Shown here: in pieces, positions 1 through 36,273 of the stretch
Layout of the letters: every line of letters starts with the position of its first letter
Position numbering within the stretch: the first letter of the stretch is position 1
Origin: Flavobacteriales bacterium
GTDB taxonomy: Bacteria; Bacteroidota; Bacteroidia; Palsa-965
DNA: 36,273 nucleotides
NCBI GenBank assembly: GCA_002737665.1
Contig: NSIF01000017.1
Location: forward strand, 1 to 36,273
Direction: 5' to 3'
The notes under the pieces: model-generated
Seen by the model: only the letters and a program-made list of their open reading frames with translations
Databases searched by the model: none
Told to the model about the DNA's origin: nothing
Program-made: the position numbers and the translations under genes

Positions 1-189
1 ACGTTCATTAGCTGTGCTACCAGAAACAAAAATAATTTTTCCATTATTCGTTGGTTCAATAGTAGCATAGGCATAGCTGCTAATTGTAGCATTAAGAATA
101 GCACCTCCGTATAAATCAGAGTAAGGAGAAACATCTGTTCCGCCACCGGCTAGTCCTAATCGTAATGGCGCTTTCGATTTGATCATCAT
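1..189 (-). CDS. hddA: D-glycero-D-manno-heptose 7-phosphate kinase-like GHMP kinase (partial, C-terminus off window)
   Basis: This ORF is not in the supplied track; I read it on the minus strand from ATG at 189, giving 63 residues before the window edge. The N-terminus reads [20 protein letters not shown], then [16 protein letters not shown]. That matches the start of HddA-type sugar kinases in the GHMP superfamily, which phosphorylate D-glycero-D-manno-heptose 7-phosphate at C1 on the way to GDP-heptose for capsule, S-layer glycan or LPS. The ATP-binding GHMP motif 2 would lie beyond the edge, so catalytic completeness cannot be judged. It lies 49 bp downstream of a co-directional glycosyltransferase, which fits a surface-polysaccharide operon. 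A related GHMP sugar kinase (for example fucokinase-like) is the main alternative. Confidence 0.82.
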
Positions 190-238
190 AACTGAAAATA
201 CTTTAATTTATTTTAATGTAAATCTATTTTTTAAAAAT

Positions 239-1414
239 TTAGTTTTCAATAATTTTTCTGTACAAAGTTTCTATACTTTCTACCATCACATCCCAGCCAT
301 ATTTTTTCTTTTCTTCAATGGTAGTTTCTACGAAATGTTTTTCCCGATTATTTTCATAGTAATCGACAATCGAATCTGCAATTGTTTTTGCATTTGGCTC
401 AACGACATATCCCGATTTGCCATGAAGAATAATTTCACCGAGTCCACCTACATTTGTAACGAGTGATGGTTTGTTAAACTGCATTGCAATTTTCGTAACA
501 CCACTTTGCGTTGCGGTATGGTAAGTTTGTGTCACTAAATCGCAAGCCGAAAAATACCAACGCACCTCTTCATTTGGAATAAAATCTGTTTTCAAAACGA
601 GCCTGTTTTTCAACTCAAATCGTGCTACTATTTCTTCGTAATATTTTGAGTCTTCATAATATTCTCCAGCAACAATCAATTTCACGCCAAGTTTTTTTAT
701 ACGTTCATCTGCCATTGCTTCAAGCAAAAGATCGAGTCCTTTGTAACGACGAATAAATCCAAAAAACAATAAATATTTCCCGGATTCTTCCAACTGTAAA
801 ATTTTGCGCGCTTCAGTTTTTTGAACGGCCTCGCCAAACGAAGTGTACAATGGATGTTCTGTAAAAAGTTTGTTTTCTGATTTTGTAAACTGTTCCAAAT
901 CGGTCAATACTTTTTGGGACATTGTTAAGTAACCATCGCAATTTTTTATAAAATAGGATGAGAACATGCTATCACCAATTCTTTTTTCATGCGGAATCGC
1001 ATTATCAACGATTGCGATAATTTTTGTTTTTTTGTTTTTTTTAGCGCGTTTCGCAATTGTCCCTAGTGAAGGTCCCATAAAAGGAAGCCAATACCGAATT
1101 AAAATAAAATCGGGTTGTTCTTTTTTGATGTAATTTCCTACAGCTATCCAATTGAATGGATTAACCGAATTTATTTTTGTTTCTATCCTAATTCCTTCAG
1201 GAGATTCACCACTTTCGTCAAATTGTGTTGTGCCGGGAAAAAGAAAATTTGGGTATTGTAGTGAAAAGGAAATAATTCTTGCATCATGTCCAGCTGAATT
1301 CAATGAAAGACAAAGCAACTCGTCAAAGGTGGCAAGGCCGCCTCGCAGAGGCCAGGCAGGACCAAGAATGAATATTTTTTTTTGTTCCAAAATCTTGCTC
1401 AAAGGTAAGACCAT
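239..1414 (-). CDS. Glycosyltransferase family 4 protein
   Basis: This is a predicted cytoplasmic or membrane-associated retaining glycosyltransferase that would move a sugar from a nucleotide donor to a glycan acceptor. It has the two-Rossmann GT-B layout. The acceptor-side N-domain starts at GPAWPLRGGLATF. The donor domain contains LLFFGFIRRYKGLDLLLEAM, LIVAGEYYED and NKPSLVTNVGGLGEIILHGK, the GT4 donor-site region. Length (about 390 aa) is normal. The start is uncertain. The track uses ATG 1432, ATG 1414 also fits, and TTG 1390 would give MEQKKIFILGPAW, the shortest N-terminus typical of the family. A perfect TAnnTTTG box at 1416-1423 argues against ATG 1432. The downstream partner is the HddA-like kinase. 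The specific sugar and acceptor cannot be inferred. Confidence 0.9.
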   Translation of the reverse strand: MVLPLSKILEQKKIFILGPAWPLRGGLATFDELLCLSLNSAGHDARIISFSLQYPNFLFPGTTQFDESGESPEGIRIETKINSVNPFNWIAVGNYIKKEQPDFILIRYWLPFMGPSLGTIAKRAKKNKKTKIIAIVDNAIPHEKRIGDSMFSSYFIKNCDGYLTMSQKVLTDLEQFTKSENKLFTEHPLYTSFGEAVQKTEARKILQLEESGKYLLFFGFIRRYKGLDLLLEAMADERIKKLGVKLIVAGEYYEDSKYYEEIVARFELKNRLVLKTDFIPNEEVRWYFSACDLVTQTYHTATQSGVTKIAMQFNKPSLVTNVGGLGEIILHGKSGYVVEPNAKTIADSIVDYYENNREKHFVETTIEEKKKYGWDVMVESIETLYRKIIEN

Positions 1415-1415
1415 A

Positions 1416-1423
1416 CAAATATA
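1416..1423 (-). promoter_or_regulatory. Candidate -7 promoter box for the glycosyltransferase operon
   Basis: The minus strand reads TATATTTG, a perfect match to the Bacteroidota -7 consensus TAnnTTTG. It ends 1 bp before ATG 1414. No TTG is seen about 19 bp upstream, so the -33 element is missing or degenerate. If real, transcription would begin near 1409-1411 and translation at or downstream of that point. Confidence 0.4.
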
Positions 1424-1509
1424 AAAGTTCATTAATTTGATGCTTAAACTCCTTATTCTCCAATTATTGACCTAAAATTGTAAGGTTTTTGGGGTTTAAG
1501 ATTTGTTTT

Positions 1510-1541
1510 TTTGGAATTTAGGATGAGGTTACCTACATTTG
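1510..1541 (+). promoter_or_regulatory. rpsU promoter (-33 TTTG, -7 TACATTTG)
   Basis: TTTG at 1510-1513 is followed after 20 bp by TACATTTG at 1534-1541. This is a near-ideal Bacteroidota primary sigma factor promoter. The predicted start is near 1547, leaving a leader of about 30 nt before the rpsU ATG at 1577. Confidence 0.75.
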
Positions 1542-1576
1542 CCACCCTAATAAAAAAGAACCTACAAATTATACAA

Positions 1577-1771
1577 ATGATCGTAGTTGCAGTAAAAGAA
1601 GGAGAGTCTATTGAAAAAGCTCTCAAAAAATTTAAGAAGAAGTTTGAAAAAACTGGCGTTGTTCGCGAATTGCGTGACCGTCAGAAATTTACTAAACCTT
1701 CTATACGTAAACGTGAAACAAAATTAAAAGCGATTTACAAGCAAGGACTCCAGTTAGCTGAAGAGATTTAA
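1577..1771 (+). CDS. rpsU: 30S ribosomal protein S21 (bS21)
   Basis: This is a small-subunit ribosomal protein that lies beside the 3' end of 16S rRNA. The 64-residue product MIVVAVKEGESIEKALKKFK... carries the family signature, including FEKTGVVRELRDRQKFTKPS and a basic C-terminus. The ORF track starts at an upstream ATG (1511), which would add 22 unrelated residues and lies inside the predicted promoter, so ATG 1577 is preferred. There is no visible purine-rich Shine-Dalgarno sequence upstream (AACCTACAAATTATACAA). That fits Bacteroidota, where bS21 helps shield the anti-SD. It heads a co-directional group with xer and hpf, followed by an inverted repeat at 1819. Confidence 0.95.
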   Translation: MIVVAVKEGESIEKALKKFKKKFEKTGVVRELRDRQKFTKPSIRKRETKLKAIYKQGLQLAEEI

Positions 1772-1818
1772 AAATCTTTTTTTTCTGCTTCAAAGAGCTT
1801 TCACACTATTTAGCTAAT

Positions 1819-1873
1819 AATACATACAATTGTTATAACTTCTTCTGAAGTAATACGTATAATTGTATGTATT
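1819..1873. repeat. Perfect 13-bp inverted repeat between rpsU and xerC (possible terminator or operator)
   Basis: AATACATACAATT (1819-1831) is exactly inverted as AATTGTATGTATT (1861-1873), with a 29-bp spacer. A smaller nested hairpin lies inside (ACTTC 1838-1842, GAAGT 1847-1851). The right arm runs straight into a T tract (to 1880), so an rpsU terminator or attenuator is the simplest reading. The arms are very AT-rich and end 14 bp before the recombinase ATG, so a protein-binding site is also possible. Confidence 0.6.
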
Positions 1874-1886
1874 TTTTTTTGTAGCA

Positions 1887-2810
1887 ATGCTGACCGTCCC
1901 CACTTCTTCTTTTGAATCATTTTTGGACTATCTCGCTTTTGAAAAGCGTTATTCCTCCCATACCATTACTTCTTATCGCACAGATCTTATACAATTTAGA
2001 GATTTTCTAGTTGTTACTTACGACAATTTATCGTTGCTTGATGCTAATTATCAGTTGGTTCGTACATGGGTCGCGAATTTGATGGATGCAGGAATAGCTC
2101 CTCGTTCAGTTAACAGAAAAATCACTACCCTGCGTAGTTTCTATCTCTTCCTTTTAAAGAATGAGATCATTAGCGTTAACCCAATGCTAAAAATTCAAGG
2201 GCCTAAAGCCGGAAAACGACTACCAGTTTTTGTCGAGGAACGGCAAATGAATAGTTTGTTAGATAAAAAAGTTTTTGAAGAAAAAGAGGCAGACGTTTAT
2301 GATTCAATGCTTGTGCGCCTTGTTGTTGAGTTGCTATATGAGTGTGGTATACGTTTGTCGGAGTTGACAGGTCTAAAGCAAGCGGACTACGATTTTTATA
2401 AAGGAACCATTAAGGTACTGGGAAAAAGAAATAAAGAGCGAATAATTCCATTGACACAAGAATTAAAAGCTAGTATATCAAAGTTTATCAATTTGAAAGT
2501 TGAATTACAAATTCCTGAAGCTGTCGATGGAATTGTTTACCTGGTTCAAAAAAAAGACGGGAAAAAGTTGAATCAAAAATTTGTTTATGGGCGCGTCAAA
2601 TATTACCTCGGTCTTGTTACAACAATAGATAAAAAGTCACCCCATGTATTGCGGCATTCTTTTGCTACGCACATGCTTAACAATGGCGCAGACCTTAACG
2701 CCATTAAAGAATTGCTTGGGCATGCCAACCTATCAGCGACTCAAATTTATACCCACAATACAGTTGAAAAACTAAAAGCAATTTATCATAAAGCGCATCC
2801 GCGCGCCTAA
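1887..2810 (+). CDS. xerC: XerC/XerD-family tyrosine recombinase
   Basis: This is a site-specific tyrosine recombinase, probably the housekeeping enzyme that resolves chromosome dimers at dif. The 307-aa product has an N-terminal SAM-like DNA-binding domain (about 8-95) and a C-terminal catalytic domain. All catalytic residues are visible: R156 (CGIRLSEL), K180 (GKRNKER), H253 and R256 (PHVLRHSFATHML), H279 (LLGHANLSATQIYTH) and the nucleophile Y288. The track starts at TTG 1863, inside an inverted repeat; ATG 1887 is preferred and gives MLTVPTSSFESFLDYL. Its place between rpsU and hpf is the usual Bacteroidota position, which argues against a mobile integrase. XerC and XerD cannot be told apart with certainty here. 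Confidence 0.92.
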   Translation: MLTVPTSSFESFLDYLAFEKRYSSHTITSYRTDLIQFRDFLVVTYDNLSLLDANYQLVRTWVANLMDAGIAPRSVNRKITTLRSFYLFLLKNEIISVNPMLKIQGPKAGKRLPVFVEERQMNSLLDKKVFEEKEADVYDSMLVRLVVELLYECGIRLSELTGLKQADYDFYKGTIKVLGKRNKERIIPLTQELKASISKFINLKVELQIPEAVDGIVYLVQKKDGKKLNQKFVYGRVKYYLGLVTTIDKKSPHVLRHSFATHMLNNGADLNAIKELLGHANLSATQIYTHNTVEKLKAIYHKAHPRA

Positions 2811-2850
2811 ACTATTCTTAGTCTAAATCATTAAAAAAAGGGAAATCACC

Positions 2851-3150
2851 ATGGACATCCAGATTCAATCCATTCACTTCACAGCTGATGTGAAACTGCT
2901 CGATTTTGTAAAGGAAAAAGTTTCAAAACTATCTCATTTTTACGATGGAATTATTAGCAGCGAAATTTTTCTTCGCCTAGACAATTCAGATAATTTAACC
3001 AATAAGATAGCTGAGATAAAAATCCAAGTCCCAGGTAATGATTTGTACGTAAAACGACAGTGTAAAACCTTTGAGGAGGCAATTGACAAAGGAACTGTTG
3101 CTCTTTCAAAGCAAGTTATGCGCTATAAAGAGAAACATAAAAGGGAATAG
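2851..3150 (+). CDS. hpf: Ribosome hibernation-promoting factor, short HPF/RaiA type
   Basis: This is a cytoplasmic ribosome-binding protein that occupies the mRNA/tRNA channel of the 30S subunit in slow growth and promotes inactive ribosomes. The 99-residue product starts MDIQIQSIHFTADVKLLDFV and has the beta-alpha-beta-beta-beta-alpha pattern of the S30AE domain. The conserved segment YVKRQCKTFEEAIDKGTVAL and a basic tail (YKEKHKRE) are present. It lacks the C-terminal dimerisation domain of long HPF. It lies 40 bp after xerC and is probably co-transcribed. A hairpin plus T-run terminator follows 22 bp later. Confidence 0.92.
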   Translation: MDIQIQSIHFTADVKLLDFVKEKVSKLSHFYDGIISSEIFLRLDNSDNLTNKIAEIKIQVPGNDLYVKRQCKTFEEAIDKGTVALSKQVMRYKEKHKRE

Positions 3151-3172
3151 GAATTGCAAGAATGTATTAAAT

Positions 3173-3197
3173 GGGCTGGGACAATAGCCCCTTTTTT
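3173..3197 (+). terminator. Rho-independent terminator after hpf
   Basis: GGGCT (3173-3177) pairs with AGCCC (3186-3190) across an 8-nt loop and is followed by C then six T. It separates the rpsU-xer-hpf unit from the tRNA-tuf unit. Confidence 0.75.
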
Positions 3198-3270
3198 ATG
3201 TTTTAAACCCAATATTTAGGTATTTTAAAAGCGCAAGTCCAAAAAATACTCAAAAAAATAATTTCATATA

Positions 3271-3300
3271 TTGTTACTTGACTAATTTTTTATACATTTG
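3271..3300 (+). promoter_or_regulatory. Promoter of the tRNA-tuf-secE-rpoBC unit
   Basis: TTG at 3271-3273, 19 bp, then TACATTTG at 3293-3300 gives an exact match to the Bacteroidota -33/-7 pattern. Predicted initiation is near 3306, giving a leader of about 100 nt before the first tRNA. It is the strongest promoter-like sequence seen in the window and is well placed to drive the whole tRNA-tuf cluster. Confidence 0.8.
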
Positions 3301-3314
3301 CAGTCCTTTTTAAG

Positions 3315-3352
3315 GGGCATGCTGTAAAAAGCACCCTAGAAGTTCTTTGAAA
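3315..3352 (+). promoter_or_regulatory. boxB-like hairpin followed by boxA-like antitermination element
   Basis: TGCT (3320-3323) and AGCA (3330-3333) can pair across GTAAAA, with flanking GGG/CCC extending the stem. Seven bases on, AGTTCTTTGAAA (3341-3352) matches the boxA core known from bacterial rRNA leaders. The hairpin-then-boxA order, in a leader directly upstream of stable RNA genes, fits Nus-factor antitermination. The function is inferred, not shown. Confidence 0.5.
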
Positions 3353-3409
3353 TCAGGAGATAAATGTGTGATGGCGCCTCGTCAACATCACCCAAATTTA
3401 CCAATAATA

Positions 3410-3482
3410 GCCGGTGTAGCTCAGCTGGTAGAGCAGCTGATTTGTAATCAGCAGGTCGGAGGTTCGATTCCCTTCGCCGGCT
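3410..3482 (+). tRNA. tRNA-Thr (anticodon TGT)
   Basis: This is a 73-nt cloverleaf. The acceptor stem GCCGGTG/CGCCGGC has one T-G wobble and the discriminator is T. The anticodon stem GCTGA/TCAGC encloses the loop TTTGTAA, giving anticodon TGT at 3443-3445, and the T-arm has GGTTCGATTCC. CCA is not encoded. It is the first of four tRNAs ahead of tuf. Confidence 0.96.
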
Positions 3483-3543
3483 CAACACACCTTTATTGTT
3501 GTCTGCCTTGACATTCGAATTTGCACATCATCAATGGCTTCGA

Positions 3544-3625
3544 GGGGAGATACTCAAGCGGCCAACGAGGACAGACTGTAAATCTGTTGACTTAGTCTTC
3601 ACAGGTTCGAATCCTGTTCTCCCCA
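3544..3625 (+). tRNA. tRNA-Tyr (anticodon GTA)
   Basis: This is an 82-nt class II tRNA with a long variable arm. The acceptor is GGGGAGA/TCTCCCC with discriminator A. The anticodon stem ACAGA/TCTGT encloses the loop CTGTAAA, giving anticodon GTA at 3578-3580. The T-arm has AGGTTCGAATCCT. CCA is not encoded. Confidence 0.96.
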
Positions 3626-3651
3626 CTTTGACCGCAGAGTTAAAAACAAAA

Positions 3652-3724
3652 GCGGAAGTAGCTCATTTGGTAGAGCGATAGCCTTCCAAGCTATAGGTGG
3701 CCGGTTCGAGCCCGGTCTTCCGCT
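3652..3724 (+). tRNA. tRNA-Gly (anticodon TCC)
   Basis: This is a 73-nt cloverleaf with acceptor GCGGAAG/CTTCCGC and discriminator T. The anticodon stem ATAGC/GCTAT encloses the loop CTTCCAA, giving anticodon TCC at 3685-3687. The T-arm has CCGGTTCGAGCCCGG. CCA is not encoded. Confidence 0.96.
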
Positions 3725-3787
3725 CATTAATTATTAAAATTTCCATTGGAAAGATGAATAATAAAAAAATGATAACTCCTGATAATC

Positions 3788-3859
<72 letters not shown>

Positions 3860-3958
3860 CTCCAGAGGGACTCAAATTGGCAAAGTAATTGAAAAAAATA
3901 GTGTTAAATAGTAAATCATTCATATAAGTAATAACAATCACCAAATAAATAAATAGCA

Positions 3959-5146
3959 ATGGCAAAAGAAAAATTTGACCGCTCAAAACCTCACGTGAAC
4001 GTGGGAACCATCGGTCACGTTGACCACGGCAAGACGACCCTTACCGCTGCAATCACAAAAGTTTTAGCATCTAAAGGACTAGCTGAAGTTCGCGACTTTT
4101 CGTCTATCGACAACGCACCTGAAGAAAAAGCTCGTGGTATCACAATTAACACCGCTCACGTGGAGTATTCAACGGTATTGCGCCATTATGCGCACGTTGA
4201 CTGCCCAGGTCACGCTGACTATGTAAAAAACATGGTTACAGGTGCTGCCCAAATGGACGGCGCTATACTTGTTGTAGCTGCAACTGATGGTCCTATGCCA
4301 CAAACTCGTGAGCATATCCTTCTTGCTCGTCAAGTAGGTGTTCCTGAAATTGTTGTGTTCATGAACAAAGTCGATATGGTTGATGATGAAGAACTTCTTG
4401 ACCTAGTTGAGATGGAAATTCGTGATCTTCTTGTATTCTATAAATTTCCAGGTACTAAAACTCCAATCATTCGTGGTTCTGCCCTTGGTGGATTGAATGG
4501 TGATGATAAATGGGTTCCAAAAATTATGGAATTAATGGATGCTGTGGATACTTTCATCCCTACTCCAGTTCGTGATAGAGACAAGCCTTTCTTGATGTCT
4601 GTTGAGGACGTATTCACAATCACAGGTCGTGGTACTGTTGCAACTGGCCGTATAGAAACTGGTGTTGTTAACGTTGGAGAAGATGTTGAGATTATTGGAA
4701 TGCAAGTTGATAAACTTAAATCTACCTGCACAGGTGTTGAGATGTTCCGTAAACTTCTTGATAGAGGTGAAGCTGGAGACAATGTTGGTCTTCTACTTCG
4801 TGGTATTGATAAAGATGCTATCCGTCGTGGAATGGTAATCGCGAAACCAGGTTCTATTACACCTCACCATGATTTCAAAGCTGAAATCTACGTTCTTAAA
4901 AAAGAAGAGGGTGGCCGTCACACGCCATTTCACAATAAATACCGTCCACAGTTTTATTTCCGTACAACAGATGTAACAGGAGAGATAGAACTTCCAGAAG
5001 GACGCGAAATGGTAATGCCAGGTGATAACGTTACAATTACAGTAAAATTGATTGTTCCTATTGCTATGGATAAAGGTCTTCGTTTCGCTATCCGCGAAGG
5101 TGGACGTACTGTTGGCGCTGGTCAGGTAATTGAAATTTTGAAATAA
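3959..5146 (+). CDS. tuf: Elongation factor Tu
   Basis: This GTPase delivers aminoacyl-tRNA to the ribosomal A site. The 395-aa product is full length. The G domain shows GHVDHGKT (19-26), the switch I segment [24 protein letters not shown] (81-92) and NKVD (136-139). Domains 2 and 3 follow, with [18 protein letters not shown] and the C-terminal [19 protein letters not shown]. The start [20 protein letters not shown] is conserved. The codons look optimised (many CGT Arg). It lies between tRNA-Thr and tRNA-Trp. Antisense ORF 4438-4782 is a shadow. Confidence 0.99.
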
Positions 5147-5161
5147 TCAGGGACCTGTTTC

Positions 5162-5181
5162 TCCTTAGCGTACGCAAAGGA
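5162..5181. repeat. Small hairpin in the tuf 3' region
   Basis: TCCTT (5162-5166) and AAGGA (5177-5181) flank the self-complementary octamer GCGTACGC, with one A-A mismatch on each side. It lies 15 bp after the tuf stop and has no T-run, so it is more likely an mRNA 3'-end stabiliser or processing hairpin than a terminator. Confidence 0.4.
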
Positions 5182-5197
5182 AAGACAAGATCAAAGA

Positions 5198-5244
5198 CAG
5201 AGAAAAATAATTTTCACTAGAAAATTGAAAATTATTTTTCACTG
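5198..5244. repeat. 14-bp perfect inverted repeat between tuf and tRNA-Trp
   Basis: GAAAAATAATTTTC (5202-5215) is inverted exactly at 5227-5240, with an 11-nt loop. CAG (5198-5200) and CTG (5242-5244) extend the stem past one A-A mismatch. The arm ends TTTTTC. It is likely to act as an attenuator or processing hairpin that sets tuf expression apart from secE-rpoBC. The spacer is 128 bp in total and holds no gene. Confidence 0.55.
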
Positions 5245-5274
5245 TTAAATGGAACCTCGCTATCCGACATAAAA

Positions 5275-5345
5275 ACGGGAATAGTTCAATGGTAGAATAG
5301 CGGTCTCCAAAACCGTTGATCTTGGTTCGAGTCCAGGTTCCCGTG
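5275..5345 (+). tRNA. tRNA-Trp (anticodon CCA)
   Basis: This is a 71-nt cloverleaf with acceptor ACGGGAA/TTCCCGT and discriminator G, as expected for tRNA-Trp. The anticodon loop CTCCAAA gives CCA at 5307-5309, and the T-arm has TTGGTTCGAGTCCAG. CCA at the 3' end is not encoded. It lies 19 bp ahead of secE, the usual bacterial arrangement. Confidence 0.96.
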
Positions 5346-5364
5346 CAAAATAAAAATAGAAGTG

Positions 5365-5559
5365 ATGAATAAAATTAAGGTTTACATTCAGGAAGTAGTT
5401 GAGGAGCTTGGTAGCAAGGTTACTTGGCCTACTTGGTCAGAACTTCAGGAGAGTGCCATTGTTGTAATGATCGCAACATTGATTTTTGCAGTTATAGTTT
5501 TTGTAATGGATTTTTCTTTTAATAAGGGAATGGAAAAAATTTATCAGATTTTTACATAA
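5365..5559 (+). CDS. secE: Preprotein translocase subunit SecE
   Basis: This is the small essential membrane subunit of the SecYEG translocon. The 64-aa product is the single-TM form. An amphipathic N-terminus (MNKIKVYIQEVVEELGSKVT) leads to the conserved WPTWSELQESAIVVMIATL segment. One transmembrane helix runs to about residue 47 (IVVMIATLIFAVIVFVMDF), followed by a short tail. The track starts at GTG 5362, but the adjacent ATG 5365 is preferred. It sits between tRNA-Trp and nusG, as in most bacteria. Confidence 0.95.
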   Translation: MNKIKVYIQEVVEELGSKVTWPTWSELQESAIVVMIATLIFAVIVFVMDFSFNKGMEKIYQIFT

Positions 5560-5591
5560 TCAGATTTCGCAAATAAATAGTATCAAAGGTA

Positions 5592-6167
5592 ATGAGTGCA
5601 AAGGTCCCTATAAAACATACCAAAGAGCCACAAGTAAAAAAGTGGTATGTATTGCGTGTAGTAAATGGTAAGGAGAAGAAGATTAAGCAATACATCGACT
5701 CTGAGATTTCACGTCTTGGCATGAAGGATTATGTTTCTCAGGTTTTGATACCAATTGAAAAAGTAATTCAAGTTCGTGCTGGTAAAAAAGTGAGTAAAGA
5801 GCGTAATATTTTTCCAGGTTACATCATGCTTGAAGGAATATTAGTTGGAGAAATTCCACACATGCTAAAGAATATTACAGGCGTGATTGGTTTTCTTGGT
5901 TCAAAATCAGGAGAGGCTGTTCCATTACGTCAGTCTGAAATAAATAGAATTCTAGGAAAAGTTGATGAGATGGCAGGTGCTGAAGAAACAATGCTAAACC
6001 AATTCATAGTTGGAGAGCAGGTGAAAGTAATCGACGGACCATTTAATACCTTCTCGGGTGTGATTGAAGAAATTAATGAAGAGAAGAAGAAGCTGAAAGT
6101 GATGGTCAAAATTTTTGGCCGCAAAACCCCACTCGAGCTTAACTACATGCAGGTTGAAAAAGAATAA
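5592..6167 (+). CDS. nusG: Transcription termination/antitermination protein NusG
   Basis: This elongation factor binds the RNA polymerase clamp and couples transcription to translation, Rho or antitermination complexes. The NGN domain (about 16-120) begins KKWYVLRVVNGKEKKIKQYI and contains KERNIFPGYIMLEG. The C-terminal KOW domain (about 140-188) has GEQVKVIDGPFNTFSGVIEE. At 191 aa it is normal length. It lies 32 bp after secE. NusG is also a natural partner for the boxA-like leader of this same unit. Confidence 0.97.
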   Translation: MSAKVPIKHTKEPQVKKWYVLRVVNGKEKKIKQYIDSEISRLGMKDYVSQVLIPIEKVIQVRAGKKVSKERNIFPGYIMLEGILVGEIPHMLKNITGVIGFLGSKSGEAVPLRQSEINRILGKVDEMAGAEETMLNQFIVGEQVKVIDGPFNTFSGVIEEINEEKKKLKVMVKIFGRKTPLELNYMQVEKE

Positions 6168-6183
6168 CCTGCATCCAAATTCG

Positions 6184-6209
6184 CTGTTACGCGCTTCCAC
6201 AAATAACAG
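6184..6209. repeat. Short inverted repeat upstream of rplK
   Basis: CTGTTA (6184-6189) and TAACAG (6204-6209) can pair across 14 nt, 21 bp before the rplK ATG. This is the position where L1 translational control sites lie in some bacteria, but the stem is short and I see no clear 23S rRNA mimic. Confidence 0.25.
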
Positions 6210-6230
6210 AAACAAAGTAAAAAAATCAAA

Positions 6231-6674
6231 ATGGCAAAAGAAGTAAGTGCTCTAATTAAACTCCAGATCAAAGGTGGCGCAGCCAACCCGTCTCCTCCAA
6301 TAGGACCTGCTTTAGGTGCTAAAGGTGTGAACATCATGGAATTTTGTAAGCAGTTCAATGCCCGTACACAAACTCAAGCAGGAAAAGTTCTGCCGGTTAT
6401 CATCACGGTTTATAATGATAAATCATTTGAATTTATCCTTAAACAACCACCAGTTGCTATCCAGTTGAAAGATGCTGCAAAAGTTCAAATCGGTTCTGGT
6501 GAATCCAATCGTAAGAAAGTTGGATCTGTCACATGGGAACAGGTTCGTGCAATCGCTGAAAACAAAATGCCTGACTTAAATTGTTTTTCCATGGAATCAG
6601 CAATGAGCATGGTGGCAGGGTCGGCACGTAGTTTAGGTTTCACGGTTACAGGAACGAACCCGCTTAAAAAGTAA
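6231..6674 (+). CDS. rplK: 50S ribosomal protein L11
   Basis: This protein binds the GTPase-associated centre of 23S rRNA together with the L10/L7-L12 stalk base. The 147-aa product has the N-terminal domain signature [20 protein letters not shown] and the C-terminal rRNA-binding domain ending [15 protein letters not shown]. Length and start ([20 protein letters not shown]) are standard. It is the first gene of the rplKAJL block. Antisense ORFs 5994-6215 and 6143-6358 overlap this start and are shadows. Confidence 0.98.
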
Positions 6675-6692
6675 ATTTTAGAAGTTTAACAC

Positions 6693-6728
6693 GAGGGAGT
6701 TTTTGTAATTCAAAAACGTTTGAACCTC
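6693..6728. repeat. Hairpin in the rplK-rplA spacer
   Basis: GTTTTTG (6699-6705) pairs exactly with CAAAAAC (6711-6717) across TAATT. Outer GAGG (6693-6696) and CCTC (6725-6728) can close a larger stem with an internal loop. It ends 13 bp before the rplA ATG, so it is a candidate translational control element for L1. A two-stem structure with an asymmetric loop is loosely like L1 sites, but sequence identity to 23S helix 76-77 was not tested. Confidence 0.4.
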
Positions 6729-6741
6729 ACAAATTTTTCAA

Positions 6742-7434
6742 ATGGCTAAGCTCACGAAAAAAAGAAAGTCAATCATCTCTAAGTTCGATTCAACAAAGTC
6801 GTACTCTTTAGTTGATGCTGCTAAGATTGTTAAGGAAATTACGACAACAAAGTTTGATTCTTCTGTAGACCTAAGCGTTCGCTTGGGTGTTGATCCTAAA
6901 AAGGCAAACCAGATGGTTCGTGGAACAGTTACTCTTCCACACGGAACAGGTAAAACTCTTCGTGTATTGGTAATTTGTACTCCGGATAAAGAAGCCGAAG
7001 CGAAAGCTGCTGGTGCTGACTTTGTTGGCGGAGATGATTTTATTACAAAAATCAAGGAAGGTTGGACAGATGTTGATGTAATTATTACCACTCCATCTAT
7101 GATGGGTAAAGTTGGAGCTCTTGGAAAAGTTCTCGGACCCCGCGGCCTCATGCCTAATCCAAAAACTGGAACGGTAACGATGGAAGTTGGAAAAGCTGTT
7201 AAGGATTCCAAAGGTGGCAAAATTGATTTTAAAGTTGATAAGGCCGGTATTATTCACTCCTCTATTGGTAAGGCATCTTTTGATGTTGAAAAGCTTGCTG
7301 AAAACGCAAACGAAATACTTCAGTCTATTCTTAAAATGAAACCCGCTTCTGCAAAGGGTGCTTACATGAGAAGTATTTACCTCTCTAGCACAATGAGCCC
7401 GAGTGTTCAGGTTGAAACTAAATCGCTTGCATAA
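6742..7434 (+). CDS. rplA: 50S ribosomal protein L1
   Basis: This protein forms the mobile L1 stalk of the large subunit and in many bacteria represses its own operon mRNA. The 230-aa product has the L1 signature [20 protein letters not shown] near the middle. N- and C-terminal segments ([37 protein letters not shown]) follow the family layout. It starts 67 bp after rplK, behind a hairpin. The long antisense ORFs 6738-7220 and 6871-7257 are shadows. Confidence 0.98.
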
Positions 7435-7444
7435 TTGACTTTTA

Positions 7445-7462
7445 ATCGGATTTTAAACCGAT
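7445..7462. repeat. Short inverted repeat upstream of rplJ
   Basis: ATCGG (7445-7449) and CCGAT (7458-7462) pair across 8 nt and end 6 bp before the rplJ ATG. It could sequester the rplJ start, but a 5-bp stem is weak evidence. Confidence 0.25.
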
Positions 7463-7468
7463 ACGAAA

Positions 7469-7981
7469 ATGAATAAAGAAAATAAAACACTAATCATTAC
7501 CGACCTCGCAGATCGTCTTGCTACAAACAAGAATTTCTATTTGGCCGATACTTCTGAGTTGCCGTCTAATAAGACCAGCTCTTTGAGGAGAAAATGTTTT
7601 GATCAAAATATTAAACTGATTGTTGTAAAGAACACTCTTTTGCAGAAAGCAATGGAGCGTACAAACGATGAAGAATTTAAACCTCTTTATGTCGCTTTGA
7701 AAGGTTCTACATCAATTATGTTCTGCGATTCTGCCGCAGCACCAGCGAAACTTATTAAAGAGTTTCGTATAGCAAATAAAAAGCCGGTGTTAAAAGGCGC
7801 ATATGTAGAACATAGTGTTTATATCGGAGACGATCAATTGGATACGCTTGCTGCAATAAAATCGAAAAACGAACTTATTGGCGACATTATCGGATTGCTC
7901 CAATCTCCTATTCAGAATGTTGTTTCTGCACTTTCATCAAGCAGCGATAAACTTTTGGGTGTTGAACAAGAAGCCTCCTAA
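7469..7981 (+). CDS. rplJ: 50S ribosomal protein L10
   Basis: This stalk-base protein binds 23S rRNA and carries the L7/L12 dimers on its C-terminal helix. The 170-aa product has the N-terminal rRNA-binding domain (MNKENKTLIITDLADRLATN) and LIVVKNTLLQKAMER. The alanine/serine-rich C-terminal helix (IQNVVSALSSSSDKLLGVEQ) is the L7/L12 docking segment. It lies 34 bp after rplA and 102 bp before rplL, as expected. Confidence 0.97.
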   Translation: MNKENKTLIITDLADRLATNKNFYLADTSELPSNKTSSLRRKCFDQNIKLIVVKNTLLQKAMERTNDEEFKPLYVALKGSTSIMFCDSAAAPAKLIKEFRIANKKPVLKGAYVEHSVYIGDDQLDTLAAIKSKNELIGDIIGLLQSPIQNVVSALSSSSDKLLGVEQEAS

Positions 7982-7988
7982 CTTAGGA

Positions 7989-8006
7989 AAAAACCAAACG
8001 GTTTTT
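7989..8006. repeat. Hairpin between rplJ and rplL
   Basis: AAAAACC (7989-7995), loop AAAC, GGTTTTT (8000-8006), 7 bp after the rplJ stop. It resembles a weak terminator, with T residues in the 3' arm. It may be an attenuator, although L7/L12 is normally needed in excess over L10. Read-through or a separate processing step would have to compensate. Confidence 0.35.
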
Positions 8007-8083
8007 ATTCTAATGCTATTAAAGAATACAGAAAAAAAGAAAATTATTCACTCAAGTTAAATATCAAAAACCAAATAAATAAA

Positions 8084-8455
8084 ATGGCAGACGTAAAAGC
8101 AATAGCAGAAACGTTAGTTAACCTTACTGTAAAAGAAGTAAGTGAACTCGCAAAAGTTTTAAAAGATGAATACGGAATCGAACCTGCAGCAGCTGCTGCT
8201 TCGGTAGCTGGACCTGGTGCTGGCGCACCTGCCGCTGCTGAAAAAACGTCATTCGATGTTATTCTCAAAGCAGCTGGCGGACAGAAGCTTCAAGTTGTTA
8301 AAGCGGTTAAAGACGCAACAGGACTTGGACTTAAAGAAGCAAAAGATCTTGTTGATGGTGCTCCAAAGCCAATCAAAGAAGGTGTCAGCAAAGAAGATGC
8401 TGAGTCTCTAAAAAAGATACTCGAAGACGCTGGAGCTGAAGTTGAGATTAAGTAA
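8084..8455 (+). CDS. rplL: 50S ribosomal protein L7/L12
   Basis: This is the multi-copy stalk protein that recruits and activates translational GTPases. The 123-aa product has an N-terminal dimerisation helix pair (about 1-33) and an Ala/Pro/Gly hinge ([19 protein letters not shown], about 35-53). The globular C-terminal domain contains [20 protein letters not shown] and [17 protein letters not shown]. Length and order are typical. It is followed by the strong rplL-rpoB hairpin. Confidence 0.98.
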
Positions 8456-8478
8456 TTCAATCTCAGCCTAACTATTAA

Positions 8479-8519
8479 GGTTTAAATTCTTACCGATAAA
8501 ATTGGTAAGAATTTAAACC
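8479..8519 (+). promoter_or_regulatory. rplL-rpoB intergenic attenuator or RNA-processing hairpin
   Basis: GGTTTAAATTCTTACC (8479-8494) is inverted exactly at 8504-8519, giving a 16-bp perfect stem with a 9-nt loop. There is no T-run after it (CATTTATTGC). In E. coli this same spacer holds a partial attenuator and an RNase III site that keep RNA polymerase subunits below ribosomal protein levels. A similar job here is an inference from position and structure. Confidence 0.65.
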
Positions 8520-8560
8520 ATTTATTGCTTGCTTTTAATTAACGTAATAATTCCGACGCC

Positions 8561-11500
8561 TTGGAAACGACCAAAAAACAGCAACGTATCAGTTTTGCAA
8601 AAAGCAAAGCTCAAATTGATTATCCAGATTTTTTGGATATACAACTTAAATCTTTTCAGGATTTTTTCCAGTTAGAAACAACTAGCGAAAATCGTCAAGA
8701 CGAAGGGTTGTTTAAAGTATTCAGTGAAAATTTTCCAATTACTGATGCTAGAAACAATTTCGTTCTTGAATTCCTGGATTATTTTGTTGACCCTCCACGT
8801 TACACAATTGATGAGTGTATAGAGCGTGGATTAACACACAGTGTGCCGCTTAAGGCAAAACTTCGTCTGTATTGTACGGACCCAGAACACGAAGATTTCG
8901 AAACTATTGTGCAGGATGTTTATTTAGGAATTATTCCTTACATGACGCCTCGCGCTACGTTTGTTATCAATGGTGCTGAGCGTGTTATTGTTTCCCAGCT
9001 TCACCGTTCTCCTGGTGTTTTCTTTGGACAATCTCGCCATGCTAATGGTACGAAACTTTATTCTGCTCGTGTAATTCCTTTTAAAGGATCTTGGATTGAA
9101 TTTGCAACTGACATTAATAATGTCATGTATGCATATATTGATCGTAAGAAAAAATTGCCAGTAACAACCTTGCTTCGCGCAATCGGTTGGGAAAGTGATA
9201 AACAAATTCTTGAACTATTCGGTCTTGCCGATGAAGTGAAAGTTTCTAAAGCTGCTTTGAAAGCAGTGATTGGTCGCAAACTTGCTGCTCGTGTTTTGAA
9301 AACATGGATAGAGGACTTTGTTGATGAAGACACTGGCGAAGTAGTTTCCATTGAACGTAATGAAGTAATCATAGATCGCGAAACCATCCTTGAAAACCAG
9401 CATATCGATCGCATTGTTGATGCAAATGTAAAATCGGTTATTCTTCATAAAGAAGATTCTGCTAATCTAGATTACTCTATAATTTATAATACACTCCAAA
9501 AGGATACTTCAAATTCTGAGAAGGAAGCTGTGGAGCATATTTACCGTCAGCTTCGTAATGCTGAACCACCAGATGAAGAAACAGCTCGTGGAATTATCGA
9601 CAAATTGTTTTTCTCTGATAAACGTTATGACCTCGGTGAGGTTGGTCGTTATCGTATCAACAAAAAATTAAAAGCAACAACATCTGAAGAGGTGCGCGTG
9701 CTCACAAAAGATGATATTATTGCAATCATAAAATATCTTATTGAATTGATTAATTCAAAAGCAGATGTTGATGATATAGATCACTTGTCAAATCGTCGTG
9801 TTCGTACTGTAGGTGAACAACTTTACTCCCAGTTTGGAGTTGGTCTTGCGCGTATGGCAAGAACAATTCGCGAGCGTATGAACGTTCGTGACAATGAAGT
9901 TTTTACACCAACAGATTTGATCAACGCGAAAACTCTTTCGTCCGTAATCAATTCGTTCTTTGGAACAAATCAGCTTTCACAGTTTATGGATCAAACCAAT
10001 CCTTTGGCAGAGATTACGCACAAGCGTCGTCTTTCCGCCCTAGGACCTGGAGGTCTTTCTCGTGAACGTGCAGGATTTGAAGTTCGTGACGTTCATTATA
10101 CTCACTATGGTCGTCTTTGTACAATCGAAACTCCTGAAGGTCCAAACATTGGTTTGATTTCTTCTTTATGTGTTTTTGCGAAAATAAATAAATTAGGTTT
10201 TATTGAAACGCCTTACCGTACAGTCACAAATGGTAAAATTGATATCAATAAGCCAATTATTTATCTTACTGCGGAAGAGGAAGATATGCGTACAATTGCT
10301 CAGGCAAATGCGCTAACAGATGACAAAGGAAATTTCCTTGAGAAACGTCTTAAAGCAAGGTACGAATCAGATTATCCTGTAGTAGAGCCGGAAGTAATTT
10401 CATTGATGGACGTTGCTCCTAATCAAATAGCATCTATTGCTGCTTCATTAATTCCTTTCCTTGAACATGATGATGCTAACCGTGCTCTTATGGGCTCGAA
10501 CATGCAACGTCAGGCAGTTCCACTTCTTCGTCCTGAAGCTCCAATTGTTGGAACAGGACTTGAAGGTTTAATTGCTCGTGACTCACGCGTACTTTGGCAA
10601 GCCGATGGTGATGGAGTAGTTGAATATGTTGACGCATTAGAAATCACAATTCGTTACAATCGTTCCGATAAAGATCGTCTAGTAAGTTTTGACGATGATT
10701 TGAAAACGTATAAAATCACAAAATTCCGTAAGACTAACCAAAGTACTTGTATCAACCTTCGCCCATTGGTAAAGATTGGTGATAAAGTAAAACGTGGTCA
10801 AATTCTTTGCGAAGGTTATGCAACAAAGGATGCCGAAGTTGCATTAGGAAGAAATCTGAAAGTGGCTTTTATGCCATGGAAAGGTTACAATTTTGAGGAT
10901 GCAATTGTTATCAGCGAACGTGTTGTGCGCGATGATATTTTTACCTCGCTTCACATTGATGAATATGTGATGGAAGTGCGTGATACAAAGCGCGGACTTG
11001 AAGAGTTAACTTCTGATATTCCAAACGTTTCTGAAGAGGCAACAAAAGACCTTGATGAAAATGGTTTAATTCGTATTGGTGCAGAAGTAAAGGAAGGTGA
11101 TATTCTTATTGGAAAAATAACTCCAAAAGGAGAAACAGATCCATCACCAGAAGAAAAATTGTTACGTGCAATTTTTGGCGATAAAGCAGGCGATGTAAAA
11201 GACGCATCATTAAAGGTTCCACCATCTATTCGTGGTGTCATCATTGACAAAAAACTTTTCTCTCGTGCTGTCAAGGACAAAAAATTAAGGGCTGACGAAA
11301 AAGTACTTGTCGAAAAGATTGACGCTGAAGAAGCTGCTGAGTTTGCTGCGTTGAAATCAATTCTTGTAGAGAAATTAACTTCTATATTAACTGGAAAAAC
11401 AACTCAAGGTATATTTAGCAACCTCAAAGAAGAAGTTGTTGAGAAAGGAACAAAGTTCTCTGGCAAAGTTCTTGAGAAAATTGATTATGCTAATGTGAAT

Positions 11501-12370
11501 CAATCTAAGTGGACAAATGATGCTGATACAAATGACCTTGTAAAAGCAGTTCTTCACAACTTTAATATCAAGAAAAATGATCTTGGTGGTATTTATAAGC
11601 GTAAGAAATTCGCGCTACAAGTTGGAGACGAATTACCTGCCGGAATTGTTCAGCTTGCTAAAGTTTACATTGCTAAAAAACGTAAACTTAAAGTAGGCGA
11701 TAAAATGGCGGGTCGCCATGGAAATAAGGGCATCGTTGCTCGTATTGTACGCGATGAAGATATGCCGTTCCTTGAAGATGGAACAACTGTTGACATTGTG
11801 CTTAATCCACTTGGTGTTCCTTCTCGTATGAATCTTGGACAGATTTACGAAACTGTTTTAGGTTGGGCTGGTCAAAAGCTCGGATTGAAATTCGGTACGC
11901 CAATTTTCGACGGAGCATCAATTGATGAAATCAACGCTTATACAGATCAGGCAGGACTTCCACGTTTCGGTCGTACTTTCTTAACTGATGGTGGCTCAGG
12001 TGAACGTTTTGATCAACCAGCAACTGTTGGTGTGATTTATATGCTGAAGCTAGGTCACATGGTTGATGATAAAATGCACGCGCGTTCAATAGGACCATAC
12101 TCACTCATCACACAACAGCCGCTTGGTGGTAAAGCACAGTTTGGTGGCCAGCGTTTTGGAGAGATGGAAGTTTGGGCACTCGAGGCATTTGGTGCAGCAA
12201 ACATCTTACAGGAAATTCTTACCATCAAATCTGATGATGTTGTAGGCCGTGCAAAAGCTTATGAAGCCATTGTTAAAGGTGAGAACATGCCAACTCCAGG
12301 AATTCCGGAATCATTCAACGTATTGTTGCATGAACTTAGAGGTCTTGCGCTAAATGTTAGTCTTGATTAA
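8561..12370 (+). CDS. rpoB: DNA-directed RNA polymerase subunit beta
   Basis: This is the beta subunit of the core polymerase. The 1269-aa product is full length for Bacteroidota. The rifampicin-pocket region (about 466-500) reads [20 protein letters not shown] then [15 protein letters not shown], with wild-type residues at the common resistance positions. Downstream motifs include [42 protein letters not shown] and the C-terminal [20 protein letters not shown]. The start is TTG 8561. An in-frame TAA lies at 8540-8542, no ATG occurs between it and TTG, and the next in-frame ATG is over 100 codons inside the protein. It lies 105 bp after rplL. Confidence 0.98.
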
Positions 12371-12417
12371 TTTAATAAAGTCAGTTTTTATTTTCACGAA
12401 CGAAAACAAAATACGAT

Positions 12418-15400
12418 ATGTCTTTTAGAAAAGATATCAAAGTAAAAAGTAACTTCTCTACGATCACGATCAGTTTGGCTTCTCCTGAATCCATTCTAGA
12501 ACGTTCGAGCGGTGAAGTTTTAAAGCCTGAAACTATTAACTACCGTACTTACAAACCTGAGCGAGATGGTTTGTTTTGCGAAAGAATATTTGGGCCAGTA
12601 AAAGATTGGGAATGTCATTGTGGTAAATACAAGCGAATCCGATACAAAGGAATTGTTTGCGATCGCTGTGGCGTTGAAGTAACGGAGAAAAAAGTACGTC
12701 GCGAGCGTATGGGACATATCAATTTGACTGTACCCGTTGCTCACATTTGGTACTTCCGTTCTTTACCAAATAAAATAGGATATCTTCTTGGTCTTCCAAC
12801 GAAGAAATTAGATATGATTATTTACTACGAACGTTATGTAGTAATTAATGCTGGTATTAAATCTGAAGATGGAATTCAATACATGGATTTCCTTACTGAG
12901 GAACAATACCTTGAAATTCTTGATGCACTTCCAAAGGAAAATCTTCAGCTTGATGACATGGACCCTAATAAGTTCGTTGCTCGTATGGGTGCAGAAGCGT
13001 TGTATGATTTATTGCAGCGCACAAAATTGGATGAACTTTCGTATGACTTACGAAATAAAGCAAACACCGAGACTTCTCAGCAACGCAAAAATGAAGCATT
13101 GAAACGTCTTCAAGTTGTAGAAGCGTTCCGTCATGCAAACAAACATGTTGAGAATAATCCAGAATGGATGATTATCAAAGTTGTTCCTGTAATACCACCG
13201 GAGCTTCGACCTCTTGTTCCGTTAGATGGTGGCCGTTTTGCAACTTCTGATTTGAACGATTTATACCGTCGTGTTATTATTCGTAATAATCGTTTGAAGC
13301 GATTAATTGAAATTAAAGCTCCTGATGTAATTCTTCGTAACGAGAAGCGTATGTTGCAGGAAGCTGTTGACTCATTATTTGATAATTCACGTAAATCAAA
13401 TGCTGTAAAAACAGAATCCAACCGCGCACTTAAATCACTTTCTGATTCGTTGAAAGGAAAGCAAGGCCGTTTCCGTCAAAATTTACTTGGAAAACGTGTT
13501 GATTATTCTGCGCGTTCTGTAATCGTCGTTGGGCCAGATTTAAAATTACACGAGTGTGGATTGCCAAAAGATATGGCAGCCGAACTTTTCAAACCATTTA
13601 TTATTCGTAAGCTTATCGAGCGTGGAATTGTAAAAACAGTTAAGTCAGCGAAAAAAATCGTTGATAGAAAAGACGCTGTAGTTTGGGATATTCTTGAGAA
13701 CGTACTTCGTGGACATCCAGTATTATTGAACCGTGCTCCAACACTTCACAGATTAGGAATTCAAGCTTTTCAACCAAAGTTAATTGAAGGAAAAGCTATT
13801 CAATTGCATCCACTTGTTTGTACAGCTTTCAACGCCGATTTTGACGGTGACCAAATGGCGGTGCATGTTCCACTTGGGAACGCAGCTATTTTGGAAGCAC
13901 AAATTTTAATGCTTGCATCTCACAATATTTTGAATCCTGCCAATGGTGCTCCAATTGCTGTTCCTTCACAGGATATGGTTCTTGGGTTGTATTATATGAC
14001 TAAAGGAATGCGCACCGACAAAACCGTTACCGTTAAAGGTGAGGGATTAAAATTCTATAGCGCAGAAGAAGCAATTATTGCCTATAACGAAGGACGCGTT
14101 CAGCTCCATGCTTGGGTTCATGTAAAAATTCAAAACCATAAAGAAGGGGGACAACTCATTCCGAAAGTTATTGAAACAACACTTGGTCGAATTATTTTCA
14201 ACAAAGTTGTTCCGCATGAGGCTGGTTATATCAACGAATTGCTTACTAAAAAATCGTTGCGAGATATTATTGGTGCAATTGTGAAAGAAACAGGAATGGC
14301 AAAAACAGCCAAATTCCTAGATGACATTAAAGAACTTGGTTTCCGTATGGCTTTCAAAGGCGGATTATCATTTAACCTAGGTGACATTATTGTGCCGGAA
14401 GAAAAAGTAAAAATGATTTCTGAAGCTAACAATCTAGTGGAGGAAGTGAGATCTAATTATAACATGGGTTTCATTACCAACAATGAGCGTTACAATCAGA
14501 TTATTGATATTTGGACTCACACAAACAACAGAATTACAAAACGTGTATTGGATCAGTTGTCGTCAGATCGACAAGGTTTTAATCCTGTTTATATGATGCT
14601 TGATTCTGGTGCACGTGGATCTAAGGAGCAAATTAAACAGCTTGGTGGAATGCGCGGATTGATGGCAAAACCTTCAAAAGCTGGTTCATTGGGTGGAGAA
14701 ATTATTGAGAATCCAGTTATTTCAAATTTCAAAGAAGGTCTTTCTATTCTAGAATATTTTATTTCAACACACGGTGCGCGTAAAGGACTTGCCGATACAG
14801 CTTTGAAAACTGCAGATGCTGGTTATCTTACACGTCGACTTGTTGACGTTGCACAGGACGTTGTAATTAATGAAGTTGATTGTGGCACTTTACGAGGTTT
14901 GATTGCAATTCCTCTTAAGAAAAATGAAGAGATTACTGAATCGTTGTACGATCGTATTCTTGGTCGCACTTCAGTTCACGATGTTTATGATCCACAAACT
15001 GGCGATTTAATTATCGAATCAGGAATGGAAATTACAGAGGACTACGCGGCAAGAATTGAAAATTCAGCGATAGAGTCAGTTGAAATCCGATCTGTACTTA
15101 CTTGTGAATCTAAATCTGGAGTTTGTGGCAAATGCTACGGAAGAAATCTTGCTTCTGGTCGTATGGTTCAACAAGGAGAGGCTGTTGGTGTTATCGCTGC
15201 GCAGTCTATTGGAGAGCCAGGCACACAGTTAACACTTCGTACATTCCACGTTGGAGGAACTGCGTCAAGTGTTGCAGCTGCTTCTAAATTAGAAGCGAAG
15301 TATGATGGTGTTATCGAAATTGAAGAGTTGCGCACGGTGAAACGTAAGAATGCAGATGGGGCAGTTGTTGATGTTGTTATCGGACGTTCTGCTGAAATGC

Positions 15401-16719
15401 GAATTGTTGATGTGAATACAAAAATTGTTCTTACTACAGGAAACGTTCCTTACGGTTCGCAATTATTTGTTAAAAATGGTTCTGCCATAAAGAAAGGTCA
15501 AACCATTTGCGATTGGGATCCTTACAATGCGGTTATCGTTTCTGAATTTGGTGGTAAACTTAAATTCGAACATATCGAAGAAGGTGTTACGTTCCGTGAA
15601 GAGACTGACGAGCAAACAGGTTTCCATGAAAAAGTAATTATCGAGTCAAGAGACAAAACAAAAAATCCTTCTATTCAAATTATGAGTGGCAGTGATGTTT
15701 TGAAAAATTACAATATTCCTATCGCAGCACATATTGTTGTTGATAATGGCAACAAGATTGAGCCGGGACAAATTCTTGTAAAAATTCCGAGATCATCTGG
15801 TAAAACAGGTGACATCACAGGAGGTTTACCTCGTGTAACAGAACTTTTCGAAGCAAGGAATCCTTCTAATCCTGCTGTGGTTACTGAAATAGATGGTGTA
15901 GTAACTTTCGGAAAAATTAAACGTGGTAATCGTGAAGTGCTTGTAGAATCTCGCACTGGCGAACGTAAAACATATCTTGTTCCTTTATCCAAACACATTC
16001 TTGTTCAGGAAAATGATTTCGTTCGTGCAGGTGAAGCTTTATCAGATGGATCGATTAGTCCTGCAGATATTCTTGCAATAAAAGGGCCAACTGCCGTTCA
16101 GGAATACTTAGTAAACGAAGTTCAAGAAGTTTATCGTTTGCAAGGTGTAAAAATCAATGACAAACATTTTGAAGTTATTGTCCGTCAGATGATGCGCAAA
16201 GTGGACATTGTTGATCCGGGCGATACTGTTTTCTTGGAAACACAGCTAGCAAATAAAGCTGATTTCATGAATGAAAACGATAAATTGTTTGGCAAAAAAG
16301 TTGTTATTGAGCCAGGAGATTCTCCAAACATTAAAGCAGGTCAAATTATTTCTGCTCGAAAGCTTCGTGATGAAAATTCTATGTTGAAGCGTAAAGATTT
16401 TAAATTGATTGAAGCTCGAGATGCAATTACAGCCACTTCATCACAGATTCTTCAAGGTATAACACGTGCTTCTTTACAGACTAATTCATGGGTTTCAGCT
16501 GCTTCTTTCCAAGAAACAACTAAGGTTCTAAATGAAGCTGCTGTAAATGGTAAAGTGGATACGCTTAACGGACTAAAAGAAAACGTTATTGTCGGTCACC
16601 TTATTCCTGCTGGAACAGGTCATCGCACATACGAAAAACTTGTTGTTGGATCCAAAGAAGAATACGAAAAACTCCTTGCTGCTAAAAAAGAAGCAATGGA
16701 AGAAGAGGTTGGAAATTAA
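12418..16719 (+). CDS. rpoC: DNA-directed RNA polymerase subunit beta'
   Basis: This is the beta' subunit of the core polymerase, holding the active-site Mg. The 1433-aa product is complete. The N-terminal zinc site reads [20 protein letters not shown]. The catalytic loop is [15 protein letters not shown] (about 469-483), the bridge-helix region has [20 protein letters not shown], and the second zinc site is [13 protein letters not shown]. The C-terminus has [20 protein letters not shown]. It starts 47 bp after rpoB and ends 13 bp before a strong terminator. It is the last gene of the unit. Confidence 0.99.
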
Positions 16720-16732
16720 AATGCAGAACTTT

Positions 16733-16764
16733 AAAAATCCCTCCTTTAAGGAGGGATTTTTTTT
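16733..16764 (+). terminator. Strong rho-independent terminator after rpoC
   Basis: TCCCTCCTT pairs with AAGGAGGGA, flanked by an A run on the left and eight T on the right. It is GC-rich in an AT-rich setting and ends the rpoBC transcript. Confidence 0.93.
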
Positions 16765-16824
16765 GGAAATAATTTAATCGGCTCAATAACAGTTTTTCTA
16801 CTTCTTTGCTTTCTATATTGAAAA

Positions 16825-16854
16825 TTCAGAATCGTTTTAAAATTAATAACTTTG
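16825..16854 (+). promoter_or_regulatory. Promoter of the DUF3467 gene
   Basis: TAACTTTG at 16847-16854 is a perfect -7 box. TTC at 16825-16827 sits 19 bp upstream as a one-mismatch -33 element. Predicted initiation is near 16860, with a leader of about 17 nt. Confidence 0.55.
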
Positions 16855-16876
16855 TATAAACACAAAAACTATTTCC

Positions 16877-17194
16877 ATGCAAGATGAAAATGCAAACCAA
16901 CAGCAACTTAATATTGAGTTAAATGAAGATGTTGCTTCAGGAATTTATTCCAACTTTGCCGTAATCACTCATTCTGTTTCAGAATTTGTTGTAGATTTTA
17001 TTCAGGTAATGCCAGGCGTTCCAAAGGCAAGAGTAAAATCAAGAATTATCATGACACCGCAGCATGCAAAGCGTTTAATGAAAGCTTTGAAAGAAAATAT
17101 TGCTCGCTTTGAAAGTACAAATGGAGCGATCAATGATGCTGAATTTGCGCAAGCATATCCTTTGAATTTCGGTGGCCCTAAGGGAGAAGCTTAA
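16877..17194 (+). CDS. DUF3467 family protein
   Basis: This is a small acidic soluble protein of 105 aa, start MQDENANQQQLNIELNEDVA. The central part contains GIYSNFAVITHSVSEFVVDF, PGVPKARVKSRIIMTPQHAK and KRLMKALKENIARFE, which match the DUF3467 family. No function is established that I can rely on. It has no signal peptide or membrane segment. It lies 157 bp after rpoC behind a terminator and has its own promoter. Its place next to rpoC may be conserved in the phylum but does not prove a transcription role. Confidence 0.85.
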   Translation: MQDENANQQQLNIELNEDVASGIYSNFAVITHSVSEFVVDFIQVMPGVPKARVKSRIIMTPQHAKRLMKALKENIARFESTNGAINDAEFAQAYPLNFGGPKGEA

Positions 17195-17230
17195 ACAAAC
17201 CGGGAAATCATATACATTATTTGAGCGCAA

Positions 17231-17247
17231 CCAAAATTAATTTTTGG
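17231..17247. terminator. Possible weak terminator in the convergent spacer
   Basis: CCAAAA (17231-17236) and TTTTGG (17242-17247) can pair in the 89-bp spacer between two convergent genes, followed by A- and T-rich sequence. It is a weak structure and nothing else is visible in this gap. Confidence 0.3.
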
Positions 17248-17283
17248 GATAAAAAATTTGTTTTGCTTTTTAATGGTACTCTA

Positions 17284-19440
17284 TTATTTTCCTCGAATCA
17301 GTTGTACAAAACCAGTTATTGATTTTTTTATGTTGGGGCCGCTTAAAACGTAGTAGTAAGTACCATCGGTGCAGTTGGTATTAGCTCCATTTTTCTTACC
17401 ATTCCATTCATTATTGTAATTTCCATTTTCATAAATTAGAGCACCCCAACGATCATATATCTGAATTTTTGAATTTGGGAAAAACTCTAAATTTTTAATT
17501 ACAAAAAAATCATTCGTACCATCGCCATTTGGTGTGAATACATTTGGTAATAACACATCATACGGCAAAACAATTACATCACTACAAACGATATTCATGC
17601 ATCCGAGGTTGTTGGTTGTGGTAAGACAAACACGGTATGTTCCAGCAGCAGTATAGGTGTGCTGTGGATTTTGTATCAAGGAGTTATTGCCGTCGCCAAA
17701 ATCCCAAAACCATCCTGTAATGTTAGGTGTAGATTGATCTGCAAAGTAGTAAGTGCTGTCTGCAAAAATTACTGTCGGAGAATACGTAAACGAACTTGTT
17801 GGTAGTGGTAAAACTAAAACGGTTGCAGTAGCCACATCTATACATCCAATTGCAGTTGTAACGGTACAAGTATAAGTTGTATTTGTAACAGGTAATGCAA
17901 TCGGATTTGGAATATTAGGATTGCTTAACCCAATTGTTGGTGTCCATGCATATGTAATTCCTCCAGTTGCATTCAGTACTACATTGTCACCACTACAAAT
18001 GCTTGTATCTGGACCTGCAATTGCAAAAGCATCTTGCACATTAATTGTTACAGGTTCAGTTGTAGTACAAGTACCGTCACTCACAGTAACAAAGTAGGTA
18101 GTTGTTGTAGTTGGCGTTGCTATAGGATTAGCAATAGATGCATTGCTTAGGTTGGTTGCTGGAAGCCAACTGTATGTTCCCCCACCATTTGAATTTAAAT
18201 TTACAATACTTCCTACGCAAATGGTGGTGTCGTTACTAGCAATAACTATTGGCGAAGCAATAACTTCAATTACAATTGGAATTACAGTAACGCCAGCGGG
18301 TACTCCATTATCAGTAGCAGTTATTATAATATTATTATACCCAATGTTATTTGTTGAACCAATAAAGTACGAGTTTATAACTGCCGTGTTTCCAACAGTA
18401 TTGGTAACAATTACAAATCCTGTAACACCAGTTGTATCAATTGTAATTGTTGTGGACTGTGCCACTTCAGGCGAAAAAAAAGTAGCATTAAAAGGCAGAG
18501 AATCTCCTTCGCATAAGCGAAGTGTATCACAAATTGTAATGCCATTTGGAGTAGGAGGAACGTTGTTTGAACTTGCACATGCATCAAACAAAAAAGTTTG
18601 GTTATCCAACCAATCAATTCCGCTGTTAGGGCCTGCTGGTCCATTATAATTTCCACCAGGTTGGTTGAAGGCACCAAATTGAATATAATTCACGCCATCA
18701 CCAGAGTTTGCACCAACAATTGCATCCGATCCGTTAAATCCATTTATTCCACCTGATGCATCTCCTGTTGTCCATTGCATGTCTTTGTAACAAAAAGAAA
18801 CATTTCCTCCTGGCACAATTAGATCACTTCCATTTGTAATAATTACTTGAAATGTATTGAGCTTGTCAAAGTAACTATTATAATATCCAACGCTATCCCA
18901 TTGCACTACCATATAGGTAGGAGTAATTTTGTAGTATGGAAGTCCGCTTGGAATTCCTCTAGTATCTACGTCTGACCAAAATGGAGCAACCATTATAAAT
19001 GATGCATTTGGGAAGCCCGATGCCGTAAATGTTCCGTAGGGAGAGCCAAATGAGATATTTCCATTATTGTTTATGTAGCAGTTATTCCAATTTGTGCCAT
19101 ACAAACAAAAGGTAAATGGAATACTAACTATAGAAGACGACCCGTCGTCATTTCTGTATTCTGGAGGTATGCCTCCATTCACAGGAACAATGGACCATGA
19201 GGAATCACGAGTTTGCCAACATTGGCAAATGCTTGACGATGAGTGAACAGGTGTATTTGGAGCAATTCGATACTCCATGGGTGTTTTCTTGGCTATTTTT
19301 TGAGATGCTTTTTCCTTTCCATTTATTTTTCGATTCTCTTTTGCTTTATCCCATTGTGAAGGTGTAAGTGTCGATTGTGACGGAGCAATTATGAAAAATA
19401 GCAGACCAATAATTAAACTTAGTATTTTTTTGATTTTCAT
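17284..19440 (-). CDS. Secreted T9SS type-B sorting-domain protein with NIDO-like and PKD domains
   Basis: This is a predicted extracellular or surface-attached protein of 718 aa. A signal peptide (MKIKKILSLIIGLLFFIIAP) is followed by a Lys-rich linker. A nidogen-like (NIDO) domain spans about 100-285 (YINNNGNISFGSPYGTF, IMVAPFWSDVDTRG, YMVVQWDSVGYY). Two homologous Ig-like repeats follow (ICVGSIVNLNSNGGGTYSW and ICSGDNVVLNATGGITYAW). A PKD domain contains GWFWDFGDGNNSLIQNPQHT. The last 85 or so residues form a gliding-motility-type CHU_C sorting domain (LPNVFTPNGDGTNDFFVIKN, IYDRWGALIYEN), the signal for type IX secretion. No catalytic motif is seen, so adhesion or matrix binding is the likely role. 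Antisense ORF 18143-18649 is a shadow. Confidence 0.9.
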   Translation of the reverse strand: MKIKKILSLIIGLLFFIIAPSQSTLTPSQWDKAKENRKINGKEKASQKIAKKTPMEYRIAPNTPVHSSSSICQCWQTRDSSWSIVPVNGGIPPEYRNDDGSSSIVSIPFTFCLYGTNWNNCYINNNGNISFGSPYGTFTASGFPNASFIMVAPFWSDVDTRGIPSGLPYYKITPTYMVVQWDSVGYYNSYFDKLNTFQVIITNGSDLIVPGGNVSFCYKDMQWTTGDASGGINGFNGSDAIVGANSGDGVNYIQFGAFNQPGGNYNGPAGPNSGIDWLDNQTFLFDACASSNNVPPTPNGITICDTLRLCEGDSLPFNATFFSPEVAQSTTITIDTTGVTGFVIVTNTVGNTAVINSYFIGSTNNIGYNNIIITATDNGVPAGVTVIPIVIEVIASPIVIASNDTTICVGSIVNLNSNGGGTYSWLPATNLSNASIANPIATPTTTTTYFVTVSDGTCTTTEPVTINVQDAFAIAGPDTSICSGDNVVLNATGGITYAWTPTIGLSNPNIPNPIALPVTNTTYTCTVTTAIGCIDVATATVLVLPLPTSSFTYSPTVIFADSTYYFADQSTPNITGWFWDFGDGNNSLIQNPQHTYTAAGTYRVCLTTTNNLGCMNIVCSDVIVLPYDVLLPNVFTPNGDGTNDFFVIKNLEFFPNSKIQIYDRWGALIYENGNYNNEWNGKKNGANTNCTDGTYYYVLSGPNIKKSITGFVQLIRGK

Positions 19441-19521
19441 AACCAGTTATTATACTATTAAAGATAATATTATTTAGGGAAGTTTAAACATTTCTATCCA
19501 ATGGCTCAGGTTTTTACAAAA

Positions 19522-21897
19522 TTATTCTAATGCTTTTCTATTAAAAATGAGAAATCCAAAACTAAAAAGTAAACTGAAAGGTTGCTTTTGAGGGCTGTAA
19601 TAATTTAAGCTAGCGCTAAATGTTCCAATTGGAGAAGTATAAACAAAAGCTGTCATCGCTATAGAAGAAAGTGTTTTTATATATTGAAAATTGAATGCTG
19701 GTGGTGACGCATAGGAAACGGTGTGGTTTGGATTTTCAATAATTTTTTGATAAGGAGCAAATAAAAACCCTTCCATTCTCCACTCTATATTTTTTGAAAT
19801 TATCAAAATGCTTTTTATACCGGATGCCGCAAATTGATGTGCACGGAATGCGGGAATGAAAAAGGTTTTACTCTCAGGTGTTGGCTCAAAAGCTAGACAA
19901 TTCATCATTGTTGACGTGTAATTATGGAAAAATGGTTGTTTCGAAATCGGTTGTGTACTATATGCTAATTCTCCATAAAACCCCAATCGCCATTTTCCAC
20001 GCTCTTTAAAATAGGTATCATAGGTTAAGCGAAATTGTAACCAATTATGAATGGAACGAAAATTATTTTCGAAAACAGAGGTAGATCCAGCAGTATAAAA
20101 TTCTTCTCCTTGAATAAAACGCCCACGGATTGCAAAGTAAGTTCCTGCCGAGGCAAATTGTTTTCTGTTTAATGTATTTCTTTCAAACAAAAAGTAGGAA
20201 CTTAATGAACTGAAATCTGTTCTGTCGGTAGTATCTGTTGAAGTAAAAGTATTTGTTTGATAATATAAATTTCTATTGGAAGCAAACCCTGAGCCAATTA
20301 CAATTCGTCCTTTATTACGAATAGGAAAGCCAGCGGTTAATTCTGCAAATCGTTCAATGTTAATTAAAAATGCGGGCTTTGTATCAATAAAATAGTTAGC
20401 GCTGCTTTTAAAAAAGTCCCATCTATTCCATGTTACAATTGGTTCTAAAAAAAACGGGAATTTAAATGGGAAGTCAACTCGCATTTTAATCTTTCCCGAA
20501 TTATATAATTTTCCGAAATAGGCATTTCCACTAAAGTCAATAGATGGATTACTAAGTACGTTATAATGCATTCCAATATATCCCATGTTGATTGGTCTAT
20601 TTGAGATGTTTCCTCCAAATTCAGTTGAGATTTTTTTTTCTTTTTTAATGTCGAGCTGTAAAGTGAAAAATCCCGTTTTTTTATTGTAAAATGATTTAGG
20701 AAAAACAGATTTTATTTTATCGTCGGCCGCCAAGCGAAAGTAAAAAGGTTTTATTTGTTCAAGTGGAATGAGCTTTTCATTTTGAGTTAATAATCGACTT
20801 ATATAGGATATTTGGCGTTTCTTTAAACCCTTTCCTTGAATAGATATGCTATCGAATACTATTTTTGGTTGCTTGGCAATGAATGCCGATCTTGCTTTTG
20901 CAAGTTGTTCAGCATTAGTTCGTCGCTTAATATTAAGTTTTATTTCCTCTATTTTTCTAGCTGATGCTACATATCCGCTGTCAATTATTCGTTGCCCATT
21001 TTCAAACTCAAAAAGCCCAACCCAATTTGCGTTTGGCTCAATTATTATTCCATTTTCGCACAATGGATTGAAATCGGATTTGCTTGTAAGCATCGCTCTT
21101 ATCTGCGAAATTAAATCATCCTCCTCTGGGTTTTGAAATTCAGAAGCAACATTACTTCCAATAATAAAATCTGGAAAGAAATCTTGGTACATTATATTAG
21201 CTGGAAAGTTATTGTAAAGTCCTCCATCATACAAAAGTGTTTCATTAATTCGAACGGGTTTTAAATAAAATGGATACGACATTGATGCTCGAACAGCTTC
21301 ACCTAAATCCCCACTTTTGAAAACAATTGATTTTTTCGCAGAAATATCAGATGCCAAACATCTGAATGGAATAAATAAACTATCAAAATTATAATTTGCC
21401 GCCGCCGCTGCCGCCGCTGTATTTTCCATTAAGGCAAAGTCCAGCTGGACTGGCGAAATCATATTCGTTGGAAGATTATTGGAAAAAGTTGTATCAAAAT
21501 TTAATTTGAATGTGATCCACGAAGCGTTATCCTCTTTTTTCTTGAAATAATAGATGTTATTTGGTTGTGTAACTCCAGTTGACCAACTAATGAATTCTTC
21601 TGAACTCACTAATTTTTCCATTTCAAAAGGTGTGAAACCCATGGTGTACATACAAGCTACCAAAGCTCCCATAGAAGTTCCACAGATATAATCAATAGGG
21701 ATATTATTTTCTTCCAACGATTTTAACACACCTATATGCGCTAGACCAGCAGCTCCACCACCACTTAAAACAACTCCAACTTTTTCTGTGTTGTATTGAA
21801 TTGGACCTACTTGTTCAGGAAACCGCTCAGTTGTTTGCGCCGCTACAAACGAAGCCCCAAAAATTAATAAAAAAAGTATATTTATAGATCGAAACAT
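19522..21897 (-). CDS. Patatin-like phospholipase with POTRA and outer-membrane beta-barrel
   Basis: This 791-aa protein has a signal peptide (MFRSINILFLLIFGASFVAA). The patatin domain (about 38-330) has the oxyanion motif SGGGAAG (45-51), the nucleophile Ser75 in GTSMG and the catalytic Asp224 in DGG, so the Ser-Asp dyad is complete. A POTRA-like segment follows (PKIVFDSISIQGKGLKKRQI onwards). The C-terminal half is a 16-strand-like Omp85/BamA-family barrel ending in FSFGFLIFNRKALE. This layout matches two-part patatin/Omp85 (type Vd-like) proteins, a lipase anchored to the outer membrane. The substrate is unknown. An unusual seven-alanine run (161-167) is coded by GC-rich triplets. It lies 50 bp downstream of the metal-receptor gene. 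Confidence 0.93.
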   Translation of the reverse strand: MFRSINILFLLIFGASFVAAQTTERFPEQVGPIQYNTEKVGVVLSGGGAAGLAHIGVLKSLEENNIPIDYICGTSMGALVACMYTMGFTPFEMEKLVSSEEFISWSTGVTQPNNIYYFKKKEDNASWITFKLNFDTTFSNNLPTNMISPVQLDFALMENTAAAAAAANYNFDSLFIPFRCLASDISAKKSIVFKSGDLGEAVRASMSYPFYLKPVRINETLLYDGGLYNNFPANIMYQDFFPDFIIGSNVASEFQNPEEDDLISQIRAMLTSKSDFNPLCENGIIIEPNANWVGLFEFENGQRIIDSGYVASARKIEEIKLNIKRRTNAEQLAKARSAFIAKQPKIVFDSISIQGKGLKKRQISYISRLLTQNEKLIPLEQIKPFYFRLAADDKIKSVFPKSFYNKKTGFFTLQLDIKKEKKISTEFGGNISNRPINMGYIGMHYNVLSNPSIDFSGNAYFGKLYNSGKIKMRVDFPFKFPFFLEPIVTWNRWDFFKSSANYFIDTKPAFLINIERFAELTAGFPIRNKGRIVIGSGFASNRNLYYQTNTFTSTDTTDRTDFSSLSSYFLFERNTLNRKQFASAGTYFAIRGRFIQGEEFYTAGSTSVFENNFRSIHNWLQFRLTYDTYFKERGKWRLGFYGELAYSTQPISKQPFFHNYTSTMMNCLAFEPTPESKTFFIPAFRAHQFAASGIKSILIISKNIEWRMEGFLFAPYQKIIENPNHTVSYASPPAFNFQYIKTLSSIAMTAFVYTSPIGTFSASLNYYSPQKQPFSLLFSFGFLIFNRKALE

Positions 21898-21947
21898 TTT
21901 TGCTTAAAGTGTGTTAGTAAAGGTAATAATTCCTTCTTTTCCTTTGT

Positions 21948-22745
21948 TCAGCTAAACTGCCTCATTAAATCAATCAGGTATTTTGGACTTTTTAGCAGCC
22001 TGGTGCCGTACCATGAAAATAATTCTCCGTTTACTAGAACAATTTTAGCTTTTGGACAAACAACACTCAGCTCTTCTATATGTTTTTGTTTAAAAGGGTA
22101 GGGCTCTGATGAAAGAAAAATAATTTCGGGGTTCCTTGCAGCCAATTCGTCAATTTGAATTTCAGGATATCTACTTTCAGCAGCTGTGAAAATATTTACC
22201 AAGCCACATTTTCCAATTAAGTGATCAATGAATGTATTTTTTCCTGCAGCCATCCATGGATTCTTCCAAATTAAGTAGGCGATATTTTTTTTGCTTGGCA
22301 CATTTACATTTTCTTGAAAATAGTTAAATCGTGTTTTTAGTTCAGATACATATTCTATTGCCTTTTCTTTTTTGCCAGTCAACTCTCCAATTTTTGAAAT
22401 CATTTCGTAGGCGTCTGGGAGTGTTTTAATATCACTCATCCATACCGGATAACTTTTCATTAATTCTTCAATTTGCCCCTTCTCATTTTCTTCCTTATTG
22501 CCAATAATAAGATCGGGATTTAGTAATTTGATCTTTTCAAAATCAAATTCTTTAGTGCCACCAATCCTTGTTTTATGCTGAAACCATTGTTGTGGATGAA
22601 TACAGAATTTAGTTAGGCCAACTACCTCATCTTCTAAGCCAAGGTCAGCGAGTAATTCTGTTTGTGATGGAACAAGTGAAATAATTCTCCTTGGAATGTG
22701 CTCAAGGGAAATGGTATGATTCATTTGGTCTGTGAATTCCGACAT
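21948..22745 (-). CDS. Helical-backbone metal receptor (BtuF/FecB-like substrate-binding protein)
   Basis: The 265-aa product has the class III periplasmic-binding-protein fold. The first lobe has RRIISLVPSQTELLADLGLE and VVGLTKFCIHP, a DLIIGNKEEN segment follows, and the second lobe has KKNIAYLIWKNPWMAAGKNT and PEIIFLSSEPYPFK. It resembles cobalamin/haem-type receptors such as BtuF. No signal peptide or lipobox is visible at MSEFTDQMNHTISLEHIPRR, so export is unproven, and no permease or ATPase lies beside it. Ligand unknown. It lies 70 bp after the cystathionine beta-synthase-type gene. Confidence 0.82.
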   Translation of the reverse strand: MSEFTDQMNHTISLEHIPRRIISLVPSQTELLADLGLEDEVVGLTKFCIHPQQWFQHKTRIGGTKEFDFEKIKLLNPDLIIGNKEENEKGQIEELMKSYPVWMSDIKTLPDAYEMISKIGELTGKKEKAIEYVSELKTRFNYFQENVNVPSKKNIAYLIWKNPWMAAGKNTFIDHLIGKCGLVNIFTAAESRYPEIQIDELAARNPEIIFLSSEPYPFKQKHIEELSVVCPKAKIVLVNGELFSWYGTRLLKSPKYLIDLMRQFS

Positions 22746-22815
22746 ACTATTTTTCAGATTTTATTGCCCAGGATATTCCTTTAAAATATATTACCAATTG
22801 CAGAAAATAAAAATT

Positions 22816-24195
22816 CTAACAAAGGGCCTTTATAATATCGTGTCTGGTAATAATAAAATCGGAGTCCGTTTTGAAATCACGGATTAAAACTGCGGGATTT
22901 TCTGGGGTAATCATTGCCGCGAGCGATTCTACAGGAGTTGAAATGTCAACAAATGGAAATGCTGCCTGCATGATAGTTTCCACTAATTCAGTTTTTTGAT
23001 CTGGGTTTTTTACTAAGCAATTAAATAATTGTAGCTCGTTAATTGACCCAACAATTCTTCCTTGGTTTGTAACCGGCATTTGAGAAAAATCATTTTCGCG
23101 CATAATTTTTACGGCACGTTCTATTGGCTCATTAAATTCAATCGACTTAAGTTTTGCACCTTTAATTGCCGACACAACATCTTTGGCGGTCTGTCCTTTG
23201 GGTTCAAAAAATCCTTTCTCTCGCATCCACTCATCATTGTACATTTTTCCTAAGTAGCGCGTGCCATGGTCGTGAAAGATAACCACCACCACATCACTTT
23301 CTTTTAATTTAGAACACAATTGCAGCAGTCCCGCCATTGCAGAGCCAGCAGAGTTTCCTGCAAAGATTCCTTCTTCTTTGGTAATGCGGCGTGTCATTAT
23401 TGCCGCGTCTTTATCCGTAACCTTTTCAAATAAATCAATAATACTAAAGTTCACATTCTCTGGAAGAAAATCTTCGCCAATACCTTCTGTAATATATGGG
23501 TAGATTTCATTTTTGTCGAAAATACCAGTCTCCTTATATTTTTTAAAAACAGAACCATAGGTGTCAATTCCCCAAATTTGCACGTTCGGATTTTTTTCTT
23601 TTAAAAACTTGCCCGTTCCACAAATTGTTCCACCTGTGCCAACGCCAACTACCAAATGTGTAATTTTTCCTTCGGTCTGTTCCCATATCTCAGGCCCCGT
23701 TTGTTCATAGTGTGCTTTCGAATTGGAAAGGTTGTCGTACTGATTAGGTTTCCAGGAATTTGGTATTTCATTTATTAATCTTGACGATACAGAATAATAG
23801 GAACGAGGATCTTCTGGTTCAACATTAGTAGGACAAACAATTACCTCAGCTCCAAAAGCTTTTAGTGCATCCACCTTTTCTTTTGATTGTTTATCTGTTG
23901 TAGTAAAAATGCATTTGTACCCTTTTATAATCGCTGCAATTGCTAAACCCATTCCCGTATTGCCCGATGTTCCTTCTATAATGGTCCCACCAGGTTTTAA
24001 TCGGCCATCTAATTCTGCGTCTTCAATCATTTTTAAAGCCATTCTGTCTTTAATAGAATTGCCAGGATTAAAAGTTTCTACTTTAGCGTAAACACTTGCA
24101 TTAGTTAATCCTTTTGTGAGTGTATTAATTCGAACAAGTGGCGTATTTCCAATTGCACCGAGAATATTTTCGTAAACATGTTTGCTAGGATTCAC
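22816..24195 (-). CDS. Cystathionine beta-synthase-type PLP enzyme with C-terminal CBS pair
   Basis: This predicted cytosolic PLP enzyme would condense serine (or O-acetylserine) with homocysteine or sulfide. The catalytic fold-type II domain has the Schiff-base Lys49 in NPGNSIKDRMA (GTG numbering), the substrate loop GTSGNTGMGLA and the phosphate-binding VGVGTGGTICGTGKF. The last 120 or so residues form a CBS-domain pair (PIERAVKIMRENDFSQMPVT ... DFIITRHDIIKALC), as in cystathionine beta-synthase. The track starts at TTG 24219, but that codon is inside a TACATTTG box. GTG 24195 gives MNPSKHVYENIL, aligned with the usual start, so I use 459 aa. Cysteine synthase activity is the alternative. 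Confidence 0.9.
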   Translation of the reverse strand: MNPSKHVYENILGAIGNTPLVRINTLTKGLTNASVYAKVETFNPGNSIKDRMALKMIEDAELDGRLKPGGTIIEGTSGNTGMGLAIAAIIKGYKCIFTTTDKQSKEKVDALKAFGAEVIVCPTNVEPEDPRSYYSVSSRLINEIPNSWKPNQYDNLSNSKAHYEQTGPEIWEQTEGKITHLVVGVGTGGTICGTGKFLKEKNPNVQIWGIDTYGSVFKKYKETGIFDKNEIYPYITEGIGEDFLPENVNFSIIDLFEKVTDKDAAIMTRRITKEEGIFAGNSAGSAMAGLLQLCSKLKESDVVVVIFHDHGTRYLGKMYNDEWMREKGFFEPKGQTAKDVVSAIKGAKLKSIEFNEPIERAVKIMRENDFSQMPVTNQGRIVGSINELQLFNCLVKNPDQKTELVETIMQAAFPFVDISTPVESLAAMITPENPAVLIRDFKTDSDFIITRHDIIKALC

Positions 24196-24216
24196 AGGGG
24201 TAGTTTTAGGAGTGTA

Positions 24217-24224
24217 CAAATGTA
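24217..24224 (-). promoter_or_regulatory. Candidate -7 box for the cystathionine beta-synthase gene
   Basis: The minus strand reads TACATTTG, a perfect TAnnTTTG. It overlaps the TTG start used in the ORF track. No good -33 TTG is seen. If active, transcription would start near 24210, leaving about 15 nt before GTG 24195. Confidence 0.4.
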
Positions 24225-24302
24225 ATATTTTACTCAGGTATTTCGATTAATGTCATAGCAGATTTTGGTTTTTAAGAGCACGAAATCGAAGTATTAAAGA
24301 AA

Positions 24303-24360
24303 TAGTTACCTGCTTTCCGCTACAAGTCCGGTGGGGCTTTTCGCTGCAATCAGGGCTATT
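24303..24360. repeat. Palindromic intergenic element
   Basis: TGCTTTCCGCTACAAGTCC is followed by GGGGCTTTTCGCTGCAATC and AGGGCTA. The two halves form an imperfect inverted repeat, with roughly two thirds of the positions matching when one half is reversed and complemented. It is much more GC-rich than its surroundings and lies in the 157-bp spacer between two minus-strand genes, which holds no ORF. It resembles dispersed intergenic palindromes of Bacteroidota. Copy number cannot be tested from one window. Confidence 0.5.
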
Positions 24361-24376
24361 TAGAGCATTCACAGTA

Positions 24377-25612
24377 CTAACTAAACCGAATGGCTTTCAC
24401 CGGTGAAATTTTGGTTACAATTAAAGCTGGAATTAAAAGAGCTATTTGGCAGAGTAGTAGTGTTGCTGTATTTAGAAATAATATGTTAAGCCAATTGATC
24501 GAAATAGGAACTGTTTTTAAATAGTAAGAGGCCTCTTCCAATTGTACAATACCAAAATGACTTTGCAAAAAACACAGTCCCAATCCCAACAAGTTTCCAA
24601 TAAGCAATCCCAATAAAATTAATTTGGAAGCGTGAATTAAAAACACAGTAGTAATATTTTTGTTTGTCGCCCCCATCGCTTTTAAAACTCCAATCATGTT
24701 AGTGCGATCAAGAATTAAAATAATTAAGGCACTAATCATATTGATCATGCTTACAAATAAAAGGAGCACAATTATGATAATCGCATTCACATCCAACACA
24801 TCTAGCCAAGAAAAAATTTGTGGTGTCAATTCTTTTATGCTTTTTGCGTTCAAATTTGCATCTATCGTATTGTTTATAGTAGCTGTTACTTCGTCCAGCA
24901 CTTCATAGGAGTTTACCAATACTTCAAACCCAGCAACTGAATTTTCTTCCCAATTATTAAGCTTTTGCACTTGGCGAATGTCGCATAACAAAAACAAATC
25001 ATCAAAGCCATCAATCAATCCAGTTTCATAAATCCCAGCAACTCGAAATGCACGTTGCTTTGTTTCATTGTTTAGGAGAAAAAACATTCTGAATTTTTTC
25101 CCAATTTGAAGATTCATTTTATTAGCAATAAAACGGGAAACCAAAACCTGATCACTTATTGTGTCTTGGCATTCGAAAATCTTCCCTTCTTTCAAATTTT
25201 GTTTAAAAAAAAGCCAGTCAAAATTTTTGTCAATACCTTTTAAAACAACTCCCATCAGTTGGTCATCAGTTTTAATAATCCCTGCTTTAGTGGCAAACAC
25301 TTGAACATGCCTTACACCTGGAAGTTTTTTTATGTTCTCAATACTCGGTTGGACTTTGCTCATCGAATCCATTTCAAAAGATTCGTTTGTATTGTAAGCG
25401 GTAATCTGTATATGCGATCCAAAACCAATAACTTTTTGGCGAATGGATTGTTTGAATCCGTTCATCACCGCCAATGTTAAAATCATCACCGCTATTCCTA
25501 TGGCTATTCCGCCAACAGCTACCCTCACAATTGGCTTTGAAATCCGCCCACTGGAATCCGCCTGGTTGAGCATGCGACTAGCAATAAGTCGTTCGAAAAA
25601 TAATCGGGCCAT
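24377..25612 (-). CDS. FtsX/LolC-E-type ABC transporter permease
   Basis: This 411-aa inner-membrane protein has an N-terminal TM helix (VAVGGIAIGIAVMILTLAVM), a periplasmic MacB-like core (about 60-265) and three C-terminal TM helices with the FtsX signature (DRTNMIGVLKAMGATNKNIT, then LLIGNLLGLGLCF). The layout matches LolC/LolE, which extract lipoproteins from the inner membrane, and related permeases. The partner ATPase is not in this window, so the lipoprotein-release role is tentative. The track begins at TTG 25618. ATG 25612 (MARLFFERLIASRML) is preferred because the upstream codons overlap a -7-like box. It is divergent from the NamZ-like gene. Confidence 0.88.
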   Translation of the reverse strand: MARLFFERLIASRMLNQADSSGRISKPIVRVAVGGIAIGIAVMILTLAVMNGFKQSIRQKVIGFGSHIQITAYNTNESFEMDSMSKVQPSIENIKKLPGVRHVQVFATKAGIIKTDDQLMGVVLKGIDKNFDWLFFKQNLKEGKIFECQDTISDQVLVSRFIANKMNLQIGKKFRMFFLLNNETKQRAFRVAGIYETGLIDGFDDLFLLCDIRQVQKLNNWEENSVAGFEVLVNSYEVLDEVTATINNTIDANLNAKSIKELTPQIFSWLDVLDVNAIIIIVLLLFVSMINMISALIILILDRTNMIGVLKAMGATNKNITTVFLIHASKLILLGLLIGNLLGLGLCFLQSHFGIVQLEEASYYLKTVPISINWLNILFLNTATLLLCQIALLIPALIVTKISPVKAIRFS

Positions 25613-25615
25613 GTA

Positions 25616-25623
25616 CAAAGTTA
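25616..25623 (-). promoter_or_regulatory. Candidate -7 box abutting the permease start
   Basis: The minus strand reads TAACTTTG, ending 3 bp before ATG 25612. No TTG sits at the expected -33 position. If real, the mRNA would be leaderless or nearly so. Confidence 0.33.
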
Positions 25624-25722
25624 TTGCTTATTGTGGATTTGTTATGCTGAATTTTTTTAATGTAATATTCCAACTAATTTGATTTGAAACAGGTAAAAAA
25701 TACTTACTTTCACATTCCAAAT

Positions 25723-26931
25723 ATGCGATTTTATTTATCTCTTTATTTTGTATTAATTCTTTCGGCAAACGCTTTTTCGCAATCGGCTGCGCGAGCAAAA
25801 CTCAACATTGAAAAGACCGATGCTGATATTAAAGTGGGTGCTGAAAGGACTGCAGTTTATTTGCCAATGCTTATTGGTAAAAATATAGCCGTTGTAGCAA
25901 ACCAGACTTCGCTTATCAATTCAACTTCCTTGATTGATAGTTTGATTAGTTTAAAAATTAAAATAAAAAAAATATTTTGTCCCGAGCACGGTTTTCGTGG
26001 TGTTGCAGAAAACGGCGAAGAAGTTAGCAATGCTATTGATTTAAAAACTGGATTGCCAATTATTTCCTTGTATGGAGATCATTTAAAACCAACGACGAAA
26101 GATTTAAGTGGTATCGATGTTGTGGTTTATGACATTCAAGATGTTGGTGTGCGTTGTTACACTTATGTAACAACTATGACTAATGTAATGGAAGCCTGTG
26201 CAGAGCAGAAAAAAACTTTTTTGATTTTAGATCGACCAAATCCTAATGGGTATTATATAGACGGCCCAATTTTAGAAAACACATACAAATCTTTTGTAGG
26301 CATTCACCCTGTTCCTTTAGTTTATGGAATGACTATTGCAGAATATGCGCTAATGGTAAATGGGGAGAAATGGCTTGCGAATGGTATTCATTGTGATTTA
26401 AAAACAGTATCCTGCGAAAATTATGTTCACTCCGATTGGTATCAATTGCCTGTTGCACCATCTCCTAATTTGCCGAATATGGCAGCTGTATATTTGTATC
26501 CTTCACTTGTACTTTTTGAAGGAACAGTAATGAGTGTTGGTCGTGGAACGGATCTTCCTTTCCAGTTAGTAGGTCATCCTAAATTAAATAATGCTGTTTT
26601 AAAATTCACACCAACACCTCACCCTGGCGCAAAAAAACCGTTGTATGAAAACCAAGTCTGCCTTGGACATAATTTGCATGATTTTGCATTGCTTTATATT
26701 CGCGACTACAAAGGCCTTTACTTGTATTGGATTTTATCTTCATACAACGATATGCCCGAAAAGGATATTTATTTTAATGACTTTTTGGAAAAGCTTGCGG
26801 GAACAAAAACTCTTCGACAACAGATTATAGAAAAGAAATCAGAAGAACAAATAAAGGCAACTTGGCGACAAGGAATTCTAAAATTTAAAATCATTCGAAA
26901 GAATTATTTGCTTTACGATGATTTCGAATAA
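25723..26931 (+). CDS. Exo-beta-N-acetylmuramidase NamZ-like protein (DUF1343)
   Basis: This predicted exported enzyme is of the DUF1343/NamZ family (CAZy GH171), which removes terminal N-acetylmuramic acid from peptidoglycan fragments. The 402-aa product begins with a signal peptide (MRFYLSLYFVLILSANAFSQ). Conserved family segments are IKKIFCPEHGFRGVAENGEE, VVYDIQDVGVRCYTYVTTM, DRPNPNGYYIDGPILE and LFEGTVMSVGRGTDLPFQ. The track begins at TTG 25684; ATG 25723 is chosen because it places the signal peptide at the true N-terminus. It is divergent from the permease and followed by the copper-protein gene. Cell-wall recycling or use of scavenged muropeptides are both possible. Confidence 0.9.
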   Translation: MRFYLSLYFVLILSANAFSQSAARAKLNIEKTDADIKVGAERTAVYLPMLIGKNIAVVANQTSLINSTSLIDSLISLKIKIKKIFCPEHGFRGVAENGEEVSNAIDLKTGLPIISLYGDHLKPTTKDLSGIDVVVYDIQDVGVRCYTYVTTMTNVMEACAEQKKTFLILDRPNPNGYYIDGPILENTYKSFVGIHPVPLVYGMTIAEYALMVNGEKWLANGIHCDLKTVSCENYVHSDWYQLPVAPSPNLPNMAAVYLYPSLVLFEGTVMSVGRGTDLPFQLVGHPKLNNAVLKFTPTPHPGAKKPLYENQVCLGHNLHDFALLYIRDYKGLYLYWILSSYNDMPEKDIYFNDFLEKLAGTKTLRQQIIEKKSEEQIKATWRQGILKFKIIRKNYLLYDDFE

Positions 26932-27008
26932 TAATTTTTTACCACTTAGTAATGCTACATGGATTAATTATTTAACATTAGTAAGTCTAAAAATAAAAAA
27001 AATTAAAA

Positions 27009-28583
27009 ATGAAAAAGTTTTTTCTAATTTTAGTAGTCTTTGTTTATTCGTTTTTACTTAAAGCGCAAACAGGACCATACTGGGCAACAGATGTTGCACC
27101 GATTCTTTATCAGAATTGTACAAGTTGCCACAACGCAAATGGCATCGCACCGTTTTCTTTAATGACTTATGCTGATGCCTTTCCAAATGCAGGAGCAATG
27201 GCTTCAGAAGTTAGTAATCGGACAATGCCGCCATGGCCACCCGACACTTCTTATGTTCGTTTTTGTAATGAACGAGTTTTATCTCAAGCTGAAATTCAAA
27301 CTATTGTTGATTGGGATGCGAATGGGGCTCAGCAGGGAAATTTAGCTAACGCTCCTGTTCCACCCACTTATACTGGTTCAGCGCTATTGGTAAACCCTGA
27401 TCTTGTAGCACAAATTCCACTTTATACTGTCAATACGGCTACTGATTTATACCGATGTTTTGTTGTCTTGAGCGGAGTCCCAACAAATGAATTCATCTCC
27501 AAAATTGAATTTATTCCAGGCAATCGTTCAATTGTTCACCACATACTTCTTTACCAAGATCAATCTAATACTTGTGTTAATCTTGATAACGCTTCACCTG
27601 GTCCAGGTTATACAAACTTCGGTGGTGTGGGTTCTAATACTGCAAAGTTTGTTGCGGCTTGGGTGCCAGGCCAAGAAGTTTATGTGTTGCCTGCTAATAT
27701 GGGAATTCAATTACTCGCTAATGCTAAACTAATCTTTCAAATTCATTATCCAGGAGGCACTTTTGGACAAATTGATAGTACTCAAGTTCGTTTAACGTTT
27801 GCAAGTGGGCTTGTGCGAAATGTTTCAATTGATCCAACAATTAATCATTCCCAATCGCTTACCAACGGTCCCTTATTTATTCCAGCAGATACCGTAAAAA
27901 CATTTTATGCGCAGGAATATATAGGTTATAATGTAAGTGTCATAAGTGTTGCTCCACACATGCATTTAATTGGTCACAACATTACAAATTATGCTGTAAC
28001 ACCTAATAGTGATACAGTTCCATTGATTCAGATTAATAATTGGGATTTTCACTGGCAAGGATTTTATAATTTCCGACAGCCAATTCACATACCATTGGGT
28101 AGCACCATTTATGCTCATGCAGAATATGACAATTCAGTAAATAATCCACACAATCCAAATTCTCCCCCGCAGCACGTATTCTTAGGTGAATCAACTAACG
28201 ATGAAATGTTTCTTGTGTATTATGCTTATTTGCTTTATCAGTTTGGTGATGAAAATATAATTATTGATTCTACGCTGATGGGAATGCAAGATCATACATT
28301 CCCTGGATTGGTCATTTGCCCGCAGTTGTATGCACCGTTTCCTTCACCAGCGTTGAATAACGAAAATATAAATATTGAATTTTATTTACCGAATAAGGTA
28401 AAAGTGAAAATCGAAATTGTGGATGTCAATGGCAGAACTGTTCTTATTCCCGTACAAGATATTGAAACCTCTGCCGGTTATGGTTCTCATAGATTAAATA
28501 CAAACGGATTAGCAAAAGGAACATATTTCGTTCGACTTTCTGCTGACGGTAGTGTGAAAACAAAACCAATAGTAATTCAGTAA
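27009..28583 (+). CDS. Secreted cytochrome c / copper type II monooxygenase-like protein with T9SS tail
   Basis: This 524-aa protein has a signal peptide (MKKFFLILVVFVYSFLLKAQ). A short cytochrome-like domain carries one haem c site, CTSCH at 37-41, followed by a PPWPPD segment. The rest resembles the peptidylglycine/dopamine monooxygenase two-copper fold. Candidate ligands for one copper are H177/H178 (VHHILLY) and H246 (QIHYPGG). For the other they are H317 and H319 (APHMHLIGHN) and M400 (NDEMFLVYYAY). This spacing fits the known ligand order. The C-terminal 80 residues look like a type-A T9SS sorting domain (GRTVLIPVQDIETSAGY, NGLAKGTYFVRL). Substrate unknown. It is followed by a strong terminator. 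Confidence 0.85.
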   Translation: MKKFFLILVVFVYSFLLKAQTGPYWATDVAPILYQNCTSCHNANGIAPFSLMTYADAFPNAGAMASEVSNRTMPPWPPDTSYVRFCNERVLSQAEIQTIVDWDANGAQQGNLANAPVPPTYTGSALLVNPDLVAQIPLYTVNTATDLYRCFVVLSGVPTNEFISKIEFIPGNRSIVHHILLYQDQSNTCVNLDNASPGPGYTNFGGVGSNTAKFVAAWVPGQEVYVLPANMGIQLLANAKLIFQIHYPGGTFGQIDSTQVRLTFASGLVRNVSIDPTINHSQSLTNGPLFIPADTVKTFYAQEYIGYNVSVISVAPHMHLIGHNITNYAVTPNSDTVPLIQINNWDFHWQGFYNFRQPIHIPLGSTIYAHAEYDNSVNNPHNPNSPPQHVFLGESTNDEMFLVYYAYLLYQFGDENIIIDSTLMGMQDHTFPGLVICPQLYAPFPSPALNNENINIEFYLPNKVKVKIEIVDVNGRTVLIPVQDIETSAGYGSHRLNTNGLAKGTYFVRLSADGSVKTKPIVIQ

Positions 28584-28601
28584 AATAGTTTAGGAAAAAT
28601 T

Positions 28602-28631
28602 AAAACGATTCGTAGATGGATCGTTTTTTTT
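28602..28631 (+). terminator. Rho-independent terminator after the copper/haem protein
   Basis: AAAACGAT (28602-28609), a 10-nt loop and ATCGTTTT (28620-28627) run into a T8 tract. The A-rich left arm means it could also act in the opposite direction for the convergent PAP2 gene. Confidence 0.85.
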
Positions 28632-28644
28632 GTTTTTAATTGGG

Positions 28645-29241
28645 CTAGTTAATCTCCTTAACAGGTTGGAATATTTTTTTATTTAACCACCAACAAGCCC
28701 ACGCACATCCCGCGCCAACAATTGCACCTGCAAAAACATCGGTAGGATAATGAACTCCTAATCGCATGCGAGAATAGCCGACTGTCGTGGCCCATATAAA
28801 AGTGGGTGCAACGAAATACCACTTAGGGTATTCGAGTGAGATAGAAGTTGCCAATGCAAATGCTGAAGATGTATGTCCAGAAGGGAATGATTTTGATCCC
28901 GCATTTCCTTTTTTAATTATGTCGGGATAGGTTACGAAAGGCCTTGGACGATTAACGGCATATTTTAATCCAGTTGTAATTGCGCCACATGTTACTACTG
29001 CACATAAAGCAACAAGAGGTTTTCTTTTTTCATCAATCGTAGTATGTCGAATCAAATCATAAGTCAATATTCCTAATGGCAAGCCGATAATAAAAGGAGT
29101 CACGCTTTGTGATGTAAGTTGCATTGCTTCGTCAAGTCTTGGGTTGTTGGTTTGACTTATGCAGCGAAGCCAATGAATATCGTTGGTTTGCGAATGTGCA
29201 GTAGTAGAAAGAAATAAAATTAAAAAAAGAAAATTTCTCAA
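28645..29241 (-). CDS. PAP2-family phosphatase
   Basis: This 198-aa membrane-associated acid phosphatase-like enzyme probably acts on lipid pyrophosphates or phosphatidate. All three PAP2 motifs are intact: K93-x6-RP (KYAVNRPRP), PSGH at 120-123 and SRMRLGVHYPTD (S157, R158, H164, D168). The N-terminus looks like a signal peptide (MRNFLFLILFLSTTAHSQ), and two or three hydrophobic helices follow (FIIGLPLGILTYDLI, FVAPTFIWATTVGY, VFAGAIVGAGCAWACWW). It lies 18 bp after the aminotransferase, so the two are probably co-transcribed. Undecaprenyl pyrophosphate or lipid A phosphate are possible substrates. Confidence 0.9.
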   Translation of the reverse strand: MRNFLFLILFLSTTAHSQTNDIHWLRCISQTNNPRLDEAMQLTSQSVTPFIIGLPLGILTYDLIRHTTIDEKRKPLVALCAVVTCGAITTGLKYAVNRPRPFVTYPDIIKKGNAGSKSFPSGHTSSAFALATSISLEYPKWYFVAPTFIWATTVGYSRMRLGVHYPTDVFAGAIVGAGCAWACWWLNKKIFQPVKEIN

Positions 29242-29259
29242 TGGTTTACTTTGTATTTT

Positions 29260-30459
29260 CTAATTAACGCTTCCGGGATAAACTTTCAAAGCTTCCTCTA
29301 AACATTTCATTGCACTTTTTAAATCAGACAGGTTTAGGACGTAAGCAATTCGCACTTCATTAAGTCCAGCATCTAAAGAAGAGTAAAATCCTGTGGCTGG
29401 TGCAAGCATTACCGTTTCTCCATTGTACTGAAAATCTTCCAAAAGCCATTGACAAAATTTATCTGAATTATCGATTGGTAATCTTGCTATGCAATAAAAT
29501 GCACCAGATGGCTTCGGGCAAAATACGCCGTCCATTTTATTAAGTGCTTCAATTACATAATTTCTTCGATTGGTATATTCATTCGTAACCGAATCAAAAT
29601 AAGATTGTGGTGTTTCTAATGCTGCTTCAGCACCTATTTGTCCAAATGTTGGTGGACTTAAACGGGCCTGTGCAAATTTTAATGCTGCGCTCATTACCTC
29701 TTTATTTTTTGAGATCAAGGCTCCGATTCTTGCTCCACATGCACTGTATCTTTTGGAGATTGAATCGAGGAGTACAACATTATTTTCTATGCCTGACAAA
29801 TGCATCACAGAAGTGTATGATTTTCCATCGTAGCAAAATTCACGGTAAACCTCATCCGACAATAAAAACAAATCGTATTTCAGGACTAATTCTTTAAGCG
29901 CTTCTAGTTCTGTTTTAGTGTAGAGGTAGCCTGTAGGATTTCCAGGATTGCAAATCATAATACCTTTTGTTTTCGGCGTAATTTTTTTTTCGAATTCTTC
30001 AATAGGTGGCAACGCGAATCCTGTTTCGATATACGAACGAATAGGTTTTATTACTAAATCCGCCGCGCATGAAAATCCATTGTAGTTTGCATAGAAGGGC
30101 TCTGGTATTAATATTTCATCACCAGCATTGAAACAAGTTAACATTGCAATTTCAATTGCTTCTGATCCTCCTGTTGTAATAATAATGTCTTCGGTCTCTA
30201 CATTCATTTGAAACTTCTGGTAATATCCAGCAAGTTTATTACGATAGCTTTCTATACCGGCCGAGTGTGAATACTCAATGATTTTTATTTTAGAATTTTT
30301 AATTGCATCGAGCATGACAGCAGGAGTTTCAATGTCGGGCTGACCAATATTGAGGTGGTAAATTTTTCGTCCGTCCTTCTTTGCCTTTTCTGCAAAAGGG
30401 ACTAGCTTACGAATTGGAGATGGCGGCATTTGGCCCGCTTTCTGTGATACTTTAGGCAT
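29260..30459 (-). CDS. Class I/II PLP-dependent aminotransferase
   Basis: This cytosolic enzyme is of the aspartate aminotransferase fold-type I superfamily. The 399-aa product has IYHLNIGQPDIETP at the N-terminus, NPGNPTGYLYT (171-181), the PLP-binding D202 in SDEVYREF, and the Schiff-base Lys236 in SISKRYSACGARIG. The arginine near the C-terminus (LNEVRIAYVLNL) would bind the substrate carboxylate. The track start adds 17 residues; ATG 30459 (MPKVSQKAGQMPPSPIRKLV) matches the family start. Amino-acid specificity cannot be read from sequence. It is upstream of the PAP2 gene. The plus-strand ORF 29607-29897 is a shadow. Confidence 0.92.
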   Translation of the reverse strand: MPKVSQKAGQMPPSPIRKLVPFAEKAKKDGRKIYHLNIGQPDIETPAVMLDAIKNSKIKIIEYSHSAGIESYRNKLAGYYQKFQMNVETEDIIITTGGSEAIEIAMLTCFNAGDEILIPEPFYANYNGFSCAADLVIKPIRSYIETGFALPPIEEFEKKITPKTKGIMICNPGNPTGYLYTKTELEALKELVLKYDLFLLSDEVYREFCYDGKSYTSVMHLSGIENNVVLLDSISKRYSACGARIGALISKNKEVMSAALKFAQARLSPPTFGQIGAEAALETPQSYFDSVTNEYTNRRNYVIEALNKMDGVFCPKPSGAFYCIARLPIDNSDKFCQWLLEDFQYNGETVMLAPATGFYSSLDAGLNEVRIAYVLNLSDLKSAMKCLEEALKVYPGSVN

Positions 30460-30508
30460 AGCTATGAAATGAATTTCAAAGTTCGTAATTAGCGGGTAAT
30501 TAACATTC

Positions 30509-30541
30509 AATTATCATTTTTATTTATGCAAAATGATAATT
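30509..30541. repeat. 12-bp perfect AT-rich inverted repeat upstream of the aminotransferase
   Basis: AATTATCATTTT (30509-30520) is inverted exactly at 30530-30541 with a 9-nt spacer. It lies 50 bp upstream of the aminotransferase start and 60 bp after the last DUF1573 gene. No T-run follows on the minus strand, so an operator is as likely as a terminator. Confidence 0.45.
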
Positions 30542-30601
30542 TAACAGGCTAGTAAACCAAAATATTGAGGTATAAAGCTGAAATTATATTTTTTGAATAC
30601 G

Positions 30602-30991
30602 CTACTTCGCCTTTAATACAACGCATTTAAATGTTAGCGTTACGGGTGAATTCAGCGCATTTGACTTCAAGAGCACAGTTCTTTCCTGTCGTCCGATTGT
30701 AGTTTTACTATCAAATGTTACTCGAATTGTTTCTTTTTGACTTTTTTTAATAGGACTTTTTGGGTAATCAACGGTTGTGCATTTGCAACTCACATCTGCT
30801 TGCTGAATAATTAAAGGCTCGTCTCCTGTATTTGTAAACATAAAATCATGAAATGTAATTTCACCTTGGTGAAGGAATCCAAAATTAAATTTCAATTCCT
30901 CCAAATGCATCTCTGGCGAAATTTTTTCGCATGGTGACTGGCGAAATGCGAACGTAACAAATGCAAGAATTAAAACAGTTAATTGCTTCAT
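30602..30991 (-). CDS. DUF1573 family exported protein (fourth, divergent copy)
   Basis: This 129-aa exported protein has a weak signal sequence (MKQLTVLILAFVTFAFRQSP). It consists of one Ig-like DUF1573 domain with MHLEELKFNFGFLHQGEITF, FMFTNTGDEPLIIQQADVSC, then CKCTT and DYPKSPIKKSQKETIRVTFD. The usual CGC pair is CKC here. Unlike its three upstream relatives it lacks a Pro/Gly-rich tail and is separated from them by a terminator, with its own -7 box. The function of the family is unknown; a structural or binding role in the periplasm is usual speculation. Confidence 0.85.
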   Translation of the reverse strand: MKQLTVLILAFVTFAFRQSPCEKISPEMHLEELKFNFGFLHQGEITFHDFMFTNTGDEPLIIQQADVSCKCTTVDYPKSPIKKSQKETIRVTFDSKTTIGRQERTVLLKSNALNSPVTLTFKCVVLKAK

Positions 30992-31020
30992 ACGTTGTAT
31001 CTAAATTATTTCGTATTCAA

Positions 31021-31028
31021 CAAATGTA
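31021..31028 (-). promoter_or_regulatory. Candidate -7 box for the fourth DUF1573 gene
   Basis: The minus strand reads TACATTTG, a perfect TAnnTTTG, ending 29 bp before the ATG at 30991. No TTG is found at the expected -33 spacing. It lies downstream of the terminator of the DUF1573 trio. Confidence 0.5.
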
Positions 31029-31060
31029 TGTTTTTAGTTATGATTTTTTTGATTAAACAT

Positions 31061-31089
31061 AAAAACGCGAACAGTATGTTCGCGTTTTT
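31061..31089 (-). terminator. Rho-independent terminator of the DUF1573 trio
   Basis: AAAAACGCGAAC (31061-31072) pairs perfectly with GTTCGCGTTTTT (31078-31089) around a 5-nt loop. On the minus strand it ends in TTTTT, 20 bp after the stop of the third DUF1573 gene. Confidence 0.9.
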
Positions 31090-31108
31090 AATCGAGTTTT
31101 AACCAAAA

Positions 31109-31531
31109 TTAATTTCCGCTTGTGGCCGGTGTGCCAGCGGGAATTACAGAACCTTTAATTTTCACTTCCACTATACTGTTTGACGCATTTGATGTAACAG
31201 TAATTTTTTTATCAAACATACCAATACGAATACTGGTATCGTATTTTACTTTAAAATTTGCACTTGAACCAGGGGCAATTGGATTCTTCGGCCAACTTTC
31301 TGGAAACGTTGTGCAACCGCAGGCTCCTTTTATACTAGCAATAGTAAGTGGAGTTTTTCCAGTGTTTTTGAACGAAAATGTGCGTATAGCTTCACTGCCT
31401 TGTGTAATATTTCCGAAATCAATAACTTCTGATTGAAACGTAATTTCTGGTGCATTGATATCTGAATTTATTTGTGCAGATAAAAATGGAACAGAAAATA
31501 ACACTATCAATATGGAAGCAATAAGTTTCAT
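31109..31531 (-). CDS. DUF1573 family exported protein (third copy)
   Basis: This 140-aa protein has a signal peptide (MKLIASILIVLFSVPFLSAQ) and one DUF1573 domain. Visible motifs are EVIDFGNITQGSEAIRTFSF, KNTGKTPLTIASIKGACGC and a PKNPIAPGSSANFKVKYDT strand, ending KIKGSVIPAGTPATSGN. The CGC motif is present. It lies 17 bp after the second copy and before the terminator, so it ends a three-gene operon. Function unknown. The plus-strand ORF 31122-31436 is a shadow. Confidence 0.88.
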   Translation of the reverse strand: MKLIASILIVLFSVPFLSAQINSDINAPEITFQSEVIDFGNITQGSEAIRTFSFKNTGKTPLTIASIKGACGCTTFPESWPKNPIAPGSSANFKVKYDTSIRIGMFDKKITVTSNASNSIVEVKIKGSVIPAGTPATSGN

Positions 31532-31548
31532 TTACGTTCTTGACTAAA

Positions 31549-32049
31549 TTAATTATTCACCGGTGCTCCTCCATTTGCAGGGACTGACCCTGGCCCTGGA
31601 AAGGGTGTTTCAGAAATAGGTGCAGAAACCGTGCCATGAATTCGAATTACCGCAGGGGCTTCCTTTCCCTGAAAAGTTATTGTGACTTGTTTGTCAAAAG
31701 GCCCTAGGCGATTTGTGTCGTAACGAACTTTGATACCCACAGTTTGCCCAGGTTTTATAGGTTCTTTTGAGTATTCAGGTACAGTACAGCCACATGAACC
31801 ATGCGCTTCAGTAATTACAAGCATTTCTTTACTTGTATTTGTCAGTTTGAACTCGCAAATAGGTTCCCCACCTTTAAGGATGGTACCATAGTCGTTGCTC
31901 GTCTTGTTAAACTTGTAGCCTAAATCTACAATATCAACTTTAGCTGTTTGCGTAGGATTTGACTTAACAACTGGTTTTGAAGTGCTTGCTTGAGAAAAGC
32001 CATAGCTAAAGCTAAGACAACATATAGAGATTGTAACAATCTTTTTCAT
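31549..32049 (-). CDS. DUF1573 family exported protein (second copy)
   Basis: This 166-aa protein has a signal peptide (MKKIVTISICCLSFSYGFSQ). The DUF1573 domain reads YKFNKTSNDYGTILKGGEPI, EFKLTNTSKEMLVITEAHGS, CGCTVPEYSKEPIKPG, and ends VIRIHGTVSAPISE. The C-terminal tail is Pro/Gly-rich (TPFPGPGSVPANGGAPVNN). It lies 22 bp after the first copy. It is closest to the first copy in the CGCTVPxYxKEPIKP segment, which suggests local duplication. Function unknown. Confidence 0.88.
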   Translation of the reverse strand: MKKIVTISICCLSFSYGFSQASTSKPVVKSNPTQTAKVDIVDLGYKFNKTSNDYGTILKGGEPICEFKLTNTSKEMLVITEAHGSCGCTVPEYSKEPIKPGQTVGIKVRYDTNRLGPFDKQVTITFQGKEAPAVIRIHGTVSAPISETPFPGPGSVPANGGAPVNN

Positions 32050-32071
32050 ATTGAAAAAGGATTTAAATGAG

Positions 32072-32596
32072 TTAATTCTTTGGTTTTGTGGTCTCAGGTA
32101 ATGTAGTTGGCATCACTTGTGGAGCAGGTGTAGTAGATATTGTTGCACCACCATTTTGCCCTGGAGTTTCTGCAGGAGTTGGATTTGCAGGAGCCGCTTC
32201 AACTGTTCCTTTAATATGTAACACTATTGACTTGTCGGTGTCGTAAGTTAAAGTAACTGTTTTATCTTGGATACCCATTTTACCAGTTGAGTTAAAGGTA
32301 ACTTTAATTGTTCCACTTCCTTTTGGCTTAATTGGTTCTTTAGGATAATCAGGTACGGTACAACCGCAAGATCCAACAGCATTATTAATAATTAATGGCT
32401 CTTTTCCTGAGTTTTTAAATTTAAATTCATGGGTAGCGGTCTCGCCTTGTTTGATGTTTCCAAAGCTATATTCTAGCGCATCAAAAGTCATAACTGGACC
32501 ATTTTTTGTTTCCAATCCTGAGGTTACAGGTGCTTGAGCATTGGCCTGAGTCAAAGATCCCAAGATCATTAATGGAAGAAATAGTAATTTTTTCAT
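32072..32596 (-). CDS. DUF1573 family exported protein (first copy)
   Basis: This 174-aa protein has a signal peptide (MKKLLFLPLMILGSLTQANA). Its DUF1573 domain reads YSFGNIKQGETATHEFKFKN, KEPLIINNAVGSCGCTVPDY and PKEPIKPKGSGTIKVTFNST. A long Pro/Thr/Ala-rich tail follows (AAPANPTPAETPGQNGG onward). It is first in a tandem trio that probably forms one operon, divergent from valS across a 132-bp spacer. Function of the family is unknown. The low-complexity tail could be a linker or surface-exposed segment. Confidence 0.88.
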   Translation of the reverse strand: MKKLLFLPLMILGSLTQANAQAPVTSGLETKNGPVMTFDALEYSFGNIKQGETATHEFKFKNSGKEPLIINNAVGSCGCTVPDYPKEPIKPKGSGTIKVTFNSTGKMGIQDKTVTLTYDTDKSIVLHIKGTVEAAPANPTPAETPGQNGGATISTTPAPQVMPTTLPETTKPKN

Positions 32597-32624
32597 TGTT
32601 CTGTTTTTTTTGGTTTTTAATTTT

Positions 32625-32652
32625 CAAATTACTTGCCATAATCGTGCCACAA
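32625..32652 (-). promoter_or_regulatory. Weak candidate promoter of the DUF1573 trio
   Basis: On the minus strand, TTG (32652-32650) is followed after 18 bp by TAATTTG (32631-32625), a -7 box short by one base. Predicted start is near 32618, 22 nt before the ATG. Confidence 0.35.
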
Positions 32653-32656
32653 TTTT

Positions 32657-32681
32657 CTACTAAATTGTCGGAAATTAGTAG
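32657..32681. promoter_or_regulatory. Operator-like inverted repeat overlapping the valS promoter
   Basis: CTACTAAATT (32657-32666), spacer GTCGG, AAATTAGTAG (32672-32681). Nine of ten arm positions match. It overlaps the candidate valS -7 box and sits in the divergent valS/DUF1573 spacer. Confidence 0.4.
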
Positions 32682-32686
32682 TTTTG
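32679..32686 (+). promoter_or_regulatory. Candidate -7 box of valS
   Basis: TAGTTTTG matches TAnnTTTG exactly. A TTTTC at 32653-32657 lies about 22 bp upstream in place of a good TTG. The leader to the valS ATG would be about 36 nt, and no T-box structure fits in that length. Confidence 0.45.
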
Positions 32687-32728
32687 TGTCCCTAGTAATT
32701 TAGGCAATGGTCGAAGATAAGTTAGATT

Positions 32729-35380
32729 ATGGAGATTCCCAAAAATTTTGAGTTTTCAGCAGCCGAAAAACGTTGGTATGCATGGTGGACTGAAAAGGGT
32801 TTTTTTCGATCCGTTCCCGATGAGCGTGAGCCTTATACCATTGTAATCCCCCCCCCAAATGTTACCGGTGTCCTACATATGGGGCACATGTTAAACAATA
32901 CCATTCAGGATGTCCTTATTCGGCGTGCTCGCATGCTTGGTAAAAATGCTTGTTGGGTACCTGGTACCGACCATGCCTCTATTGCAACCGAGGCTAAAGT
33001 TGTTGCTTTTTTAAAAGATAAAGGGATCAATAAGAAAGATCTTACACGTGATGAGTTTTTGAAATATGCTTGGGAGTGGAAAGATAAATATGGTGGAATA
33101 ATACTTGAACAATTAAAAAACCTCGGTGCATCTTGCGATTGGGACCGCACGCGATTTACCATGGAGGAAGAGTTGAGCGAGTCCGTTATTGATGTGTTTA
33201 TTGACCTTTATAAAAAAGGACATATTTACCGCGGAACAAGGATGGTGAATTGGGATGTCTCTGCATTGACTGCTGTTTCTGATGAAGAGGTAATTATGAA
33301 GGAATCAGTTTCAAAGCTTTATTATCTGCGATATTTAATTGAAGGAACAAAAAATGAATACGTAACAATTGCTACAACTCGTCCTGAAACAATTCTTGGT
33401 GATACTGCTGTTTGTGTCCATCCAGATGATGAGCGTTATGCAAATTTGAAAGGGAAAAAAGTACTTGTTCCTCTGCTAAATAAAGCAATTAATATTATTT
33501 ACGACGAATACGTTGATAAAGAATTCGGAACAGGTGCATTAAAAGTAACTCCTGCTCATGATCGGAATGATTATGAATTAGGAAAAAAACATAAACTTGA
33601 ATCCATTGATATTTTTAATCCAGATGGAACAATCGCTCTTGCTGGAAAATTATATGTTGGCAAAGATCGTTTTGCTGTTCGTAAAGAAATTATAAAGGAT
33701 TTGGAGGAAGCTGGGCATCTTGTGAAAGTGGAAGAAATCAATAACAATGTTGGTTATTCTGAAAGAACTAAATCAGTGATTGAACCACGCTTATCCATGC
33801 AATGGTTTCTTTCGATGAAGGATATTTCTAAACCTGCTTTGGATAATGTATTGAATGGAAATGTAAAGTTGATTCCCGATAAGTTTCTTGGAACATATAA
33901 GCATTGGATGGAAAATGTACATGACTGGTGCATTTCGCGTCAATTGTGGTGGGGACAACAAATACCAGCGTGGTATGACAACAAAGGAAATTTTGTAGTT
34001 GCCAAAACAAAAAAAGAAGCTTTCGAACAATTCAAAATTAATAATTCAACAATAGAAATTGAAGAGATTCGTCAAGATGAAGATGTAGTTGATACTTGGT
34101 TTTCCTCTTGGTTATGGCCGATTTCTGTTTTTGATCCAACTTTTTTTGGTAAAGAAAAAGGAAGTCCGGGCAATGCTGATTTACAATATTATTATCCGAC
34201 GAACGATTTAGTTACAGGACCCGATATTTTATTTTTCTGGATTGCTCGAATGATCATTGCTGGATACGAATACAAAAACGAGAGGCCGTTTGAAAATGTT
34301 TACCTGACAGGAATTGTTCGCGATAAACAAGGACGGAAAATGTCAAAACAATTGGGTAATTCTCCAGACCCTTTAGAACTCATTCAAAAATACAGTGCGG
34401 ATGGTGTGCGTGTTGGAATGCTTTTATGCGCACCAGCTGGAAACGATTTGCCGTTTGACGATTTGATGTGTGAGCAAGGCAGAAATTTCTCAAATAAAAT
34501 TTGGAATGCATTTCGTTTGTTAAAAGGATTCAGTGTTGACAATTCAGTCGAGCAACCCGAATCGTCCAAGTTTGCCATTCAATGGTTCAATGCAAATTTC
34601 AATGAGCAGCTTGTCGTTATAAATGATTTGTTCTCCAAATTCCGTTTGTCAGAAGCTTTGATGGCAAGCTATAAATTAGTGTGGGACGATTTCTGTGCTT
34701 GGTATTTGGAAATGATTAAACCAGATTTTGTGAATGGTGTCGCAAAAAGTATTGATGAAAAAACATTTTTAGCAACAACAGAATTTTTCGAAAAGATTTT
34801 GAAAGTGTTGCATCCGTTCATGCCGTTCATTACTGAAGAATTGTATCATCATTTAGCAGAACGAGAGGAGCGCGATGCAATTATTATTGCCAAATGGCCC
34901 GTGGTAGCAATTGTAGATCAATCCATTTTAGAAAAGTTTTCGGTTTTTCAGGATATCGTAATTGGGGTTCGGGCAATTCGAAATTCAAAAAATATTTCTC
35001 CAAAGGAACCGCTTAATCTTTTTGTTAGAACAGAAAATAATTCAACAATTCAAAAAAGTGAAGGAGCAATTAAAAAACTGTGCAACGTTTCTCAACTTCA
35101 ATATACGAATCAAAAAGTTGAAAACGCATCTTCTTTTTTGGCTGGAGGATTAGAGTTTTATGTTCCTCTCCCTAATAATTTTGATTTGAAAGCAGAAAGA
35201 GAACGGTTGGAAAAGGAACTTGTATACAACCAGGGGTTTTTAATTTCTGTTCAAAAGAAATTAGCGAATGAAAAATTTGTTTCAAATGCAAAGCCGGAGT
35301 TAATTGAGTTAGAGCGTCGCAAGCAATTAGATGCCGAATCTGCTATTAAATCTATTGAGGAACAGCTATCAAATTTATAG
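32729..35380 (+). CDS. valS: Valyl-tRNA synthetase
   Basis: This class Ia synthetase charges tRNA-Val. The 883-aa product has PPPNVTG (41-47) and the HIGH-type motif HMGH (50-53). The editing (CP1) domain contains TTRPETILGDTAVCVHP, and the catalytic core has WCISRQLWWGQQIPAWY. KMSKQLGNS near 535 is the KMSKS loop. The C-terminal coiled-coil arm (ERERLEKELVYNQGFLISVQ ... IKSIEEQLSNL) is typical of ValRS. Start MEIPKNFEFSAAEKRWYAWW is conserved. A nine-cytosine run codes for the PPP at 41-43. No partner genes are nearby. Antisense ORFs inside it are shadows. Confidence 0.98.
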   Translation: MEIPKNFEFSAAEKRWYAWWTEKGFFRSVPDEREPYTIVIPPPNVTGVLHMGHMLNNTIQDVLIRRARMLGKNACWVPGTDHASIATEAKVVAFLKDKGINKKDLTRDEFLKYAWEWKDKYGGIILEQLKNLGASCDWDRTRFTMEEELSESVIDVFIDLYKKGHIYRGTRMVNWDVSALTAVSDEEVIMKESVSKLYYLRYLIEGTKNEYVTIATTRPETILGDTAVCVHPDDERYANLKGKKVLVPLLNKAINIIYDEYVDKEFGTGALKVTPAHDRNDYELGKKHKLESIDIFNPDGTIALAGKLYVGKDRFAVRKEIIKDLEEAGHLVKVEEINNNVGYSERTKSVIEPRLSMQWFLSMKDISKPALDNVLNGNVKLIPDKFLGTYKHWMENVHDWCISRQLWWGQQIPAWYDNKGNFVVAKTKKEAFEQFKINNSTIEIEEIRQDEDVVDTWFSSWLWPISVFDPTFFGKEKGSPGNADLQYYYPTNDLVTGPDILFFWIARMIIAGYEYKNERPFENVYLTGIVRDKQGRKMSKQLGNSPDPLELIQKYSADGVRVGMLLCAPAGNDLPFDDLMCEQGRNFSNKIWNAFRLLKGFSVDNSVEQPESSKFAIQWFNANFNEQLVVINDLFSKFRLSEALMASYKLVWDDFCAWYLEMIKPDFVNGVAKSIDEKTFLATTEFFEKILKVLHPFMPFITEELYHHLAEREERDAIIIAKWPVVAIVDQSILEKFSVFQDIVIGVRAIRNSKNISPKEPLNLFVRTENNSTIQKSEGAIKKLCNVSQLQYTNQKVENASSFLAGGLEFYVPLPNNFDLKAERERLEKELVYNQGFLISVQKKLANEKFVSNAKPELIELERRKQLDAESAIKSIEEQLSNL

Positions 35381-35404
35381 TTTTTTTGAATGGCGATTAT
35401 TGGC

Positions 35405-35638
35405 TTAACTAGAAATTAAATAGTTTTCCTTTTGTAAAGCTGTTATTTGATCCTCTGTTAATGTATTTCCTTCAATTTATAATGAGGAATGAAATGTTTT
35501 TTTTCTGTTTGTTTTCGAAGTTGAGGATATTGTTTAGTCAGGTAATTAGCATTCACCTATCCTAACTTTTCGGAAATTGAACTTATTGATTTTATTTTTT
35601 TTGTTAATGTCGTAAGGATACTTCATTGATACTATCAT
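35405..35638 (-). pseudogene. Decayed Fic-family protein, N-terminal fragment
   Basis: This gene is absent from the ORF track. Reading the minus strand in three frames gives, in order, MKYPYDI (ATG at 35626), KIKSISSISEKLG, then after a stop VNANYLTKQYPQLRKQ. A frame change gives TNRKKTFHSSL, a stop, then IEGNTLTEDQITALQ and a stop at 35405. Joined, these match the N-terminal region of Fic proteins, which have an LRK-NRIKTIHSSL-IEGNTLT-type segment. At least two frameshifts and two in-frame stops are present. The catalytic Fic motif (HPFxxGNGR) is missing because homology ends just before valS. The rest of the 347-bp gap (35639-35727) shows no gene. Confidence 0.8.
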
Positions 35639-35727
35639 TTCATACTATCAAAAGTGATCTATTTTCTGTGAAATGTTGAATTATTGTTGTTTTCTTAATC
35701 GTAGTTTAGTGAAAGCTAACCTGCGTG

Positions 35728-36273
35728 CTATGGGCTAGTTATTTTCTCATTTGTGCTGTCTTTGGCTACTGCTATTTTTATCTTTTTTATACCAAACCGC
35801 CAAAGGAATATAATAAATACAGTAAAAATAATTAATAATATTCCAGCAAACCCGGCATCCACTTTTGATAAATTACTAGAATACATTAAAAGAAAGTCAT
35901 AGGTGCCATGAAGACCCATTGGAACGAGTAAAGTAAGCATTAAATATTTTTGTTGATTATGGTCTTTATTGAATTTTGCTAAAGAAAGAAAATATCCCAT
36001 TGCCACTGCGAATAAACCATGTCCAGGCACAGCGAGAATTGCTCTCATAAATGCAATTCCTAGTCCGTGTTCAAAAACATACAAGATATTTTCTACTAAA
36101 GCGAATCCTAACGAAACAAAAACAGCATATATGATTCCATCGTAATGTTCATCGAAAAACTTGCTTTTCCAGATGATCCAATATAAAATAATAAACTTCG
36201 CGAACTCTTCAGGAATGGCAGCTACAAAAAAAGCATCGTAAAACGATTTAAATAGTGGAGATTGAAACGCAGT
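35728..36273 (-). CDS. PrsW-family intramembrane metalloprotease (partial, N-terminus off window)
   Basis: The ORF track gives only the last 118 residues, but the frame stays open to the window edge, giving 181 residues. The added part contains DAFFVAAIPEEFAKFIILYW and the FALVENILYVFEHG segment. The PrsW motifs are present in order: EExxK (EEFAK), FxxxENxxY (FALVENILY), PGHGLFAVAMGYF and GLHGTYDF. Several TM helices are visible (FIILYWIIW, GLFAVAMGYFLSL, YLMLTLLVPMGLHG, GILLIIFTVFIIFLW). PrsW-type proteases cleave membrane anti-sigma factors in Bacillus; the substrate here is unknown. The C-terminal tail is lysine-rich. No anti-sigma factor gene is in the window. Confidence 0.88.
   Translation of the reverse strand, partial: TAFQSPLFKSFYDAFFVAAIPEEFAKFIILYWIIWKSKFFDEHYDGIIYAVFVSLGFALVENILYVFEHGLGIAFMRAILAVPGHGLFAVAMGYFLSLAKFNKDHNQQKYLMLTLLVPMGLHGTYDFLLMYSSNLSKVDAGFAGILLIIFTVFIIFLWRFGIKKIKIAVAKDSTNEKITSP

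Follow-up and report, generated by a model that had tools for sequence, protein, structure and literature searches.

Can a copper hydroxylase of the kind known from animals carry its own electron donor? In animals PHM and DBH serve peptide-hormone maturation and noradrenaline synthesis, and both are textbook ascorbate enzymes. The window considered here, a stretch of 36,273 nucleotides from a Flavobacteriales bacterium, raises the question through an open reading frame on its forward strand (27009-28583, 524 aa), the exact coordinates of which were reproduced in our analysis. A sequence-only reading had placed in this one protein a CTSCH motif, the six copper ligands known from PHM and a type IX (T9SS) sorting domain, and all of these were found (Table 1).

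Table 1. Features of the haem-copper gene, with positions in the window
Feature	Position	Strand	Basis or remark
Whole gene, with signal peptide, domain resembling cytochrome c, di-copper core of PHM/DBH type and T9SS type A tail	27009..28583	+	524 aa
Hydrophobic Sec signal peptide (predicted), residues 1 to about 20	27009..27068	+	Inferred from sequence: MKKFFLILVVFVYSFLLKAQ
Cytochrome c-like domain, about residues 24-120	27078..27368	+	Invariant CXXCH and MPPW; cytochrome c Pfam matches in some relatives
Putative haem c attachment site CTSCH, residues 37-41	27117..27131	+	57/57 sequences having the region
MPPW, residues 73-76	27225..27236	+	M, P and P in 59/59
Cu2_monooxygen N-terminal (CuH) domain, residues 139-247	27423..27749	+	PF01082, below cut-off
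Predicted CuH ligands H177-H178 (PHM H107, H108)	27537..27542	+	59/59; PHM alignment
Q244 (PHM Q170)	27738..27740	+	50/59; PHM alignment
Predicted CuH ligand H246 (PHM H172)	27744..27746	+	59/59; PHM alignment
Cu2_monoox_C (CuM) domain, residues 309-407	27933..28229	+	PF03712, above cut-off
Predicted CuM ligands H317-M-H319 (PHM H242, H244)	27957..27965	+	Both His 59/59; PHM alignment
Q350 (PHM Q272)	28056..28058	+	59/59; PHM alignment
Signature N375-x3-N379-x2-N382-P383-x2-P386-P387	28131..28169	+	Invariant in every sequence having the region
Predicted CuM ligand M400 in DEM (PHM M314)	28206..28208	+	58/58 sequences having the region
T9SS type A sorting domain, residues 444-524	28338..28580	+	Pfam and NCBIfam

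The copper core

The case for a PHM/DBH-type two-copper oxygenase core in this protein is strong. In Pfam the Cu2_monoox_C model scored 32.9 bits against a cut-off of 23 (E 5.4e-8), and Cu2_monooxygen fell one bit short with 29.0 bits against a cut-off of 30 (E 1.3e-6). A search of the PDB with the single sequence gave no match, and a profile was needed to reach PHM and DBH. A profile of 59 sequences matched DBH (4zel) best, at 1.3e-10, and PHM at 1.4e-8, with the HH, H and HxH motifs in register. Taken together, the Pfam and profile matches extend the sequence homology over both copper domains; M400 is equated with PHM M314 through its Pfam domain and motif, the PDB alignment stopping short of that residue. 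The protein has in common with PHM (1phm, 1opm, 1sdw) the two-domain fold, with HH and H at CuH and HxH and M at CuM, and the copper core of DBH is alike.

An AlphaFold2 model of residues 20-430, built on an alignment of nine rows, reached moderate confidence (pLDDT 72.6, pTM 0.73), and the best 31 PDB matches that Foldseek returned for it were all PHM or DBH (E 6e-13 to 5e-11), in line with the two-copper oxygenase that had been proposed. The top TM-scores were to chain A of DBH 4zel and to two citrate-bound copper-site mutants of PHM, 6ala and 5wja (chain D). Both H108A-citrate PHM and 4zel chain A have been described as closed forms (PMC6123673). Coming from a single model of moderate confidence, the closed-form likeness of our protein is only a hint.

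In PHM the carboxylate of the substrate is held by R240, N316 and Y318. In our protein A315 stands in place of R240, L402 in place of N316 and Y404 at Y318. Positions 315 and 402 are variable among the 59 aligned sequences, Arg is no common residue at 315, and the equivalent of Y318 is kept in only 39 of them. Because the anchors R240 and N316 have been replaced, peptide amidation is unlikely, and so, among the peptides that had been named as possible substrates, is one with a C-terminal glycine. The equivalents of Q170 and Q272, which in PHM belong to a water network needed for the binding of the peptide substrate (PMC6123673), are shared. Between the His and Met ligands of CuM, and outside the PHM alignment, lies the NxxxNxxNPxxPP signature, possibly a substrate- or metal-site feature that is particular to the bacterial family.

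The haem domain and its spacing to the copper site

In this protein the N-terminal domain has diverged too far for Pfam to recognise it (Haem_bd, E 0.011, under the cut-off), and among the relatives Cytochrome_CBB3 is matched in 7/59 and Cytochrom_C in 2/59. A model of the isolated domain shows three helices at low confidence (pLDDT 48). The main evidence that it binds haem is an invariant CXXCH and a Met at a near-constant separation: from the first Cys to this Met there are 36 residues in nearly all of 98 proteins. These are the marks of a class I cytochrome c, with C37, C40, H41 and M73 invariant, and M73 is the likely second axial ligand of the haem. Two cytochrome c assembly proteins (PF01578) are encoded in the same genome.

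The conservation was assessed in an alignment of the protein with 58 relatives, the majority belonging to the same class and others to Planctomycetota and Verrucomicrobiota. Counting the sequences in which a residue is present, 24 columns never vary among residues 1-430. The ten haem and copper positions, named before the count was made, all belong to this set (C37, C40, H41, M73, H177, H178, H246, H317, H319 and M400); the chance of this under random placement is 3.7e-14, a figure that overstates independence given the kinship of the sequences. We also looked for homologues lacking the histidines, which had been named as a case against the earlier reading, and found none, the copper histidines being invariant in 59/59; the haem c site, proposed from the sequence of this one gene, likewise holds in the relatives, together with a likely axial Met.

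The distance between the two parts is almost fixed as well. In the 98 proteins the first haem Cys precedes the HH motif by 141.4 residues with an SD of 1.3, and the distance from HH to HxH has an SD of 6.6. Since a loose linker would have been possible, this near-constancy suggests that the haem is packed rigidly against the CuH domain. Such packing would fit the delivery of electrons to CuH, but it is not proof of it.

Distribution of the family

The fusion had been taken, by implication, for a rarity, and this proved wrong. Relatives occur in 193 of the 395 sampled genomes of the source class (Bacteroidia), about half, and in 58 of 149 sampled genomes of Planctomycetota, the phylum of L012. 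These counts were obtained with queries that contain the haem domain. As an unbiased check, 297 Bacteroidota genomes were searched with the copper model Cu2_monoox_C alone, which matched in 26 of them; every intact protein found in this way has CXXCH or CX4CH, and the Met of MPP or MPL, upstream of HH. The haem-copper fusion is real, widespread and common in several bacterial phyla; three phyla share both the haem motif and the distance that separates it from CuH.

The proteins of Planctomycetota and Verrucomicrobiota (L095, L012-L014) have the same cytochrome, copper core and spacing as the Bacteroidota protein, but they lack the T9SS tail, and some have EF-hands. Some of them also have a redoxin, which is fused in L095 and in two others is the product of a downstream gene that overlaps (L013:9512-10024 and L014:9437-9952); Pfam finds a fused redoxin in L134 too. 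It is a possible thiol-linked source of electrons. Within the sample, members with a T9SS tail are confined to Bacteroidota, yet they do not all fall in a single part of the tree.

A distant set (L111, L116, L117, L121, L123-L127, L130, L131 and L138) mostly has CX4CH, and the nine of its members that were placed in the tree form one fully supported group. Ten of these Bacteroidota loci (L116, L117, L123-L127, L130, L131 and L138) make up a separate group of PHM-like paralogues, in which the unusual haem motif CX4CH, present in most, is followed by SHH, an HY or HF motif, HxH and DEM. A single Bacteroidia genome holds four haem-copper paralogues in tandem (L072:7212-13813). Nonomuraea gerenzanensis encodes a stand-alone PHM-like protein (L143:1566-2928) that keeps every copper ligand but lacks the haem domain, which shows that the copper core can occur without haem; the gene table of the collection has no gene entered at that place.

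Export and gene neighbourhood

The T9SS tail of the earlier reading was borne out by Por_Secre_tail (PF18962, residues 444-523, 43 bits against a cut-off of 27, E 5.6e-11) and by TIGR04183 of NCBIfam (1.4e-11). Moreover, the T9SS machinery is represented in the same genome by SprA (SprA_N, 2.9e-167).

On the same strand and 77 bases upstream lies a gene for a NamZ-like exo-beta-N-acetylmuramidase (window 25684-26931, +), which adjoins the haem-copper gene in L066 and L070 too. Four DUF1573 genes in a row (window 30602-32596, -) are found at the same place in L066, L069 and L070. The synteny with the NamZ, FtsX, aminotransferase and DUF1573 genes is confined to the genus and looks like housekeeping order, which is why we derive no substrate from the neighbours. 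Beyond the genus, the neighbour analysis gave no conserved partner gene that points to a donor or a substrate.

Proposed mechanism and alternatives

We consider it fairly probable that the protein is an exported, self-reducing di-copper hydroxylase in which haem c, instead of ascorbate, feeds CuH. It would cross the inner membrane via Sec, receive its covalent haem c from the Ccm machinery in the periplasm together with two coppers, and be released by the type IX system, either onto the cell surface or into the medium. The haem domain (His41/Met73) would accept single electrons from a donor and pass them to CuH (H177, H178 and H246), from where they would reach CuM (H317, H319 and M400). There O2 would be activated and a C-H bond of the substrate hydroxylated, as in PHM and DBH; the reaction would take place outside the outer membrane and without ascorbate. 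The architecture behind this scheme is well supported, and the loading with haem and copper, the path of the electrons and the hydroxylation are inferred. PHM itself is driven by ascorbate and has neither a haem domain nor a T9SS tail; DBH, which also uses ascorbate as reductant, has a DOMON domain and no haem c.

Judged from the sequences, a haem in place of soluble ascorbate, as the earlier reading had suggested, is plausible. It is supported indirectly by the near-fixed spacing between haem and CuH, by the haem motif in all intact Bacteroidota proteins with Cu2_monoox_C and by the redoxin fusions. A precedent is offered by the LPMOs, for which the c-type domain CjX183 was shown to reduce bacterial enzymes in place of ascorbate (PMC8981238). 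This X183 domain of Cellvibrio Cbp2D is a class I c-type haem domain on an exported multidomain protein and reduces a copper monooxygenase as ascorbate does; its LPMO partner, however, is mono-copper and of another fold, and X183 was assayed as a separate protein rather than in the same chain (PMC8981238). The pair may therefore be seen as a two-protein analogue of the first step proposed here, from haem to copper.

The same di-copper monooxygenase could also receive its electrons at CuH from a small diffusible reductant, with the haem domain serving as a docking site or relay for a further cytochrome, as a peroxide-limiting electron sink, or as a sensor of redox state or O2. This we hold to be unlikely, even though PHM and DBH run on ascorbate and the Nonomuraea protein does without a haem domain, for a motif and a spacing to CuH that are kept across three phyla speak against it. 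Rather improbable, too, is the use of the PHM fold and its metals for something other than hydroxylation, such as copper capture, peroxidase-like chemistry or inorganic oxidation, in which electrons might run from copper to haem. The neighbours give no clue to a substrate and A315 and L402 replace the PHM anchors, as this reading would have it, but both copper sites are retained along with counterparts of Q170 and Q272, and storage would have no need of these.

That the protein is a true bacterial peptidylglycine alpha-hydroxylating enzyme, performing the first step of peptide amidation, is very improbable. PHM is indeed among the closest solved relatives; DBH, however, outscores it in the profile search, Y318 is kept in part of the family only, and no PAL-like gene turned up in those ORFs of the window that were searched against Pfam. 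We rejected this candidate on its residues, R240 and N316 being missing. Finally, one could take CTSCH for a chance motif that binds no haem, given the sub-threshold Pfam score of this protein, but CXXCH and Met are invariant in 57-59 sequences, some of which do score as cytochrome c, and the idea is barely credible.

Significance

The family is widespread and, it seems, unstudied. In an inventory of copper proteins from 2020, PHM and DBM are entered under eukaryotes alone (PMC7435645), and in the full-text literature, which leaves most subscription journals outside and so does not prove absence, we found no description of a haem-copper fusion or of a bacterial PHM. We give an even chance to the broader proposition that PHM/DBH-type di-copper hydroxylases form a large family in bacteria, supplied with electrons via a built-in haem c, in some members via a redoxin, rather than from ascorbate, with a T9SS-exported Bacteroidota branch that acts outside the cells and has a substrate different from peptidylglycine. 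How electrons cross between the two coppers of PHM and DBH is still debated, and a natural enzyme with the donor in the same chain would allow every electron step to be followed through the colour of its own haem. For Bacteroidota and Planctomycetota, such a family would add a widespread extracellular oxidation chemistry.
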